From Microbacter sp. GSS18 (GTDB lineage: Bacteria > Actinomycetota > Actinomycetes > Actinomycetales > Microbacteriaceae), in assembly GCA_029319145.1 (NCBI GenBank), contig CP119753.1, positions 372,001 through 436,000 on the forward strand: 64,000 bases of DNA. Direction: 5' to 3'. Positions 1 through 64,000 of the stretch are shown here, one piece after another (the stretch's first letter is position 1; every line of letters begins with the position of its first letter). The translations under genes were made by a program, and so were the position numbers. The notes below the pieces were generated by a model, which saw only the letters and a list, made by a program, of their open reading frames with translations, made no database searches and was not told where the DNA came from.

Positions 1-2
1 AT

Positions 3-404
3 TCCCTCGAGCCCGGCTTCGGGCTGAGCCCCGGCGAGCCGGGAAACGCCCTGGTCGACACGGTCGCCGAGATCGAGCCGGCCGTGCTGGTGACCAAGCA
101 CGTCAACTCGGCCTTCTACGGCGACCCGGACCTGCACGCCTGGCTGCGCGATCGCGGCATCCGAGAGCTCGTGCTGTGCGGCATCCAGACCGACATGTGC
201 GTGGAGACGACCGCACGCATGGCCGGCAACCTCGGCTACGACGTGACGGTGGCGATCGACGCCACGCGCACGTTCGACCTGTCGGCGGAGGTCCCGGGCA
301 TCGGCACGGTGTCGCGATCCGCCGAGGACCTCATGGCGACGACGGCGCTTCAGCTGCAGGAGGGGGACTTCGCCCGCATCTCGGCCACGAGCGACCTGAT
401 CTAG
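3..404 (+). CDS. Isochorismatase-family cysteine hydrolase (5' end outside window)
   Basis: This is the C-terminal part of an alpha/beta Rossmann-like amidohydrolase of the isochorismatase/nicotinamidase family. The frame is open from the window edge to a TAG stop. The fragment carries the family signature VTKHVNSAFYG and then CGIQTDMCVETTAR, in which the Cys after DM is the expected nucleophile, with a following Thr/Arg helix. The family hydrolyses isochorismate, nicotinamide, ureas or related amides; the substrate cannot be chosen without the N-terminal half. It reads towards the SOS cassette but is separated from it by about 120 bp with its own LexA site, so it is probably a separate unit. 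Confidence 0.85.
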   Translation, partial: SLEPGFGLSPGEPGNALVDTVAEIEPAVLVTKHVNSAFYGDPDLHAWLRDRGIRELVLCGIQTDMCVETTARMAGNLGYDVTVAIDATRTFDLSAEVPGIGTVSRSAEDLMATTALQLQEGDFARISATSDLI

Positions 405-486
405 CAGACTGTCGAACATCCTGCACGGAAACCGTCGTTTCCGATGTCGGAGGCCACGCGTACCGTTCGAATCGACATTGAAGCAT

Positions 487-502
487 TAGAACATACGTTC
501 TA
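487..502. promoter_or_regulatory. LexA/SOS box upstream of imuA'
   Basis: The 16-bp site TAGAACATACGTTCTA is an imperfect palindrome containing GAAC-N4-GTTC, which matches the gram-positive/actinobacterial LexA operator core. It lies 23 bp before the preferred GTG start of imuA'. This predicts DNA-damage induction of the imuA'-imuB-dnaE2 cassette through LexA cleavage. Confidence 0.9.
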
Positions 503-524
503 CGATGTCGGGGTGGTGGTCGTC

Positions 525-1289
525 GTGCAGAGTGAAGCGCTCTCGACCGGTGCGGTGTCCGATGACACGGTGCCGGCAGGCGGTGCGCGCGGTGACGGTG
601 CGCGCGGTGACACCATGCAGCGGCTGCGCGACCAGGTCGCGCGCATCCAGGGGCGCCGACTCGACGAGCCCGTGCTGCCGGTCCACGACGCCCTCGCGCC
701 GCTGCTGCCCGGACGCGGGCTGCGGCCGGGAGCCGCATACTCGCTGCCCGGATCGACGTCCCTGCTGCTGGGACTGCTGGCCGTGCCGTCGCGATCGGGG
801 GCATGGTGCGGGGCCGTGGGCATGCCCCAGCTGGGAGTCGAGGCGGCCGACGCGATGGGGGTCGACCTGTCGCGGCTCGTGCTCGTCCCCGAGCCGGGCC
901 GGCGCTGGCTCGCCGTCACCGCGACGATCGCCGACGTGCTTCCCGTGGTCGCGGTGCGTCCGCGCGGTCGCGTGGCCGACGGCGAGGTGTCGCGACTGGC
1001 CGCGCGTCTGCGGGACCGGGGTGCGGTGCTCCTCGTCGACGGGCCGTGGCCGCAGGCCGAGGCGGTCCTGACGGTCGACCAGCCCGAGTGGCGCGGCCTC
1101 GGGCGGGGCCACGGCTACCTCGAGGGCCGGGCGGTGACGGTGACCTCGGCGAGCCGTCGGTGGCCGACGCCCCGTCGGGCGCGCGTCATGCTGCCCGACG
1201 CGCGGGGGGACGTCTCGCGTGCGCCCGACGCCGTGATGCCGGTCGAGCGCCCACACCTGGTGCCGCTGGCGGCGCGGGCGGCGGGCTGA
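525..1289 (+). CDS. imuA': ImuA' RecA-like accessory factor of the mutasome
   Basis: Small RecA-fold-like protein that opens the SOS mutagenesis cassette; in mycobacteria ImuA' partners ImuB and is needed for DnaE2-dependent lesion bypass. The P-loop area is degenerate (YSLPGSTSLLLGLL), followed by strands such as LVLVPEPGRRWL and VVAVRPRGRV. The open frame extends back to an ATG at 444, but that would place the SOS box inside the gene, so a GTG at 525 is preferred; ATG 615 is a further option because the first 30 residues are a low-complexity tandem repeat (GGARGDGARGD). Its stop is one base before imuB, indicating translational coupling. Identification rests on order and fold-like motifs. 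Confidence 0.8.
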   Translation: MQSEALSTGAVSDDTVPAGGARGDGARGDTMQRLRDQVARIQGRRLDEPVLPVHDALAPLLPGRGLRPGAAYSLPGSTSLLLGLLAVPSRSGAWCGAVGMPQLGVEAADAMGVDLSRLVLVPEPGRRWLAVTATIADVLPVVAVRPRGRVADGEVSRLAARLRDRGAVLLVDGPWPQAEAVLTVDQPEWRGLGRGHGYLEGRAVTVTSASRRWPTPRRARVMLPDARGDVSRAPDAVMPVERPHLVPLAARAAG

Positions 1290-1290
1290 C

Positions 1291-2910
1291 ATGTCTCCCG
1301 ATCCCGTGGCGCCCCCCGAGCGGAGTCTCGTGCTCTGGCTGCCGGACTGGCCGGTCGTGGCGTACCTGCGCGAGAAGGGCTCGGCGGCCGACGCCCGCGC
1401 GCCCCTCGCCGTCGTCGAGCGCAACGTCGTCGTGGCGTCCTCTCCCGCGGCGCTCGCCGACGGGGTGCGTCCCGGCCAGCGACGGCGCGACGCGCAGGCG
1501 CGGTGCCCGCTGCTGACGGTGATCCCGGCCGACCCGGCGCGCGATCACCGGGCGTTCGCCCCCGTGATCTCGCACATCGAGCAGCTCGCACCCGGCGTGC
1601 AGCCGGTCCACCCCGGCCTGTGCGCGCTGCGCGCACGCGGACCCGCCCGCTACTACGGCGGCGAGGATCGCGCCGCGCGCACGATCCTCGCCGCGCTCGC
1701 CGAGGACGGACTCGCCGGCGCCCGCGCAGCGGTGGCCGACGGGCCCTTCACGGCGGAGCAGGCTGCCATGCTCGCCACGAGCGCGGCGGAGCCCGTGTTC
1801 ACGGTTCCGGCCGGCGGGTCCGCCGGATTCCTCGCGCCGCTCTCGGTGGCGGCGCTCGGCCAGTCGTCCCTGCTCGGCGTGGTGGCGACGTCGCGGGACG
1901 TCCCGCCCGCCGACCTCGTGAGCCTGCTCGCCCGCCTGGGCGTGCAGACCCTGGGCCAGTTCGCCGGCATGGACCCGGAACGCGTGCGCGAGCGCTTCGG
2001 CGAGCGCGGCGTGCGCCTGCACGCTCTCGCCGCGGGCCGCGATTCGCAGCCGGTCCGCCCGCGCACTCCGCCGCCCGAGCTGCATCGCGAGATCGCGTTC
2101 GAGCCGCCGCTCGAGCTCGCCGACCAGGTCGCGTTCGGCATGCGCGTCGCCGCCGAGGAGTTCATCTCGGGTCTGGGGGCGGTCGACCTCGTGTGCACCG
2201 AGCTGCGCGTCGAGCTCACCGGCGACCGGGGCGAGCGCAGCGAGCGCGTGTGGCTGCATCCGGCGTCCTTCGACGCATCGGCGGTGGTCGACCGGGTCCG
2301 CTGGCAGCTCGCCGAGGAGGCCGAAGGGCTGCGCAGCGCCGTGGCGCTGGTGCGGATCTCTCCCGAGGCGGTGGACGACGCATCCCACCACGCTCCGGCG
2401 ATCTTCGGCTCCGGTCCCGAGGAGCGCGTGCACCACGCGCTGTCGCGCGTGCAGGCGATGCTCGGGCATCGGGGCGTGCTCACCCCCGATGTCGGCGGCG
2501 GCCGGTGGCTCGCCGAGCGCCAGGTGCTGGTGCCGTGGGGCGACCGGCACGAGAAGGGGCGCGCGGGGCTCGCCGCCGAGCGTGCCAGGCCGTGGCCGGG
2601 GAGCCTCCCCGACCCGCTGCCGGCGACGGTCTTCACGCCGCAGCGCCCCGTCGAGGTGACCTCGCAGGGCGGATTCGCCGTCGACATCGACGAGCGGGGG
2701 ACGCTCTCGGCGGTGCCGGCGCAGCTGGGGCTCGGCGATCGCGTCCTCGGGATCGCGTCGTGGGCGGGGCCGTGGCCGGTGAACGAACGCGGGTGGGATC
2801 CCGCCCGGGCGCGGCGCGCCCACCGGTTCCAGGTCGTGGATGCCGACGGCACGGCGTGGCTGCTGGTGTGCGAGGCCGGGGCATGGGCCGCGGAGGCGAC
2901 GTATGACTGA
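1291..2910 (+). CDS. imuB: ImuB, inactive Y-family polymerase-like clamp adaptor
   Basis: Y-family DNA polymerase homologue of 539 residues. The N-terminal palm (LVLWLPDWPVVA) and the second palm motif (QPVHPGLCALRARG) lack the acidic triad of active DinB enzymes, as is known for ImuB, which works as a hub linking the beta clamp, ImuA' and DnaE2. A helix-hairpin-helix-like segment (LVSLLARLGVQTLGQFAGM) and little-finger region follow, and the C-terminal third is a binding extension. It starts one base after imuA' and ends 30 bp before dnaE2, so all three genes form one LexA-controlled operon. Confidence 0.93.
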   Translation: MSPDPVAPPERSLVLWLPDWPVVAYLREKGSAADARAPLAVVERNVVVASSPAALADGVRPGQRRRDAQARCPLLTVIPADPARDHRAFAPVISHIEQLAPGVQPVHPGLCALRARGPARYYGGEDRAARTILAALAEDGLAGARAAVADGPFTAEQAAMLATSAAEPVFTVPAGGSAGFLAPLSVAALGQSSLLGVVATSRDVPPADLVSLLARLGVQTLGQFAGMDPERVRERFGERGVRLHALAAGRDSQPVRPRTPPPELHREIAFEPPLELADQVAFGMRVAAEEFISGLGAVDLVCTELRVELTGDRGERSERVWLHPASFDASAVVDRVRWQLAEEAEGLRSAVALVRISPEAVDDASHHAPAIFGSGPEERVHHALSRVQAMLGHRGVLTPDVGGGRWLAERQVLVPWGDRHEKGRAGLAAERARPWPGSLPDPLPATVFTPQRPVEVTSQGGFAVDIDERGTLSAVPAQLGLGDRVLGIASWAGPWPVNERGWDPARARRAHRFQVVDADGTAWLLVCEAGAWAAEATYD

Positions 2911-2940
2911 GGGAGTGTCCCTGACGGGCGGGGGCGGCTG

Positions 2941-5900
2941 ATGGGCTTCAACAACCCGGGAGTGCCGTGGTCCGAGATGGAGCGGATCCTCAGCGACCGC
3001 CGACGACCGGGAGGGCCGCCCGCCGGCGCCGACGGCGGCGACAGCCCGGCGTGGTCGCACAAGCGCGGTCCGTACGTTCCGCCGCCGATCGAGCGTCCCG
3101 CCGACACCGTGCCCTACGCCGAGCTGCACGCGCATTCGTCGTTCTCGTTCCTCGACGGCGCCTCCTCTCCCGAGGAGCTCGCCGAAGAGGCCGAGCGACT
3201 GGGCCTGCACGCCCTCGCGATCACCGACCACGACGGGTTCTACGGCATCGTGCGCTTCGCCGAGGCCGCAGAGTCGCTGGCCCTCAAGACCGTGTTCGGA
3301 GCCGAGCTGTCGCTCGAGCTGCCCGCACCGCAGAACGGCGAGGCCGACCCGGTCGGCGCCCACCTGCTCGTGCTCGCCCGCGGCGAAGAGGGCTACCACC
3401 GGCTGGCCTCGGCCCTCACGCATGCGCAGCTGGCCGGGCGCGAGAAGGGCAGGCCCGTCTACGACCTCGACGAGCTCGCCGCGCAGGGGCGCGATCACTG
3501 GGTGGTGCCGACCGGATGCCGCAAGGGCGCCGTACGGCGCGCGCTCGCCGCCGAGGGGGCGGGCGCCGCCGCGCGCGAGCTCGACCGCCTCGTCGCGCTG
3601 TTCGGTCGTGATGCCGTCCACGTCGAGCTCATCGACCACGGCGATCCGCTCGACACGCGCCACAACGACATGCTCGCGGGCCTCGCGCGCGATCGGGGCC
3701 TGCCGCTCGTGGCGACCAACAACGTCCACTACGCCGTGCCCGAGCGGCAGCTGCTGGCCGCCGCCGTCGCCGCCGTGCGGGCGAACCGCGGCATGGACGA
3801 GCTCGACGGGTGGCTGCCCGCGCATGCCGGCGCCCACCTGCGCTCGGGCGCCGAGATGGCCGAGCGGTTCGCGCGGCATCCGGATGCCGTTGCGCGCACG
3901 GTGACCCTCGCCGACGAGCTCGCCTTTCCGCTGCGCCGCGCCAAGCCCGCGCTGCCGAAGCAGGAGGTGCCCGATGGCCACACGCCCATGTCGTGGCTGC
4001 GGCACCTGGTGTGGGAGGCGGTGCCCCGCAAGTACCCGGACCTCACGCCCGCGAATCGCGCGCGCATCGAGAAGGAACTCGGGGTCATCGAGCTGAAGGA
4101 CTTCCCGGGCTACTTCCTCATCGTCCACGGCATCGTGCAGGAGGCGCGCCGGCGCGGCATCCTGTGCCAGGGGCGCGGGTCGGCCGCGAACAGCGCCATC
4201 TGCTATCTGCTCGACATCACCGCCGTCGACGCGATCGCGTACGATCTGCCGTTCGAGCGGTTCCTGTCGAGCCTGCGAGACGAGGAGCCCGACATCGACG
4301 TCGACTTCGACTCCGACCGCCGCGAGGAGATCATCCAGTGGGTCTACGCCACGTACGGGCGCGAGCGGGCGGCGCAGGTCGCGAACGTCATCCAGTACCG
4401 GCCGAAGAACGCCATCCGCGACATGGCGAAGGCCCTCGGGCACTCGCCGGGGCAGCAGGACGCGTGGTCTAAGCAGGTCGAGGGGTGGGGTGCGAAGCTC
4501 GAGACCCCGGGGGAGCACGACATTCCGGACCGCGTGCTGCAGTACGCCACCGAGCTGCTGAAGGCGCCGCGGCACCTCGGCATCCACTCCGGCGGCATGG
4601 TGCTCACCGACCGGCCGGTGGGCGAGGTCGTGCCCATCGAGCACGCGCGCATGGAGGATCGCACCGTCATCCAGTGGGACAAGGACGACGCGGCGTGGAT
4701 GGGCCTGGTGAAGTTCGACCTGCTGGGCCTCGGGATGCTGGCGGCGCTGCAGTACTGCTTCGACATGATCCGCGCCTCGACGGGCGAGGACTGGGAGCTG
4801 TCGACGCTGCCGAAGGAGGAGCAGGCCGTCTACGACATGCTCTGCCGGGCCGATTCCATCGGGGTGTTCCAGGTCGAGTCGCGCGCGCAGATGGGGCTGC
4901 TGCCGAGGCTGCAGCCGCGACGGTTCTACGACCTCGTGATCGAGATCGCCCTCATCCGGCCAGGACCCATCCAGGGCGGTGCGGTGCATCCGTTCGTCCG
5001 CCGCAAGCTCGGACTCGAGAAGGTGACCTATGCGCATCCCAAGCTGAAGCCGGTCCTCGAGCGCACGCTCGGCATCCCGGTCTTCCAGGAGCAGCTCATG
5101 CAGATGGCGATGGCCGTGGGGGAGTGCACGGGCGAGGACGCCGACCTGCTGCGCCGCGCCATGGGGTCCAAGCGGGGTGTCGAGCGCATCGAGTCGCTCA
5201 AGGCGAAGCTGTACGAGGGGATGGCCTCGAACGGCCTCGTGGGCGAGGAGGCGGATGCCATCTACGCCAAGATCCAGGCGTTCGCGAACTTCGGGTTCGC
5301 CGAGTCCCACTCGCTGTCGTTCGCGCTGCTGGTGTACGCCTCGTCGTGGATCAAGCTGCACTATCCCGCCGCGTTCCTCGCGGGGCTTCTGCGCGCGCAG
5401 CCCATGGGCTTCTACTCGCCCGCGACCCTCGTCGGCGATGCGCGCCGGCACGGCGTCGAGGTGCGCCGCCCGGATCTGCACGCGTCGGGAGTGGAGGCGG
5501 TGCTCGAGCCGGTTTCTCCTGTTCTCGCGTCGGACGCCGGCGTCGATCCCACGGGCATGGAAGCCTGCGCCCATCGCGTCCAGCCGCCGGTGGGGCCCTT
5601 CGACGTGAACGCGCCGGACGAGTCCGCCGCGCACCGCCGGGACGGACGGTTCGCGGTGCGGCTGGGGCTCGCGGGGGTCAAGGGCGTCGGGAAGGTGGCG
5701 GCCCAGCGCATCGTCGCCGCGCGCGAGGCGGACGGGGAGTTCCGCGACCTGCGAGACCTCGTCCGCCGCACGAGCGTCACGGCCGCCCAGGTCGAGGCGC
5801 TCGCCACGGCGGGGGCGTTCGAGTGCCTGGGCATCACGCGGCGCGAGGGCATCTGGCTCGCGGGGGCCGCGGCGCAGGACCGGCCGGAGTTCCTGCCCGA

Positions 5901-6354
5901 CTCGCTCGTGTCGGTGCAGCCGCCGCTGTTCACCGACCCCACCTCCTACGAGCGGCTCGCATCCGACCTGTGGGCGACGGGCATCTCCACCGACGACCAT
6001 CCCATGACCCACTACCGCTCGGGCCTGGACGCCCGGGGCGTGCTCACCTCGCGCGAGCTGCGCTCTCACGAGACCGGCCGCAGGGTCGAGGTCGCGGGGC
6101 TCGTGACGCACCGGCAGCGGCCGGCGACGGCATCCGGGGTCACGTTCCTCAACCTCGAGGACGAGCACGGGCTCGTCAACGTCATCTGCTCGGTCGGGGT
6201 CTGGAATCGCTATCGCCGCGTCGTGCGGGACGCGCCGGCGCTCATCGTGCGCGGGATGCTGGAACGTTCGGTCGAGGGCGTCACCAACCTGCTCGCCGAC
6301 CGGTTCGACGATCTGCGGGTGGGGGTGCAGCATCAGTCGCGCGATTTCCGGTGA
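2941..6354 (+). CDS. dnaE2: Error-prone DNA polymerase III alpha subunit DnaE2
   Basis: C-family polymerase of 1137 residues, close to the usual DnaE2 length. The PHP domain starts at about residue 59 with ELHAHSSFSFLDG. The palm carries the catalytic acidic motif PDIDVDF (about 450-456). Fingers and thumb follow (RRAMGSKRG, FANFGFAESHS), then an HhH segment (GVKGVGKVAAQRI) and an OB-fold (RVEVAGLVTHRQRP). It performs translesion synthesis with ImuA'/ImuB and is the source of SOS mutagenesis in actinobacteria. The ATG was chosen because it follows a G-rich ribosome site and begins the conserved MGFNNP(G)VPW leader typical of the family. Confidence 0.96.
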   Translation: MGFNNPGVPWSEMERILSDRRRPGGPPAGADGGDSPAWSHKRGPYVPPPIERPADTVPYAELHAHSSFSFLDGASSPEELAEEAERLGLHALAITDHDGFYGIVRFAEAAESLALKTVFGAELSLELPAPQNGEADPVGAHLLVLARGEEGYHRLASALTHAQLAGREKGRPVYDLDELAAQGRDHWVVPTGCRKGAVRRALAAEGAGAAARELDRLVALFGRDAVHVELIDHGDPLDTRHNDMLAGLARDRGLPLVATNNVHYAVPERQLLAAAVAAVRANRGMDELDGWLPAHAGAHLRSGAEMAERFARHPDAVARTVTLADELAFPLRRAKPALPKQEVPDGHTPMSWLRHLVWEAVPRKYPDLTPANRARIEKELGVIELKDFPGYFLIVHGIVQEARRRGILCQGRGSAANSAICYLLDITAVDAIAYDLPFERFLSSLRDEEPDIDVDFDSDRREEIIQWVYATYGRERAAQVANVIQYRPKNAIRDMAKALGHSPGQQDAWSKQVEGWGAKLETPGEHDIPDRVLQYATELLKAPRHLGIHSGGMVLTDRPVGEVVPIEHARMEDRTVIQWDKDDAAWMGLVKFDLLGLGMLAALQYCFDMIRASTGEDWELSTLPKEEQAVYDMLCRADSIGVFQVESRAQMGLLPRLQPRRFYDLVIEIALIRPGPIQGGAVHPFVRRKLGLEKVTYAHPKLKPVLERTLGIPVFQEQLMQMAMAVGECTGEDADLLRRAMGSKRGVERIESLKAKLYEGMASNGLVGEEADAIYAKIQAFANFGFAESHSLSFALLVYASSWIKLHYPAAFLAGLLRAQPMGFYSPATLVGDARRHGVEVRRPDLHASGVEAVLEPVSPVLASDAGVDPTGMEACAHRVQPPVGPFDVNAPDESAAHRRDGRFAVRLGLAGVKGVGKVAAQRIVAAREADGEFRDLRDLVRRTSVTAAQVEALATAGAFECLGITRREGIWLAGAAAQDRPEFLPDSLVSVQPPLFTDPTSYERLASDLWATGISTDDHPMTHYRSGLDARGVLTSRELRSHETGRRVEVAGLVTHRQRPATASGVTFLNLEDEHGLVNVICSVGVWNRYRRVVRDAPALIVRGMLERSVEGVTNLLADRFDDLRVGVQHQSRDFR

Positions 6355-6409
6355 ACGGTGCTCGAGCCCGCCGCGGTGCTGCCCAGGAGCCGATGGGGGA
6401 GGCCCCGGG

Positions 6410-6415
6410 TAGCGT
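6410..6415 (+). promoter_or_regulatory. -10 element for a leaderless start (zinc-ribbon nuclease)
   Basis: TAGCGT followed by exactly seven bases and then ATG at 6423. The spacing puts transcription initiation at or next to the start codon, so the mRNA should be leaderless. The same layout recurs through the window. Confidence 0.6.
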
Positions 6416-6422
6416 TCGCGGC

Positions 6423-7388
6423 ATGCCGGAGCGGGTGCAGGACTGGTGGGCGAGACGCCAGTTCTCGCGCGGTCGCGCCGTGCCGTACGAGGTCGGCACC
6501 TACCGCGACGCGTGGGCACCGTATCCGGTCCTGATCCGCCAGTACCATCCCGACCTCAACGCCGGCATCACCCTCACGCAGATCCCGCCGGCCGCCGACG
6601 TGCTGCTGCTGTGGCAGTGCGACACCGGCCACCTGTTCGTCGCCACGCCGACCGAGCAGCGGTCGCGCCCGACGCGCGAGCGGCGGAGGTCGGTGTGGTG
6701 CCCGGAGTGCGCTGCCCTCGCGAATCCGCCACGCGTGCGGATGCCGGACACCGGCGCGTTCGTCATGCAGGATCCGGCGGCCGGAGCCCTCGGTCCGCAG
6801 GATTCGACCGCCGGTGCCGCCCCTGCTGCCGCCGCTGTCGGCGCCCCCGCCGCCGGCACGACCGCGCCGCGGGCCGCGCAGCGGTCGGCGAGCGGACGCG
6901 CGCGGGCTTCACGACGCGCTCGCGGAGTGTGCGCCGAGACCCCGGATCTGCCCGTGGGGGAGCCGTTCCTCAGCGCGTGCGCGCCGGTCCCGGCATCCGC
7001 CGTCGAGGCGCGCCTGCGCGCCGACCTGTTCGCGCGGCTCGCGGTGACCGAGGGCCTGAACGCGGTGCGCGTGGCACGCCCGTTCTTCGACCACGTCGAG
7101 GTGTGGCCCGACATCCTGCTGCCCGAGCTGCGCGTCGCGATCGAGTACGACAGCACGGGGAGACACGGCCTCGAGCATGTCGGCAAGCGCGAGGACGCCG
7201 ACCGGCGCAAGGACCGCGCGCTGCGCGCCGCGCACTGGGAGGTCGTCCGGCTTCGCACCGGCCGGCTCGAGAAGCTCGGTCCGCACGACCTGCAGCTGGC
7301 CGCCTGGAACGGCACGGCGCTGTCACGCCTGCTGGACGTGCTCCGCGAGGTCCGCGGGCCGCTCATGATCGATGCGTATCTGCGCTGA
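6423..7388 (+). CDS. Zinc-ribbon plus PD-(D/E)XK endonuclease-like protein
   Basis: A 321-residue two-domain protein. The N-terminal part has a treble-clef/zinc-ribbon pattern with C66, H70, C93 and C96 (WQCDTGH ... WCPEC). A Pro/Ala/Thr-rich linker follows (about 110-185). The C-terminal part resembles Vsr/DUF559-type restriction-like nucleases: WPDILLPELRVAIEYD places D230, E241 and D243 in the expected PD-x-ExD pattern, then a basic helix (DADRRKDRALRAAHW) and VVRLRTG. It begins 68 bp after dnaE2 from its own leaderless promoter. A role in DNA repair or restriction is inferred from fold and neighbours only. Confidence 0.75.
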   Translation: MPERVQDWWARRQFSRGRAVPYEVGTYRDAWAPYPVLIRQYHPDLNAGITLTQIPPAADVLLLWQCDTGHLFVATPTEQRSRPTRERRRSVWCPECAALANPPRVRMPDTGAFVMQDPAAGALGPQDSTAGAAPAAAAVGAPAAGTTAPRAAQRSASGRARASRRARGVCAETPDLPVGEPFLSACAPVPASAVEARLRADLFARLAVTEGLNAVRVARPFFDHVEVWPDILLPELRVAIEYDSTGRHGLEHVGKREDADRRKDRALRAAHWEVVRLRTGRLEKLGPHDLQLAAWNGTALSRLLDVLREVRGPLMIDAYLR

Positions 7389-7455
7389 TGCGCGCAGCTC
7401 GATCCCTCTCAGCGGGCGCCTGTGGATGAATCGGGCGGGGCCCGCCGGGACCGAG

Positions 7456-7461
7456 TAGCTT
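7456..7461 (+). promoter_or_regulatory. -10 element upstream of small membrane protein
   Basis: TAGCTT followed by seven bases and an ATG at 7469 that opens no plausible gene. Transcription probably starts there and gives a leader of about 45 nt that contains the strong ribosome site before 7512. Confidence 0.4.
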
Positions 7462-7511
7462 CTCGCCCATGCGGATGCCGATGCGCACGTGCATCGAGGA
7501 GGGGGGCGGTC

Positions 7512-7691
7512 ATGTCCGAGTCGACCGCGGACGCCAGCGGCACCGATCGCCCGACGAGCTTCGTCGTCGCCGTCATCGTGACGCAGCGGGTGGGCGCGTG
7601 GCGGCTGATCGTCGCCACGACGATCCTCACGACGGCGTCGTGGGTCGGATACTGCGCGTTCGCCGTCGTCTTCATCGCCGGGCCGTCGTAG
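7512..7691 (+). CDS. Small single-span membrane protein
   Basis: A 59-residue protein preceded by a strong Shine-Dalgarno stretch (GAGGAGGGGGG). Residues 1-17 are polar (MSESTADASGTDRPTS), residues 18-57 are hydrophobic with one or two membrane segments (FVVAVIVTQ; LIVATTILTTASWVGYCAFAVVFIAG). No family is recognised. It stands alone between the nuclease and phzF on the plus strand. Confidence 0.55.
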   Translation: MSESTADASGTDRPTSFVVAVIVTQRVGAWRLIVATTILTTASWVGYCAFAVVFIAGPS

Positions 7692-7791
7692 CCGGGCGAT
7701 GGCCTCCACGAGGGTGCGCGACGCCTCGGGAAGGATCGCGGATCCGGCTTGTGGAGTTGGCGGCCGGGGTGCCCGCTGACAAGATCGACCC

Positions 7792-8469
7792 ATGGGCGTC
7801 CTGGTCAACGTGGTCAATGTGTTCGTCGACACCGACGGCGAGCACGGCAATCCGCTCGGGATCGTATGGGCGTCGACGTCGACCAAGGGCCGCGAGCAGG
7901 AGATCTCCGCCGATCTCGGGTTCAGCGAGACGGTGTTCATCGATCAGATCGCCGGCACCGGCATCCGCGCGCGGATCTTCACGCCGACCCGCGAGCTTCC
8001 GTTCGCGGGGCACCCGACCGTCGGCGTCGCCGCGTGGCTGCGGGCGTCGGGGGACGACATCCGCACGGTGACGGTCCCCGCGGGCATCGCCCGCGTCCGC
8101 GTGGACGAGGACCGGGTGTTCGTCACCGGCAGGCCCGAGTGGGCGCCCGACTTCCTGTGCGAAGAGCTCGCCACGCCGCGGGACGTCGAGCTGGTCGACC
8201 CCGACGCCTACGGGTACGGAAAGCACTACGTCTGGGCGTGGATCGACCGGGACGCCGGCTCCGTCCGCGCACGCATGTTCGCCCCCGAGCTCGGGATCCG
8301 CGAGGACGCGGCCACCGGCTCGGGTGCCATGCGCCTGACCGCCGCCGTCGGCCGCGACCTCCGCATCCGGCAGAGCGAGGGGTCCGAGATCTTCACGCGC
8401 GTCCTGCCCGGTGGCCAGATCGAGGTCGGCGGTCGCGTGTCCGAGGCCCGGCTGGCCGAGATCGGCTGA
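7792..8469 (+). CDS. PhzF-family isomerase/epimerase-like protein
   Basis: PhzF/DapF-like fold enzyme of 225 residues, shorter than the usual 260-300. It keeps the catalytic glutamate motif (GFSETVFI, about residue 46), the substrate-loop motif FAGHPTVGVAAWL and the C-terminal REDAATGSGA loop, so isomerase chemistry is plausible. PhzF proper isomerises DHHA in phenazine synthesis, but no phenazine genes are nearby and most genomic homologues have unknown substrates. The missing length lies between the two lobes. It converges on the DUF2804 gene with only three bases between stops. Confidence 0.88.
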   Translation: MGVLVNVVNVFVDTDGEHGNPLGIVWASTSTKGREQEISADLGFSETVFIDQIAGTGIRARIFTPTRELPFAGHPTVGVAAWLRASGDDIRTVTVPAGIARVRVDEDRVFVTGRPEWAPDFLCEELATPRDVELVDPDAYGYGKHYVWAWIDRDAGSVRARMFAPELGIREDAATGSGAMRLTAAVGRDLRIRQSEGSEIFTRVLPGGQIEVGGRVSEARLAEIG

Positions 8470-8472
8470 GCG

Positions 8473-9468
8473 TCACCAGCGGTTGTGGACCTCCTCGGCC
8501 CAGCCGAGGATCCCGCCGAACGCGACGACCTCGCCCTCCGCGGTCCGGAACGTCCCGCTCCAGTGCCCGAAGCACTGATCTGTGCGCGACGAGACGACCC
8601 CGAGGTTCGTGCGTGTGACCTTGTCGTAGAACGGTGCGAAGGTCGCGTCGAGCCCGCCGCCGCTGATGCGCCACGGCGTGCGCCACGCGGCCAGGTCGTA
8701 CTCCCAGCGCAGTTCGTCATGGATCTTGTGGAGCCGCCCGTCGACGACGATCGCGTTCTCGGTCGACCCTGTGCCGTCGGTCCACTTCCCGCCGACCTGG
8801 ATGCCGATCACGCGGCCGTTCGCGACACCGGAGCCGGCGCCCCAGTTCCACGCGATGTCGTACGGCCACCGGCCTCGGCCGTGGTCGAGGACCGCCCACG
8901 AGGAACCCGCGGGGATGTCGTGGGTCACACCGTCGACGGTCACCGATCCCGAGGCCGGACGGGCGAGGTCCTTGACGGTGTACTGGAAGCGCCGGTCGCT
9001 CCACGGCACCACGACCGCGAGGCGCTCGTGCCCGACGGGGAGCGCGGCGACGACATCGAACGACGCGCCGTCGATGCGGGCGCGCAGCCGCGTCCCGCCG
9101 TCGACCTCGTCGATGTCGATCTCGAGCCCTTGCGCGCGGGCGCGCGCCGACCCGGCCCCGAGCGTCGGCGGCAGCTCGACACCCCGCGCCGGAATGGCCG
9201 TGACCCCCTTGCTCCACGTCCGCTCGGTCTCACGGTCGAAGATCCACACCTCGTGCACCGCGGCGTAGTCGATCGACGACACCGTCAGGGCGAGGATGTG
9301 GGTGGGCGTCGAGACGTTCCAGTACTCCCAGCGCTTGTTGCGGCCGTGTCCGCGCCCGAGTCCCGACGTGTCGACCACGGGCTGCCGGGCCCAGCCGACG
9401 GCTGCGCGGTTCAGGCGTCCGTTCGGGAGAGTCAGCGGCACCGGCGCCGTCAGCTCGGCCAGCGTCAT
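8473..9468 (-). CDS. DUF2804 domain-containing protein
   Basis: A 331-residue protein matching the DUF2804 family in length and in its Trp/Gly-rich beta pattern: RNKRWEYWNVSTPTH, HEVWIFDRE, GSSWAVLDHGRGRWPYDIAWNWGAG and FGHWSGTFRTAEGE. The family resembles lipocalin/CrtC-like hydroxyneurosporene hydratase-type beta barrels, but its reaction is unknown. No signal peptide is present, so it should be cytoplasmic. The start ATG follows a GGAGGATGC ribosome site. Confidence 0.88.
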   Translation of the reverse strand: MTLAELTAPVPLTLPNGRLNRAAVGWARQPVVDTSGLGRGHGRNKRWEYWNVSTPTHILALTVSSIDYAAVHEVWIFDRETERTWSKGVTAIPARGVELPPTLGAGSARARAQGLEIDIDEVDGGTRLRARIDGASFDVVAALPVGHERLAVVVPWSDRRFQYTVKDLARPASGSVTVDGVTHDIPAGSSWAVLDHGRGRWPYDIAWNWGAGSGVANGRVIGIQVGGKWTDGTGSTENAIVVDGRLHKIHDELRWEYDLAAWRTPWRISGGGLDATFAPFYDKVTRTNLGVVSSRTDQCFGHWSGTFRTAEGEVVAFGGILGWAEEVHNRW

Positions 9469-9481
9469 GCATCCTCCGTGA

Positions 9482-9892
9482 TCAGCGCTCGTCGGCCGTC
9501 GACCACGCGATGTCCGCGACGCACAGCCCGTTCAGCGTCTCACGATAGAGCACCGCCGCGGGGAAGAGCCGCCCGGAGCGTGCGTGCGCGTCCAGGTCGA
9601 GGTCGATCCGCCACGCCGCATCGTCCCCGTCCGGCGACGGCGCAGCCATGCGCGCGGGCGCCCCGGGCGACATGCCGTGCCAGTCCTCGGGGACGCCGAA
9701 GTCGGCGGTGCCGTCGGCGCACGCGAACGCGTCCTCGTCTCCCGATGCCGCGGCCGTGATGAGCTCGCGGGTCCGGTCGATCACCTGAGCCCTGTCCACG
9801 CCCCAAACCAGGGTGTCCGGCGAGCACGCCACGAGAGCGGCTGCCAGCGACAGGGGCGCGAGCGAGCCCGCGGCGCGGGCGGAAGAGGTCAC
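9482..9892 (-). CDS. Predicted small lipoprotein
   Basis: A 136-residue protein with a signal peptide ending in a lipobox (LAAALVACSPD, Cys about residue 23), so it should be anchored outside the membrane. The mature part contains two further cysteines (FACADG, GLCVADIAW) that could form a disulfide. No family recognised. The GTG start is preceded by TAGGTT-N6, a leaderless promoter layout. It ends 13 bp before the DUF2804 start. Confidence 0.7.
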   Translation of the reverse strand: MTSSARAAGSLAPLSLAAALVACSPDTLVWGVDRAQVIDRTRELITAAASGDEDAFACADGTADFGVPEDWHGMSPGAPARMAAPSPDGDDAAWRIDLDLDAHARSGRLFPAAVLYRETLNGLCVADIAWSTADER

Positions 9893-9898
9893 GGCGCC

Positions 9899-9904
9899 AA
9901 CCTA
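9899..9904 (-). promoter_or_regulatory. -10 element for leaderless lipoprotein gene
   Basis: On the minus strand TAGGTT is followed by six bases and the GTG start at 9892. Confidence 0.5.
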
Positions 9905-9975
9905 CTGGGCCGTCGGGTGAGAAGCACGGCCGAAGAGGTTCGGGTCGAACCCGTGACAGCAGGACGACGAGCGCG

Positions 9976-10050
9976 TGGCGCCCCTGGAGGGACTCGAACC
10001 CCCAACCGTTTCCTTAGGACGGAACTGCTCTTCCATTGAGCTACAGAGGC
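9976..10050 (-). tRNA. tRNA-Arg (anticodon CCU)
   Basis: Reading the minus strand gives a full cloverleaf: acceptor GCCTCTG pairing with CAGGGGC, a D-stem GCTC/GAGC, anticodon loop GTCCTAA with anticodon CCT, TTCGAGT T-loop and discriminator G. The 3' CCA is encoded (9976-9978). It reads the rare Arg codon AGG. The outermost pair of the anticodon stem appears mismatched (G/A), otherwise the structure is regular. Confidence 0.93.
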
Positions 10051-10078
10051 TGGCCGCTCAAGTCTACAGAGACGACAC

Positions 10079-10107
10079 GGGGCTCCCGCGCATTGCGCGG
10101 GAGCCCC
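10079..10107. terminator. Strong hairpin between hesB-like gene and tRNA-Arg
   Basis: A perfect 13-bp stem (GGGGCTCCCGCGC) closes a three-base loop. It lies 20 bp beyond the stop of the minus-strand HesB-like gene and before the tRNA. No long T-run follows, as is usual for high-GC actinobacterial terminators. Confidence 0.8.
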
Positions 10108-10127
10108 GGAAGACTCTGGTTCGGGCG

Positions 10128-10409
10128 TCAGCCCTGGGCGGCGAGTGCGAAGCGCACCGAGCCGTCCTGCGACATCTCGGCATCCAGGACACGGTCCTGG
10201 AGGGCCTGGGCGGCGCCGCCGTCGAGGAACACGCGCGCACCTTCGGTCACCACGACGGTGTCCTCGGGCTGCGGTTCCTTCGCGATGGAGAGCTCGAAAC
10301 CGGATGCCGGGTCGGTCTCGCGGATGCGGACGCCCCCGTCCTCGGCCTCGGGCGTGCTGGCGACGATGTTCTTCACTGCCTCTGCGGCGGTCTGGGTCAG
10401 CGTGAGCAT
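10128..10409 (-). CDS. HesB/IscA-like protein lacking cysteines
   Basis: A 93-residue protein starting MLTLTQTAAEAVKNIV, preceded by a good ribosome site (GGAAGGAG). Pattern and length fit the HesB/IscA A-type iron-sulfur carrier fold (VRIRET, FELSIA, GARVFLD, LDAEM, RFALA). No cysteine is present anywhere, so the three ligands used by A-type carriers are absent and cluster carriage is unlikely. This actinobacterial subgroup is usually just called HesB; its role is unknown. It is monocistronic, ending at the strong hairpin before tRNA-Arg. Confidence 0.75.
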   Translation of the reverse strand: MLTLTQTAAEAVKNIVASTPEAEDGGVRIRETDPASGFELSIAKEPQPEDTVVVTEGARVFLDGGAAQALQDRVLDAEMSQDGSVRFALAAQG

Positions 10410-10557
10410 GCTGATACTCCTTCCGGTTCGGACTGAGTCGGCCACGATTCCGAGAAATGCCGGCATCCGCAACCCCGTCGGCCGTCTGAGCGCCCATTCC
10501 CACCGGATACGGAGGTTCGCGCCGCCGCGTGTGGCATCCTCGCGCGTCGCGCGCGCG

Positions 10558-12132
10558 TCAGCGGGGGATGTTCCGCGCGCGGAATCCCACGAAGCCGATC
10601 GCGAGCAGCGCCGCGCCGATGCCGCCGAGGACCCACTCCGCCGCGACCGAGACGTCCTCGGACGGCACGCGGCCGACGGCGTGGACGGGCGAAAGAGTCA
10701 TCGCCCAGTCGGGGAGCGATACCGTGTCGCCGAGGATGGCCACGAAGGCGATGTAGCCCAGCACGATCCAGATGACGGCGGTCGAGCGGGGGAGTGCGCC
10801 GAACAGCGCCACGGCGAGGCCGAGCACGACCAGCAGGGCCGGCAGGTAGGCGGCGCCCGCGGCGAGGACCCCGTCGACCTCGGTGCCCGCGGTCGCCTGC
10901 AGTCCGGCGGTCCCCGCGAGCAGCGTGGCAGCGGCGAACACGGCCATCACCGCCGCGTGCGATGCGAGCCACCACGCGCGGGCGATCGAACGCGCGAGCG
11001 TCGGTTCGAGCCTGCCGTCGATCTCCTCGGATCGCACGCGGCCGAGCCCCTGCCCGATGACGCCGATCGCCATCAGGACGACCAGCACCAGGGTCAGTGC
11101 CGCATACGCGTCGTTCACGCTCGATGCACCGCCGAAGAACGCCTCCATCGCGGGATTGGCGCTGATCGCCTCGGCGATGTCATCGGTGAACGCGCCGAAC
11201 ACGGCGGCGACCACGAACGATCCCGCGACCCAGGCCGCACCCGACGGTGCGTGCATGCGCAGCACGAGCCCCGGCGTCGTGCGCAGCAGGCCGCTCGCGC
11301 GCGCCGGGCCGCTGCGCGCCGAGACCATGGCGGCCCCGAGGTCCCGTCGGCCCACGAGCACGAGTCCTGCGGCGATGAGGACGGCGGCCACGGCCACCGC
11401 GAGCGCGAGCGGCCACAAGCGGGGCTCGTCGGTGAACGGCCGGGTCTCCTGCTGCCACGCCAGCGGCGACAGCCACTTCCAGCCGTTGTCGCGCACGTCT
11501 CCGATCGCGCGCGTGATGTACGCCGCGCCGAGGACGAGGATGCCGAGCCCGGTCACGGTCCCCGCACGTCGCAGCAGCTGCCCCACGAATGTCGCGAGTC
11601 CGACGAACACCACGCCGAGCCCGGCGATCGAGGCGCCGTACAGCAGCGCACCGCCGGCATCCTCGCCGTATGCGATGAGGGTGAGGGCCATGCCGGCGGC
11701 GACGACGACGAGCGCGGTGACCGCCACGGTCGCGGCGGCCGCCCAGGGTGCCCGGGCGCCCACGCCGCGCGAGCGCAGCAGCTCGAGCATCCCGCTCTCT
11801 TCCTGAGCCCGCGTCTGACGCACGACCAGCAGCAGGCCCATGAGAGGGATCGCGATCGCCGAGATGAAGCCGAACTCGTTCGACGTGACGCCGCCCAGGG
11901 TGTCGGCACCGTACGGCGTGCCGTTGATCGCCGCCATTGCGGGGTCGCTCGCGACGGTCGCGTCGTACGTCGCCAGCTGCTCGGCGGTCGGGTAGAGCCC
12001 GTCGATCGCGCCGACGGTGGCGATGTACCCGCCCAGCAGGGCGACGATCCAGATGACGACCGCCTTCCACCCGGTGCGCAGCTGCACGTGCAGCACCGCT
12101 GCGAAACCGCTGCGGTGTGTGCGCGAGCTCAC
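10558..12132 (-). CDS. ABC exporter permease
   Basis: A 524-residue polytopic membrane protein with about twelve hydrophobic spans in two similar halves (for example WKAVVIWIVALLGGYIATVGAI and, in the second half, WVAGSFVVAAVFGAF). The central segment SNEFGFISAIAIPLMGLLLVV and QEESGMLELLRSRGV are typical of large ABC-2-type antibiotic/polyketide exporter permeases. Its GTG start overlaps the stop of the ATPase gene by four bases (GTGA), so both are co-translated. Substrate unknown; multidrug or peptide export is the usual assignment. Confidence 0.88.
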   Translation of the reverse strand: MSSRTHRSGFAAVLHVQLRTGWKAVVIWIVALLGGYIATVGAIDGLYPTAEQLATYDATVASDPAMAAINGTPYGADTLGGVTSNEFGFISAIAIPLMGLLLVVRQTRAQEESGMLELLRSRGVGARAPWAAAATVAVTALVVVAAGMALTLIAYGEDAGGALLYGASIAGLGVVFVGLATFVGQLLRRAGTVTGLGILVLGAAYITRAIGDVRDNGWKWLSPLAWQQETRPFTDEPRLWPLALAVAVAAVLIAAGLVLVGRRDLGAAMVSARSGPARASGLLRTTPGLVLRMHAPSGAAWVAGSFVVAAVFGAFTDDIAEAISANPAMEAFFGGASSVNDAYAALTLVLVVLMAIGVIGQGLGRVRSEEIDGRLEPTLARSIARAWWLASHAAVMAVFAAATLLAGTAGLQATAGTEVDGVLAAGAAYLPALLVVLGLAVALFGALPRSTAVIWIVLGYIAFVAILGDTVSLPDWAMTLSPVHAVGRVPSEDVSVAAEWVLGGIGAALLAIGFVGFRARNIPR

Positions 12133-13031
12133 GCGGCGCCTTCGTAGGCGCTGAGGAAGAGCTCGTCGAGGCTGGGCGGCCGCACCGTGAGCGTCGTCAC
12201 CCCGACCGCGAGGATCGGCGGGAGCACGCGATCGAGGGCATCGGGCTCGACCGTGAAGGTCAGGTCGGTGCCCTCGCCGGCGTCGACGGCGTGGACGTCC
12301 GTGACGGCGGCGTCCTCCGGCGCGGGAACGCGCGAGCGCGTCACGGCGTGCACCGTCGTGCGTGAGAGCCGCCGCAGTTCGGCGACGCTCCCGGACTGCA
12401 CGACCTTGCCGTGACGGATGATCGTCACCGACTCGCACAGCGCCTCGACCTCGCTGAGGATGTGGCTGGACAGCAGCACCGACGCGCCGTCCGCCGCGCG
12501 CTCGCCCACGCACTCGCGGAAGACCTCCTCCATCAGCGGATCCAGGCCCGAGGTCGGCTCGTCCAGGATCAGCAGGTCCGCGTCGGCCGCGAGCGCTGCC
12601 ACCAGCGCCACCTTCTGGCGGTTGCCCTTGGAGTAGTCGCGGATGCGCTTGGTCGGATCCAGGTCGAAGCGCTCGATGAGGTCCGCGCGGCGCCGGTCGT
12701 CCAGCGGTGCCCCCGACGACCCCAGCAGGTCGATGCACTGCCCGCCGGTCAGCTGCGGCCACAGAGCCACATCGCCCGGGACGTAGGCGAGTCGCCGATG
12801 GAGAGCGACGGCATGCACGAACGGATCGCGGCCGAAAAGCGACACCGTGCCGCCGGATCGCCGCATCAAACCCAGCACGATTCTGATGGTCGTCGATTTT
12901 CCCGCGCCATTGGGGCCGAGGAATCCGAGGACTTCGCCCTCGTCGAGTGTCAGATCGAAGCCGTCGAGCGCGCGGACTTTTCCGAAGTTCTTGGTGAGCC
13001 CCGCGATGTCGATGACCGCGTCGCCCGCCAT
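12129..13031 (-). CDS. ABC exporter ATP-binding protein
   Basis: A 300-residue ABC ATPase with Walker A LGPNGAGKST, Q-loop region, signature YSKGNRQKV (a variant of LSGGQ), Walker B LLILDEPTSGLD and the switch His in LLSSHILSE. It drives the adjacent permease. The start MAGDAVIDIAG is chosen because an upstream extension would run into lsr2; the ATG lies one base after the lsr2 stop, so the pair is probably transcribed with or just after lsr2. Confidence 0.93.
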   Translation of the reverse strand: MAGDAVIDIAGLTKNFGKVRALDGFDLTLDEGEVLGFLGPNGAGKSTTIRIVLGLMRRSGGTVSLFGRDPFVHAVALHRRLAYVPGDVALWPQLTGGQCIDLLGSSGAPLDDRRRADLIERFDLDPTKRIRDYSKGNRQKVALVAALAADADLLILDEPTSGLDPLMEEVFRECVGERAADGASVLLSSHILSEVEALCESVTIIRHGKVVQSGSVAELRRLSRTTVHAVTRSRVPAPEDAAVTDVHAVDAGEGTDLTFTVEPDALDRVLPPILAVGVTTLTVRPPSLDELFLSAYEGAA

Positions 13032-13032
13032 G

Positions 13033-13377
13033 TCAGTGTGCGGCTTCGTATGCCTCGAGGACGGATGCCGGAACGCGCCCGCGCTCGGAGACATCGTAGC
13101 CGTTCGCCTTGGCCCACTCGCGGATCGCGCTGTAGTCCTGCTGTCCGGAGCGGCGCCGCTTGCGCGGGGCTGAGGGCGTCGCGCCGCGGGACGAGACAGT
13201 GCGCGCCGCGGCGATGAAGGGGGCGAGCGCGTCCCGCAGCTCGCCGGCGTGGGCGTCGGTGACGTCGATCTCGTAGGCGACGCCGTCGAGCGAGAACGTC
13301 ACGGTCTCGCCCTCTCCGACTTCGAGGACGGTGCCGTCGATGTCGTCGACGAGCTGGTGCACGATTCTTCGGGCCAT
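13033..13377 (-). CDS. lsr2: Lsr2 nucleoid-associated protein
   Basis: Lsr2 of 114 residues, the actinobacterial H-NS analogue that bridges AT-rich DNA and silences horizontally acquired genes. The N-terminal dimerisation domain (MARRIVHQLVDDIDG, GETVTFSLDGVAYEIDVT) and the C-terminal DNA-binding domain (AIREWAKANGYDVSERGRVPASVLEAYEAA) are both complete; RGR is the AT-hook-like minor-groove motif. A perfect 15-bp inverted repeat lies just upstream and could be an operator. The ABC transporter genes follow directly. Confidence 0.96.
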   Translation of the reverse strand: MARRIVHQLVDDIDGTVLEVGEGETVTFSLDGVAYEIDVTDAHAGELRDALAPFIAAARTVSSRGATPSAPRKRRRSGQQDYSAIREWAKANGYDVSERGRVPASVLEAYEAAH

Positions 13378-13404
13378 GGCATTCACATTACGCGCATAAA
13401 CGCG

Positions 13405-13449
13405 GAATTGTCGCACGCCGCGGCGAAATTCCGGGGCGTGCGACAATTC
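13405..13449. repeat. Perfect 15-bp inverted repeat upstream of lsr2
   Basis: GAATTGTCGCACGCC at 13405-13419 is repeated exactly in inverted form at 13435-13449, with a 15-bp spacer. It sits between the stop of the lipoprotein gene (13481) and the lsr2 start (13377). It could be an lsr2 operator, a terminator for the upstream operon, or both. The arms include an AT-rich AATT core, unusual here. Confidence 0.75.
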
Positions 13450-13480
13450 GGGCATTCTGCGGACGAATTCGTGCTCGAGG

Positions 13481-15154
13481 TCAGGGGCGGTTTCCGCCCG
13501 GTCCGCCTCCCATTCCACCGCCGCCGGGTCCGCCCGTGCCCGTGGACACGGTGGTCGAGGCGGTCGCGCCGGCCGACGTCCCGTCGACCGTGACGGTGTA
13601 GGTCTGGCCGTCGGTCAGGCCCGAACCGCCGTAGACGACGCCGCCGAACGACACGCCGGCGTCGAATGCCGCCACGACGGTGCCGTCGGCCGCGGTGACC
13701 TGGATCGACGAGCCTGCCGAGCCGCTGAGCGACGCGGTGACGAGGGCCATGCCCTCGACGGTCACGCCGCCGTTCGAGTCGATCGTGGTCTCGCCGCCGC
13801 CGGCCGGCCCCGTGAAGGCCACCTCGCCGCCGCTGAGCGTGATGGTCCCGTTCGAGTCGAGGCTGTCGCCGCCCGACGAGACCGTGACGCTGCCGCCCGA
13901 GATGGCGAGCGTCTCGCCCGTGTCGGCTTCGCCGCCGCCGTTCGCGCCGGCGGCGTTGATGCCGTCGTCGCTCGCGGTGACGTCGATCGTGCCGCCCGAG
14001 ATCGCGACATCGGTGGCCTCGAGTCCCTCGTACGAGCTGGTGACGGTCACCTCGCCGTCCCGGATCTCGAGGGTCTGCTCGGCGTGCACGCCGTCGTCGC
14101 CGGTGGTCAGGGTCAGCGCAGCGCCGCCGATGCCGACGGAGCCGTCCGAGTGGATCGCATCGTCGGCGGCGTCCACCGTGATCGTGCCGCCGTCGAGCGC
14201 GACGACCGCGCCCGCGACGATGCCCTTCGCGCCCTCATCGGACGCCGTGCCGGCACCGGCGCTGACGTCGACGGTGCCGCCGGTGACGACGACGTCGGTC
14301 TCGGCCGCGAACCCGTCGTCGCCGGAGGTGAGCGACAGGTCGCCGTCGAGCACCAGGATGTAGCCCTGCGTCGCGTCCGAGTCCTGATCGCTCTTGAGAG
14401 CGTCGCCGCCGGCGTCGACCGTGACGGTGCCGCCCTCGATCACGAGGGAGTCCTTGCCCCGCAGGCCGTCGTCGACGGCGTTCACCGTGAGGTCGCCCGA
14501 GAGGATGACCAGGTCGTCCTTCGAGGTGATGCCGTCGTTGCCGTTGGCGGTCACCTCCAGCGATCCCGTGCCCGAGATCGTCAGGTCGGCGTCGCTGTAG
14601 ATCGCGGCGTTGGCCTCGGCGTCATCGGCGTACGAGGATGCATCCGACACGGCGTTGTCGCTGCCGGCGGCGAGCGAGATCGCGACGTCGTCTGCCGCGG
14701 TCACCGTGATGGCGGCACCGTCGGTGTTGGCGATGTCGGCGTCGTCGAGGATCAGCACCACCTGCGCGTCGTCCCCGGCGTCGACGACGACCGAGCCGTC
14801 CAGCGACCCGGTGAGGCGGTACACGCCCTCGGCGGTGATCGTGACCGTCGAGCCGTCGATCGACACCCCGCCCGACGAGGACGAGGCCGTCGTGCCGCTG
14901 AGGGTGATGTCCTCGGCATCCGCCTCGGCCCACTCGTCGTCGTTCACGACGGTGTAGTCGGCGTTGGCGGCGATGACGGCGTCCGCGTCGAGGTCGGAGT
15001 CGATCACCGCGGCGGTCGTGGTCTCGGTCGTGGTCTGCGTGGTCGACGACGCGGCATCCGATGATGAGTCGGTCGCAACGGCGGCGCAGCCGGCGAGGAC
15101 GACGGCGGAAAGGGCGAAGGGGATGGCAGCCAGTGTCAGGCGGCGGCGGAGCAT
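13481..15154 (-). CDS. Carbohydrate-binding (Cthe_2159-like) lipoprotein
   Basis: A 557-residue exported lipoprotein. A signal peptide ends in VVLAGCAAV (lipobox Cys about residue 23), followed by a Ser/Thr linker and a long series of short beta-helix rungs rich in Asp/Gly (DGITSKDDLVILSGD, DDGFAAETDVVVTGGTVDV, DDGVHAEQTLEI). This is the Cthe_2159-type right-handed parallel beta-helix fold, whose founder binds acidic polysaccharide and calcium. The tail is Gly-rich (GGPGGGGMGGGPGG). It is the last gene of a five-gene operon and overlaps the VTC gene by 19 bp; RBS GAGGAGG. Confidence 0.88.
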   Translation of the reverse strand: MLRRRLTLAAIPFALSAVVLAGCAAVATDSSSDAASSTTQTTTETTTAAVIDSDLDADAVIAANADYTVVNDDEWAEADAEDITLSGTTASSSSGGVSIDGSTVTITAEGVYRLTGSLDGSVVVDAGDDAQVVLILDDADIANTDGAAITVTAADDVAISLAAGSDNAVSDASSYADDAEANAAIYSDADLTISGTGSLEVTANGNDGITSKDDLVILSGDLTVNAVDDGLRGKDSLVIEGGTVTVDAGGDALKSDQDSDATQGYILVLDGDLSLTSGDDGFAAETDVVVTGGTVDVSAGAGTASDEGAKGIVAGAVVALDGGTITVDAADDAIHSDGSVGIGGAALTLTTGDDGVHAEQTLEIRDGEVTVTSSYEGLEATDVAISGGTIDVTASDDGINAAGANGGGEADTGETLAISGGSVTVSSGGDSLDSNGTITLSGGEVAFTGPAGGGETTIDSNGGVTVEGMALVTASLSGSAGSSIQVTAADGTVVAAFDAGVSFGGVVYGGSGLTDGQTYTVTVDGTSAGATASTTVSTGTGGPGGGGMGGGPGGNRP

Positions 15155-15927
15155 GAGGCCTCCTCGATTCGGTGGTCGGGTGAGAACGGGCCGCGGAGGA
15201 GCCGGGCCCAGCGGTTGTGGGGGAGGTCGGGGTTCAGTGCGGCGAGCCCCGTGGCGTACTTGCTGACGGTGGCGGGGCGGATGCCGTGCCGCCACAGCGT
15301 CCGGTCGACCAGCGACGGTGCCGAGCCGGACTTGGTCTCGACGATCACGAGGTCGGGGATCGAGAATCCGTCGCCGTCGGCGTCGAGCCACGTCAGGTCG
15401 GTGTCGACGGTGGCGCGGCCGACGCCGTCGGGCGCGAGGAGCGTCGCGCGCCGATAGCGGGTGACGAGCGTCGCGTGGAGCTCCTCGGCGCGCTCGGACG
15501 CGACGCCGATCGTCTGGAAGACCTCGGCGATCTCGTGGCGGGCGCGGTCGGTCAGTTCATCGGCACGTTCGGGGTCGTATGCCTCGCGCTCCTTGACGGT
15601 CGCGCCGCGCGCGCCGCGCGTCTTGATCTCGAGGAACGCCGAGCCGGTGTCGAGGTAGCTGCGCGTGCGCAGCTTGAAGCGGCGACGCCGGGGCTGGGCC
15701 GCCATGTGGAAGCTCAGCAGATCGGGGGTGTCGAAGTAGACCGACTCGTACGAGAAGTCGCGGGAACCGTCGATGTCGAGCACGCGGGTTGCGGCATCCA
15801 TGTCGTCCAGGAGTGCCTCGAGCTCGCCACGGCTGAGCACGTACTTGCGGTCGATGCGCGTCAGCAGGGCGGCTTCGGCGACGAGGTCGTCGAGCGTGAC
15901 CGGTGAGAAGCGGTCGAGGGGGCTCAT
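15136..15927 (-). CDS. VTC-domain (polyphosphate polymerase-like) protein
   Basis: A 263-residue CYTH/VTC-superfamily tunnel-fold protein. Seen are RIDRKYVLSR near the N-terminus, SVYFDTPDL, RRRRFKLRTRSYLD, AFLEIKTRG and VIVETKSG, giving the basic/acidic residues typical of triphosphate-tunnel enzymes. In yeast Vtc4 this domain makes polyphosphate; bacterial homologues beside DUF4956 and CotH/Cthe_2159 genes are of unknown function. Overlaps its neighbours at both ends, which indicates translational coupling. No signal peptide, so cytoplasmic. Confidence 0.9.
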   Translation of the reverse strand: MSPLDRFSPVTLDDLVAEAALLTRIDRKYVLSRGELEALLDDMDAATRVLDIDGSRDFSYESVYFDTPDLLSFHMAAQPRRRRFKLRTRSYLDTGSAFLEIKTRGARGATVKEREAYDPERADELTDRARHEIAEVFQTIGVASERAEELHATLVTRYRRATLLAPDGVGRATVDTDLTWLDADGDGFSIPDLVIVETKSGSAPSLVDRTLWRHGIRPATVSKYATGLAALNPDLPHNRWARLLRGPFSPDHRIEEASCSAAA

Positions 15928-16517
15928 CGTCCCGCCCCCGCCGTCGTGGCCCGGCGGGCGGGGGCGCCTGCGGCGGCCTTGTAGCGGACGTCGACCGTGG
16001 TGGTGTCATTGACCAGGTCGAGGTCGGTGACCGTCACGCGCGTCACCTGGGCCCCCAGGCGGGCGGTGAGCTCGCCGTGCAGCTCGACCTCGTCGGTGAT
16101 CGCGCGATCCAGGCGCACGCGCTGGTCCCGGCTCCGGGCCAGCAGTCGCGGGTGGTCCGCGGCCCACATGACGGCGAGGATGAGCACGATGAGCCCGATC
16201 GCCGGGAGCGGGTCGGTCTGGGGCAGGCCGGCGATCAGGCCCATCGCGAGTGCGGAGAAGTAGTAGGCGACCTCGCGCTGCGAGATCTCCGACGAGCGCA
16301 GGCGGATGATCGACAGCACGCCGAACAGACCCAGGCCCAGACCCAGCGCCACCTCGGCCGTGCCGAGCACCGACGCCACGGCGAGGACGCCGACGTTGAC
16401 GCCGAGGAAGGCGACGACGAGGTCCCGGCGCTGGTGCCGGCGGTAGTAGAGGCCGAGGCTGAGGACGATGGCCGCGATCAGATCGATCGCGATGAGGAGC
16501 AGGGCGCTGGCGGTCAT
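15924..16517 (-). CDS. DUF4956 membrane protein
   Basis: A 197-residue protein with four N-terminal membrane spans (SALLLIAIDLIAAIVLSLGLYY; VVAFLGVNVGVLAVASVLG; ALGLGLGLFGVLSIIRL; VAYYFSALAMGLIAGL) and a soluble C-terminal domain. The motif FGVLSIIRLRSSEISQREVAYYFSALA is characteristic of DUF4956. The family is almost always next to VTC-domain proteins and may form their membrane anchor or export path. Four-base overlaps with both neighbours. Confidence 0.92.
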   Translation of the reverse strand: MTASALLLIAIDLIAAIVLSLGLYYRRHQRRDLVVAFLGVNVGVLAVASVLGTAEVALGLGLGLFGVLSIIRLRSSEISQREVAYYFSALAMGLIAGLPQTDPLPAIGLIVLILAVMWAADHPRLLARSRDQRVRLDRAITDEVELHGELTARLGAQVTRVTVTDLDLVNDTTTVDVRYKAAAGAPARRATTAGAGR

Positions 16518-17635
16518 GAGCTTCTTCCGGTCTGGAGCGGGTGTGATTCCATTCGAGCTGGCGAGCCTATGGGGCTCCTATGACGAGTCTTTGACGCCGA
16601 TTCCAATTCCGTCCGGCCGAAGACGAGCGAGCGCTGCACGCCGTAGCTGGTCACGAACAGCACGGCCTCGGTCGCGATCTTGGCGCCCAGCAGCGGCACG
16701 CCGAAGCTCGTGAGCGCCTGCATCCACACGATGTTCGAGGCCAGCAGCAGCCCCGCCAGCAGGGCGTACGCCGCCGCCTGGCGCCATCGTCCGCGACCCC
16801 GCCGGCCGAACACCACACGTCTGTTGACGACGAAGTTCACGGTGGCGCTGACCAGGCGCGCCCCGACGATCGAGAGCACGAGCGAGCCGGTGAGCGCCGT
16901 GAGCGCCAGCAGCGCCAGCGTGTCGATGGCGAAGGCCAGCAGCGACGAGCCGCCGAAGAGCACGAGCGGCAGCACGATGCGCAGCGAGTCGGCGACGGGC
17001 CGGAAATGGCTCGACGCGTTGTCGTCGAGGTAGACCGTCTCGACCGCCATCTCCCGCGTCGCGATGCCGGCGCGGTGCGCCCGCAGCAGCACGTTCTGCT
17101 CGTACTCGAACCGCTCGCCCGGGACCTCGAGCAGCCACGGGAGGATGGACGCCGGAAGCCCCCGCAGTCCCGTCTGCGTGTCGCTGAGACGCCATCCGGC
17201 CGACAGGCGGAACAGTCCCCGCGACGCCGCGTTGCCGACGCGGCTGCGCAGCGGGACGGAGCCGGTGAATCCGCGGCAGCCGAGGATCATCGCCGGCGTC
17301 TCGGCCGCCGCGTCCTGGCGCAGCCCGTCCGCGACGCGCAGGATGTCGGCCACGCGGTGCTGCCCGTCGGCATCGGCGGTCACGACGTCCTCTCCGGGCC
17401 GGGTTCGCACGATGTCGGCGAAGGCGGTCTTCAGCGCTGCGCCCTTGCCGCGATTCGCCGCGTGGCGCAGCACGCGGGCGCCCGCGTGGCGGCACGACCG
17501 GAAGACGTCGGCGTAGGCGGGGCCGCTGCCGTCGTCGACGACGAGCACCTCGACGTCCGGATCGGATGCCGCCAGCTCGCGCACCAGCTGCGGCAGCGCC
17601 GCCCCCGGGTCGAGGGACGGGATGACGACGATCAC
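16514..17635 (-). CDS. GT2 glycosyltransferase fused to a GtrA membrane domain
   Basis: A 373-residue fusion. Residues 1-220 are a GT-A family 2 transferase of the dolichol-phosphate-mannose-synthase type (VVIPSLDPG, VLVVDDGSG, NRGKGAALKTAF, TADADGQH, DTQTGLRG). Residues 225-350 hold four membrane spans with the GtrA signature (NFVVNRRVVFGR and QRSLVFGR). It should load a sugar onto a polyprenyl phosphate and help to flip it for cell-envelope glycosylation. Overlaps the DUF4956 and phosphodiester glycosidase genes by four bases each. Confidence 0.9.
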   Translation of the reverse strand: MIVVIPSLDPGAALPQLVRELAASDPDVEVLVVDDGSGPAYADVFRSCRHAGARVLRHAANRGKGAALKTAFADIVRTRPGEDVVTADADGQHRVADILRVADGLRQDAAAETPAMILGCRGFTGSVPLRSRVGNAASRGLFRLSAGWRLSDTQTGLRGLPASILPWLLEVPGERFEYEQNVLLRAHRAGIATREMAVETVYLDDNASSHFRPVADSLRIVLPLVLFGGSSLLAFAIDTLALLALTALTGSLVLSIVGARLVSATVNFVVNRRVVFGRRGRGRWRQAAAYALLAGLLLASNIVWMQALTSFGVPLLGAKIATEAVLFVTSYGVQRSLVFGRTELESASKTRHRSPIGSPARMESHPLQTGRSS

Positions 17636-18639
17636 GAGTCCGCCCCCGCGATGTACAGGATGTCGCTGGTGGCGCGCTCGCCGCCGTTCGAGGGCGAGTT
17701 GACGACCTCGCCGTTGAAGTACAGGGTCGACGATCCTCCGCCGTCGAGGTTGTAGGCGGTCGTGGCGCCCAGCGAGACCATGAGCTCGGCGAGCTCGGGG
17801 AGCGTCACGCCCGCGCTGTACCCGGTCTGGCGTCCGTCCACCACGACGAACACGAGGTGGTTGTCGTCGATCACGCCGACGGCCGTGCGGGGCTGATCGC
17901 CCTGGATCGAATGGTTTCCGAAGTTGGTGTCGATCTCGACGTCGTCGATGCCGGAGATCACGGCCCCGTCCTCGACGATCGCGGGGCCGAAGCTGAGGGT
18001 GTTCCAGGCGCCGTCGGCGATCAGCTCGTCGGCGCTGGTCTCGGTCTCGTCGTACACCGCCACGGTGCCGTCGGCGTAGAAGACGAGCCCGTCGCGCGCG
18101 GGTTCGTCGCGGTAGACCACGCCGTTGCGGATCACGATCCCGGTGTCGCGGAAGCCGTAGTAGTCGCCGTTGATCGCCAGGATCGCGCCGTTGTCCTCGG
18201 CCATCTCGCTCGTGAGCTCGGTGATGTTCTCGCCGAACTGATCCTTCGCGAAGGCGCTGCGCAGGGCGGTCGCGTCAGAGAGCACGACGTCGGCGACGTA
18301 GGAGGTCACGGTGGAGTCCCCCGAGCCCGACGTGACCGTCGACAGCGTGATCGATGTCGAGACGTCGTCGTAGCTCGTGTCGGTCACGACCACATCCGCC
18401 GTCGCGTCCGCGCCCGCATCGGACGCGGCGTCGTCCGCGGCATCCGCGTCGGTCGAGGCCGATTCGATGCTCGAGTTCGCCGCCTCGTAGGCCGACACGT
18501 CTGAGATCTCGACGTGTTCGACGAGATACCGGTCGGCCGCCCACGCGGCGGTGCCGCCGGCGGTCAGCAGCAGAGCGAGAGCCGAGGACAGGATGACGGC
18601 GCGACGACGGCGCCGGCGCGGGCGGGGCGAGGAGTCCAT
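17632..18639 (-). CDS. Secreted phosphodiester glycosidase (NAGPA-domain) protein
   Basis: A 335-residue exported protein starting MDSSPRPRR with a Tat-less basic n-region and signal/anchor (AVILSSALALLLTAGGTAAWA), then an Asp/Ala/Ser linker and a NAGPA domain. The conserved pieces are LAINGDYYGFRD, RDGLVFYADG, RTAVGVIDDNHLVFVVVDGR, and YNLDGGGSSTLYFNGEVVN. The family cleaves sugar-phosphodiester bonds, as in uncovering enzyme or exopolysaccharide processing. It is the first gene of the operon; an in-frame GTG at 18657 is an alternative start. Confidence 0.88.
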   Translation of the reverse strand: MDSSPRPRRRRRRAVILSSALALLLTAGGTAAWAADRYLVEHVEISDVSAYEAANSSIESASTDADAADDAASDAGADATADVVVTDTSYDDVSTSITLSTVTSGSGDSTVTSYVADVVLSDATALRSAFAKDQFGENITELTSEMAEDNGAILAINGDYYGFRDTGIVIRNGVVYRDEPARDGLVFYADGTVAVYDETETSADELIADGAWNTLSFGPAIVEDGAVISGIDDVEIDTNFGNHSIQGDQPRTAVGVIDDNHLVFVVVDGRQTGYSAGVTLPELAELMVSLGATTAYNLDGGGSSTLYFNGEVVNSPSNGGERATSDILYIAGADS

Positions 18640-18740
18640 GCATCCATGGCTACGCACCGCCCCTATCCGTGCGGTCGCCGGAGCCTATGGGTGGCCTGGG
18701 GATCCCGCCTGCGCCGCGGTCTGCGGAGCGGGCGCGGGCC

Positions 18741-19601
18741 TCAGGGAAGGATGCCGGCGCGGCGGGCCTTCGCCACCGCGGCATGCCGGGTCGAGGCGTC
18801 GAGCTTCGACATCGCCGACTGCAGGTACGACTTCACCGTCACCTCTTTGAGCTGAAGCGCGGCGGCGATCTCGGCGTTGGTCGACCCGAGCGCTGCGCAT
18901 GCGAGGACGTCGGTCTCGCGCGGCGACAGCTTCACGCGGCTGTCGGGCGCCGGCGCTTCGCCGGGCGGGCGCGACAGCGACGCGAGGCGCTGCTCGAGGT
19001 GGGCGAGGCGGTCGCGCACCGTGGCGTCGGTGACGGCGGAGGCGATGCTGCGCAGCTCGGCGAAACTCTCGCGGAGCTCTTCCTGCACCGCGGGCGCCAG
19101 CGGCGCTCCCGCCGCGAGCGTCGGCATCGCGGCCATCCGCCGACGGACCTCGTCGCGCACCCGCAGCTCGGTGCCGAGCTCCTGCGCGACCGCGAACGCA
19201 GGGCGGGCGACGACGTCGCCCACGGTCGACTGGCCCCACGAGCCGCAGTAGAGGACACCCCGCGAACGTCCCCCGACCACGATCGGCACGGCGAAGAGAG
19301 TGGCGATGCCCTCCGACAGCACAGGTCGGTCGTAGTCGTGTGTGATGGAGCGGGACGTCCGGTAGTCCACGGCCAGACGCGGTCGCTTCTCGACGAACGC
19401 GCGCCCGCCCAGACCCCGGGTCGCCTCCACGACGAGTCCGTCGAGATGGCGGGTGCGCGCACCGTAGACGCTCGAGACGGTGATCGCGTCGCCATCGGCC
19501 AGGCCGCCGAACGCGAGGGGGAAGCGGGTGCGCCGGGCCAACTCCGACACCGCGTCGGCGACCGCCTTCGCGTCCTCGTCGTTGCCGGCCTGCGTCTCCA
19601 C
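18741..19601 (-). CDS. GAF-domain LuxR-type transcriptional regulator
   Basis: A 286-residue regulator with an N-terminal GAF sensor (about 1-150; GLGGRAFVEKRPRLAVDY, FAVPIVVGGRSRGVLYCG), a helical linker, and a C-terminal LuxR helix-turn-helix (SPRETDVLACAALGSTNAEIA and LKEVTVKSYLQSAMSKLDA). The GTG start lies 135 bp from the divergent DUF485/symporter pair, so control of acetate/solute uptake is a reasonable inference. Ligand unknown. Confidence 0.9.
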   Translation of the reverse strand: METQAGNDEDAKAVADAVSELARRTRFPLAFGGLADGDAITVSSVYGARTRHLDGLVVEATRGLGGRAFVEKRPRLAVDYRTSRSITHDYDRPVLSEGIATLFAVPIVVGGRSRGVLYCGSWGQSTVGDVVARPAFAVAQELGTELRVRDEVRRRMAAMPTLAAGAPLAPAVQEELRESFAELRSIASAVTDATVRDRLAHLEQRLASLSRPPGEAPAPDSRVKLSPRETDVLACAALGSTNAEIAAALQLKEVTVKSYLQSAMSKLDASTRHAAVAKARRAGILP

Positions 19602-19736
19602 GCACTACCTACTTCCGGGGGTGACGGCCCCGTCGCCGTCTTTCGTACCGTGACCATACCATCGGGCGCGGCGGTGCCGCCCCGGGAATCCCCCGAGAGT
19701 GCGAGGGTGCACTCCGGCAGCTGGCAAGGAGGCCAC

Positions 19737-20090
19737 ATGTCCGAATCCCGCATCGATGCCGCCCCGCCGGGCGAGGTCGACTACGTCGCGGAGGAGTCGT
19801 CGCCGCGGTTCATCGAACTCAAGCGCCGGCAGCGAGGCTTCGTCTTCCCCATGGCGATCGCATTCCTCGTCTGGTACTTCGCCTACGTGCTGCTCTCGTC
19901 GTTCGCGCCGGAGTTCATGGCGCAGCCCGTGTGGGGTCTGGTCAACGTCGGGCTGCTCCTGGGCCTCGGCCAGTTCGTGACGACGTTCGCGATCACGATG
20001 GGCTACGTCTCGTACGCGAACCGGAAGCTCGACCCGCTCGCCGAGGAGATCCGCGATGAGCTCGAGCAGCAGTTGGAGGGATCGAAGTGA
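19737..20090 (+). CDS. DUF485 small membrane protein
   Basis: A 117-residue protein with two membrane spans (FVFPMAIAFLVWYFAYVLLSS and GLVNVGLLLGLGQFVTTFAI), the standard partner of ActP-type acetate symporters (like YjcH). Preceded by AAGGAGG. Its stop overlaps the symporter start by four bases, so the two are co-translated. Function presumed to be assembly or regulation of the symporter. Confidence 0.93.
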   Translation: MSESRIDAAPPGEVDYVAEESSPRFIELKRRQRGFVFPMAIAFLVWYFAYVLLSSFAPEFMAQPVWGLVNVGLLLGLGQFVTTFAITMGYVSYANRKLDPLAEEIRDELEQQLEGSK

Positions 20091-21709
20091 ACGACGTCTT
20101 CGCCGCCGTCGACGCCGCCGTGGAGACGGTCGAGAACAACCCCGTCCTGAACATCTCGATCTTCGCCGCGTTCGTCGCCGTGACCCTGTTCATCGTGCTG
20201 CGCGCCAGCCGGAACAACAAGTCCGCCGCCGACTACTACGCCGCCGGGCGCAGCTTCACCGGGCCTCAGAACGGGTTCGCCATCTCGGGCGACTACCTGT
20301 CGGCCGCGTCCTTCCTCGGCATCGTGGGCGCGATCGCGGTCAACGGGTACGACGGGTTCCTGTACTCGATCGGGTTCCTGGTGGCGTGGCTCGTCGCGCT
20401 GCTGCTGGTCGCGGAGCTCATGCGCAACACCGGCAAGTTCACGATGGCCGACGTGCTGTCGTTCCGCCTCAAGGAGCGGCCGGTGCGCATGGCCGCCGCC
20501 GTGACGACCCTCGCGGTCTGCCTGTTCTACCTGCTGGCGCAGATGGCCGGCGCGGGCGGCCTGGTCGCCCTGCTGCTGGGCATCAACGATCAGATCGGCC
20601 AGTCGGTCGTCGTGGCCGTCGTCGGCGTCCTCATGATCGTCTACGTGCTGATCGGCGGGATGAAGGGCACCACGTGGGTGCAGATCGTCAAGGCGTTCCT
20701 GCTCATCGGCGGTGCGCTGGCCATGACCGTGTGGGTGCTGGCCCTCAACGGCTTCAGCTTCAACGCGCTGCTGGAGAGCGCGGTGGCCGCGTCGACGAGC
20801 GACCCCGCCGACGCGATCCTGGCCCCCGGGCTCAAGTACGGCTCGAACCCGTGGGACTTCATCTCGCTCGCCATCGCCCTGGTGCTCGGCACCGCGGGCC
20901 TGCCGCACGTGCTGATGCGCTTCTACACGGTGCCGACGGCCAAGGAGGCCCGTCGCTCGGTGGTGTGGGCGATCTGGCTCATCGGGCTGTTCTACCTGCT
21001 GACGCTCGTGCTCGGCTACGGCGCGGGTTCGCTCGTGGGAGCGGATGCCATCCTCGCCGCGCCCGGCGGCGTCAACGCGGCTGCGCCGCTGCTGGCCAAC
21101 GCCCTCGGCGGACCCCTGCTGCTGGGCTTCATCTCGGCGGTCGCGTTCGCCACGATCCTCGCGGTCGTCGCGGGCCTCACCATCACGGCGGCGGCGTCGT
21201 TCGCCCACGACATCTACGCCAACGTGTGGAAGAAGGGCAACGTGCCGCCGGACGGCGAGGTCAAGGTCGCCCGTCGCACCGTGATCGTGATCGGCGTCCT
21301 CGCCATCCTCGGCGGCATCGGGGTGCAAGGTCAGAACGTGGCGTTCCTCGTCGCGCTCGCCTTCGCCGTCGCGGCCTCGGCGAATCTGCCGACGATCATC
21401 TACTCGCTGTTCTGGCGCCGGTTCACCACGCGCGGCGCGGTGTGGAGCATGTACGGCGGTCTCGCCTCCGCCATCATCCTCATCGTGCTGTCGCCGGTGT
21501 TCTGGGGCACGCCCACGAGCGTGTTCCGCGACGTCGGCACCGCGATCTGGCCGTTGAACAACCCGGGCATCGTGTCGATCCCGCTCGGATTCTTCCTCGG
21601 CTGGCTCGGCTCGGTGATCTCCCACCGCGGGGAGGACCCGCGCAAGGCGGCGGAGATGGAGGTGCGCTCGCTCACCGGCTTCGGGGCCGAGAAGGCGTCG
21701 CATCACTAG
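20087..21709 (+). CDS. actP: Cation/acetate symporter (SSS family)
   Basis: A 540-residue sodium:solute symporter with about thirteen membrane spans. The marker segments are SAADYYAAGRSFTGPQNGFAISGDYLSAASFLG in three overlapping pieces, LVALLLVAELMRN, and GLPHVLMRFYTVPTAKEARRS, all as in ActP/acetate or short-chain monocarboxylate symporters. Forms an operon with the DUF485 gene, opposite the GAF-LuxR regulator. Exact substrate (acetate, propionate, pyruvate) is not decided by the sequence. Confidence 0.92.
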   Translation: MNDVFAAVDAAVETVENNPVLNISIFAAFVAVTLFIVLRASRNNKSAADYYAAGRSFTGPQNGFAISGDYLSAASFLGIVGAIAVNGYDGFLYSIGFLVAWLVALLLVAELMRNTGKFTMADVLSFRLKERPVRMAAAVTTLAVCLFYLLAQMAGAGGLVALLLGINDQIGQSVVVAVVGVLMIVYVLIGGMKGTTWVQIVKAFLLIGGALAMTVWVLALNGFSFNALLESAVAASTSDPADAILAPGLKYGSNPWDFISLAIALVLGTAGLPHVLMRFYTVPTAKEARRSVVWAIWLIGLFYLLTLVLGYGAGSLVGADAILAAPGGVNAAAPLLANALGGPLLLGFISAVAFATILAVVAGLTITAAASFAHDIYANVWKKGNVPPDGEVKVARRTVIVIGVLAILGGIGVQGQNVAFLVALAFAVAASANLPTIIYSLFWRRFTTRGAVWSMYGGLASAIILIVLSPVFWGTPTSVFRDVGTAIWPLNNPGIVSIPLGFFLGWLGSVISHRGEDPRKAAEMEVRSLTGFGAEKASHH

Positions 21710-21720
21710 GGGGCTCCGTC

Positions 21721-21760
21721 CAGCCGCGGCCCGGGGCGACACGTCCCCGGGCCGCGGCTG
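21721..21760. terminator. Bidirectional terminator between actP and the MGMT-like gene
   Basis: A perfect 16-bp GC stem (CAGCCGCGGCCCGGGG) with an eight-base loop lies between two converging genes. Confidence 0.85.
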
Positions 21761-21771
21761 CGTCCGGCGGG

Positions 21772-22299
21772 TCACCGCGCGAAGACCGGATCCGCTCGCT
21801 GCTCGAGGTCGATGAGGAACTGCTTGACCTCGGGTCGCCCGCCGTACTCGCCCAGCGATCCGTCGGCGCGGACGACCCGGTGCACCGGCACCACGAGCGA
21901 GAACGGCGTCGAGGCGCACGCCGTGCCGACCGCGCGAGCGGCGCGAGGGCTTCCCGCCCGGATCGCGACTTCGCCGTAGCCGGCGGTCTCCCCGTACGGG
22001 ATGTCGCACACCGCCTCGAGCGCAGCGCGGCTGAATCCTCGGACGAAGCGCCAGTCCAGCGCGACGTCGAACATGCGCAGCGCGCCGTCGAAGTAGGCGT
22101 CGAGCTGCTCGGCAGCCTGCGCCGCGGCATCCGTCGTCTCCGGCTGCGGACTGGCGCGCAGCAGGAGGGCCACGCGCTCGAGGTCGTGCTCGAGGGACCC
22201 GTGCGCCGGATGCAGCCACACGACGGCGTCCGCGACGGTGACGATCAGGATGTCGCCGACGGGGGAGTCGGCGGTGATGAAGCGCGGTGCGGGGTCCAT
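21772..22299 (-). CDS. MGMT/alkyltransferase-like protein with Cys replaced by Val
   Basis: A 175-residue homologue of O6-methylguanine-DNA methyltransferase. N-terminal RNase H-like domain (FITADSPVGDILIV) and the DNA-binding C-terminal domain are complete: IPYGETAGYGEVAIRAGSPRAARAVG (in two parts) and PFSLVVPVHRVVRADGSLGEYGG. The universal PCHR active site reads P-V-H-R, Val139 replacing the alkyl-acceptor Cys (codon GTG). It therefore cannot repair by methyl transfer, and resembles alkyltransferase-like (ATL) proteins that flag lesions for other pathways. Start chosen at MDPAPRF behind GGATGG. Confidence 0.85.
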   Translation of the reverse strand: MDPAPRFITADSPVGDILIVTVADAVVWLHPAHGSLEHDLERVALLLRASPQPETTDAAAQAAEQLDAYFDGALRMFDVALDWRFVRGFSRAALEAVCDIPYGETAGYGEVAIRAGSPRAARAVGTACASTPFSLVVPVHRVVRADGSLGEYGGRPEVKQFLIDLEQRADPVFAR

Positions 22300-22459
22300 G
22301 CGTCCATCCTGGACGCCGGTCCGGGGTCGCGCGTGCCGCGCCTCCGGACTGTGCACAGCCGATGTCGACGACGGCCTGGGGAGGAACTGCTGATCACCCG
22401 GCGTGTCCGCAATCGTGCGAAACTCGGCCCGCCTGCCCGCCCGGCGCCCCGTCGGCGCT

Positions 22460-22465
22460 TACCCT
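22460..22465 (+). promoter_or_regulatory. -10 element for leaderless helicase-like gene
   Basis: TACCCT, seven bases, then GTG at 22473. This fixes the favoured start of the giant helicase-like gene, although an RBS-like AGAAGG before GTG 22497 is an alternative. Confidence 0.5.
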
Positions 22466-22472
22466 GACACGT

Positions 22473-25400
22473 GTGTGGCGAGCAGAAGGCAGCGTCGTGG
22501 CCGGCGTGCAGGACGGCGCCGAGGTGACCCCCGGCACCCTCGGCATCGCCGAGCGGGACGCCACCGTCGTGCACGTCGCCGACGCCGAGCGCGACCGGAT
22601 CCGGCGCGAGACGGCGATGCTCGGAGGACGCTCGACGCTGCTGCACTTCTCGGAACACGACGATGCCTCGATCGAGATCACGAACGCGCATCCCGGCAGC
22701 CTCCCGACCTTCCTGACGGGGCGGTCGACGCTGCTGTCCAACCTCTTCCGCGACGAGGTGGCGCTTCGGAATGCGCGACTGGCGGCCGAGCGCATCACCG
22801 CGAAGAACGTCGAGCTGCGCACCACGCGCGGGCTCGAGGCGATCCACCTCGCCGTCGGCCTGGCGTCGTGGCAGGTCGGCGACACCACGTGCACGGCGCC
22901 GGTGCTGCTGCATCCGCTGGCGATCCGGCGCCACCACGCCGACTTCGAGCTGATGCTGCAGGGGACCTTCACCGTCAACCCCGAACTCGTGCGGGCACTC
23001 CGCGTGCACTTCGGGATCGAGCTCGACGCTCCCGCCCTGGCCGCGCTCGCCCACGCGCGGGGCGTCTTCCAGCCGCAGCCGGTGATCGACCGGCTGCGCG
23101 CGGTGACGGCCGGCATCGACAGCTATTCGGTCAAGCCGCGGCTGCTGGTGTCGAGCTTCGCCGACGTCGCCGCGCCCATGTCGCGCGATGCGCGCGATCT
23201 CGACCACCCCGTGCTCAATGCGCTGGCCGGCCATCACCGCGATCGCGAGAACCTCGCGATCCGGCGCAACACGCCCGCGGCGCCCGACGCCGACAGCCGG
23301 CCCCCGGCCGCCGACACGCTGCTGCTGGATGCGGACGCCGAGCAGGAGCACGTGCTCGCGCGCATCGCCGCCGGCCAGTCCCTGCTCGTGCACACGCTGC
23401 CCGGCACCGGCGGCACGCAGACGATCATCAACGCCGTCGGGGCGCTCGTGCGCGACGGCAAGCGGGTGCTGGTCGTCAGCGCCCGGCGGTCCACGCTCGA
23501 GGGCGTCCGGCACCGCCTGGCGGGGATCGGCCTGCCGGGTCTGGCGGTGTCGCCGCGGCACGTGCAGCGCGACCTGATCCGCGCGATCGTGCGCAACGAG
23601 AAGGCGACGCCGCCGAAGGTCGCCGAGATCGACGACGCGCTCGTGCGCCTGCGCACGGTGCTGCGCGACTACCGCAGCGCCGTCACGTCGCGCCATCCCG
23701 ACTTGGACGTCACGATGCTGGAGGTCCTGGCGGAGCTGTCGCGCCTGGCCGCGCGCACGCCCGCTCCCGCCACGACCGCCCGCTTCGACGCCGCCGCGCT
23801 CCAGGCCCTCTCCGAGCGCCGGCCCGAGGCCGCCGAGAAGATGCGTCAGGCGGCCCGACTCGGCGAGTTCCGCTTCGGCCCCGACGATTCGCCGTGGTAC
23901 GGCGTGTCCTTCTCGACGACGGAAGAGGCCCGTGCGACCCACGCGCTGGCCGGCAAGCTCCACCGCTCCGCCGTGCCGACGCTGCTCGAGCGCGGGTACG
24001 AGCTCATCGCGCAGACCCGCATGCGTCCCTTCGGCACGATCGCCGAGATGGGCGAGTACATCTCGCTCCTCCAGGGTGTGCGCGATTCGCTGGACCGCTT
24101 CAGCCTCACCGTCTTCGAGCGGCCGCTCGCCGAGCTCATCCAGGCGCACGGGCCGCGACGCGACGCGCCGTCGATGACGGGCGCCAATCGCCGCCGGCTG
24201 CGGCGGCTCACGCGCGAGTACATCCGCCCGGGCGTGCACATCTCGGACATGCACGAGGCGCTCCTGCGTGTGCAGCATCAGCGCACCGAATGGCAGCGCT
24301 TCGTCGACGCCGGCGTCGCCCCCGAGGTGCCGATCGGCCTCGCGGACGTGCACGTGGCGTGGCAGCGCGTGGACGCGGAGCTCGCCGAGCTCGATCGCGC
24401 GCTGGGTCGCTCCGGCCCCGATCGGCTCGCCGCTCTCCCCGTCGCCGAGCTCGTCCGCACGCTCGCGGCGCTCGCGGCCGACTCCGAGGTGTTCACGAAC
24501 CTGCGCGAGCGTGCGGCACTGCGCACAGAGCTCGCCGGACTCGGCCTCGAACACCTGCTCACCGAGCTCTCGGTCCGCCATGTGCCCGAAGAGGCCGTGG
24601 GCGACGAACTCGAGTTCGCGTGGTGGCAGTCGGTGCTGGAGCATCTGCTGCACAGCGACCGCGCGCTTCTGGGTGCGAACACGTCGGTCGTCGACCGGCT
24701 CGAGCGCGACTTCCGTCTCGTCGACGAGGCCCACGCGGCCGCGTCCGGCCCGCTGCTGGCGAACCAGCTGGCGACGTGGTGGCGCATCGGGATCGTGGAC
24801 GAAGCGGGCGAGGCCGCCGCGCTGAAGTCCGCCCTGAAGGCCGGCACGAGCGACGCGCGCGAACTGGCATCGGTCGCGCCGACGCTCCTGAGGACGCTCG
24901 CGCCCGTGTGGCTCGCGTCGCCCTACGACGTGCCGATGATCCCGGACGACTCCGAGTTCGACGTCGTGATCATCGCCGATGCCGCGGCCGTGTGCCTCGC
25001 CGAGGCGGCGCCCGCCCTGCGGCGCGCGCGCCAGGTCGTCGCGTTCGGCGACCCGGTGATCCAGAAGCCGACGCCGTTCACCGTCGCGCCCGGACGGCCG
25101 AGCATGCGGGCCGCGCAGGACGACGAGGTGCCGTTCGACACCACCAGCGTCTTCGAGCGACTCGCGGAGCTGCTGCCGGTCGAGACGCTCACCCGCAGCT
25201 ACCGCGCCGGGGGAGAGGACCTCGCCGAGCTCGTCAACGAGGCCTTCTACGGCGGCGAACTGGTGTCGCTGCCGTGGGCGGGATCGTACCTGAGGCGCGG
25301 CAGCCTCAGCGTCGACTACGTCGAAGGCGGAACCGGCGTGCCCGACGCCGTCACGGGGGCGGTCGAGAGCCCCGACGCCGAGGTCGCCCGCGTGGTGACG

Positions 25401-26195
25401 CTCGTGGTCGAGCACGCCGTCAACCGCGGGTCGGAGTCGCTCATGGTCGTCACGGCGAGCGAGCGCCACGCGCACCGCATCCGTGCCGCGGTCGAGTCCG
25501 CGTTCGCGGGCCGCTCCGACGTCGCCGACTTCGTCTCGCGCGCCACGGCCGAGCCGTTCGCGGTGCTGACCCTCGAGGAGTCGGTGGCCGAGAGCCGCGA
25601 CCGCGTGGTGTTCTCGCTCGGCTACGGGCTGACGCGACACGGGCGCGTGCTGAGCGACTTCGGGGACCTGTCGACGCCCGACGGCGAGCGGCTCCTGACG
25701 GTCGGCATGACGCGTGCGCGTCGATCGATGGTGATCGTGTCCTCGATCCGGCCGTCCGCGTTCGACGACGGACGCCTCGAGTACGGCGCCGCGACCCTGA
25801 TGTCGATCCTCGGCTCGCTCGCGGCGCGTGCGCGCGAGGCCCGGCTGGAGGACCTGGCAGACCCGCTCACGCTGGCGCTCGCCCGCGAACTGCGCCGGCT
25901 CGGCGTCTCGGTCGACGTGCATTACCGCGGGCTGCTGCCGCTGGTGGCGCAGTCGGGAGGCAGGGCGGTCGTGGTCGAGAGCGATCCCGAGACGGTCGGC
26001 GAGTCGCTGCGCGAATCGCTGCGGCTGCGGCCCCAGATCCTGCGGCGCCTCGGGTGGCACTACGTGCGCGTGCACTCCTTCGACCTGTACAGCGACCCGG
26101 CGGGCGTCGCCGCGCGGATCGCGGGCCTCCTGGGCGTGTCCGCCGAGGCGGTGACCGCCGACGGCGACACGCAGCCGATCGATGTCGGCGAATAG
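22473..26195 (+). CDS. Giant SF1 (DUF4011-like) helicase homologue with degenerate ATPase motifs
   Basis: A 1240-residue protein aligned by eye with the DUF4011/Upf1-like helicase family. The family P-loop PGTGKSQT reads PGTGGTQT (about 310-317): the Walker A lysine is Gly. The DEAS Walker B box reads IIADAAA (about 833-839). Later motifs persist: GDPVIQKPTPF, LTRSYRAGGEDLAELVNEAFY, RDRVVFSLGYGLTRHGR and GERLLTVGMTRARRSMVIVSSI. The last 110 residues resemble the appended Vsr-type nuclease but lack a clear D-ExK. It probably binds nucleic acid without unwinding it. The downstream small gene overlaps its stop. Confidence 0.8.
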   Translation: MWRAEGSVVAGVQDGAEVTPGTLGIAERDATVVHVADAERDRIRRETAMLGGRSTLLHFSEHDDASIEITNAHPGSLPTFLTGRSTLLSNLFRDEVALRNARLAAERITAKNVELRTTRGLEAIHLAVGLASWQVGDTTCTAPVLLHPLAIRRHHADFELMLQGTFTVNPELVRALRVHFGIELDAPALAALAHARGVFQPQPVIDRLRAVTAGIDSYSVKPRLLVSSFADVAAPMSRDARDLDHPVLNALAGHHRDRENLAIRRNTPAAPDADSRPPAADTLLLDADAEQEHVLARIAAGQSLLVHTLPGTGGTQTIINAVGALVRDGKRVLVVSARRSTLEGVRHRLAGIGLPGLAVSPRHVQRDLIRAIVRNEKATPPKVAEIDDALVRLRTVLRDYRSAVTSRHPDLDVTMLEVLAELSRLAARTPAPATTARFDAAALQALSERRPEAAEKMRQAARLGEFRFGPDDSPWYGVSFSTTEEARATHALAGKLHRSAVPTLLERGYELIAQTRMRPFGTIAEMGEYISLLQGVRDSLDRFSLTVFERPLAELIQAHGPRRDAPSMTGANRRRLRRLTREYIRPGVHISDMHEALLRVQHQRTEWQRFVDAGVAPEVPIGLADVHVAWQRVDAELAELDRALGRSGPDRLAALPVAELVRTLAALAADSEVFTNLRERAALRTELAGLGLEHLLTELSVRHVPEEAVGDELEFAWWQSVLEHLLHSDRALLGANTSVVDRLERDFRLVDEAHAAASGPLLANQLATWWRIGIVDEAGEAAALKSALKAGTSDARELASVAPTLLRTLAPVWLASPYDVPMIPDDSEFDVVIIADAAAVCLAEAAPALRRARQVVAFGDPVIQKPTPFTVAPGRPSMRAAQDDEVPFDTTSVFERLAELLPVETLTRSYRAGGEDLAELVNEAFYGGELVSLPWAGSYLRRGSLSVDYVEGGTGVPDAVTGAVESPDAEVARVVTLVVEHAVNRGSESLMVVTASERHAHRIRAAVESAFAGRSDVADFVSRATAEPFAVLTLEESVAESRDRVVFSLGYGLTRHGRVLSDFGDLSTPDGERLLTVGMTRARRSMVIVSSIRPSAFDDGRLEYGAATLMSILGSLAARAREARLEDLADPLTLALARELRRLGVSVDVHYRGLLPLVAQSGGRAVVVESDPETVGESLRESLRLRPQILRRLGWHYVRVHSFDLYSDPAGVAARIAGLLGVSAEAVTADGDTQPIDVGE

Positions 26196-26373
26196 GCAGC
26201 GCGTCGAGAAGGTGCCGGGGTCGCGCCGCGCCAAGCTCACCCCCGCGCCCGGAACGCAGCCCGAACCGGTGCCCGAGGACGAGAGCGGAGCGGATGCCGG
26301 CGCTGACGCGTCGGATCAGACCGCCGGGCCGAACGACGAGCGGCTCAGACGCGACGTCCCGCCCCACTGGTGA
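26182..26373 (+). CDS. Small conserved hydrophilic protein
   Basis: A 63-residue polar protein (RVEKVPGSRRAKLTPAPGT, then an acidic Ala/Glu/Asp stretch, ending NDERLRRDVPPHW). The pattern of a basic N-terminus and a C-terminal NDER...PPH(W/Y) tail is one I recognise from short hypothetical proteins of Microbacteriaceae, but the function is unknown. Its ATG lies 14 bp inside the helicase-like gene, so translation is probably coupled. A terminator overlaps its stop codon. Confidence 0.6.
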   Translation: MSANRQRVEKVPGSRRAKLTPAPGTQPEPVPEDESGADAGADASDQTAGPNDERLRRDVPPHW

Positions 26374-26389
26374 GCGGGGCGGGACGTCG
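26352..26389 (+). terminator. Terminator after the helicase-like/small-protein unit
   Basis: A perfect 14-bp stem (CGACGTCCCGCCCC) and ten-base loop; the loop contains the TGA of the small gene. Also faces the converging mscL gene. Confidence 0.8.
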
Positions 26390-26401
26390 GGGCCGCTCGG
26401 C

Positions 26402-26830
26402 TCAGGCCTTCGGCGCGTCCTGGCGCTGCGCCAGCAGGTCGCGGATCTCGACCAGCAGCTGCTGCTCGGTGGGCAGCCCCGGCTCCTCGGTCGGCTTGTC
26501 GACGCCCGCCTTGGCCTCGGCGCGCTCCTTGGCCTTGTTCATGGGCACGACGAAGACGAAGTAGACCACGAGCGCGACGGCCACGAAGTTGATGACGGCC
26601 CCGAGGATCGCCCCGAAGGTGAAGTCGCTCGTGCCGCCGGAGAGGGTCGGAACGCTCCACACCAGGGCGGTGTCGAGGCTGCCGGTCTGGAACAGCACCC
26701 CGATGAGGGGATTGACCAGACCCGACACGATCACATTGACGATCCCCGTGAACGCGGCGCCGATGACGACCGCGACGGCGAGCTCGATGACGTTCCCGCG
26801 GAGGATGAACTCCTTGAAACCCTGGACCAT
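26402..26830 (-). CDS. mscL: Large-conductance mechanosensitive channel MscL
   Basis: A 142-residue MscL. First helix and pore: MVQGFKEFILRGNVIELAVAV, with VIGAAFTGIVNVIVSG; second span: LGAVINFVAVALVVYFVFVVPMNKAK in two parts; cytoplasmic helix LLVEIRDLLAQR. Pentameric emergency release valve for hypo-osmotic shock. The ATG start follows GGGGGGAAGC. It is separated from fmdB by 26 bp and may be in the same transcript. Confidence 0.95.
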   Translation of the reverse strand: MVQGFKEFILRGNVIELAVAVVIGAAFTGIVNVIVSGLVNPLIGVLFQTGSLDTALVWSVPTLSGGTSDFTFGAILGAVINFVAVALVVYFVFVVPMNKAKERAEAKAGVDKPTEEPGLPTEQQLLVEIRDLLAQRQDAPKA

Positions 26831-26856
26831 TCGCGTGCTTCCCCCCTGGCCTGGCG

Positions 26857-27141
26857 TTACGACGAGGCCGGACTCGATGACGTGGACGATGCCTTCGTCC
26901 CGGAGGTCGATGATGGCGAAGAACCCGAGTCGCCGCCACTCGACCCGCCCGAGGAGCCGCTCGAGGCCCGGGAGTCGGTGCGGTAGAAGCCCGACCCGTT
27001 GAAGGTCACGCCGATCGACCCGTACTCCTTGCGCAGCACGCCGCCGCATTCGGGGCACTCGGTGAGCGCGGGCTCGGCGAAGGACTGGACGGCGTCGAAA
27101 CGGTGTCCGCACTGCTTGCAGGCGTATGCGTAGGTGGGCAT
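26857..27141 (-). CDS. FmdB-family zinc ribbon protein
   Basis: A 94-residue protein. The N-terminal FmdB zinc ribbon (MPTYAYACKQCGHRFDAVQS ... CPECGG) has four cysteines in two CxxC knuckles and is followed by GVTFNGSGFYRTDSR, the conserved family tail; the last 40 residues are Ser/Gly-rich. Function not established; named for a putative regulator of a formamidase operon. Starts 15 bp after the 5-FCL gene, so the order 5-FCL-fmdB-mscL suggests one operon. Confidence 0.93.
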   Translation of the reverse strand: MPTYAYACKQCGHRFDAVQSFAEPALTECPECGGVLRKEYGSIGVTFNGSGFYRTDSRASSGSSGGSSGGDSGSSPSSTSGTKASSTSSSPASS

Positions 27142-27155
27142 GGGCTCTCTCGGTT

Positions 27156-27752
27156 TCAGCGCGCCGCGGGCGCGAAGGTTCGGGTCTGAGTGGGCGTGAC
27201 GACTCCGGTCACGGGCTGGTCGTGCAGGTCGCGGGGCACGTCGTCGACGATCTCGGAGTCGAACACGACGGCGTACACCGGCGGGCGGTTCTCCATCGAG
27301 CCGAGCGTCTTGTCGAAGTAGCCGCGGCCCCAGCCCAGGCGCATGCCGTCGGCTGCGACGGCGGCGGCGGGGATGATCAGCAGGTCGACGTCGTTGAGGG
27401 CGATGGGTCCCAGCACATCGCCCACCGGCTCGGGAATGCCGAACAGGCCCTCGGCGATGTCGGCGCCGGGCGCGGCCACCGCCCAGTCCAGCAGGCCGTC
27501 GGCCCGTGTGATGGGGAGGAGGACCCGGATGCCGCGAGCCACGGCCTCTTCGACGAACTCGTGCGTCCCGGGCTCGGTCGGCGTCGACAGGAAGCACGAG
27601 ATGGCGCGGGCCCCGTGTTCGTCGACGAGCTGGTCCAGGCGGGCGCGGATGCCGGCAGCCGCTTCGACGCGTGCGCGCTCCGAGCGCTGCTGGCGCCTTT
27701 CGCGCAGCTCGGCGCGCAGCGCCCGCTTGGCATCGGCGATCTCGTCGGACAT
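27156..27752 (-). CDS. 5-formyltetrahydrofolate cyclo-ligase
   Basis: A 198-residue 5-FCL (MTHFS), which converts 5-formyl-THF to methenyl-THF using ATP. Seen are the N-terminal substrate-handling helix (KRALRAELRERRQQRS), the ISCFLSTPTEPGT strand, and the nucleotide-binding loop LIIPAAAVAADGMRLGWGRGYFDKTL in two overlapping halves, with the key GWGRGYFDK motif. The ATG is seven bases after a TAGAAT box, a leaderless promoter set back to back with that of galU. Confidence 0.93.
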   Translation of the reverse strand: MSDEIADAKRALRAELRERRQQRSERARVEAAAGIRARLDQLVDEHGARAISCFLSTPTEPGTHEFVEEAVARGIRVLLPITRADGLLDWAVAAPGADIAEGLFGIPEPVGDVLGPIALNDVDLLIIPAAAVAADGMRLGWGRGYFDKTLGSMENRPPVYAVVFDSEIVDDVPRDLHDQPVTGVVTPTQTRTFAPAAR

Positions 27753-27759
27753 GACCTCG

Positions 27760-27765
27760 ATTCTA
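27760..27765 (-). promoter_or_regulatory. -10 element of leaderless 5-FCL gene
   Basis: Minus-strand TAGAAT followed by seven bases and ATG at 27752. Confidence 0.6.
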
Positions 27766-27784
27766 GGCGTCGTCGGGCCATCGT

Positions 27785-27790
27785 TAGACT
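27785..27790 (+). promoter_or_regulatory. -10 element of leaderless galU
   Basis: TAGACT followed by seven bases and ATG at 27798. Only 19 bp separate it from the divergent -10 box of the 5-FCL gene. Confidence 0.6.
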
Positions 27791-27797
27791 GTCGGGC

Positions 27798-28685
27798 ATG
27801 CCTCACAAGCCATTCAAGGCCGTCATTCCCGCAGCCGGACTCGGAACCCGCTTCCTCCCCGCCACGAAGGCGATGCCGAAGGAGATGCTTCCCGTCGTCG
27901 ACAAGCCCGCGATCCAGTACGTCGTCGAGGAGGCGACGGCCGCCGGCATCGAGGACGTGCTGATCATCATCGGGCGCAACAAGAACAACCTCTCCAACCA
28001 CTTCGACTCCGTGCCGGAGCTCGAGCAGAATCTGCGCAACAAGGGCGACGACGCCAAGCTCGCGAAGGTCCAGCACTCGAGCGACCTCGCCGACATCCAC
28101 TTCGTGCGTCAGGGCGAGCCCCGGGGACTCGGGCACGCGGTGCTGCGCTCGCGGGCCCACGTGGGCGACCACCCGTTCGCCGTGATGCTCGGCGACGATC
28201 TGATCGACGAGCGCGACAACCTGCTGACGAAGATGCTCTCGGAGTACGACAAGCGCGGCGCCACGATCGTCGCGCTCATGGAGGTCGACCCCGAGCACAT
28301 CCACATGTACGGCGTCGCGACGGTCGAGGCGACCGACTCCGACGACGTGGTGAAGATCACGGGCCTGGTCGAGAAGCCCAAGAAGGAGGACGCGCCCTCC
28401 AACCTGGCGATCATCGGCCGCTACGTCCTCGACCCTTCGATCTTCGACGTGCTCGAGCACACCGAGCCCGGCAAGGGCGGCGAGATCCAGCTCACCGACG
28501 CCATGGAGGAGCAGGCGGCGGACCCGGAGGGGCCCGGCGTGTACGGCGTGATCTTCCGCGGGCGCCGGTACGACACCGGCGATAAGGTGGACTACATCAA
28601 GGCCATCGTGCAGCTCGCGGCCGACCGCGAGGACCTCGGTCCCGAGCTGCGTCCCTGGTTCAAGGAGTACGCGGCGACCCTGTAG
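27798..28685 (+). CDS. galU: UTP-glucose-1-phosphate uridylyltransferase
   Basis: A 295-residue GalU making UDP-glucose from UTP and glucose-1-phosphate for envelope polysaccharides and glycolipids. The nucleotide-binding motif GLGTRFLPATKAMPKEMLPV begins at residue 13; further markers are DKPAIQYVVEEA, RQGEPRGLGHAVL, VMLGDDLID, GLVEKPKKEDAPSNLAIIGRY (split) and GGEIQLTDAM. Its product could feed the glycosyltransferases seen elsewhere in the window. Start fixed by the leaderless promoter. Confidence 0.97.
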   Translation: MPHKPFKAVIPAAGLGTRFLPATKAMPKEMLPVVDKPAIQYVVEEATAAGIEDVLIIIGRNKNNLSNHFDSVPELEQNLRNKGDDAKLAKVQHSSDLADIHFVRQGEPRGLGHAVLRSRAHVGDHPFAVMLGDDLIDERDNLLTKMLSEYDKRGATIVALMEVDPEHIHMYGVATVEATDSDDVVKITGLVEKPKKEDAPSNLAIIGRYVLDPSIFDVLEHTEPGKGGEIQLTDAMEEQAADPEGPGVYGVIFRGRRYDTGDKVDYIKAIVQLAADREDLGPELRPWFKEYAATL

Positions 28686-28709
28686 CGCCGCCCGTTCGAG
28701 GGGGTCGAC

Positions 28710-29339
28710 GTGGACGCGACGTCTCCGCGTCGGCACGGGCCGGTGTCGATCCGGCTGGTGCGTCAGCGCGATGCGCGCACGCTGCAGAACGAGCTGCTCG
28801 AGAACCGCGCCTGGCTGCGGCCGTGGGAGGCGACGAGCCCCGACGGGCCGGTGTCGTTCGACATGCGCATCGGCGTGCGCCGGCTGCTGCAGCAGTACCG
28901 CGACGGCGTCGGCGTGCCGTTCGTGATGGAGTACGACGACGAGATCGCCGGTCAGCTGAACGTGTGGGGCATCGCGCGGGGTTCGCTGGCGTCGGCGACG
29001 ATCGGGTACTGGGTCAGCGAGCGCTTCGCGGGCCGGGGGATCACGCCGACCGCCGTGGCCATGGCGACCGACCTGTGCTTCGCCGAGATGGGGCTGCATC
29101 GCATGGAGATCTGCATCCGTCCCGAGAACAGTGCGAGCCTCCGTGTCGTCGCCAAGCTGGGGTTCCGCTACGAGGGGCTGCGGCGCCGTTACATCCACAT
29201 CGACGGCGATTGGCGCGACCACTACTGCTTCGCGCTCGTGCGCGAAGACGTGCCCGACGGTGTCCTGCAGCGGTGGCTGGCGGGGCGGGCGCCGCAGGAT
29301 GCCGCGACGGTGCCGCCGGCCGACCGGCTGCACGCGTAG
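28710..29339 (+). CDS. GNAT-family (RimJ/RimL-type) N-acetyltransferase
   Basis: A 209-residue acetyltransferase starting with GTG 24 bp after galU, so probably co-transcribed. Conserved acetyl-CoA-binding segments are seen: IGYWVSERFAGRGITPTAVAM (in two pieces), ENSASLRVVAKLGFRYEGLRRRYIHIDGDWRDHY (in pieces). The pattern matches the RimJ/RimL group that acetylates protein N-termini, particularly ribosomal proteins, or small-molecule amines. Target unknown. Confidence 0.92.
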   Translation: MDATSPRRHGPVSIRLVRQRDARTLQNELLENRAWLRPWEATSPDGPVSFDMRIGVRRLLQQYRDGVGVPFVMEYDDEIAGQLNVWGIARGSLASATIGYWVSERFAGRGITPTAVAMATDLCFAEMGLHRMEICIRPENSASLRVVAKLGFRYEGLRRRYIHIDGDWRDHYCFALVREDVPDGVLQRWLAGRAPQDAATVPPADRLHA

Positions 29340-29382
29340 GACGACACGCGCCCGGCTGACGGGGGAGGACCGGCTCGTCCCC

Positions 29383-29388
29383 TACCGT
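29383..29388 (+). promoter_or_regulatory. -10 element for leaderless membrane-protein gene
   Basis: TACCGT followed by seven bases and ATG at 29396. Confidence 0.55.
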
Positions 29389-29395
29389 TGTCCAC

Positions 29396-30286
29396 ATGGG
29401 CGGGCAGGTGCTGGGCGGCGGGGTGATCGTCCTCGTGGCGACGCTGCTGTGGCTGGTGTACCTGCTGCCGAGCGTGCACAGCCGGCGCCAGTACGACGCG
29501 GCGGAGCGAAACGCCGTCCGCCTCAACCAGGCGCTCCGCGTCCTCGCCGAGACGAGCGAGACGCCCGAGGAGGTGCGGCTGGAGCTCTCGGCCCGCACCG
29601 CGATGGCGCAGCAGCGCCTCGCCCGTCAGGCTCTTGCCGAGCGTGAGCACGCGGCGCTCGAGCAGGCGCGCGTCGACCTCGAGCGGGCGCGTGCCGAACG
29701 CGCCGCCGTGCGCTCGCACCCCGAGACCCGTCGCGCCCGGGCGCGACGTCGCACGCGCTTCACCATCACGCTGTCGGGTGTCGCGGGCATCGGGATCGCG
29801 GCGTGGGGCGTGTGGGACCTGACCGTCACCGGCTCGCAGCTGGCGCTGTGGAGCGGGGGCATCCTCGTGGTCGTCGCGGCGCTGCTGCTGCGGCGCATGG
29901 CGGCCGTCGGGGCACGAGAGGCCGTGCGCTCTCGCGCGTCGGCCGAGCCCGTCTCGCGTCCGGCGACCGCGACCGCCGTGCAGGACGTCGAGCTGACCAC
30001 CGGCGAGCGCGCGTGGGAGCCGCGCGAGCTGCCCAAGCCCCTCACGGCGTCGGCCGGGTCGCGCGCCGCCGCCGTGCTCGACGCGACGGCCGCGCAGGAC
30101 GCCGTGCGCCAGGCGGCGCTCGACGAGGCGATGCGTCAGCGCGCCGAGGCCCAGCGTCCGCCGTCGATCGACACCGCGCGCGCCGCGCGCGAGGGGGCGG
30201 ATTTCGCCCGCATGGGGTACGTCGACGACGCCGAGATCGAGGCTCACGTGCGCCGGCTCCTCACCCGCCGGGCCGCCGGTCAGTGA
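29396..30286 (+). CDS. Membrane protein with long helical region
   Basis: A 296-residue protein. An N-terminal span (VLGGGVIVLVATLLWLVYLLP) is followed by the conserved SVHSRRQYDAAERNAVRLNQALRVL type of helix, a Glu/Arg/Ala-rich coiled-coil stretch (about 60-110), two central spans (about 125-165) and a polar C-terminal tail. Such proteins are widespread in Microbacteriaceae and are sometimes called large exoprotein; no function is known. Transcribed on its own, next to tRNA-Ala. Confidence 0.75.
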   Translation: MGGQVLGGGVIVLVATLLWLVYLLPSVHSRRQYDAAERNAVRLNQALRVLAETSETPEEVRLELSARTAMAQQRLARQALAEREHAALEQARVDLERARAERAAVRSHPETRRARARRRTRFTITLSGVAGIGIAAWGVWDLTVTGSQLALWSGGILVVVAALLLRRMAAVGAREAVRSRASAEPVSRPATATAVQDVELTTGERAWEPRELPKPLTASAGSRAAAVLDATAAQDAVRQAALDEAMRQRAEAQRPPSIDTARAAREGADFARMGYVDDAEIEAHVRRLLTRRAAGQ

Positions 30287-30333
30287 CGCGCCCGGGCCGA
30301 CCGCCCGGATTCGGGGCCACTCCGTGAGCGTGG

Positions 30334-30339
30334 TAATGT
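30334..30339 (+). promoter_or_regulatory. -10 element of tRNA-Ala
   Basis: TAATGT lies 13 bp before the mature 5' end of tRNA-Ala in an unusually AT-rich short stretch. Confidence 0.5.
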
Positions 30340-30352
30340 AACGGAGGTTCAC

Positions 30353-30425
30353 GGGCCTGTGGCGCAGTTGGTAGCGCGTCTCGTTCGCAATGAGAAGGTC
30401 AGGGGTTCGATTCCCCTCAGGTCCA
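30353..30425 (+). tRNA. tRNA-Ala (anticodon CGC)
   Basis: Complete 73-nt cloverleaf: acceptor GGGCCTG with CAGGTCC including the G3-U70 wobble that is the alanine identity element, D-stem GCGC/GCGC, anticodon loop TTCGCAA (anticodon CGC), T-loop TTCGATT, discriminator A. CCA is not encoded (ACCG follows). Its last 12 bases are part of a 16-bp direct repeat flanking the IS481-type insertion, so the 3' end has been rebuilt by target duplication and the tRNA is separated from its original terminator at 31750-31775. Confidence 0.94.
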
Positions 30426-30429
30426 CCGA
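30414..30429 (+). repeat. Left copy of 16-bp target duplication
   Basis: CCCTCAGGTCCACCGA directly abuts the IS left end at 30430 and is identical to 31733-31748, which abuts the right end. It covers tRNA-Ala nucleotides 62-73 plus four bases. Confidence 0.85.
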
Positions 30430-30478
30430 TGTGATGAGTCGCGACATAGATGACATCTGAGTCGCGACATGGGAGACA

Positions 30479-31660
30479 TCAAGTGAGAGAGCCCGGCCAT
30501 CGGCCGGGCTCTTTTTGTGTGTTGCGCCAGTAGCCGCGTGTGGGGTCGATGGTGTTGGTCGCGATGATCTCGCCGGTGTCGAGGTGGACGACGGTGATGG
30601 TGTGGTCGTCGGCGAGGGCGAGGACGCGTTTGCCGGCGTGGCTGGTTCCGATGCCGAGGTGGTGCATGCGGCCGGCGCGTCGGAAGCTGATCTTGCCGCC
30701 GTCGCCGACTTTGTCGTAGCGGAGCCGGTAGTGGACCGGGTTTCGGGAGCCGGCGGGAACGGCTTTCGGTGTGGCGTTGTAGGCGGTCGCGGGGGTGTGT
30801 CCGTCGAGGGCGCGGTGCGGCCGGTGGTGGTTGTAGTACTCGCGGAACCGGTCGAGCTGGTGCTGCAGGTCGGGGAGCGTGGTGGGGGCGGGCTGCCGGG
30901 CGAGCCAGCGTTTCAGGGTCTGGTGGAAGCGTTCGATCTTCCCCTGGGTCTGCGGGTGGTTCGGGGAGCCGTTCTTCTGCCGGACGCCGAGGACGGGGAG
31001 GACGTATTCGAACGCGTTGCGGCCGCCACCGGAGCGGGCGGTGTAGACGCGGCCGTTGTCGGTGAGGGTCGAGGCGGGGATGCCGTGGACGTCGATGGTG
31101 GTGAGGAAGGTGTGGACGACATCATCGCCGGTGACCGGGATGTGCGCGGTGCAGGACAGCAGGCAGCGGGAGTGGTCGTCGAGCCAGTTCAGGATCTCGA
31201 CGTCGGTGCCGTCCGCGAGTCGCCAGTGTGTGAAGTCGGATTGCCAGGTCTCGTTCGGCTGCGCGGCTTCGAACCGGATGTAGGAGGACCGGGGGCGTTT
31301 GCGTGGTTCGGGGGTGATCAGGTTCGCGTCGGTCAGGATCCGCCGGATCGTGGAGGTCGATGGTGCCCGCAGTCCTTCCTGGGTGAGGTGCCAGGCGATG
31401 GTGACCGGTCCGGCATCCAGCCCGGATGCCGACAGGCTCAGCCGCAGCACGATGATGCGTTCCCGCACCCGGTCGGTCGTGCGATGCGGGCTGGACAGCG
31501 GGGCCCGCGACCGCGGCTCGAGCGCATCGAGCCCGCCCTCCCGGTAGCGGACGAGCAGACGGTGCAGATGCTGACGGCTCATCCCGTACTCCGCGGCCGC
31601 GGCCGAGACCGACAGCTCGCCCGAGACGACCTTCAACACCACGACCCGATGCTTCGACAT
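30479..31660 (-). CDS. IS481-family transposase
   Basis: A full-length 393-residue transposase. N-terminal helix-turn-helix (SVSAAAAEYGMSRQHLHRLLV) and an RNase H-like DDE core: first D in ETWQSDFTHW, second D in STLTDNGRVYT, E in GKIERFHQTLKRWL. The C-terminal HRALDGHTPATAYNA segment is typical of the family. No frameshift or internal stop, so the element could be active. The last codons run through a hairpin (30488-30512) that terminates plus-strand transcription. Confidence 0.95.
   Translation of the reverse strand: MSKHRVVVLKVVSGELSVSAAAAEYGMSRQHLHRLLVRYREGGLDALEPRSRAPLSSPHRTTDRVRERIIVLRLSLSASGLDAGPVTIAWHLTQEGLRAPSTSTIRRILTDANLITPEPRKRPRSSYIRFEAAQPNETWQSDFTHWRLADGTDVEILNWLDDHSRCLLSCTAHIPVTGDDVVHTFLTTIDVHGIPASTLTDNGRVYTARSGGGRNAFEYVLPVLGVRQKNGSPNHPQTQGKIERFHQTLKRWLARQPAPTTLPDLQHQLDRFREYYNHHRPHRALDGHTPATAYNATPKAVPAGSRNPVHYRLRYDKVGDGGKISFRRAGRMHHLGIGTSHAGKRVLALADDHTITVVHLDTGEIIATNTIDPTRGYWRNTQKEPGRWPGSLT
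30488..30516 (+). terminator. Rho-independent terminator inside the IS end
   Basis: An 11-bp stem (AGAGCCCGGCC / GGCCGGGCTCT) with a three-base loop followed by TTTT on the plus strand. It would stop read-through from tRNA-Ala into the transposase antisense strand, in effect replacing the terminator displaced by the insertion. Confidence 0.8.
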
Positions 31661-31732
31661 GCACGTGACTGTCGCCGATGACGCGACTCACGTGTCACCC
31701 ATCACCCGTCACCTATGTCATGAACCCACACA

Positions 31733-31748
31733 CCCTCAGGTCCACCGA
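31733..31748 (+). repeat. Right copy of 16-bp target duplication
   Basis: Identical to 30414-30429; the orphaned original 3' end of tRNA-Ala with its flanking bases. Confidence 0.85.
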
Positions 31749-31749
31749 A

Positions 31750-31775
31750 GAGGCCCCCGGTTCGCCGGGGGCCTC
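31750..31775. terminator. Original tRNA-Ala terminator, also facing the hydrolase gene
   Basis: An 11-bp stem GAGGCCCCCGG closed by a TTCG tetraloop. It follows the right-hand tRNA 3' remnant by one base and lies 8 bp beyond the stop of the minus-strand alpha/beta hydrolase gene. Confidence 0.85.
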
Positions 31776-31783
31776 GTGCATTC

Positions 31784-32563
31784 TCAGGCGCTCGCCGGCG
31801 CCACGTGGTCGAGGATGCGCGGCCACACTGCGCCGATCGCGAGCCCGGCGGCATCGGGCACGCGCACCACGCGAGCGCCGCGGATGCGCCGTCGCAGGCG
31901 TGCGCCGTCGACCGCTGCCGACACCAGCGGATGACCGCTGCCGTACAGCAGCACCGTGTCGGCGTCGATCCGCCGCAGGGTCTGGGCCCAGTCGCGGCTG
32001 CGCAACGCGCTGCGGTCGAACGAGAAGCCTGCGCCGTGGCCGAGCGCGGCGTCGGCGAGCATCCGCTCGACGCGACGACCGAGTCCGGCGTTCACCGACA
32101 GCGACGGCTCGTCCGGTCGGATGCACAGGTCCGCGGGGTCGTACGGTGTCGCGACGTCGCCGGGGCGGATGCTCGCCGGGGTGTCGACGAGCGCGAGGCG
32201 ATCGACGAGGTCCGGATGCCGCCCCGCCAGGGCGGCGGCCGCGTGCCCCCCGACGCCCCACCCCACGACGCCGACCGTCGCGCCGGCTCCGACGGCGCGC
32301 CGCAGATGCCGGGCGACGTCGTCCGCGTGACGGCCGAAGGTCGCCAGTTCGCCCAGCGCGATCGGCTCGGATCCGCCGTAGCCGGGGCGGTCCACGGTGA
32401 CGATCCGCACGCCCGAGCGGCGGGTTTCGAGCGGATCCGGGTCGAAGCCCGCGGCGCCGGGCATCGGCGTGAACAGGGCGATCGTGCGCGGCGCCGCGGG
32501 ATCGCCGAGCACCGTGACGCCCAGTCGGCGTCCCGATGCGGAGACGACGTGTCGGTCGGTCAT
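31784..32563 (-). CDS. Alpha/beta-hydrolase fold protein without catalytic triad
   Basis: A 259-residue alpha/beta hydrolase homologue (TVDRPGYGGS, oxyanion strand TIALFTPMPGA). The nucleophile elbow, normally GxSxGG, reads GWGVGG with Gly103 in place of Ser. The acid position (LLYGSGHPLVS, usually GxxDPLV) holds His, and the C-terminal His region (PDAAGLAIGAVWPRILDHV, usually GHL) holds Gly. All three triad residues therefore look absent, so hydrolysis is unlikely; a binding or sensing role is possible. It lies 17 bp after the antiporter start region on the same strand as its neighbour. Confidence 0.8.
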   Translation of the reverse strand: MTDRHVVSASGRRLGVTVLGDPAAPRTIALFTPMPGAAGFDPDPLETRRSGVRIVTVDRPGYGGSEPIALGELATFGRHADDVARHLRRAVGAGATVGVVGWGVGGHAAAALAGRHPDLVDRLALVDTPASIRPGDVATPYDPADLCIRPDEPSLSVNAGLGRRVERMLADAALGHGAGFSFDRSALRSRDWAQTLRRIDADTVLLYGSGHPLVSAAVDGARLRRRIRGARVVRVPDAAGLAIGAVWPRILDHVAPASA

Positions 32564-32579
32564 CGTGTCCTCCTGGATG

Positions 32580-33767
32580 TCAGCGGGTGTCGGCGTGCTC
32601 GGCTTCGCGGTCGCGCTGCTCCATGCGGGCGAACCAGCGGGCGATGGGCACGTCGGTGGACGAGTGGGCGATGATCGACAGCGAGATCACGACCACGATG
32701 ATGTGGAAGAGGTGCTCGGCGTCCACGATGCCGCTCTCGAGCACGAGCAGGCCGTACAGCACCGACGCGAACCCCTTGGGTCCGAACCACGCGGCGGTGG
32801 CCTTCTCCTCCCAGGGGAGCTTGCTGCCCAGCAGCGCGATCCACACCGCGAGCGGTCGCGCGAGCACGAGCGCGAGGACGGCGTAGACGTAGCCCAGCGC
32901 CGGGACGTCCGCGAGGACGGCGGGCGAGATGACAGCGCCGAAGACGAACAGCGCCAGGAGCTTCACGATCTCGGCCACGTAGTCGCCGAACTCGATGAAC
33001 GCGTCCCGCACCGCGGGCATCGTGCTCGCGATCGTCATGCCCGCCGAGAAGGCGGCGAGGTACGGGTTCGCGCCGGTGAGGTGCGCGATGCCGTAGATGA
33101 GGCATCCGATCGCCACGGGCGTCAGCGCCGCGTAGAGCGGAGTGGACGGGAGGAAGCGGATGCGGACGAGCATCGCGACCAGCAGCGGGATGCCGATGCC
33201 CAGGACGATGCCGCCGACCAGTTCGAGGGCGAGCACGCCGAAGTCCGTCTGCTCGCCGCTGAGGATCGTGAGGAAGACCAGCACGATCGGCAGCGCCAGG
33301 CCGTCGTTGAGGCCGGATTCGACGCTGAGCAGGTGCCGGACGCGACCGGGGATCTCGCCGCGTCCCACGATGGCGCTCGAGAGGACGGGGTCGGTCGGCG
33401 CCAGCACGGCCGCGATCAGCAGGGCCTGAGGCCAGGACAGCTGCAGCAGCACGACGCCGAGGACGGCCGTGATCGCGAACGTCAGCGGCATCCCGAGCAG
33501 GAGCGCGCGTCCCGGCAGACGCCACGCGCGCGTGAGGTCGCGCACCGCGATGCGCTGGCCGTCGGTGAAGAGCACCACGAACAGCGCGAGCTCCGCGATG
33601 AGGCTCACCGAGGAATCGCCCGCAGAGATCGGGATCACGTCGGTGACGCCGCTGCCGAGGATGAAGCCGGCGAGGAGGAAGAGCACCGCCGTCGAGAGCA
33701 CCGTCCGGTGCGCGATCCCCGAGATGAGGATCGCCAGCAGCAGGACGGCGCCGAACGCGATGGTCAC
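32580..33767 (-). CDS. Cation:proton antiporter (CPA1/NhaP type)
   Basis: A 395-residue polytopic antiporter with about twelve spans. Conserved ion-binding segments are APTDPVLSSAIVG and ESGLNDGLALPIVL (the ND of the CPA1 family), plus FSAGMTIAST. Probably exchanges Na+ or K+ for H+ in pH and salt homeostasis. The GTG start follows TAGTGT by seven bases, a leaderless layout. The hydrolase gene follows 16 bp after it. Confidence 0.92.
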   Translation of the reverse strand: MTIAFGAVLLLAILISGIAHRTVLSTAVLFLLAGFILGSGVTDVIPISAGDSSVSLIAELALFVVLFTDGQRIAVRDLTRAWRLPGRALLLGMPLTFAITAVLGVVLLQLSWPQALLIAAVLAPTDPVLSSAIVGRGEIPGRVRHLLSVESGLNDGLALPIVLVFLTILSGEQTDFGVLALELVGGIVLGIGIPLLVAMLVRIRFLPSTPLYAALTPVAIGCLIYGIAHLTGANPYLAAFSAGMTIASTMPAVRDAFIEFGDYVAEIVKLLALFVFGAVISPAVLADVPALGYVYAVLALVLARPLAVWIALLGSKLPWEEKATAAWFGPKGFASVLYGLLVLESGIVDAEHLFHIIVVVISLSIIAHSSTDVPIARWFARMEQRDREAEHADTR

Positions 33768-33774
33768 GGTCGCG

Positions 33775-33780
33775 ACACTA
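33775..33780 (-). promoter_or_regulatory. -10 element of leaderless antiporter gene
   Basis: Minus-strand TAGTGT, seven bases, then GTG at 33767. It overlaps the stop of the upstream GT2 gene. Confidence 0.5.
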
Positions 33781-34626
33781 GCGCGCCCGGCGCGCCCTCC
33801 GCGCCTTCGCGCGCAGGATGCGCACGATCAGCCGTCCGGCGACGGCGGCTTTCGTCCGCGGCGACGCGGAGCTGCCGAGCACCTCGTCGATCCCGGACCT
33901 CAGCAGGTTCGCCCGCTGCACGGGGTCGTGGGGCCAGCTCTTGCTGAGGCTGCGCTTCGTGTAGTGCTTGTGGCACAGCACCTCGGGGACGCGCACGAAA
34001 CCGCCCAGCAGGGACAGGTGAAGCAGCCACGTCCAGTCGGCCGAGTACTCGCCGCTGCGGTTGCGGTGGATGCCGCCGGTCCGCTCGTAGGCCGACGTGC
34101 GGAACAGGCCGCGGTTGGGCACCCACCAGTCGTAGGGGCGGCGCGCCATCACGATGCCCCGATCGGCAGCCGACGACATCCCCTCCAGCTCGTCGAAGGC
34201 CCGCGTCTCGACGGTTCCGTCGACATCGGTCACCGTCATGTCGCTGAACGACAGGATCGCCGATTCGTCGGCGATGAGCGCGTCGGCGAGCCGTTCGACG
34301 TACGTCGGATCGACGACGTCGTCGTGGAACGCGAAGAAGCTGAAGGTCCCCGTCGCGCGGCTCATCAGATCGTTCGAGTTGCCGAGCCACCCCAGATTCG
34401 CGCTCCGGCGCACGATCCGGACATCGTCCCGCTCGGCGGCGAAGTCCTCGATGATCTGCGGCGTGGCATCCGTGGAGCCATCGTCGCCGATGAGGATCTC
34501 CAGCGCGGGCCATGTCTGGGCTGCGAGGCTCTCGAGCGTGCGCCCGACGGTCTCGGCGCCGTTGTAGGTGGGGACGATCGCGGTCACGAGCGGATGCGTC
34601 GCACCGGCGGGCTCGGGCGTCGTCAT
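33778..34626 (-). CDS. Family 2 glycosyltransferase
   Basis: A 282-residue GT-A glycosyltransferase: VTAIVPTYNGAETVGRTLES at the start, LIGDDGSTDAT, NLGWLGNSNDLM, FFAFHDDVVDPTY (metal-binding DxD-like) and SADWTWLL. No membrane span, so cytoplasmic or peripheral. Third gene of a coupled operon (cupin, FAD oxidoreductase, GT2) whose overlaps are four bases each; it probably transfers a modified sugar to an envelope glycan or glycolipid. Confidence 0.92.
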   Translation of the reverse strand: MTTPEPAGATHPLVTAIVPTYNGAETVGRTLESLAAQTWPALEILIGDDGSTDATPQIIEDFAAERDDVRIVRRSANLGWLGNSNDLMSRATGTFSFFAFHDDVVDPTYVERLADALIADESAILSFSDMTVTDVDGTVETRAFDELEGMSSAADRGIVMARRPYDWWVPNRGLFRTSAYERTGGIHRNRSGEYSADWTWLLHLSLLGGFVRVPEVLCHKHYTKRSLSKSWPHDPVQRANLLRSGIDEVLGSSASPRTKAAVAGRLIVRILRAKARRARRAR

Positions 34627-35837
34627 CTCAGCTCCATGATCTCGTCGGCGAGCCGGCGGGCCGTCCAGGGCGCGGTCGAGTACTTGCCGGTGTCCACCGA
34701 CCAGTACGGTCCCCGGCGCGCGACGCCGTACCGGTCGCGACGGTGCAGGCCAGACCGGGGGTCGGCGAGGGAGCCGACGCCCTCGGCGAACACGTGACCG
34801 CCGCCGACGCGGATCTCCTCGGCGGAGTCGATGACGTCGCCGATCCAGGGCAGCACCGTCTCGAGTCCGGCCCGCACCTCGTCGATGAAAGCGTCGCGCG
34901 CCGGTCCGACCGGCAGGGCCGGCTCGGCGAGCGCCACGTCGAATCCCTGGGCGACGAGGCCCGCCGTGTACCACGACAGGTAGAAGGATGTGCCGTCGTA
35001 GTTCTTCACGTCGCCGAAGGGGCCGATCGCGACGACGGCGCTCGGCGTGTCCAGCGGCGCCGAGGTCCGTGCGAACAGCGACCAGCGCACACGATGGGTC
35101 CAGGTCGGCGGCAACGCGAGACCGGCGTCCTGGTCGACGGCGAGACGGCCGCCCCACAGCGCGTTGACGACGACGTCGAAGCGCTCGGCGAAGCCGTCGC
35201 CCCGGACCGTCGCCCTGCCGCCGTCATCGTCGATGTCGACGCCGGACACGGTGACCCCGGGGACGAAGGCGACGGCGTCGTCCGCCAGCACGCGGTCGGC
35301 GAGGCGATCGGCGATCCAGCCGGTGTCCACCGAGCGCTCGGGGACGCGGAATCCCGCCGTGATGCGCGAGGAGGCGACGGCGGCGAGCTCGGCCGGGCCG
35401 AGCCGCTCGCTGCGCGCGGCCGACGCGTCCACGAGGTACCGACGGGCGTCCGGATGCTGCCGCACGAGCGCGCTCACCGCGTCGAAGTGGGCGCCGACGG
35501 CGTCGGCGGCGACGACGGAGTCGCGGTCGATCAGATACAGGTCGTCCGCCGGCGTGATGTGCGGCTCGAGGTCGGCGTCGAGAAGGTCCGACATGATCGG
35601 CGCGAAGGCCAGCCCCCCGGGAAGGACGTGCCGCGCGGTGCGCAGCGTCGGGTCGGCGCCGTAGAGGTAGCCCAAGTGGATCTTGCCCTCGTTGAAGCGG
35701 CTCGCCTCCGCCATCGGCGACGGGCGCCGATCGATCACGGTCACGTCCGCGCCGCGTCGCGCGAGCTCGACGGCGAGACAGGAGCCGGTGATCCCCGCCC
35801 CGAGAACCGCGACGCGCCGGGTTCCCGTCGCGCTCAC
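34623..35837 (-). CDS. FAD-dependent oxidoreductase (DAO-like)
   Basis: A 404-residue flavoprotein. The Rossmann dinucleotide motif VAVLGAGITGSCLAVELARRG with VIDRRPSP lies at the N-terminus; EASRFNEGKIHLGYLYG follows; near the C-terminus is DTGKYSTAPWTARRLAD. These fit the D-amino-acid-oxidase (DAO) family, with the HLGY segment common in homologues placed in polysaccharide clusters. GTG start overlapping the cupin gene (GTGA). Reaction unknown; sugar oxidation is inferred from neighbours. Confidence 0.88.
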   Translation of the reverse strand: MSATGTRRVAVLGAGITGSCLAVELARRGADVTVIDRRPSPMAEASRFNEGKIHLGYLYGADPTLRTARHVLPGGLAFAPIMSDLLDADLEPHITPADDLYLIDRDSVVAADAVGAHFDAVSALVRQHPDARRYLVDASAARSERLGPAELAAVASSRITAGFRVPERSVDTGWIADRLADRVLADDAVAFVPGVTVSGVDIDDDGGRATVRGDGFAERFDVVVNALWGGRLAVDQDAGLALPPTWTHRVRWSLFARTSAPLDTPSAVVAIGPFGDVKNYDGTSFYLSWYTAGLVAQGFDVALAEPALPVGPARDAFIDEVRAGLETVLPWIGDVIDSAEEIRVGGGHVFAEGVGSLADPRSGLHRRDRYGVARRGPYWSVDTGKYSTAPWTARRLADEIMELR

Positions 35838-36250
35838 GGCGCGGGCTCGGGGTCGAGCGTGTAGTCGGTCGGGTCGTACGGACCGTCGCACAGCACCGCC
35901 AGCGCGCTGCCCGGTCCCAGGTATCGCTGGCGTGCCCACACGCCCGGCTCCAGCGCGAGAGCCCGCCCGTCGTCGGGCAGCGTCACGCTCGCCGCGCGTC
36001 CGTGGGTCACGACGTCGACCGCGACGCGACCGCTCGCGAGCATCAGCACCTGCCGCCCCCGAACGTGGGCGTGCCCGCCGCGCTCGGCACCGGGCTCTCC
36101 GGCGACGACGAACACGCGCGCGATGTCGAAGCCGACGTCGCGCGCCTCCGCGCTGGTCAGTGCGCCGCGGTCGTCCAGGAAGGTCGGCACGTCGATGATC
36201 CGGACGCATTCCTCACAGGGGCCGTCGGCGGTCGCATCCGGGACATGCAT
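35834..36250 (-). CDS. FdtA/QdtA-like cupin (WxcM-like) protein
   Basis: A 138-residue cupin. The motif RGGHAHVRGRQVLMLASGRV contains the His pair used by FdtA/QdtA 3,4-ketoisomerases of dTDP-4-keto-6-deoxyglucose, and PGVWARQRYL and AVLCDGPYDPTDY follow. The family gives dTDP-sugars such as Fuc3NAc or Qui3NAc precursors, but no aminotransferase or acetyltransferase partner is adjacent here. Leaderless ATG, six bases after TAGGCT. First gene of its operon. Confidence 0.88.
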   Translation of the reverse strand: MHVPDATADGPCEECVRIIDVPTFLDDRGALTSAEARDVGFDIARVFVVAGEPGAERGGHAHVRGRQVLMLASGRVAVDVVTHGRAASVTLPDDGRALALEPGVWARQRYLGPGSALAVLCDGPYDPTDYTLDPEPAP

Positions 36251-36256
36251 GGCGCG

Positions 36257-36262
36257 AGCCTA
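36257..36262 (-). promoter_or_regulatory. -10 element of the cupin/FAD/GT2 operon
   Basis: Minus-strand TAGGCT followed by six bases and ATG at 36250. Confidence 0.5.
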
Positions 36263-36265
36263 CCG

Positions 36266-38407
36266 TCAGCGGTGCTTCCGGTCGGCAGCGGAGGTCAGGA
36301 TCACCAGCTCCTGCGTCGCGCGCGTCATCGACACGTACCTGTCCACGGTGCCGCCGACGCCCGCCCCGAAGGCGTCCGGATCGACCAGCACGACCAGATC
36401 GAACTCGAGGCCCTTCGCCGTCACGGGCGTGAGCGAGCGCACGCGCGGCAGTCCGGCGAACGCGTCGTCCCCGATGACGCACGCGAGCCCGTCGGGGTGG
36501 TCGCGCAGCCACGCCTCGAGCACCGCGTCTCGATCCTCGCGGGCGCCGCACCGCACCGGCACCCCGCCGGAGCGGATCGATCGGGGGACGCTGGCGTCGG
36601 GGATCGCCGCCCGGATGACGGGGGCCGCGGCGTCCATGATCTCGGTGGGTGTCCGATAGTTCACCCGAAGCGTCGACTCGCGCACGTGCGAGAGCCCCAC
36701 ACGTCCCAGTCGTGCCGGCCAGGACTCGGTGAAGCCGTGTCGAGCCTGTGCGCGGTCCCCGACGATCGTGAAGCTGCGCGACGGGCATCGTGCGACGAGC
36801 ATGCGCCATTGCGCGTCGGTGAGCTCCTGCGCCTCGTCGACGATCACGTGGGCGAACGGGCCCTCGAGCGGATCGGCGTCGGCATCGGGCACGACGGCCT
36901 CGTCCACCAGGCTGTTGCGCAGATCATCGCCGTCCATCCACCGCAGCACGGCCACCGACCGGCTGAGCTGCTCGACGACGTCTCCCATGTAGGCGCGCTC
37001 GGCGGCCAGCGCGGCCTCCCGGCGACGGCGGCGGGCCGACGCCGCGGGGTCGCCCAGACGGCGGCGCGCGGCGTCCAGCAGCGGCAGATCCGCGTCTGTC
37101 CACGCCGAGCCCTCGGCGCGCCGCAGCCGCTGCACGTCGTCCGGGCCGAGCCACGGGGCGCAGCGGCGCAGGTAGGCCGGGACGGCCCACAGGTCCGCGA
37201 CGAGGACGGATGCCTCCACGAGCGGCCACGCGCGCGTGAAGGTGCGCGTGAGCTCCTCGTCGCGCGCGAGCGCGCGCCGTACCTGGTGCAGCGGCGCGTC
37301 GTCGTCGACCTGGTCGAGCAGGATCTCGAGGATGCGTTCCCACACCTGGTCGCGCGCTTCGTTGTGCGACATGCCCGGTTCGGCCGACCCGAACGCCTCG
37401 TCCCAGTCGTCGGGTGTGAGCACGACCTCTCCCCAGCCGCTGTCGAGCACGAGGGCGTGTGTGGGGGGCTCCTCGTAGAGGGCGACGGCCGGCTCGATCG
37501 CATCGACCATGCGCGCGTCCGCCTTCAGGCGAGCGGTGTCGGCATCCCGCTCCGGAACCGCGCCGCGGCCCTCGGCGACGAGGTCGCGCACGGTGCACGT
37601 GCGCACGCCCTCCTCGCCGAGACTCGGCAGGACGTCCGCGACATAGGCGAGGTACGGCTCGTGCGGCCCCACGAACAGGACTCCGCCGCGGCCTGCGGCC
37701 AGATGCGGATCGGCGTACAGAAGATAGGCGGCGCGGTGGAGCGCCACCACCGTCTTGCCGGTTCCGGGTCCGCCCTCGACGACGAGGGCGCCGTCCGAGC
37801 CCGCGCGGACGATGGCGTCCTGATCGGCCTGGATGGTGCTCAGCACGTCTCGCATGCGCGCCGACCGGCTCGCCCCGAGGCTCGCGATGAAGGCGGACTC
37901 GGCGTCGAGCGCGGCGTCGGTCTCGAGCCCCTCGGCGGTGAAGACCTCGTCCCAGTAGTCGCGGACGCGCCCGCCGCTCCAGCGGTAGCGGCGGCGGCTG
38001 AGCAGCCCCATCGGGTTCGAGTAGGTCGCGGCGAAGTACGGCTCCGCCGCGGGCGTTCGCCAGTCGACGAGGAGCTGCCCGCCTTCGTCGTCGGTCAGGC
38101 CGAACCGGCCGATGTACAGCGGTTCGCCGATGTCGGGCACGATCCGCCCCAGGCACAGGTCGAGTCCGAATCTGCGCAGCATCCGCAGTCTCGCCGACAG
38201 CTGATGGATCTCGAGGTCGCGCTCCAGCGCGTGCTGCCCCGCACCGCCCGGCGCGCGCCGGAGGGCGTCCAGTCGCGCCGCGAGTGCGTCGGACTGACGG
38301 TCCAGCGCGTCGGCGATCGCGGCGAACCGCCGTGCATCGGCCTCGATCATGGTCGGGGCCGCCTTCGCCGTCTGCTCCGGGGGCAACTCGAATACGGTGG
38401 GGGTCAT
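36266..38407 (-). CDS. helR: RNA polymerase recycling motor ATPase HelR
   Basis: A 713-residue SF1 (UvrD-like) ATPase of the HelD/HelR class, which binds RNA polymerase, removes stalled complexes and, for HelR, displaces rifamycins. The N-terminal coiled coil (about 20-85), GRIVPDIGEPLYIGRFGL, and Walker A GGPGTGKTVVALHR (K218) are clear; Walker B is IVDEAQELTDAQW, and later motifs GDRAQARHGF, NYRTPTEIMD, TAKGLEFDLVVLVDP and YVSMTRATQELVIL follow. An RAE lies 75 bp upstream, so rifamycin induction is predicted. Confidence 0.93.
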   Translation of the reverse strand: MTPTVFELPPEQTAKAAPTMIEADARRFAAIADALDRQSDALAARLDALRRAPGGAGQHALERDLEIHQLSARLRMLRRFGLDLCLGRIVPDIGEPLYIGRFGLTDDEGGQLLVDWRTPAAEPYFAATYSNPMGLLSRRRYRWSGGRVRDYWDEVFTAEGLETDAALDAESAFIASLGASRSARMRDVLSTIQADQDAIVRAGSDGALVVEGGPGTGKTVVALHRAAYLLYADPHLAAGRGGVLFVGPHEPYLAYVADVLPSLGEEGVRTCTVRDLVAEGRGAVPERDADTARLKADARMVDAIEPAVALYEEPPTHALVLDSGWGEVVLTPDDWDEAFGSAEPGMSHNEARDQVWERILEILLDQVDDDAPLHQVRRALARDEELTRTFTRAWPLVEASVLVADLWAVPAYLRRCAPWLGPDDVQRLRRAEGSAWTDADLPLLDAARRRLGDPAASARRRRREAALAAERAYMGDVVEQLSRSVAVLRWMDGDDLRNSLVDEAVVPDADADPLEGPFAHVIVDEAQELTDAQWRMLVARCPSRSFTIVGDRAQARHGFTESWPARLGRVGLSHVRESTLRVNYRTPTEIMDAAAPVIRAAIPDASVPRSIRSGGVPVRCGAREDRDAVLEAWLRDHPDGLACVIGDDAFAGLPRVRSLTPVTAKGLEFDLVVLVDPDAFGAGVGGTVDRYVSMTRATQELVILTSAADRKHR

Positions 38408-38481
38408 TCGTCTCCGGTCTTGTCACGCGATGCCGCGGCGTGCGCGATTCGCTTCGCGACCAGCGATTATTCACCCCACCT

Positions 38482-38502
38482 GGGGTCTTGCCGCAAGCCC
38501 CC
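38482..38502 (-). promoter_or_regulatory. Rifamycin-associated element (RAE) upstream of helR
   Basis: On the minus strand the site reads GGGG-G-CTTGC-G-GCAAG-A-CCCC, an 11-bp palindromic core CTTGC(N)GCAAG bracketed by G and C runs. This matches the RAE known upstream of rifamycin-resistance genes (rph, helR, rox and others) in actinomycetes. A -10-like AATAAT follows about 10 bp downstream (38471-38466), as expected for a promoter-proximal RAE. Confidence 0.85.
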
Positions 38503-38529
38503 CTCCCTCCGGGATAATGGAAGGGGAGA

Positions 38530-40665
38530 TCAGTCGACGCTCTGCGGCTGCCCCGGCTGCGTCCCGCCGATCCGGAACGGGCGCATCATCTCGTTGTCCT
38601 CGTGCTCGACGATGTGGCAGTGCCACACGAACTGCCCGGGCTGATCGAAGGTCGCCTTCACCCGCGTCACCTGGCCGGGGTAGGCGATCACGGTGTCCTT
38701 GACGCCCGTCTCCCACGGCTCGGGCCCGACGGGGAGAGCGCCGGGGGCGACCTGAACGGTGTGCGCATCCTCGTCGACCAGGACGTCCTGACGCGACACG
38801 ACCTCGAAGGCGACCTCGTGGATGTGCATCGGGTGGGCGTCGCCGGTCGTGTTGTACAGCTCCCACACCTCGGTGTCGCCGACCTGGGGGTTCTCGGTGA
38901 CCTGGTCGGCCCACTTCTTCACGTGCCATTCCCCCGACGGGTCGTCGACGATGCCCAGGAGCGCCTCGAGAGGCCCTTCGGTCTCCCCGATGTCGGTTTC
39001 GCCCTCGCCCGCCCGCTCGATCAGGGCGAGCTTGCGGGTGGTGGTCGCAATCGGGAGCGGGGCGAGCGGTGGCAGCACGAGGTGCTCGGGCGGCGTCGTG
39101 TCGTCGAATCCGGTGGCGGGTCCGACGCGGAACTGCATGACCTGACCGGTATCCGCCGGGTCCGAGGGCTCGAAGTCGGCGCCCGGTTCTCCTCCGCCGA
39201 ACGGCTCGTCCGGGCCGACGTTGCCGAGCACGTAGTCGCCGGTGGGGACGGCCGTGAAGTCGACGATCAGGTCGGCGCGCTCGGCGAGCCCCATCAGGAG
39301 ACGGTTGCCGTGGTCGTCGGTGAGGTTCACGGGTTCGGAGAGGAACCCTCCCTCGTTGCCGATCGCCCACACCGTCACCCCGGGGATCTGAGCGAAGTCG
39401 AGGATGAGGAAGCGCGACTGGCAGCCGTTGAGGACGCGGAACCGGTAGCGCCGCTGCTCGACGTCCAGGTACGGCCACGTGTTGCCGTTGACGATGAGGG
39501 TGTTCCCGAAGAACTCGGGGTTCCAGATCGGCGAGAACGCCTCCTCGTCCTCTTCGGCGTCGCCGATGTACGGACCCGTGATGTCGTCGAAGAACGCGCG
39601 CGTGTCGGGGTAGAAGAGGCTGCCGTCGGCGTTGAACGAGCGGTCCTGGATCGCGAGGGCGATCTCACGGTACGGCTTGTTCGGCGGGAACTTGTCGTTC
39701 TCGCGGGGCGCGGGTCCGGGCAGGACCGCCACGCTGCCGTCGCGGCCGTCGGTCACGGCCTTGTCGCCGTGCGGTCCGCCGCGGATGATGTAAAAGCCCG
39801 CCGGCCCGGCGTACACGTTCAGCCGCGTCATCCCGAGCGCATGGTCGTGGTACCAGTCGGTCGACGCGCGACCGAGGTTCGGGTACTCGAAGACGGCGTA
39901 GCCGGTGCCCCAGTCGTAGTCGCCGTCGTTGAATTTCGCCTCGGCCTTGCCCCTGAAGAAGCCGTACCAGGTGCCCTCGGTCGCGTAGTCGGCGGGGATG
40001 CCGGTCGTCGCGTCCGGGAGGTACCAGGCCTCGGTGTAGCCGTCGCTCTCGTCGCCGACCCCGATTGCCCCGTGCACGTGGGTCACGATGGGGACGGGGC
40101 CGGTGTACGCGGGCGGCGTCTCTTCGAAGTGCGGGCGCGTGTCGCGGTCGTCTTCGCCGCCCGGGGGGTTGGCCCAGTGGAGCGTCGGGTCGACGGGCAG
40201 CAGGTGGGGGAGCGCGGCGCCGTTCGTGTCGACGAGGTCGTTGATCCACCTCACGCGCACGGGGCGGTCGTACGAGGCCTCGATCGTGAGCGACGGTGCG
40301 TTGTGCACGAGGAGCCCGTTCTTCTTCTCCGCCGCCACGGCTCCGTACCCCCACAGCGTCGTCGCGGGAAGCGAGGACGGCAGGACCTGCTGGTCGAACT
40401 GCCGCATCGAGATCTCGTAGTAGTCCGCCGGCTTGCCTCCCGGCATCCGGATCGTCCCCGCGCGCGGCATGACGGGCGGGATGAGCAGCGGCGTGACGTA
40501 CTTGGGGATGTCGCCCGGAGCGAGCGTGCCGCCCGGGACGGTCATATGGGAGACCGGGATGCGGAAAGGTCGCCCGCGGATCTGCCCGACAAGGACCAGC
40601 CCGGCGCCCGCGACCGTCGCTACGCGCAGGAAGTCTCTCCGTGATATCTGGATTCGAGTACCCAT
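38530..40665 (-). CDS. Tat-exported multicopper oxidase (CotA/bilirubin-oxidase-like)
   Basis: A 711-residue three-cupredoxin oxidase. A twin-arginine signal (SRRDFLRVATVAGAGLVLVG) starts near residue 9. Copper motifs are HVHG (type 2/3), WYHDHALG, HPMHIHEVAF and the type-1/3 segment HCHIVEHEDNEMM, with Met as axial ligand. Long acidic insertions (DAEEDEEAF) are present. Likely oxidises metal ions, phenolics or bilirubin-like substrates outside the cell. Start ATG 40665 is chosen at the Tat signal; the open frame continues upstream into a pseudogene remnant. Confidence 0.93.
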   Translation of the reverse strand: MGTRIQISRRDFLRVATVAGAGLVLVGQIRGRPFRIPVSHMTVPGGTLAPGDIPKYVTPLLIPPVMPRAGTIRMPGGKPADYYEISMRQFDQQVLPSSLPATTLWGYGAVAAEKKNGLLVHNAPSLTIEASYDRPVRVRWINDLVDTNGAALPHLLPVDPTLHWANPPGGEDDRDTRPHFEETPPAYTGPVPIVTHVHGAIGVGDESDGYTEAWYLPDATTGIPADYATEGTWYGFFRGKAEAKFNDGDYDWGTGYAVFEYPNLGRASTDWYHDHALGMTRLNVYAGPAGFYIIRGGPHGDKAVTDGRDGSVAVLPGPAPRENDKFPPNKPYREIALAIQDRSFNADGSLFYPDTRAFFDDITGPYIGDAEEDEEAFSPIWNPEFFGNTLIVNGNTWPYLDVEQRRYRFRVLNGCQSRFLILDFAQIPGVTVWAIGNEGGFLSEPVNLTDDHGNRLLMGLAERADLIVDFTAVPTGDYVLGNVGPDEPFGGGEPGADFEPSDPADTGQVMQFRVGPATGFDDTTPPEHLVLPPLAPLPIATTTRKLALIERAGEGETDIGETEGPLEALLGIVDDPSGEWHVKKWADQVTENPQVGDTEVWELYNTTGDAHPMHIHEVAFEVVSRQDVLVDEDAHTVQVAPGALPVGPEPWETGVKDTVIAYPGQVTRVKATFDQPGQFVWHCHIVEHEDNEMMRPFRIGGTQPGQPQSVD

Positions 40666-40857
40666 GATCACTTCCCCAGCCCGGGCACCGTCGCCCGGAG
40701 GCCGACGCCCGCCCCAGCGACGGGCGGCTACGGCGACATTCTCGCACCGCGAAGGGGCGTCCGGAACCCCCCGGCTGCGTGCACCCGGTACGGCGCACGC
40801 AGGCGGGGGACGTCGAGGACAGGGCGTGGCGAAGCCGCCGCGTCGGCGGTCTCGCCG

Positions 40858-41076
40858 GTCCAGCGGCGCGGCGCCCGAGAACAGGGTCCGCACGCTCGAG
40901 ATGTCGAATTCGTCCACGATCGGATGCTTGGCGAGGGCCACGGCGATCGGCGGGGCGATGTAGATGTAGATGTAGGTGCACTGGTGCGTCTGGATCAGCC
41001 GCAGGAACTCGACCAGGTCGAACTTCGGCATCGTCACCATGCTCGCGCGGCGCTGCAGCGCCAGGTTGAGCAGCAT
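40858..41076 (-). pseudogene. Remnant of an AMP-binding acyl-CoA/4-coumarate-CoA ligase
   Basis: A 73-residue piece (MLLNLALQRRASMVTMPKFD, then LVEFLRLIQTHQCTYIYI, APPIAVALAKHPIVDEFDIS, SVRTLFSGAAPLD) matches the middle of 4-coumarate-CoA-ligase-type enzymes, including the conserved FSGAAPL segment. The AMP-binding P-loop and the C-terminal domain are absent on both sides. A short (GATGTA)3 microsatellite adds one Tyr-Ile unit. The surrounding 40666-40857 and 41077-41128 hold no recognisable gene. Confidence 0.8.
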
Positions 41077-41128
41077 CGTGTGTCGTGCGACCGGCAGCGC
41101 CGCCGGTCGCCGTCCATCATGCCACGCT

Positions 41129-41161
41129 GGGACCGAGTTTCACAGTCGATGAAACTCGGTC
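41129..41161 (-). terminator. Terminator after the amino-acid dehydrogenase gene
   Basis: A perfect 13-bp stem GGACCGAGTTTCA with a seven-base loop, 12 bp beyond the minus-strand stop at 41173. Confidence 0.8.
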
Positions 41162-41172
41162 CACGGGGATGC

Positions 41173-42249
41173 TCAGCCGGCGAGCGCGCCCTGATGCTCT
41201 CCGGCCGACAGGCGCTCGGCGGCGAGCTCCTCGGCGGCGGCGAGCGGCGTGACGCCGCGCCGCTCGGACTCGTCGTAGATGCGTCGCAGGGTGTCGCCGA
41301 TCGCGCCCACGCGCGCCATGATGTCGCTGCGCGTGCCGAGATGCTTGGCCTCGAGGTCGAGGTAGATCACGCCGCCCGCATTGACGACGAAGTCGGGGGC
41401 GTAGAGGATGCCGCGATCGGCGAGCCGCTGCGCGCCCGCGTGGTCGGCGAGCGGATTGTTGGCCGGTCCGCACACCGCGCGGGTGTCGAGCGCGTCGATG
41501 ACGGCGTCGGTGAGGAGTCCGCCGATGCCGGCGGGGACGAAGACGTCCGACGGCGACAGGTGCTCGGTGCCCGGCAGCGCCCATTCGGCGCCGAGCTCGA
41601 GCGCGAGGTCGCGCTTGAGCGCGTTCACGTCGGTCACCGTCAGGTGCGCACCCTCGGCGGCGAGCCGCACCGCGAGGCGGCTGCCGACCTGCCCGAGACC
41701 GGAGATCGTGATGCGGCGTCCCGCGACATCGGGCGAACCCGTGGTGCGTTCGAGGGTCGCGCGCAGCGACTCGTAGACGCCGAGGCTCGTGGGCCCGGCG
41801 GGCTCGCCCGAGCCGCCGACGGCGTCGGGGAGACCAACGACGTGCTCGGTGCGCTCGCTCACGACGAGCATGTCCTCGGTGGTCGAGCCGACGTCCTCGG
41901 CGGTGCGATACAGGCCGTGCATGCTCTGCACGGCGTCGCCGAGGTCGAGGAAGGCCGCGCGCCGTCGCTCGGCGTCCAGGAGGTCGCCCGGCGTGAGCGC
42001 GATGACCGACTTGCCGCCGCCGGCGTCCAGTCCCGCCGCGGCGTTCTTCAGCGTCATGGCCGCCGACAGGCGCAGGGCGTCGCCGAGGGCGTCGCTCCAG
42101 TGGGGGTACGTCCACAGGCGGGCGCCGCCGAGGGCGGACCCGAGCACGGAGGAGTGCAGGGCGACGGTGATGAACAGACCGCTGCGGCGACCCGTGATCA
42201 CCTCCACGCGCTCGTGGGTGAAATCGGGCAGGGGCAGGGTTTGCGTCAT
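41173..42249 (-). CDS. Glu/Leu/Phe/Val dehydrogenase family protein
   Basis: A 358-residue NAD-dependent amino-acid dehydrogenase. The family's glycine-rich catalytic loop with the active Lys is replaced or shortened around GARLWTYPH and LSAAMTLKNAAAGLDAGGGKSVI, where K in MTLKNA and GGGKSV match Leu/Phe/Val dehydrogenases. The Rossmann fold is ITISGLGQVGSRLAVRLAAEG. The motif APDFVVNAGGVI is diagnostic. Likely branched-chain or phenylalanine oxidative deamination. Start MTQTLPLPDF is preferred, with AGGAAGA upstream. Confidence 0.92.
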   Translation of the reverse strand: MTQTLPLPDFTHERVEVITGRRSGLFITVALHSSVLGSALGGARLWTYPHWSDALGDALRLSAAMTLKNAAAGLDAGGGKSVIALTPGDLLDAERRRAAFLDLGDAVQSMHGLYRTAEDVGSTTEDMLVVSERTEHVVGLPDAVGGSGEPAGPTSLGVYESLRATLERTTGSPDVAGRRITISGLGQVGSRLAVRLAAEGAHLTVTDVNALKRDLALELGAEWALPGTEHLSPSDVFVPAGIGGLLTDAVIDALDTRAVCGPANNPLADHAGAQRLADRGILYAPDFVVNAGGVIYLDLEAKHLGTRSDIMARVGAIGDTLRRIYDESERRGVTPLAAAEELAAERLSAGEHQGALAG

Positions 42250-42450
42250 TGCGATCTTCCTTCGGCCGGCCTTGTGGGCTGTGCGCTCGACGGACGCCGC
42301 GGCTGTGCGGCCTCCGTTCACCATTGTGCCTCACCGCGCCCCGCACGGTCCGCGATCGGCGCCGGCCCAGCGGTCGCCGACCCCCCTGCCGCGGCGCGTT
42401 CGCGCGGAGTACCGTCAGCCGTGGAGGGGGGACAGACAAGGGAGGCAGTC

Positions 42451-42831
42451 ATGTTCGAAGGAGCACAGGGCTGGGCCATCATCGCAGCCTCGGACCTGGC
42501 GCGCGCGCGAGGATTCTACGAGGGCGTGCTGGGGCTCGCACAGACCGAGGAGCAGCCCGGCGACGGCAGTGTGGTCTACGACGTCGGGGGAACCCCGCTG
42601 CTCGTCTACGAGACGAGCTTCGCCGGAACCGCGCAGAACACCGTCTTCGGGTTCGGAACCCCCGATCTCGATCGCGATATGGCCGCGCTGCGCGAGAAGG
42701 GCGTCACCTTCGCGGAGTTCGACTTCGCAGAGCTGACGACCGTGAACGGCGTCGCCGAGCTCGAAGCCGGGCGCTCTGCGTGGTTCTCCGACACGGAGGG
42801 CAACGTCCTCGCGCTGGTCGAGCGGCGTTGA
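42451..42831 (+). CDS. VOC-family (glyoxalase-like) protein
   Basis: A 126-residue single VOC module with the paired beta-alpha-beta-beta-beta pattern: WAIIAASDLARARGFYEGVLGL, then VYDVGGTPLLVYET, FGFGTPDLDRDMAALREKGVTF, and WFSDTEGNVLALVERR (written in parts). Could be a dioxygenase, glyoxalase or antibiotic-binding protein. RBS GGGAGG. Converges on the P-type ATPase with one base between stops. Confidence 0.88.
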   Translation: MFEGAQGWAIIAASDLARARGFYEGVLGLAQTEEQPGDGSVVYDVGGTPLLVYETSFAGTAQNTVFGFGTPDLDRDMAALREKGVTFAEFDFAELTTVNGVAELEAGRSAWFSDTEGNVLALVERR

Positions 42832-42832
42832 G

Positions 42833-44740
42833 TCAGCTCGACGCACTCGCCGTCGCCGCGGCGGTCCGGGCCGCCCCGGCGATCGGCGGGAGTTCGACGC
42901 GCGGTCCGGTCAGTGCCCGCAGGGCGTAGAGGATCGCCGCGAGGTCGACGAACTCCTGCGTCAGCGCTCCCGCGACGGCGGGGATCAGCCCCACCGCCGC
43001 GACGAGCATGAGTCCGATGCTCAGTCCGATGCCGATCCAGATGGCCGCGAAGGCGACCCGCAGCGTGTGACGGCCGATCGAGACGGCGTCGGCCACCTTC
43101 GCCAGCGAGTCCTGCAGGATGACGGCCGACGCGGCGTCCCCGGCCGCGGTGGCGCCCTTGGCGCCCATCGCGATCCCGACATCCGCGGCCGCCAGCACCG
43201 GCGCGTCGTTGACCCCGTCGCCGACCATCAGGACCGGACGCGGGGTCATCCCGGCGGCGAGGTCCACCTTCTGACCCGGCAGCAGCTCGGCGCGCACGTC
43301 GTCGATGCCGACCGCGTGCGCGACGGCTTCGGCGGTCGGGCGCGCGTCGCCGGTGAGCATCGTGACGCGTTCGACGCCGTTCTCACGCAGCCACGCCACG
43401 ACCGCGGCCGTCTCGGGGCGGGGGTCGTCGGCGAGGATGAGCGCGCCGGCATAGCGCCCGTCGACGGCGACGTAGGCGGCGGCCTGGCCGGGCTGCAGCT
43501 CCTCGCGCCGGGTGTCGGGGGCGAGGGCGGCGACGTACGCGGGCTTCCCGACCACGACGGTGCGGCCTCCGATCACGGCGGTCACGCCGTTGGTGGCCGC
43601 CTCTCGCGCCTCGGTCGCCGACGAGACCGGGATGCCGCGCTCGGCGGCGGCGCGGCGGATGCCCTCGGCCAGCACATGGCTGGAGTACTGCTCGGCCGCC
43701 GCCGCGAGACCGAGCAGCTCGTCGGGCGCGATGCCGTCGGCGGTGCGCACCTCGACCAGTTCCGGATGGCCCGCGGTGAGCGTCCCGGTCTTGTCGAACG
43801 CGGCGGACCGGACGCGCGCGAGCTGCTCGATGACCGCCCCGCCCTTGATGATGACGCCGGCCTTGGCGGCCCGTGACAGCCCGCCGAGGAAGGCTACGGG
43901 GGCGGCGATGAGAAGCGGGCAGGGCGTGGCGAGCACGAGCACCTCGGCGAACCGCACCGGGTCGCCCGAGATCCCCCACGCGGCGCCGGCGATCGCCAGC
44001 GATACCGCGGTGAACGGCACGGCGAAGCGATCCGCGAGCCGCACCACGGGCGCGCGGGACTCCTCGGCCTCGCGCACGAGGGCGACGATCTGCTGGTACT
44101 GGCTGTCGGCGCTGCGGCGCACCGCGCGCACGCGCACCGCCCGCTGGCCGTTGACGGCGCCCGAGAGCACCTCGTCGCCGGCGGACCGTGTGACAGGCAT
44201 GCTCTCGCCGGTGATCGACGACTCGTCGAACGTGCCCGCCTCCGTCAGCAGTTCGGCGTCGACCGGAACGATCTCGGCGGGCCGCACGAGCAGCACATCG
44301 CCGACCGCGACGTCGTCCGCCGGGACGTCGCGCACACCGTCGGAGTTCGCCGCGTCGGGGTGCTCGATGACGTGGGCGATGCGCGGCGAGCGGTCCAGCA
44401 GCGCCGTGAGCTCTCGCTTGGCGCGCCGCCCCGCGTAGTCCTCCAGCGCCTCGCCTCCCGAGAGCATGAGCACGATGATGAGCGACGCGATGTACTCGCC
44501 GACGGCCAGCGTCGACACCATCGCGATGACGGCCAGCACGTCCAGCCCGACGTGTCCGCGCAGGACGTCGCGCACCATGCCGACCAGCGTCCACACGACG
44601 AAGCCCGACACGTACACGACCGCGAGCCACATGCTCGTGGTCTGCATGCCGGCCGCCTGCAGGGCGAACACGACGATGCCGACGGCGACGGTGGCGGGGA
44701 TCACGGGATAACGTGCGACGGCGCGGAGGATGCTGCTCAC
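42833..44740 (-). CDS. Heavy-metal translocating P-type ATPase
   Basis: A 635-residue P1B-type ATPase without an N-terminal metal-binding domain. Membrane metal motif ATPCPLLIAAP (TPC variant), actuator TGES (SSITGESMPVT), phosphorylation motif DKTGTLT, hinge GDGVNDAPVLAAADVGIAM. The TPC variant, with no HMA domain, is closer to Co/Zn/Fe-type P1B-4 and related exporters than to CopA. The GTG start (VSSILRAV) gives eight predicted spans. Divergent from the ybaK gene. Confidence 0.92.
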   Translation of the reverse strand: MSSILRAVARYPVIPATVAVGIVVFALQAAGMQTTSMWLAVVYVSGFVVWTLVGMVRDVLRGHVGLDVLAVIAMVSTLAVGEYIASLIIVLMLSGGEALEDYAGRRAKRELTALLDRSPRIAHVIEHPDAANSDGVRDVPADDVAVGDVLLVRPAEIVPVDAELLTEAGTFDESSITGESMPVTRSAGDEVLSGAVNGQRAVRVRAVRRSADSQYQQIVALVREAEESRAPVVRLADRFAVPFTAVSLAIAGAAWGISGDPVRFAEVLVLATPCPLLIAAPVAFLGGLSRAAKAGVIIKGGAVIEQLARVRSAAFDKTGTLTAGHPELVEVRTADGIAPDELLGLAAAAEQYSSHVLAEGIRRAAAERGIPVSSATEAREAATNGVTAVIGGRTVVVGKPAYVAALAPDTRREELQPGQAAAYVAVDGRYAGALILADDPRPETAAVVAWLRENGVERVTMLTGDARPTAEAVAHAVGIDDVRAELLPGQKVDLAAGMTPRPVLMVGDGVNDAPVLAAADVGIAMGAKGATAAGDAASAVILQDSLAKVADAVSIGRHTLRVAFAAIWIGIGLSIGLMLVAAVGLIPAVAGALTQEFVDLAAILYALRALTGPRVELPPIAGAARTAAATASASS

Positions 44741-44795
44741 GTGCTCCAGACTCTCGCGCGGATCCCGACGTGCCAACCGGCGAAGGTCCCGCCGA

Positions 44796-44801
44796 TATCG
44801 T
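44796..44801 (+). promoter_or_regulatory. -10 element of leaderless YbaK-type gene
   Basis: TATCGT followed by six bases and GTG at 44808. Confidence 0.5.
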
Positions 44802-44807
44802 TGTCGC

Positions 44808-45284
44808 GTGACCGCGCATCTTCCCGCCCGCAGCCGCCTCGTCCACGACTCGCTCCGCGCCGCCGGGATCTCCGGCGACATCGTCGTGCTCCCCGACGCC
44901 GCGTCCACGGCGGCTCTTGCCGCCGAGGCGCTCGGGGTGCCCGTCGGGGCGATCGCGAACAGCCTGGTGTTCTTCTCCGACGGCGAGCCGCTCCTGGTGA
45001 TGACCAGCGGCGCGCATCGTGTGGACACCGCCGCGCTCGCCGCTCGCGTGGGGCGGCAGAGCATCAAGCGCGCGACGCCGGATCAGGTGCGCGATGCGAC
45101 GGGGCAGGCGATCGGCGGTGTCGCGCCCACGGGCCATCCCTCGCCGCTGACGACGATCGTCGACGAGGACCTCGCCGGCTTCGACGAGATCTGGGCCGCC
45201 GGCGGCACGCCCCACACCGTGTTCCCCCTCACCTTCGACGAGCTGGTCGCCGTCACCGGCGGGACGGTCGCGAAGGTCGACTGA
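44808..45284 (+). CDS. YbaK/EbsC-family aminoacyl-tRNA deacylase
   Basis: A 158-residue editing-domain protein (VVLPDAASTAALAAEALGV, IANSLVFFSDGEPLLVMTSG, GQAIGGVAPTGHPSPLTTIVD, written in parts; catalytic-site GGVAPTGH). It hydrolyses mischarged tRNAs such as Cys-tRNA(Pro) or Ala-tRNA(Pro). The GTG at 44808 is supported by the leaderless promoter; an ATG at 44730 exists but would overlap the divergent ATPase gene. Confidence 0.9.
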   Translation: MTAHLPARSRLVHDSLRAAGISGDIVVLPDAASTAALAAEALGVPVGAIANSLVFFSDGEPLLVMTSGAHRVDTAALAARVGRQSIKRATPDQVRDATGQAIGGVAPTGHPSPLTTIVDEDLAGFDEIWAAGGTPHTVFPLTFDELVAVTGGTVAKVD

Positions 45285-45299
45285 CACGTCCGCGCGCGA

Positions 45300-45332
45300 C
45301 GAAGGGCCCGGGCGTGGTGCCCGAGCCCTTCG
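45300..45332. terminator. Bidirectional terminator between ybaK-type and subtilase genes
   Basis: A 14-bp stem with one mismatch (CGAAGGGC..GGGC / GCCC..GCCCTTCG) and a five-base loop, between two converging genes. Confidence 0.75.
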
Positions 45333-45347
45333 AAGAGGAGCAGCGCG

Positions 45348-48300
45348 TCAGCCCGCGAAGGCAGCCAGCACCTGGTCCAGCGTGACGCCCTTGTGCTTGA
45401 CCTGGGGCGTCGGCACCGTGTCGGCCGTCGGGTTGCGCACGAGGAAGTTCAACTCCACGAACGCCAGGTCGGCGGCGTCGACGGTCCCGTCGGCGTTGAT
45501 GTCGCCGGCGCGGTCGTCGGTGCCCTTCGCGTCGCGGATCGCGATCGCGTCGAGGATGTCGACCACGTCGTCGCCGTTGACGTCGCCGGCGGCCAGCTCC
45601 GCCATGAACGTCCCCACGGCTCCGGCCGGCTGCCCGTCGGGGCCCGGCGTCGAGAGGGTGATCGGGGCGTGCCAGGTCAGGTGACCGGGCAGCGACACCT
45701 CGATGTCCCACGCGTCGGCGAAGACCTCCAGGCCGCCCGCCCACATCGCGCCGGTCTCATCGGCGGGCATGTCGACGACGGTCCCGTCGGGTGCGGTGAT
45801 CGTCGCCGCCGCGCCGACCGCGGAGTGGTCGAGGTCGGCGTCGGGCCGGCCCGCGTCGGTGAGCAGGCCCTGCGCGAAGAAGCCGCCGAAGACCTGGCTG
45901 GTCGAGGCGAGCGCGTAGACCTGGTCGTACGCGCGCTGCATCATCACGCCGCGGCCGTCGGTGTTCTTCACGTACGTGCTGACCGTGAGGAACCCGGTGG
46001 TCTCGGCGGCGACCGTCTCGGGCACGTCGAACACGAGATCGATCAGCGGGAGGTCGTCGCCGGTGTACTCCTTCTCGCCGTCGAAGACGATCGGCACGTC
46101 CAGTCGCGAGGCCGATGCGCTCGTCTGCGTGATGGTCATCTCACCGGCGATCCGGCCGTACTCCGCGAACGCGTCCTGTGCGACGGCGCGGATGTTGGTC
46201 GTGTCGCGCGGGTTGAAGTACGCCTGCAGCGTCATCTCGCCGAACGACGTGGCGTTGTTGGTCGAGAACGACATCGTGACGGTGTCGCCGACGCGCGCCG
46301 AGGTGGAGCTGGCGTCGCCGAGGACGTATGCCTGGTTGTCCTTGAACCACATGGACTCGACGCGGCCGCCGATGTTGCCGGCGGCATCCAGCCCGAGGAA
46401 GCGGTGCGACTGCACCGCGCTCCAGTTGAGCGGGACGTCGGCGCCGAAGGCGCCGCTCTCGTCGGTGTTCACGGCCATGTAGGGCGTGAGCGAGAACGAG
46501 AAGAACTGCACCAGGTTGTCGGCCTGCGAGATGTCGATGCCGGCGGCGCGGATCGCGTCCACCTCGCCGTCCACGAGCGTGCCCGACAGCGCGAAGCTCG
46601 ACTGGCCGTTCGCGAACTCGTTGACGCTGGACTCGCCCAGGCTCGTCTCGAACACCGGAGCGGTGTTGTCGACGAAGAGGCGCTCGGCGGGCGACGAGAA
46701 CGTCGTCCCGGCGTCGTCCGAGCCGACGGCGCGCAGCGCGTACAGGCCCGGCTCGACGGTCTTCGCCTTGTGGCCGATCGGGAAGTCCTTGTCACCGGTC
46801 AGCGGCAGGTAGTCGCCGTACCACGCGAACGGGCCGTAGCGCAGGCCGTCCTTCATGAGGGTGGCGTCGATCCCGCCGAGGTACCCGATGTCCTCGCCGG
46901 ACTCGGCGTCCACGAGGAACAGGTCGAGCGTGCGTGAGGGCGTGGCGACGCCGAGCGAGAACTTCAGCGCGGGGTCGTAGGTGTCGGTCCCCGTCGACAT
47001 CACGGGCTTGATCATCGTGAAGTCCGAGATCGCGGCGTCGTCGACGCGGAAGCCGAGCGGCAGGCGCAGGGCCTCCTCGTCAGGGTGCTCGACGAGTACG
47101 AAGGCGCCGTACGTGCCCTGGGCGGTCCCGGCGGGCACGGTCAGGGTGACCTTGACCTTCTTCGTCGAGCCCGGGGAGACCTTGACCGTTCCCGGCATGT
47201 CGACGGAGGCGCCGGATGCGACGAAGTCGCCGGTCGCCGCGCCGTGCTCGGTGTCGACCGACAGCGCGTAGGTCGCCGATCTCTTGGCCCGGTTGGTGAT
47301 CTCGATGGTCTTGGTGACCGTCGTGGTCTCGGTGGTGGGGAGCATCCCCATCGACAGCGCGCCGGTGACGTCGTCGACGTGCGTGCTCTGCCCGCGGGTC
47401 TCGGCGACCCACAGCTCGTCCATCACCTGGGCGTCGACGGTGCCGTGGACGGCCTGGCGCGGGTCGACCTGGCCGGCGCCGGACTCGAAGACGCCGGAGT
47501 CGTCGCGCAGGTCGTCGGCGGTGTTCATCAGGCGCGTCTTGACGTCGGCCGGTTCGAGCGCGGGCTCGTGCTCGAGCATGAGCGCCGCGAGCCCCGCCAC
47601 GAACGGCGTGGCCATGGAGGTGCCCGACATGCGCGCGTACGCCTCGTCGTAGGGGATGTCGGCCTTCGGGTCGATCTCCCACGTCGGCACGCTCGACATC
47701 ACCGAGACGCCGGGGGCGGTGATCTCGGGCTTGATGTCGGTGGTGCCGTTGGCGGGGCCCCGCGAGCTGAAGCTCGCGAGCGTGTCGGCTTCGGTGGTCG
47801 CCGTGACGAAGTCGCCGAACGCGACCTCTGCGGCGCCCGCGGCCATCGCCTCGCGCAGCGCGGCGCCGTCGGCGGCGCTGACGCTGAAGGCGGGGACGTA
47901 CAGGTCGTCCTCACCCAGGTAGTACTGGATGTGTCCCTCGGGGCGGTTGTTGACCACGAGCGCGCCGATCGCGCCGCGCTGGCGGGCGTACGAGATCATC
48001 TCGGTGAAGGTGACGGCGCCGCGCTCGATGACGACGATCGCGTCGCGCGGGTTCTTGCCGCTGTAGCCGCGCCACGTACCGTCACCCACATCGACGAGCG
48101 GGAACGTGGCGCCGGCGAGGTCGGTGACCGAGGCGTCGTCGCGCTTCTGCGCGAGAAGGCGCAGGTCGGCGGTCGCGTCGCCCACGGTCGCCTCGGTCGC
48201 GGCGAGCTCGAGCGGGCTGTCGTTGGCGCCGACGGTGATCGCCAGGGCGGACGTGCCGGGGGAGCCCAGCGTCGCGGCCCCGCCGTCGCCGTCGTTGCCC

Positions 48301-49388
48301 GCGGCGATGACGGTCGTCACGCCCGCGAGCGTGAGGTTGTCGGCCGCGATGCTCAGGGGCGACCGGTGGTCGTTGTACGACCCGCCGAGCGACATGTTCA
48401 CGACGTCCATGCCGTCGGCGAGCGCGTGCTCCATGCCCTCGAGGATGTCCTCGGTGAACCCGGACCCGTACGGACCGAGCACGCGGTAGCCGTAGATGTC
48501 GGCCTCGGGCGCGACGCCCCAGGCCGCGGGGCCGCCGAACTCGTCCTGTCCGGCGATGATCCCCGCCACATGCGTGCCGTGGCTGGTGTAGTACGTCGCG
48601 CCGGAGAACTTCTCGGGCTGGCCGCTGGCCTTCCAGTCCGCGTACGTGGTCTCCATCGGGTCGTCGTCGCCGTCGACCGCGTCGTAGCCGCCGGCGTAGA
48701 CGTCCGCGAGCGCGGGGTGGTTGTAGTCGATGCCGGTGTCGAGGACGCCGACCTTGACGCCGTCGCCGGTGATGCCGGCCGCGTGGAGGGCGGCGACCTC
48801 GTCGTACGTGACGCCGCCGCCGGTCAGCGGGGCGTCCTCGCCGGTGGCGGGCTCGGTGAGCTCGACGACCTCGTCAGGCCACACCGCGGCGACGTCGGGG
48901 GAGTCCAGCAGCGTCGTGACGTCGGCGCCGGTGACCGTCATCGCCATGGCGTTGATCGAGCCGCTGAAGCGCTTCTGGATGCCCGTGGCCAGGCCCTTCG
49001 CCTCGGCGAACTTCTCGAAGCGGGCCTGCGACGCGGTCACGGCCCGCTTCGCATCTGACGCCGACAGCGTCTCGCCCCGGACGGCGGCGATGGCGCGCGC
49101 GGTCGCGGCGACCGGCTGGCGCAGCACGACGATGACGTCCTGCGCCGAGTCCGATGCGATGTCGACGCCCGCGGCGACGCGGACCTCGTCGGGCGCGGTC
49201 AGGTCGATCGCGGCGGCGAGGGCCTGGCGCTCGGCGGCGGTGGTGCCGGCCAGGACGTCGGCGGCGTCGACCGGCTGCGCGGCCAGCGCGGGTGCCGGCA
49301 CGAGCAGCGTGCCGACCAGCGTGGCGGCGACCGCCGTGCAGACGGCCGCCCGACGGCCCGCGCGGCGCGGGGATGGAGCTGAGGACAT
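45348..49388 (-). CDS. Secreted subtilisin-like (S8) protease with dockerin-type tail
   Basis: A 1346-residue exported protease. Signal peptide (AAVCTAVAATLVGTLLVPAPALA), an I9-like pro-region, then the S8 domain with D217 (GVLDTGIDYNHP), H270 (SHGTHVAGIIAG) and S591 (SGTSMATPFVAGL). A PA insert (RGAIGALVVNNRPEG) sits between His and Ser. Beta-sandwich modules follow. The C-terminus has two calcium-loop repeats of dockerin type I (DVNGDDVVDILDAIAIRD; DINADGTVDAADLAFVE). Likely extracellular proteolysis or cell-wall protein processing. It faces away from the regulator at 49546. Confidence 0.94.
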   Translation of the reverse strand: MSSAPSPRRAGRRAAVCTAVAATLVGTLLVPAPALAAQPVDAADVLAGTTAAERQALAAAIDLTAPDEVRVAAGVDIASDSAQDVIVVLRQPVAATARAIAAVRGETLSASDAKRAVTASQARFEKFAEAKGLATGIQKRFSGSINAMAMTVTGADVTTLLDSPDVAAVWPDEVVELTEPATGEDAPLTGGGVTYDEVAALHAAGITGDGVKVGVLDTGIDYNHPALADVYAGGYDAVDGDDDPMETTYADWKASGQPEKFSGATYYTSHGTHVAGIIAGQDEFGGPAAWGVAPEADIYGYRVLGPYGSGFTEDILEGMEHALADGMDVVNMSLGGSYNDHRSPLSIAADNLTLAGVTTVIAAGNDGDGGAATLGSPGTSALAITVGANDSPLELAATEATVGDATADLRLLAQKRDDASVTDLAGATFPLVDVGDGTWRGYSGKNPRDAIVVIERGAVTFTEMISYARQRGAIGALVVNNRPEGHIQYYLGEDDLYVPAFSVSAADGAALREAMAAGAAEVAFGDFVTATTEADTLASFSSRGPANGTTDIKPEITAPGVSVMSSVPTWEIDPKADIPYDEAYARMSGTSMATPFVAGLAALMLEHEPALEPADVKTRLMNTADDLRDDSGVFESGAGQVDPRQAVHGTVDAQVMDELWVAETRGQSTHVDDVTGALSMGMLPTTETTTVTKTIEITNRAKRSATYALSVDTEHGAATGDFVASGASVDMPGTVKVSPGSTKKVKVTLTVPAGTAQGTYGAFVLVEHPDEEALRLPLGFRVDDAAISDFTMIKPVMSTGTDTYDPALKFSLGVATPSRTLDLFLVDAESGEDIGYLGGIDATLMKDGLRYGPFAWYGDYLPLTGDKDFPIGHKAKTVEPGLYALRAVGSDDAGTTFSSPAERLFVDNTAPVFETSLGESSVNEFANGQSSFALSGTLVDGEVDAIRAAGIDISQADNLVQFFSFSLTPYMAVNTDESGAFGADVPLNWSAVQSHRFLGLDAAGNIGGRVESMWFKDNQAYVLGDASSTSARVGDTVTMSFSTNNATSFGEMTLQAYFNPRDTTNIRAVAQDAFAEYGRIAGEMTITQTSASASRLDVPIVFDGEKEYTGDDLPLIDLVFDVPETVAAETTGFLTVSTYVKNTDGRGVMMQRAYDQVYALASTSQVFGGFFAQGLLTDAGRPDADLDHSAVGAAATITAPDGTVVDMPADETGAMWAGGLEVFADAWDIEVSLPGHLTWHAPITLSTPGPDGQPAGAVGTFMAELAAGDVNGDDVVDILDAIAIRDAKGTDDRAGDINADGTVDAADLAFVELNFLVRNPTADTVPTPQVKHKGVTLDQVLAAFAG

Positions 49389-49428
49389 GTCTGGGGCCTT
49401 CGTGTTGAGACGGGTGAGACGGTGGTGC

Positions 49429-49444
49429 TGGCATAACAGTGCCA
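49429..49444. promoter_or_regulatory. Candidate operator in the subtilase/regulator intergenic region
   Basis: TGGCATAACAGTGCCA: 5-bp inverted arms TGGCA/TGCCA with a six-base centre. Read on the minus strand the centre contributes TGTTAT, a possible -10 box of the protease gene, so a bound regulator would block it. Confidence 0.4.
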
Positions 49445-49545
49445 AAAGCCACCCGAGGGTACGCTGACGTAAAGACGACATGACTACTTCTCGTCGCGGA
49501 ATCGGTCGGAATCGGCCCGCGCGCCCGGAGAGAGTGGAGGACGTG

Positions 49546-50514
49546 ATGGGACTGGACGTGCTCGGACTCGGCGTGGTCGAGCACCGGGTGTACGAGCACC
49601 TGGTGCGCCATCGGGCGACGCCGGCGGACCGGCTCGCGGCCGATCTCGGGCTGCGCTCCACCGATGTCGGCGCCGCGATCGCCGAGCTCACGGCGCTGGG
49701 GCTCGTCGCGCGCGACGGCGTCGACGCCGAGCGCCTGGTCGCCGCGCCCCCGGACGTCGCTCTCGGCGCCCTCATCCTGCAGCACGAGGACCGTCTGCGG
49801 CAGGCGGAGTCCGAGATGCTGCTGCTCGAGCGCCTCTATCGCGATGCCGGCTCTGGCGAAGCCGATGTCGTCGACGTCGTGCGCGGCACCGAGGCGGTGC
49901 GCCACCGCTTCAACCAGCTTCAGCGCGGCGCGCGCCACGAGGTGCTCCTCTTCGTCAAGGGCGACGCCGTCGCGGTCGACCGCGACGAGAACGTCGAGGA
50001 GGAGGTCGCGATCGCCCGCGGCATCCGGTACCGCTACATCCTGGAGCGCGCACGGCTGGAGGCCCCCGGCGTCATCGACGCGGCGCGCGAGGCGATCGAG
50101 TCCGGCCTCGAGGTCAGGGTCGCCGGCGAACTGCCCACGCGCATGCTCATCGTCGATCGCACCGTGGCGATGGTTCCGCTGGCCACCGGGGGCGAGGACC
50201 AGTCCTCGGGCGCGCTGCTGCTGCACGCCGGCGGCCTGGTGGACCTGGCGCTCAGCCTGTTCGAGCGCACGTGGGCCTCGGCATCGCACCTGGTCGCCGC
50301 CGGCGACGGAGCGCTCGACGAGGTCGAGCTCGACGAGGAGGAGCGCGAGGTGCTCGCGCTGCTGGACGCAGGTCTCACCGACCGCGCCATCGGCCTGCGC
50401 ACCGGCATGTCGGTGCGCACCGTGCAGCGGCGCGTGCGCGATCTCATGGACCGCGCCGACGTCGATACGCGCCTGCAGCTGGGAGTGGCTGCCGTCCGCC
50501 GCGGCTGGCTCTGA
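49546..50514 (+). CDS. TrmB-like/LuxR-type two-HTH regulator
   Basis: A 322-residue transcription factor. An N-terminal winged helix (VEHRVYEHLVRHRATPADRLAADLGL, in parts) of the TrmB type is followed by a central ligand-like domain with PLD-like strands (RHEVLLFVKGDAV, LEVRVAGELPTRMLIVDRTVAM) and a C-terminal LuxR HTH (LLDAGLTDRAIGLRTGMSVRTVQRRVRDLMDRA, in parts). The start MGLDVLG follows GGAGGACG; an ATG at 49480 would add 22 residues. Divergent from the subtilase gene, which it may control. Confidence 0.88.
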   Translation: MGLDVLGLGVVEHRVYEHLVRHRATPADRLAADLGLRSTDVGAAIAELTALGLVARDGVDAERLVAAPPDVALGALILQHEDRLRQAESEMLLLERLYRDAGSGEADVVDVVRGTEAVRHRFNQLQRGARHEVLLFVKGDAVAVDRDENVEEEVAIARGIRYRYILERARLEAPGVIDAAREAIESGLEVRVAGELPTRMLIVDRTVAMVPLATGGEDQSSGALLLHAGGLVDLALSLFERTWASASHLVAAGDGALDEVELDEEEREVLALLDAGLTDRAIGLRTGMSVRTVQRRVRDLMDRADVDTRLQLGVAAVRRGWL

Positions 50515-50515
50515 T

Positions 50516-50533
50516 CCCGCGCGTCAGCGCGGG
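50516..50533. terminator. Short bidirectional terminator
   Basis: CCCGCGC-GTCA-GCGCGGG hairpin just after the regulator stop and spanning the SixA stop codon. Confidence 0.55.
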
Positions 50534-50994
50534 GTGTCGAACGTCCAGTCGAGCGGATCCACGGCGTCGACGATCGCCCAGTCGTCGGCATCCCAGGTGA
50601 AGGTCGCGACGGCGCAGGTCGGCATGCGGCCGATGCCCTCGCGCGAGAGGTGACCGGCCAGCACCGTCATCCCCGGATCGTGCGCGACCAGCAGCACCGA
50701 CCGGTGCCCGCTCTCGGCGGCATACGCCAGCAGCGTCTTCGCGCTCGCGCCGTACAGGCCGGCGGCCTCGACCACCGGCGTCGCGAGGGCGTCCGAGAAC
50801 GCCTCGGCGGTGGTGCGCGCACGCAGCGCCGTGCTCGAGAGGATCGTCTCGGGTCGGAAGCCGGTGTCGGCCAGCATCCGGGCCATCCGCGGTGCGTCCC
50901 GGCGCCCGCGTTCGTTGAGGGGCCGGTCGTGGTCGTCCAGGTGCGGATCGCCCCAATCCGACTTCGCATGGCGGACCAGTGCCAGGCGGATCAC
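50524..50994 (-). CDS. sixA: SixA-type phosphohistidine phosphatase
   Basis: A 156-residue histidine phosphatase. The phosphohistidine motif LVRHAKSDW (His about 10) and the second His in LLVAHDPGM are present, with RARTTAEAF between. E. coli SixA removes phosphate from the histidines of phosphotransfer proteins (ArcB/PTS Npr). GTG start overlapping a tiny upstream reading frame by four bases (GTGA), which suggests coupled initiation. Confidence 0.92.
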   Translation of the reverse strand: MIRLALVRHAKSDWGDPHLDDHDRPLNERGRRDAPRMARMLADTGFRPETILSSTALRARTTAEAFSDALATPVVEAAGLYGASAKTLLAYAAESGHRSVLLVAHDPGMTVLAGHLSREGIGRMPTCAVATFTWDADDWAIVDAVDPLDWTFDTPR

Positions 50995-51023
50995 GACGCC
51001 GCCGCGACGGGAAGAAGGGTCAT
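50991..51023 (-). CDS. Possible 10-residue leader peptide of sixA
   Basis: ATG at 51023, six bases after a TACCGT box (51035-51030), opens a frame MTLLPVAAAS that ends in a TGA overlapping the sixA GTG. It looks like a leaderless micro-frame that feeds ribosomes to sixA, which itself has no clear Shine-Dalgarno sequence. Too short for coding statistics; inference only. Confidence 0.35.
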   Translation of the reverse strand: MTLLPVAAAS

Positions 51024-51070
51024 GATCCGACGGTACCGCGCCGGTGCGGGTGCCGGGTCTCGGCCGCGTC

Positions 51071-52342
51071 TCAGACCAGCAGCGCGTGCGCGATCGAGAA
51101 GATCGCGACGCCCGCCAGCGCGCCGACGATCGTGCCGTTGAGGCGGATGTACTGCAGGTCCCGGCCGACCATGAGCTCGATCTTCTCCGTCGTCTCGTCG
51201 GGATCCCACCGCTCGACGGTGTCGGTGATGAGCGAGGCGATGTCGTGCCGGTACCGCTCGACGAGGAACACCGCCGCGTCCACGACCCACGCATCCACGC
51301 GGCGCTGCGCGGCGACATCGGTCGTCAGACGGGCGCCGAGGTCGATCACGGCGCTCGCCGCCCGCGCCCGCAGGGCGCTGTCCGGGTCCTCGAGCGCCGA
51401 CAGCAGCCCGGACTTCGCGGTGTTCCACGCCTCGGCGGCGAGTTCGCGCACGCGGGGGCTGTCGAACACCGACTCCTTGGCGTCCTCGAACCGACCGATC
51501 GTCGCCGGGTCGTGCTGCAGGTTCGCCGCGAGACGCTCGAGATAGCCGTCGAGGGCGATGCGGGCGGGGTGCCGGCGGTCGGCCTGCACCGCCGCGACGA
51601 AGCGCACCGCCTCGGTGTAGACGGTCTCGTCGACCAGCCGCGCGGCGATCGAGGGCACCCACGCGGGCAGCCGCCGCGACACGAGCCCCGCGAAGGCTGC
51701 GCGGTTGGCGGTGAGCCACACCGCGATCGTGTCGACTCCCAGATCGACCGCCTCGTGGTGGGCCCCCGAGTCCAGGATGCGCGCGAGCCACTCGCCCAGC
51801 GGCGGCCCCCACTCGGGCGCGATCAGGTGCTCGCGGGCGAGCTGCTCGATGACGCCCTGGACGTCGTCGTCGCTGAGCGCGCGCAGCACGCCCGCCGCGA
51901 CCGCCGAGCCCTCGGTGACGACGCGCTCGGCGTGGTCGGGCTCGCCGAGCCACTCGCCCAGACGCGCGGCGATCGCCGTCGCCTCCAGGCGTCGGCGCAC
52001 GACGTCGCCACGCAGGAACTCGGTCTCGACGAACTCGCCCAGCGTCTGCCCGATCTCGTCCTTGCGGCGCGGGATGATCGCGGTGTGGGGGATGGGGATG
52101 CCGAACGGATGCCGGAACAGCGCGGTCACGGCGAACCAGTCCGCCAGGGCGCCCACCATGCCGCCCTCGGCGGCCGCGCGCACATACCCCAGCCAGGGGA
52201 CGCTGCGCTCGAAGGCGAAAGCGACGGCGAACACGATCGCCATCCCCACGAGGGCACCGAGGGCCACGGCCTTCATGACGCGCAGGCCGCGCAGGCGCTC
52301 GCGGTCGGCGGGGCTGAGCAGAGCCGGGGGTGTGCGCGTCAT
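51071..52342 (-). CDS. DUF445-family membrane protein
   Basis: A 423-residue protein with two spans near the N-terminus (VMKAVALGALVGMAIVFAVAFAF and GGMVGALADWFAVTALF) and one at the extreme C-terminus (GTIVGALAGVAIFSIAHALLV). GMVGALADWFAVTALFRHPFGIPIPHTAIIP (in parts) is the DUF445 signature. Repeated helical units lie between. Function unknown. Its ATG overlaps the acyl-CoA dehydrogenase stop by four bases, so the two are co-translated. Confidence 0.92.
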   Translation of the reverse strand: MTRTPPALLSPADRERLRGLRVMKAVALGALVGMAIVFAVAFAFERSVPWLGYVRAAAEGGMVGALADWFAVTALFRHPFGIPIPHTAIIPRRKDEIGQTLGEFVETEFLRGDVVRRRLEATAIAARLGEWLGEPDHAERVVTEGSAVAAGVLRALSDDDVQGVIEQLAREHLIAPEWGPPLGEWLARILDSGAHHEAVDLGVDTIAVWLTANRAAFAGLVSRRLPAWVPSIAARLVDETVYTEAVRFVAAVQADRRHPARIALDGYLERLAANLQHDPATIGRFEDAKESVFDSPRVRELAAEAWNTAKSGLLSALEDPDSALRARAASAVIDLGARLTTDVAAQRRVDAWVVDAAVFLVERYRHDIASLITDTVERWDPDETTEKIELMVGRDLQYIRLNGTIVGALAGVAIFSIAHALLV

Positions 52343-53505
52343 GGCTCGATCGGTCCGAGCCACGCGGTGGCGACGGTGGAGTGCGCCGACTCGGGGTCGG
52401 AGGGATGGAACTGTCCGGCCAGAACGTCGCGATACAGACGACTGAGTTCGCTCGAGGCGAAGTACGACGATCCGCCCGCGACGAGCATCGCCTCGTCGAC
52501 GATGAGCTTCGCGCTCGACACGGCGCGGTGCTTCAGACCGCTCAGCAGCGAGAACCATCGGGGGCCGTGGTCGGCGCGCTCGTCGACGTCGCGCGCGAGT
52601 GCGGTGATCTGCGGCGGCAGTGCGTCGTAGGCGAGGGCCATGTCGGCCACGCGCCAGCGGATGTCGGGATCCTGGCTGTAGGCCTTGCCGCTGCGCTTGG
52701 ACGTGCGGCGGCCGGCCGTCTCGACGGCGAGGTCGAGCGCGCGTCGAGCGATGCCGGTGTAGACCGAGGCGAGCAGGATCTCGAAGACGCTGAAGATGCC
52801 GAACACGATCGGATCCGGGTTGGGGCCGGGTGCGATGCGGCGCACGACCCGGTCCGGCGGTGCGATCGCGCCGTGGAGCTCGGTCGTGCGCGACTGCGTG
52901 CCCCGCATGCCCAGGGTGTCCCAGTCGTCGCGCGTGCGCACGTCTTCCGAGCGCGGCACGAACGCGTACACCATCTGCGGGGCGTCGGGGCTGGTGGTGT
53001 CCAGGCCGTGCAGGCCCAGCTGCGTCCACACCGGTGCGAGCGACGTGAAGATCTTGGTGCCGGTGAACGCGTAGCCGCCGTCGTCGCGCGGCGCGGCATC
53101 CGTGTCGCAGCCGAACAGGACGAGGTCGTTCCCCGCCTCGCTGATGCCGAACGCGAACACCTCGCCGTCGGCGGCGCCGGACTGCACGAACCGCAGCGTG
53201 TCGATGCCGCGGTCGGCGAGGACCTTGGCCACGCCCGTCCACACCAGATGCATGTTGACGGCGAGGGCCGTCGCGGGCGCGGCTCCAGCGAGGCGCTGCT
53301 GCAGGTCCGCGGCCTGGGCCAGCGTGAGGCCGGCTCCGCCGAGCTCCTCGGGAACGAGGATCGCCAGATAGCCCGCCGACCGAAGCTCATCGAGGTCGGC
53401 CTGCGGGAAGGTGTTGTCGCGGTCGTATCCGGCGGCGCGGGCGCGGACGCGATCCAGGAGGTCCTCGGGGAGGTGGGCGCCGGGGTCGAACGATGATGCG
53501 GTCAC
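52339..53505 (-). CDS. Acyl-CoA dehydrogenase family protein
   Basis: A 388-residue flavoprotein with the ACAD layout: N-terminal helices (LRSAGYLAILVPEELGGAGLT), a beta domain (FAFGISEAG, YAFTGTKIFTS) and the C-terminal helical bundle (SVYTGIARRALDLAVETAG, VDEAMLVAGGSSYFA). The usual catalytic Glu region is replaced by GGSSYFASSELSRLYRDV, the pattern of the DszC/flavin monooxygenase-like branch rather than a classical beta-oxidation enzyme. GTG start six bases after GAGAAT. Divergent from the DUF389 gene. Confidence 0.88.
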   Translation of the reverse strand: MTASSFDPGAHLPEDLLDRVRARAAGYDRDNTFPQADLDELRSAGYLAILVPEELGGAGLTLAQAADLQQRLAGAAPATALAVNMHLVWTGVAKVLADRGIDTLRFVQSGAADGEVFAFGISEAGNDLVLFGCDTDAAPRDDGGYAFTGTKIFTSLAPVWTQLGLHGLDTTSPDAPQMVYAFVPRSEDVRTRDDWDTLGMRGTQSRTTELHGAIAPPDRVVRRIAPGPNPDPIVFGIFSVFEILLASVYTGIARRALDLAVETAGRRTSKRSGKAYSQDPDIRWRVADMALAYDALPPQITALARDVDERADHGPRWFSLLSGLKHRAVSSAKLIVDEAMLVAGGSSYFASSELSRLYRDVLAGQFHPSDPESAHSTVATAWLGPIEP

Positions 53506-53608
53506 ACGCCCATTCTCCCCGTCCGGGCCGTGGCGGGCTCCGGCGCGCGCGGACGGTCGCGGGGCCAAGGTCCTGGCGGCGCGCGTCCGGCGTCACGAGA
53601 ATGTGCGC

Positions 53609-54619
53609 ATGTCAAAGCTGACGCGCACGCTGATCCCGCCCTCGCAGCGGTACACGATCCCGGGGCTGCTCGACCTGCTCGACCTGTCGCACGGCGACGC
53701 GAGGAGCAAACGCACCGGCTTCACGATCATGCTCGTGCTGTCGGGGATCATCGCGGTGGCGGGCGTGCTGGCCGACTCCACCGCGACGGTGATCGGCGCC
53801 ATGATCATCGCGCCGCTGGGAACCCCCATCCTGGGCATCGCGGCCGGCATCGTCACCGGCCACCCGGGCCTGGTCGCGCGCTCGGTGCTGTGGGTCGTGT
53901 TCGGGCTGGGCGTCGTCGTCGTCATCGGCGCGGTGCTGTCGTTCGGCGTCGCCGACCCCGCCGTGCTCACCACCAACGGTCAGATCACCGGACGCACCTC
54001 GCCGAGGATCGTGGACCTCGTGGCGGCCCTCGCCACCGGCATGGCGGGCGCGTTCGCGATGAGCCGCAAGGACCTCAGCGCCGTGCTGCCCGGCGTCGCC
54101 ATCGCGATCTCGCTCGTGCCCCCGCTCGGGGTGGTCGGCGTATGCGCCGGCCAGGGGGCGTGGAGCGAGGCCCTCGGCGCCCTCATCCTGTTCCTGTGCA
54201 ACGTGGTCGCGCTCGTGATCGCCGGCAGCATCGTGTTCACGATGGCCGGCTACGCGCGCAATCCCAACGCCTCGCCCACGACGAACCGCCGACGTGCGTA
54301 CTCGATCGTCGCGGTGCTGTCGATCCTCATCGCCCTGCCGCTCGCGGCCAACAGCGTCGTGACGCTGTTCTACGCGCGCACGACTTATGCCATCCACCAG
54401 GCGACGGGGGCCTGGCTCGACGACGCCGACATCGACTACACCATCAACGGCATCACCTGGACGAACCGCACCGCCAACGTCGAGCTCTTCACCGAGGACG
54501 GCTCGCTGGGGGACCAGTCCACGCTCGAGTCGTCGCTGGCCGACAGCGTGCCCGACTGGGTCACGGTGACCATCCACGTCACACCGGCGACCACCCACGT
54601 CGTCTACGGCGGGTCCTGA
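53609..54619 (+). CDS. DUF389 membrane protein
   Basis: A 336-residue protein with about six to seven spans and the DUF389 core: FTIMLVLSGIIAVAGVLADS, TATVIGAMIIAPLGTPILGI, VALATGMAGAFAM region and AIAISLVPPLGVVGVCAGQG. C-terminal soluble domain (about 250-336). Function unknown. ATG six bases after GAGAAT, the same arrangement as its divergent neighbour. Confidence 0.9.
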   Translation: MSKLTRTLIPPSQRYTIPGLLDLLDLSHGDARSKRTGFTIMLVLSGIIAVAGVLADSTATVIGAMIIAPLGTPILGIAAGIVTGHPGLVARSVLWVVFGLGVVVVIGAVLSFGVADPAVLTTNGQITGRTSPRIVDLVAALATGMAGAFAMSRKDLSAVLPGVAIAISLVPPLGVVGVCAGQGAWSEALGALILFLCNVVALVIAGSIVFTMAGYARNPNASPTTNRRRAYSIVAVLSILIALPLAANSVVTLFYARTTYAIHQATGAWLDDADIDYTINGITWTNRTANVELFTEDGSLGDQSTLESSLADSVPDWVTVTIHVTPATTHVVYGGS

Positions 54620-54677
54620 CCGCGGGCGACCGCGCTCCGCGGCCCCGGCGGGGCGGCATCCGGGTCAAGATGGAGTC

Positions 54678-55097
54678 ATGATCTCGACCGAGCTGGCGCT
54701 CGCCCTGCGGGAGGCGGGCCTGATCTGGCACCCGCGCTCGGGCGACCGCTTCCAGCTCGACGAGCCCGAGTTCGAAGCCGACGTCTTCACCGTGAGCGAG
54801 ATGACGATCGAGCCGCGGGAGTACTCGACGGGCCGCATCCTCGCCTTCAACGGCACGACCGAGTGGGCGCTGGACTCCGTCGCGCTCGAGGATGCGCTGT
54901 GGCTGCCCCACGAGCATCAGCTGCGCGAACTCCTGCGGGGCAGCTTCCAGGCGCTGCGGCGGCTGCCCGACACCCACGAGGTCGAGATCGTGCTGGGGCG
55001 GGGGACCGCGGCCGAGGAGGTGCTCGTGTTCGAGCATCCCGAGCCGGCGGACGCCTATGCCCTCGCGGTCCGCGAGCTGCTGCGGCGCATCGCCTGA
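54678..55097 (+). CDS. Uncharacterised soluble protein
   Basis: A 139-residue acidic protein without signal or membrane segments. ISTELALALREAGLIWHPRSG, DRFQLDEPEF, EADVFTVSEMTIEPREYST and LAFNGTTEWALDSVALEDALWLPHE are typical of short actinobacterial proteins sometimes labelled pilus assembly CpaE, a name not supported by any motif here. Start follows GGAG. Function unknown. Confidence 0.8.
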   Translation: MISTELALALREAGLIWHPRSGDRFQLDEPEFEADVFTVSEMTIEPREYSTGRILAFNGTTEWALDSVALEDALWLPHEHQLRELLRGSFQALRRLPDTHEVEIVLGRGTAAEEVLVFEHPEPADAYALAVRELLRRIA

Positions 55098-55113
55098 CGC
55101 GCCGCGATCGGTC

Positions 55114-56319
55114 TCACGTGACCAGGTCGACCGGCTCGGTGTCGGGGATGGGGCTGGCGTCGCGACCGCGCAGGTCGGGGAAGCCGCGTACGAACACGAT
55201 CGAGACCAGGACGCCGGCGACGCAGAACGCCGTCGCGGCGACGTAGGCGCCGCTCGGGCCGACGCCGTCGATGAGGAATCCGGCGACGGCCGAGCCCGCG
55301 GCCGCGCCGATGAGTTGGCCGGTGTTGATCCAGCCGTACGCCTCGGCGGTGTCGCTGAACTTCACGCTCACCGACGTCATCGTGAACATCACGGCGAACG
55401 CGGGCGCGATGCCGATGCCCGCGATCAGGAGCGTTCCGCCCAGCCACCACGCGTTCAGCGACACCATCGTCAGCGCCAGGCCCGCCGCCACGATCGCCAT
55501 GCGCCGCGCCATCGCCCACGGGCCCATGGGCAGATGCCCGAACGTGAGCCCCCCGGCGAGGCTGCCGACGGCGAACAGCGCCAGCACGACGCCGGCCTCG
55601 TAGCCCCCATGGCCGAACGTCGCGACCACACCGGCCTCGACCGCGGCGCACGCGCCGATCAGCAGGAAGCCGACGACCGTCGCGAGCACCACCGGTGGCT
55701 TCAGCAGCACACGGCCCAGCCGCCGTCGGCTGCGCGGGATGCGCACGCGTCCGACCTCGGGGGAGAGGATGAACCAGGCTCCGCCGCCGATCAGGACGGC
55801 CACGACCATCAGGAGCGCCTCGACGGTGCCGATCTGGGTGCCGACGAACGTCACCAGCACGGGGGCGGCGACCCAGATCAGCTCCTGCAGCGACGCGTCC
55901 AGCGAGAACAGCGGGGTCAGCTGCGACGAGTTGACCAGCTTGGGGTAGATCGTGCGGGCCGCCGACTGCACCGGCGGCGTCGAGAGCCCCGCGATGAGGC
56001 CGAGGGCGGCGTATGCGGGGACGACCATCTCGACCAGCGCCATCGCGGTGATCGCCGCCGCGCACACCACGAGCGTCACCGTCAGGACCTTGCGCATGCC
56101 CCACAGGCCCATCCAGCGGCTGGTGACCGGGCCCGCCACGGCCTGGCCGATGGACGTCGCCGCCAGGACGATCCCCGCGGCGGCGTACGACCCGGTGACG
56201 CGCTCGATGTGGAGGAGCACCGCGAGGCTGAGCATCCCTCCGGGGAAGCGCGCCGTCAGCTGCGCGGCGATGATGCGTCCGACGCCCGGCGTGCGCAGAA
56301 GGTCCCGATAGCCCGTCAC
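55114..56319 (-). CDS. MFS transporter
   Basis: A 401-residue protein with twelve predicted spans in two six-helix halves (GYAALGLIAGLSTPPVQSAAR, EAGVVLALFAVGSLAGGL). The signature-like loop between TM2 and TM3 reads SRWMGLWGMRKVL. No substrate can be inferred; homologues are usually called drug or sugar efflux. GTG start six bases after TAACGT (leaderless layout). Confidence 0.9.
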   Translation of the reverse strand: MTGYRDLLRTPGVGRIIAAQLTARFPGGMLSLAVLLHIERVTGSYAAAGIVLAATSIGQAVAGPVTSRWMGLWGMRKVLTVTLVVCAAAITAMALVEMVVPAYAALGLIAGLSTPPVQSAARTIYPKLVNSSQLTPLFSLDASLQELIWVAAPVLVTFVGTQIGTVEALLMVVAVLIGGGAWFILSPEVGRVRIPRSRRRLGRVLLKPPVVLATVVGFLLIGACAAVEAGVVATFGHGGYEAGVVLALFAVGSLAGGLTFGHLPMGPWAMARRMAIVAAGLALTMVSLNAWWLGGTLLIAGIGIAPAFAVMFTMTSVSVKFSDTAEAYGWINTGQLIGAAAGSAVAGFLIDGVGPSGAYVAATAFCVAGVLVSIVFVRGFPDLRGRDASPIPDTEPVDLVT

Positions 56320-56325
56320 GGATCA

Positions 56326-56331
56326 ACGTTA
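56326..56331 (-). promoter_or_regulatory. -10 element of leaderless MFS gene
   Basis: Minus-strand TAACGT, six bases, then GTG at 56319. Confidence 0.5.
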
Positions 56332-56446
56332 CCGGTCGGCGATCCCCTCGGTGCGCGCCGTGACACCCCGCCGACGCGCGCGCGACACGCCGACGGCGCT
56401 TTCCACAGGCGAATCGATGTCGGTGGCCGGCTCTAGCCTCCCCATC

Positions 56447-56575
56447 TGTGGACAACTTCCAGCGGCGGTCGCTTAAGGGCCGTGATCACGCGATTCCGAA
56501 CGGGTCCCACGACCCGCTCGGCTGTGGATGAAGTGGTGGAGAACCTGTGGTGAGGCTGCGGATAACGGTGGAAAA
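56447..56575. promoter_or_regulatory. Cluster of DnaA-box-like 9-mers upstream of nrdH
   Basis: TGTGGACAA (56447-56455), TGTGGATGA (56523-56531), TGCGGATAA (56557-56565) and GGTGGAAAA (56567-56575), all in the same orientation. In reverse complement the first is TTGTCCACA, the favoured actinobacterial DnaA box; the next two have one mismatch to TTATCCACA and the last two mismatches. No other genes lie in 56320-56690. Confidence 0.5.
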
Positions 56576-56589
56576 CTACACGGATGTAA

Positions 56590-56643
56590 CTACTACCCCT
56601 TGTGGTGCCCCCCAATGTCTGTACCCATATGTAGTATTGGTGT
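56590..56643 (+). promoter_or_regulatory. nrdHIEF promoter with NrdR-like boxes
   Basis: A -10 candidate TAGTAT (56632-56637) sits inside CCATATGTAGTATTGG (56625-56640). A second similar element, ACTACTACCCCTTGTG, lies about three helical turns upstream. Paired AT-richer 16-mers at integer-turn spacing that overlap the promoter are the usual NrdR layout, but the match is by eye. The leader to nrdH is about 47 nt and carries GAGGGGAGAG. Confidence 0.45.
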
Positions 56644-56690
56644 CCCGGCGGGGGGTCTGCCGGACGTAATGAGGGGAGAGACGGATCCAT

Positions 56691-56924
56691 ATGTCGATCA
56701 CGGTCTACACGAAGCCGGCCTGTGTCCAGTGCAACGCGACGTATCGCGCGCTCGACTCGAAGGGCATCGAATACGAGATCCACGACCTGTCGGAGGACCC
56801 GGCGGCACTCGAGCGCGTGAAGTCGCTCGGCTACCTGCAGGCGCCGGTCGTGGTCACCGACGAGGATCACTGGTCGGGCTTCCGTCCCGACAAGATCGAC
56901 GAGCTCGCGACTCGTCTGGTGTGA
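56691..56924 (+). CDS. nrdH: Glutaredoxin-like NrdH
   Basis: A 77-residue NrdH-redoxin with CVQC at residues 11-14 and the class-specific [14 protein letters not shown] and [10 protein letters not shown] segments. Thioredoxin-reductase-driven electron donor for the class Ib ribonucleotide reductase. First gene of nrdHIEF; its stop overlaps the nrdI GTG by four bases. Confidence 0.97.
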
Positions 56925-57394
56925 CCCACGTGGCAACCGCGGTCGCAGGACGCAGCGCGGTTGCCGACGGGGCGGCCGCGGTTCCGCTCCTGGTCTACTT
57001 CTCCAGCACCTCCGGGAACACCGCCCGCTTCGTCGACAAGCTCGGACTGCGCGCGTTGCGCATCCCGCTGCACTCCACGGAGCCCCGGCTCGAAGTCGAC
57101 GAGCCCTATGTCCTCATCACCCCCACCTACGGCGGAGGCCAGGGGCGCGGAGTCGAGAAGGGCGCTGTGCCCAAGCAGGTCATCCGCTTCCTCAACGACG
57201 ACCACAACCGCGGTCTCATCCGCGGCGTGATCTCGGCGGGGAACACCAACTTCGGCGAGCACTTCTGCTTCGCCGGTGACGTCATCAGCCGCAAGTGCCG
57301 CGTGCCGCACTTGTATCGGCTCGAACTCTTCGGCACGCCGGAAGACGTGGATCGCGTAGGCGACGGATTGGAACGATGGTGGAATCAGCAGTGA
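56921..57394 (+). CDS. nrdI: Class Ib RNR flavodoxin-like protein NrdI
   Basis: A 157-residue Nrd[20 protein letters not shown] (FMN phosphate loop), [11 protein letters not shown] and [21 protein letters not shown] (in parts). It supplies the oxidant that builds the Mn(III)2-tyrosyl radical of NrdF. GTG 56921 overlaps nrdH; GTG 56930 is an alternative. The C-terminus overlaps nrdE by 19 bp. Confidence 0.96.
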
Positions 57395-59532
57395 CCGAGC
57401 GCGGGTTCAAGACGGACGCGCGATTCGAGGGGATGGATTACCACGCCCTCAACGCGATGCTGAACCTGTACGACGCGGACGGGAAGATCCAGTTCGACGC
57501 CGACAAGCGGGCGGCGCGCGAGTACTTCCTGCAGCACGTGAACCAGAACACGGTGTTCTTCCACTCGCTCCGCGAGCGCCTGGACTACCTCGTCGAGAAG
57601 CAGTACTACGAGGGCGCCGTGCTCGAGAAGTACCCCTTCGAGTTCATCCAGAAGCTCAACGACCTGGCGTACGCGAAGAAGTTCCGCTTCGAGACGTTCC
57701 TCGGCGCGTTCAAGTACTACACCAGCTACACGCTGAAGACCTTCGACGGCAAGCGCTACCTCGAGCGCTTCGAGGACCGCGTGGTGATGACCGCGCTCGG
57801 CCTCGCCGACGGCGACCAGGACCTCGCGGTCGAGCTCGTCGAGGAGATCATCGCCGGCCGCTTCCAGCCGGCCACCCCGACGTTCCTCAACACCGGCAAG
57901 GCGCAGCGCGGCGAGCTCGTCTCGTGCTTCCTGCTGCGCATCGAGGACAACATGGAGTCGATCGCGCGAGGCATCAACTCCGCGCTCCAGCTGTCCAAGC
58001 GCGGCGGCGGCGTCGCGCTGCTTCTGTCGAACATCCGCGAGGCCGGTGCCCCGATCAAGCAGATCGAGAACCAGTCCAGCGGCATCATCCCGGTCATGAA
58101 GCTCCTCGAGGACTCCTTCAGCTACGCCAACCAGCTGGGCGCGCGTCAGGGCGCGGGCGCGGTGTACCTCAACGCGCACCACCCCGACATCATGAAGTTC
58201 CTCGACACCAAGCGCGAGAATGCGGACGAGAAGATCCGCATCAAGACGCTGTCGCTGGGCGTCGTGGTGCCCGACATCACGTTCGAGCTGGCCAAGAACG
58301 GCGAGGACATGTACCTCTTCTCGCCGTACGACGTCGAGCGCGTGTACGGCGTGCCGTTCGGCGACATCGCGATCAGCGAGAAGTACCGCGAGATGGTCGA
58401 CGACGCGCGCATCAAGAAGACGAAGATCAACGCGCGCGAGTTCTTCCAGACCCTCGCCGAGATCCAGTTCGAGTCGGGCTACCCGTACATCATGTTCGAG
58501 GACACGGTGAACAAGGCCAACCCGATCAAGGGCCGGATCAACATGTCGAACCTGTGCTCCGAGATCCTCCAGGTCAACACCCCGACGACGTACAACGAGG
58601 ACCTGTCGTACGCGGACATCGGCAAGGACATCTCGTGCAACCTGGGCTCGATGAACATCGCGCTGGCGATGGACGGCAAGGACCTGGGCAAGACCGTCGA
58701 GACCGCGATCCGCGCGCTCACCGCGGTGAGCGACCAGAGCCACATCTCGTCGGTCCGCTCGATCGAGGACGGCAACGACCGCTCGCACGCGATCGGCCTC
58801 GGCCAGATGAACCTCCACGGCTACCTCGCGCGCGAGCACGTCCACTACGGCTCCGAAGAGGGCATCGACTTCACGAACATCTACTTCTACTCGGTGCTCT
58901 TCCACGCGCTGCAGGCCTCGAACAAGCTCGCGATCGAGCGCCGCCATGCGTTCGAGGGCTTCGCCGACTCGACGTACGCGTCGGGCGAGTTCTTCGACAA
59001 GTACATCGACCGCGCGTGGGAGCCCGAGACCGAGAAGGTGAAGGAGCTGTTCGCGGGCATCCACATCCCGACGCAGGACGACTGGCGGGCGCTCAAGGCG
59101 AGCATCCAGGAGCACGGCATCTACAACCAGAACCTGCAGGCGGTGCCGCCGACCGGTTCGATCTCGTACATCAACAACTCCACCAGCTCGATCCACCCGA
59201 TCGCCTCGCGCGTCGAGATCCGCAAGGAGGGCAAGCTCGGGCGCGTCTACTACCCGGCCGCGTTCATGACGAACGAGAACCTGGAGTACTACCAGGACGC
59301 CTACGAGATCGGCTACGAGAAGGTCATCGACACGTACGCCGCCGCGACGCAGCACGTCGACCAGGGACTGTCGCTGACGCTGTTCTTCAAGGACACCGCC
59401 ACGACGCGCGATATCAACCGCGCCCAGATCTACGCGTGGCGCAAGGGCATCAAGACGATCTACTACATCCGCCTGCGTCAGATGGCGCTCGAGGGAACCA
59501 ACCTTCAGGAGTGCGTCAGCTGCATGCTCTGA
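57376..59532 (+). CDS. nrdE: Class Ib ribonucleotide reductase alpha subunit
   Basis: A 718-residue NrdE. Catalytic-site strands [10 protein letters not shown] and [11 protein letters not shown], thiyl-radical region NLCSEIL (Cys), and the C-terminal redox pair CVSCML. It lacks the N-terminal ATP-cone, as in class Ib. Reduces NDPs to dNDPs with NrdF. Codon use is strongly biased to C-ending codons (long runs of GAG/AAG/ATC), suggesting high expression. Confidence 0.98.
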
Positions 59533-59540
59533 TGCGCTGA

Positions 59541-60542
<1,002 letters not shown>

Positions 60543-60751
60543 CGGTGTTACGCGGTCGTAAATTCTCGTGCGCGACCGCCTGATACGCCGCCCCGCCCGT
60601 GGCGCGAACGCGCTCCCGCGCGCTAGCGTCACGGGCAACCCACGCGTCCTGCCGTCTGAGTAACGCCCCCCGGCCAACAGCCGAAACCCACGTGGGCCAG
60701 GCTTCCTCGGCGTCCGCGATCGATGCGGGCGCCGGGGATCCCGCAAGCGGG
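60543..60751. other. Intergenic region between nrdF and the TIR gene
   Basis: Two converging genes end here. A weak hairpin (GCGGTCG at 60552-60558, CGACCGC at 60573-60579, 14-base loop) may terminate nrdF. Nothing else recognisable. Confidence 0.4.
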
Positions 60752-61933
60752 TCAGTTCAGCCGGCCCTCGGGGCGGAAGTCCGGGTCGCTCGAGACGACC
60801 AATGCGTCCAGCCGCGCATCGACCTCGCGGGCGGTGAGGACGAGCACGTGCGGTCCGGCATCGAGCTCTGCCTCGAAGGGGTCGCAGTTGTGGTGCGCGA
60901 AGTCCCCGTCGCACCGCAGGCTGATCAGCTCCCACGTCCAGTCGAGATAGACCGTCGACTCGCCTTCGTGGAAGTCCCAGATGTCGGGTGCCGAGGAGTC
61001 GAGAGACAGGATGTAGGTGTCGTTCAGGTCTGTCCGTGCCGGGTCCTCCGACTCCGGCTGGCTGACGCGCGCCCAGATGCGGTACGTGCCGGCGGTGGCG
61101 ACATCGAACTCGTACCGGGCCGTGCCGCTCTCGGACTCCGCCGCCGAGATGTAGGCCCCGCCCGACGCCTGCGGGTCGGAGTGGGCGGCGATCGTGGCGA
61201 CGAGCCGGCCGTCCTCGGCCTCGATCTCGACGGTGTCGAAGAGCGTGGTCGGCGTGGGCGTCGGGGTCGGCGTCGCCGCGGTCGGGGTGGGTGTCCCGGC
61301 GGACGACACGTCCGCGAGGGGCGCGTCCGCCGTGCCCGGCAGCAGCGAGAGCACGACCGCGACCCCGCCTGCGACGAGAGCGACGGCGCCCACCGCGATG
61401 ACCGCCGGCAGCCAGCGCCGCCTCGCGCCTTCGGCTCCCGCACCCGCCAGCGCGTAACCGCGCTTGCGCGTCGGCAGCAGCGGCTCGATCGCCGCCGCGA
61501 GCACGCCGACGTCGTACTTGAAGCGCGACGACGTCACCTCGAGGCCCTGTCTCGTGGCCAGGCCCCCGAGCGACTCGGGCAGATCCGCGCGGGCCGGCAT
61601 GCGCGCGCCGTCCACGAGCACGGGGAGCACCTTGACGTCGCGCTTCAGTGCGCTCTCGACCTCGAGCCGGACGAAGTCGTCGGGATCGTCCAGCCGCCGC
61701 GCGCCGTCGGCGTCGACGACGTCGGTCCAGTGCGGATCGATCACCACCACCACGGCGCGGCAGTCGCGCAGCGTCTCGTCCAGCACCTGCTCGAAGTCGG
61801 CGCCCGGCTCGATGCCGTCGACGTCCATGAAGACCGCGTCCTCGCCGAAGCGGGCGGTGAGGGCGTCGTAGATGCGCCCGGCGGCGCCGGAGGCGTTGCT
61901 GCGCCGGTAGCTCACGAAGACGGAGTACGTCAC
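60752..61933 (-). CDS. TIR domain-transmembrane-carbohydrate-binding-like fusion protein
   Basis: A 393-residue protein in three parts. Residues 1-150 are a TIR_2-type domain: VFVSYRRSN, DAVFMDVDGIEPGADF, VVVVIDPHWTDV, FVRLEVESAL (E91/E93 near the expected catalytic Glu) and VKVLPVLVDGARMP. After RRRW at 172-175 comes one span (about 176-197), then a Thr-Pro repeat linker (214-230). Residues 232-393 form a beta-rich CBM6/malectin-like domain (TVEIEAEDGRL, GTYRIWARVS, DAGPHVLVLTARE). Positive-inside rule puts TIR in the cytoplasm. GTG start after GGAGG. Confidence 0.85.
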   Translation of the reverse strand: MTYSVFVSYRRSNASGAAGRIYDALTARFGEDAVFMDVDGIEPGADFEQVLDETLRDCRAVVVVIDPHWTDVVDADGARRLDDPDDFVRLEVESALKRDVKVLPVLVDGARMPARADLPESLGGLATRQGLEVTSSRFKYDVGVLAAAIEPLLPTRKRGYALAGAGAEGARRRWLPAVIAVGAVALVAGGVAVVLSLLPGTADAPLADVSSAGTPTPTAATPTPTPTPTTLFDTVEIEAEDGRLVATIAAHSDPQASGGAYISAAESESGTARYEFDVATAGTYRIWARVSQPESEDPARTDLNDTYILSLDSSAPDIWDFHEGESTVYLDWTWELISLRCDGDFAHHNCDPFEAELDAGPHVLVLTAREVDARLDALVVSSDPDFRPEGRLN

Positions 61934-62039
61934 CGGTCGCCTCCGTCCTGAGTCGTCGGCGAGCCGCCCGTGTCGCCGCGCTGGCCCGATCGTGTCACGC
62001 GCGGGCGGTCATCTCAACCGTCACGGCGCATGAGGCCCG

Positions 62040-62339
62040 TCAGCGGGCGAGAGCATCCCAGTCCACGTCGACGATCGACGGGCGGGAAGCCGAGATCTGC
62101 GCGGGCAGCCGCATCCCCGGACGCGGCCAATGCTTCGGCCGCGTCACGACGCTCGTGGCGATCGTGGTGGGCGGGACGCCGGGCGCCTCGGCGACGAGTT
62201 CGAGACGGCACTCCTGGTAGCGGCCCCGCGGCGCCGGCTCCGAAACCGACACCACGAGGACGGTGCCGGCGACCGCATCCGCGAGGGGATCGGCGGTCAG
62301 CCGCTGCAGGGCGCGTGCGATGTCGTCTGCTCCGTCCAC
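62040..62339 (-). CDS. Small uncharacterised protein
   Basis: A 99-residue protein predicted as beta-rich: LADAVAGTVLVVSVSEPAPRG, YQECRLELVAEAPGVPPTTI and RPKHWPRPGMRLPAQISASR (RPKHWPRPGM-type segments are common in short Microbacterium proteins). No domain recognised. The GTG at 62339 is seven bases after TAGCGT; GTG 62348 is an alternative. Confidence 0.65.
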   Translation of the reverse strand: MDGADDIARALQRLTADPLADAVAGTVLVVSVSEPAPRGRYQECRLELVAEAPGVPPTTIATSVVTRPKHWPRPGMRLPAQISASRPSIVDVDWDALAR

Positions 62340-62346
62340 ATCCTCC

Positions 62347-62352
62347 ACGCTA
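62347..62352 (-). promoter_or_regulatory. -10 element of leaderless small gene
   Basis: Minus-strand TAGCGT, seven bases, then GTG at 62339. Confidence 0.5.
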
Positions 62353-62401
62353 TCGGTGCGCGACGGCCCCGCGTGCTCCCGGACGTGGTTTGCTGGGGCG
62401 C

Positions 62402-62785
62402 ATGAGGAATGTCGCACGATGGGTGCTCGGTCTCGCGATGGTCTTCGCCGGCGTCAGCCATCTGTTCTGGGCCCGGCGCGAATTCCAGGCGCAGGTCCCG
62501 GACTGGGCGGCCGAGAAGACCGGACTCGGAAAGGACGCGGTGGTCGTCGCCTCGGGCGTGGTCGAGGTGATGCTCGGCGGCGCCCTCGTGGCGCTTCCCG
62601 CGTCGCGCAGCCGCGTCGGGGCGATCCTGGCCGCGTTCTTCATCGCCGTCTTCCCCGGCAACATCGAGCAGTACACCCAGCGCCGCGACGGGTTCGGGCT
62701 CGACACCGACCGCAAGCGCCTCGTCCGCCTGTTCTTCCAGCCCGTGCTCGTGGCGTGGGCGTGGTGGTCCACGCGCACGCGCTGA
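62402..62785 (+). CDS. DoxX-like membrane protein
   Basis: A 127-residue protein with four predicted spans (VARWVLGLAMVFAGVSHLFW; VVVASGVVEVMLGGALVAL; VGAILAAFFIAVFPGNIEQ; LVRLFFQPVLVAWAWW). GVSHLFW and FPGNIEQY are typical of DoxX-like proteins of unknown role. Divergent from the small gene at 62339. A TTTGCT box lies seven bases before the ATG. Confidence 0.85.
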   Translation: MRNVARWVLGLAMVFAGVSHLFWARREFQAQVPDWAAEKTGLGKDAVVVASGVVEVMLGGALVALPASRSRVGAILAAFFIAVFPGNIEQYTQRRDGFGLDTDRKRLVRLFFQPVLVAWAWWSTRTR

Positions 62786-62812
62786 GCGGGGGCGGCGCGG
62801 CCGACCGTGGGG

Positions 62813-63931
62813 TCAGCGTCTGGTCGACACCGTCACAGTGAACTTCGCGTTGCGCGCGATCTGCTGCGTCGGACCGACGATGCGCTCGAGGACCGGACGG
62901 TAGCGAAGGTGGGAGTTCCACACCGTCCACAGCCGACCGCCGGGCCGAAGCACGCGGGCCGCGTCCGCGAACAGGCGCGGCGCGATGCCCTCGTGGACGG
63001 CCGCGCCGGAGTGGAACGGCGGGTTCAGCAGGATCACACCGGCCGATGCGTCCTCGCGCGCACCCAGTCCATCGTCGCGGACCACCTCGATCCGGTCTGC
63101 GACGCCGTTCGCGGCGGCCGTGGCCCGCGCTGAAGCGACGGCGACGGCGGACTGGTCGCACGCGTAGAGCCGCAGACCGGGATGGCGCAGCGCCAGCGTC
63201 GCCGCGACGACGCCGGTGCCGCATGCCAGATCGATCGCAGCGGCGTCGTCGGGAATCCGGTCCGGCACGTGCTCGAGCAGGAAGCGCGTGCCGATGTCGA
63301 CCGCCGCCCCCGCGAACGCGCCGCCGTACGCGCACACCACCACGCCGTCGGTTTCGATGCAGCGCGGCTGCGGATCCCGGCCGTCGTGCGGGTCCGAGGC
63401 CACGAGCACGCGTGACTTCTGGCGGGCGTGCGTCACGTCGACGCGGCCGAAGAACTCCCGCAGCACCTCGTTCATCGCCGTGCTCATGTGCTTGATGCGC
63501 CCGCCCGCGAACACGCGCACGTCAGGGGCGGCGTGGGCGGCGATCAGGCCCGCGATGTCGCGCAGCGCGTCGAGCGAACGCGGGAGGCGCAGCAGGACCA
63601 CGCGCGCGTCGCGGACCACCTCCCCCGACAGCGGCAGCGACGCGGTGTCGCCCGCGAGCCCGAGGCGCACGGCATTGGCCGCCAGCGCGCGCTCGCCGGT
63701 CAGCGCGTCCTGGTGGACGCGCACGTGCGCCGATTCCCCGGCCGTGTCGGCGGCGGCTCCCAGCGCCAGCGCGCCGTACGCATCGCCGATCACGGCGGTG
63801 GCCGCACGCCCGGCGTCCGCGCGGGCCCCGGCCGACTCGTCGAGGATCAGCCGGTCGGCGGCGTCGACCGCGACCAGGTCGTCGGCTTCGACATCCGGCC
63901 AGCGACGCAGGTCGTCCCACGAGAACTCCAC
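62813..63931 (-). CDS. RsmC/RlmG-type class I methyltransferase
   Basis: A 372-residue protein with an N-terminal pseudo-methyltransferase domain and a C-terminal SAM-binding domain: DLACGTGVVAATLAL (motif I), RLYACDQSA, and the catalytic NPPFHSG motif typical of N2-guanine rRNA methyltransferases (16S G1207 RsmC or 23S G1835 RlmG). GTG start six bases after TAGCGT (63943-63938). Confidence 0.9.
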   Translation of the reverse strand: MEFSWDDLRRWPDVEADDLVAVDAADRLILDESAGARADAGRAATAVIGDAYGALALGAAADTAGESAHVRVHQDALTGERALAANAVRLGLAGDTASLPLSGEVVRDARVVLLRLPRSLDALRDIAGLIAAHAAPDVRVFAGGRIKHMSTAMNEVLREFFGRVDVTHARQKSRVLVASDPHDGRDPQPRCIETDGVVVCAYGGAFAGAAVDIGTRFLLEHVPDRIPDDAAAIDLACGTGVVAATLALRHPGLRLYACDQSAVAVASARATAAANGVADRIEVVRDDGLGAREDASAGVILLNPPFHSGAAVHEGIAPRLFADAARVLRPGGRLWTVWNSHLRYRPVLERIVGPTQQIARNAKFTVTVSTRR

Positions 63932-63937
63932 GCGATC

Positions 63938-63943
63938 ACGCTA
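63938..63943 (-). promoter_or_regulatory. -10 element of leaderless methyltransferase gene
   Basis: Minus-strand TAGCGT, six bases, then GTG at 63931. A plus-strand TAGGCT at 63981-63986 suggests a divergent gene beginning just outside the window. Confidence 0.5.
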
Positions 63944-64000
63944 CCCGGGCCCCGGGTTCGGCAGCGCTCCCGCGGGCGCCTAGGCTGGATCGGTCCGACC

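Follow-up and report, generated by a model that had tools for sequence, protein, structure and literature searches.

The locus described here raises the question of how a bacterial TIR domain might be used when it is joined, through a single membrane span, to a domain that would lie outside the cell. TIR enzymes act in Thoeris and related defence, and the known bacterial ones are mostly soluble and sense intracellular events. The gene lies on the minus strand of the window (the whole 64,000-nucleotide stretch of DNA analysed) at 60752..61933, stop codon included, as an ORF of 393 aa; the initial annotation had given exactly these coordinates, and they are correct. Translation starts with GTG, and a ribosome-binding-site-like GGAGG motif, read from the sequence, is located 6 bases 5′ of it (61940..61944, minus strand). 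From the N- to the C-terminus, the protein consists of a TIR domain, an Arg-rich flank, one membrane span, a Thr-Pro stalk and an outer domain of 162 aa. An orthologue that is 78% identical over residues 1–393 was found at the same position in one (G289) of the 294 other genomes sampled from the genus, and the dN/dS ratio between the two genes is 0.26; the gene is therefore beyond chance, and the combination of TIR domain, span and outer domain is confirmed as real.

We analysed the TIR domain (residues 1–155; 61469..61933, minus strand), which is defined by both sequence and fold matches. The Pfam TIR_2 profile matched residues 5–113 with 45.9 bits (E 9.8e-12) and passed the cut-off of 28. 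When the PDB was searched by sequence with E up to 1, solely seven SARM1 sequences and Caenorhabditis elegans TIR-1 were detected, the closest chains being SARM1 (E 3e-7). Likewise, the best 32 matches in the fold search with the full-length model were all SARM1 and TIR-1, and the SARM1 TIR domain was matched with TM 0.75–0.86, as normalized to isolated SARM1 TIR chains. In the alignment with SARM1, Glu91 (61661..61663, minus strand) corresponds to the Glu of the DWVHKE motif, the Trp of which is replaced by Phe87 in the window protein; the available text of a survey of TIR domains describes the Glu at this position as catalytic (PMC7075850). Of the 155 TIR relatives that passed the search, 120 were listed, the window protein included, and all 120 carry Glu at the E91 position. 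Across 78 aligned proteins, Y9, R10, D37, G44, W69, D86, E91, P104, P113 and P119 are invariant, among which Arg10 (61904..61906, minus strand) belongs to a SYRR motif that is also present in SARM1. The initial annotation had named E91 and E93 for mutation; the former is the right residue, while the latter falls outside the nearly invariant positions. With a catalytic-type Glu present at the SARM1 position and a SARM1-like predicted fold, the TIR domain of the window protein likely cleaves NAD+.

The same survey cautions that the presence of this Glu is an imperfect guide to activity, some TIR groups carrying it often although their enzyme activity does not correspond (PMC7075850). Together with the lack of an obvious effector gene adjoining the window gene, this allows for a TIR domain that serves as a non-catalytic scaffold or adaptor, in which case the protein would tether other TIR or partner proteins to the membrane close to the wall and turn over no NAD+. 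We consider this role unlikely, given that both the Glu and the Arg of SYRR are invariant across distant relatives, that the nearest solved structure is the NADase SARM1, and that some kin are encoded beside a predicted nucleotide-responsive effector. We thus favour a catalytic TIR domain. The resemblance to SARM1 covers sequence, fold, the SYRR motif and the Glu of DWVHKE; the difference lies in the architecture, as SARM1 is described with SAM and ARM repeats and a C-terminal TIR domain (PMC7075850, in the text available), whereas the TIR domain of the window protein is N-terminal and is followed by the span and the outer domain. On the origin of SARM1, the available text of the survey reports that bacterial homologues were not found (PMC7075850), and that of a 2026 preprint places SARM1 robustly within a bacterial TIR lineage (PMC13142454).

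Next to the TIR domain, the window protein contains one hydrophobic segment, which is the predicted single span (residues 177–195; 61349..61405, minus strand; mean hydropathy 2.69). Within 20 residues on each side, the net charge is +4 on the TIR side versus −2 on the far side; the positive flank, as identified by charge count on the cytoplasmic side of the span, includes Arg171–173 (61415..61423, minus strand). By the same simple hydropathy rule, exactly one span after the TIR domain was counted in 76 of the 120 listed relatives, two or more spans in 22, none in 19 and spans only before the TIR domain in three. We combined the 76 single-span relatives with two further proteins, P0005 and P0058, into a set of 78. 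In this set, the TIR side of the span is the more positive one in 73 proteins, equal in four and less positive in one, and at least 100 aa follow the span in 74. The number of Cys residues beyond the span is even in 59 of the 78, odd in eight and zero in 11. In the window protein, Cys341 (60911..60913, minus strand) and Cys350 (60884..60886, minus strand) are paired by conservation, as both are retained in the outer domains of G289, P0003, P0122, P0123 and P0124, and they likely form a disulfide. The charge pattern, the Cys counts and the conserved Cys pair thus place the TIR domain inside and the C-terminal domain outside, a receptor layout that is well supported at the sequence level. The initial annotation had proposed this layout, with the TIR domain inside, and had named the opposite orientation as evidence against it; the proposal is supported by the charge, the outer-domain Cys pair and the conservation of both domains, and the charge pattern contradicts a TIR domain outside. 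With an N-terminal TIR domain of this type, one span, the inside charge and an outer part of at least 100 aa, the window protein has the features by which we define the class of membrane TIR proteins described below.

In its single span, cytoplasmic TIR domain and ligand-type outer domain, the predicted architecture resembles that of the Toll-like and IL-1 receptors. The order is the opposite: the window protein would be oriented with the N-terminus in and the C-terminus out, with the TIR domain first and without LRR or Ig domains, whereas a Toll-like receptor has an N-terminal LRR outer domain and a C-terminal TIR domain. We found no evidence for common descent of this layout with that of the Toll-like and IL-1 receptors.

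The part beyond the span contains the Thr-Pro stalk (residues 209–231; 61241..61309, minus strand), which is rich in Thr, Pro and Ala, and the outer domain (residues 232–393; 60755..61240, minus strand). The outer domain is a putative beta-sandwich like those of CBM35, CBM6 and GH115 C-terminal domains, as suggested by a weak profile score and a low-confidence model. The score against the Pfam CBM_35 profile was 17.1 bits, below the cut-off of 28, and the AlphaFold model of the domain has a low mean pLDDT of 57; when this low-confidence model was compared by Foldseek and VIA-align, CBM35, CBM6 and GH115 C-terminal domains were the top matches. The domain thus differs from these families in its score below the Pfam cut-off and in its linkage to a TIR domain and a span. 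The initial annotation had described it as CBM6/malectin-like, which comes close: CBM6 heads the fold lists with CBM35 and the GH115 C-terminal domain, while malectin ranks lower in the Foldseek list. The best match of the outer-domain profile against PDB sequences had an E-value of 0.039. A glycan or envelope component as ligand is a guess led by the modelled fold. The initial annotation had suggested glycans, cell-wall damage or phage as putative stimuli.

The TIR domain and the same outer domain also occur together in G289, P0003, P0124 and the truncated P0123; the fusion, the loss of which had been named beforehand as a refutation, is therefore conserved, and it is rare. One further protein, P0122, has the same outer domain and N-terminal hydrophobic stretches without a TIR domain; it lies on a short contig and might be incomplete, or it might act as a decoy or co-receptor. 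The searches for this outer domain are insensitive, because a search seeded with P0124 returned P0124 and P0123 alone and missed the window protein. Since similar TIR domains are found joined to different outer domains, the outer part might be conceived as a mere anchor or spacer without sensing. This is improbable in view of the sequence conservation: 53 columns are invariant across five outer-domain sequences, and between the window gene and G289 the dN/dS ratio is 0.25 for the outer domain and 0.17 for the TIR domain, compared with 0.51 for residues 156–231, the fastest-evolving stretch, in which the stalk lies. These values indicate that the TIR and outer domains are both retained under purifying selection, while the linker drifts. 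We therefore prefer to regard the outer domain as a sensor.

The distribution of the gene is patchy. In the genus, some match at E 0.001 was obtained in 77 of 295 genomes, but a whole-protein match in only two, namely, the window's own genome and G289. The remaining listed matches are short and nearly all fall within the span and the Pro-rich part; weak matches in G109 and G138 touch the TIR domain. A strong match was found only in the window's own genome among the 347 genomes of the order sample, matches in plasmids were detected in five records and cover the TIR part only, and no match was detected among 50,697 phage records. The gene order nrdE–nrdF–TIR gene–62040 gene–rsmC-like gene is identical in the window and in G289, the nrd names being assigned by eye and the rsmC-like label resting on a Pfam MTS match. 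We compared the site with 28 other genomes of the genus, using approximately 1.5 kb of flank each. As counted by eye, 27 bp separate the converging nrdF and rsmC-like genes of G010, compared with 2,270 bp in the window; the evidence for an empty site comes from this one genome, because the rsmC-like gene was within the flank only in G010 of the 28. Acquisition as indicated by odd composition is without support, as the GC content (0.72) and GC3 (0.94) of the gene fit the window and the neighbours. The small gene at 62040–62417 (minus strand), for which no Pfam family was detected, adjoins the TIR gene in G289 also, and it occurs twice in G047. Its relatives are present in 25 of 149 genomes of the genus, including the window's own, two of them at weak E-values near 1e-3; with this far wider spread than that of the TIR gene (2 of 295), it is unlikely to be a dedicated partner. 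Of the five longer frames scanned in the flank beyond the window, one encodes an ATP-dependent DNA ligase; the other four matched no Pfam family and are possibly not genuine.

Such a patchy occurrence (2 of 295 genomes), at a site where two genes stand 27 bp apart in G010, looks like that of accessory cargo, as would be expected of an abortive-infection receptor that responds, from outside the cell, to adsorbing phages or to the glycan damage caused by their enzymes and kills or stops the cell through its TIR domain. TIR enzymes are reported in Thoeris and related defence, and TIR–SLATT neighbourhoods in phages, in the available text of PMC9503650. The TIR core of the window protein also resembles those of Thoeris proteins, matching ThcB4 with 49 bits and ThsB1 with 39.5 bits (PADLOC, residues 4–69, no cut-off listed); it differs from Thoeris in its membrane-receptor form, and membership in Thoeris type III was rejected, the ThcB4 score of 49 bits being far under the cut-off of 220. 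No ThsA-type SLOG (STALD) effector was matched in the window's genome, nor in the control genomes. The phage records returned no match, as noted above, and the adjoining genes, read by eye, are housekeeping genes, which also speaks against this role. We regard an anti-phage receptor as rather unlikely, and a role in defence is one option among several.

Alternatively, the protein might monitor the envelope or glycans as part of normal physiology and respond to wall stress, biofilm polysaccharide or plant glycan by a mild NAD-derived signal and not by death. The strongly patchy gene content weighs against this, and the adjoining genes, as read by eye, give no hint of such a pathway. The CBM35-like fold would suit wall or plant glycans, and PASTA, solute-binding and CHASE2 modules are found among the outer domains of the relatives. 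These modules sense wall fragments and small molecules elsewhere. We hold such a physiological role to be possible but doubtful.

The relatives of the TIR domain show a wide variety of outer parts, including PASTA, solute-binding, trypsin-PDZ, Kelch, GDPD and CHASE2 domains; solute-binding domains occur, for instance, in P0025 and P0045. Among the 25 of 88 Pfam families listed for the 78 relatives, GDPD was found in at least eight proteins, TPR in at least four, PASTA, Kelch and trypsin in at least two each and WD40 in at least one, and TIR_2 was the sole precomputed Pfam annotation in 53 of the 78; these architecture tallies are biased, because the selection of the relatives required a similar TIR domain and a length between 0.55 and 1.75 times that of the query. 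A malectin-like reading of P0007, made by eye, had neither Pfam nor PDB support and was set aside, and so was a LamG-like reading of P0063 and its kin, for which PF06439 was sub-threshold in five of the 10 proteins scanned and P0063 had no PDB support. The TIR tree joins the window protein to P0003, G289 and two Kelch proteins in one strongly supported group (97/92), and P0124, with the same outer domain and a TIR domain 40% identical, is placed elsewhere. A single CBM-type clade (p-AU 0.0501) and a single Kelch clade (p 0.296) were both compatible with the tree tests, neither being formally rejected, and the inference of an outer-domain swap from the tree was dropped. Within the window's family, TIR_2 was above the cut-off in 57 of 299 genomes. 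Among the 14 plus-strand TIR_2 genes of the family that we examined besides L005, only L039 passed the span rule, and did so marginally (score 1.67); the layout is therefore uncommon in the family. A gene of G1275 (L125 8917–10551) encodes a CHASE2 sensor with a C-terminal TIR domain. It resembles CHASE2 cyclases, with the TIR domain as output.

The initial annotation knew of no described system of this form. In the part of the literature that was searched, we likewise found no bacterial TIR receptor described that has a single span and an outer sensor; as many TIR–span–variable-domain proteins exist, the window protein is less singular than had been held. Taken alone, the window gene is a rare member; its wider value is that it points to a broader group of membrane TIR proteins, some of which may have pore partners. 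Systems with a similar logic are described in the available text of PMC8195603 (EACC2) and PMC7159879 (GAP1-N2 with SLATT), in which a constant part is combined with varying, sometimes extracellular, sensors, and CHASE2 and SLATT recur both there and among the TIR kin; they differ in that their constant part is not a TIR domain.

The candidate pore partners were identified in a phylum sample, in which this TIR type was detected at E 1e-15 in eight of 396 genomes (the window's own and seven others, with nine places in the seven). In four of the seven (G920, G1085, G1163 and G1279), a DUF4231/SLATT gene adjoins the TIR gene, and the DUF4231 match beside the TIR gene is the single one in each of these genomes. 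SLATT is a predicted nucleotide-responsive pore according to the available text of PMC7159879, and some TIR kin stand beside DUF4231/SLATT in the same manner as the TIR–SLATT neighbourhoods described in phages (PMC9503650). DUF4231 was above the cut-off in 14 of the 396 genomes, including five of the eight TIR genomes (hypergeometric p 1.3e-6), the two surveys being taken as the same draw because their tallies of complete genomes and genera are equal. In the fifth genome, G1012, DUF4231 and TIR lie on separate contigs. In the reverse check of nine more DUF4231 loci (G957 left out), G1133 gave a weak TIR match and eight gave none, so that a TIR-like frame stands beside DUF4231 in five of the 13 loci examined. 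The DUF4231 gene of G1133 (L138, about 4927–5665) has its weak TIR match (E 2e-5) about 170 bp away. In the loci L121 (8388–10144) and L124 (8621–10830), the DUF4231/SLATT gene overlaps the start of a multi-span TIR gene, and each may represent a two-gene TIR–SLATT operon. The overlap is ATGA in G1279, and TTGA in G1163 if the TTG start is right; the TIR proteins of both genomes have several spans in the C-terminal half instead of one outer domain. In G920, LSDAT and DUF4231 are combined in one protein, which is encoded (L128 478–5410, G920:C126) beside two divergent TIR–span receptors, one with PASTA repeats and the other with PASTA and SBP_bac_3. This locus looks like a sensor–signal–pore cassette.

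DUF4231 gave no match in the window's own genome (G000) in repeated searches, two of them with positive controls; in one of these two, G289 was likewise negative, while eight of the 20 genomes were positive. None was found near three loci of another collection (L002–L004). A SLATT output can thus not be claimed for the window protein, and in its host the loss of NAD+ would itself be the output, unless a signal is sent to a target encoded elsewhere.

Based on the domains, the conserved Glu, the charge topology, the selection on both domains, the variety of outer domains and the presence of SLATT beside some kin, we propose that the window protein is a one-component membrane receptor, in which a glycan or an envelope component is recognized by the outer domain and NAD+ is cleaved by the TIR domains once these are clustered. 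We give this scheme somewhat better than an even chance, NAD+ cleavage, ligand, clustering and biological role being its predicted parts. The SARM1-like TIR domain would reside in the cytoplasm, and the span and the flexible Thr-Pro stalk would reach through the membrane into the wall, where the CBM35/CBM6-like domain may bind carbohydrate or another envelope ligand. Ligand binding, or the loss of normal contact with the wall, would cluster or reorient the receptors, and the TIR domains thus brought together would split NAD+, yielding ADP-ribose or one of its cyclic forms. For some of the kin, it is conceivable that this product opens the SLATT/DUF4231 pore encoded next to the TIR gene.

In a broader and more tentative view, which we hold as a possibility short of an even chance, these proteins would form a large undescribed bacterial class of one-component TIR receptors. 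In this class, a SARM1-like NADase would be used as an interchangeable output in the same way as kinases and cyclases; CBM-like, PASTA, solute-binding, Kelch and CHASE2 sensors would be freely exchanged, and the product would open a co-encoded SLATT pore in part of the members. The window protein would be the glycan-sensing version, and the class would be kin of the stock from which the SARM1 TIR domain came. If true, bacteria could pass the binding of an outside ligand on to NAD+ signalling in a Toll-like manner, roles would be suggested for many unassigned TIR_2 genes, and a model would be at hand for the control of SARM1-type TIR domains before their uptake by animals. The linkage of TIR and SLATT genes in the kin represents a readily testable signal-and-pore pair. 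The window's genome encodes a second TIR protein (L043, G000:C1:697644–697967), in which the TIR domain is followed by a long Pro-rich stretch and two C-terminal spans.
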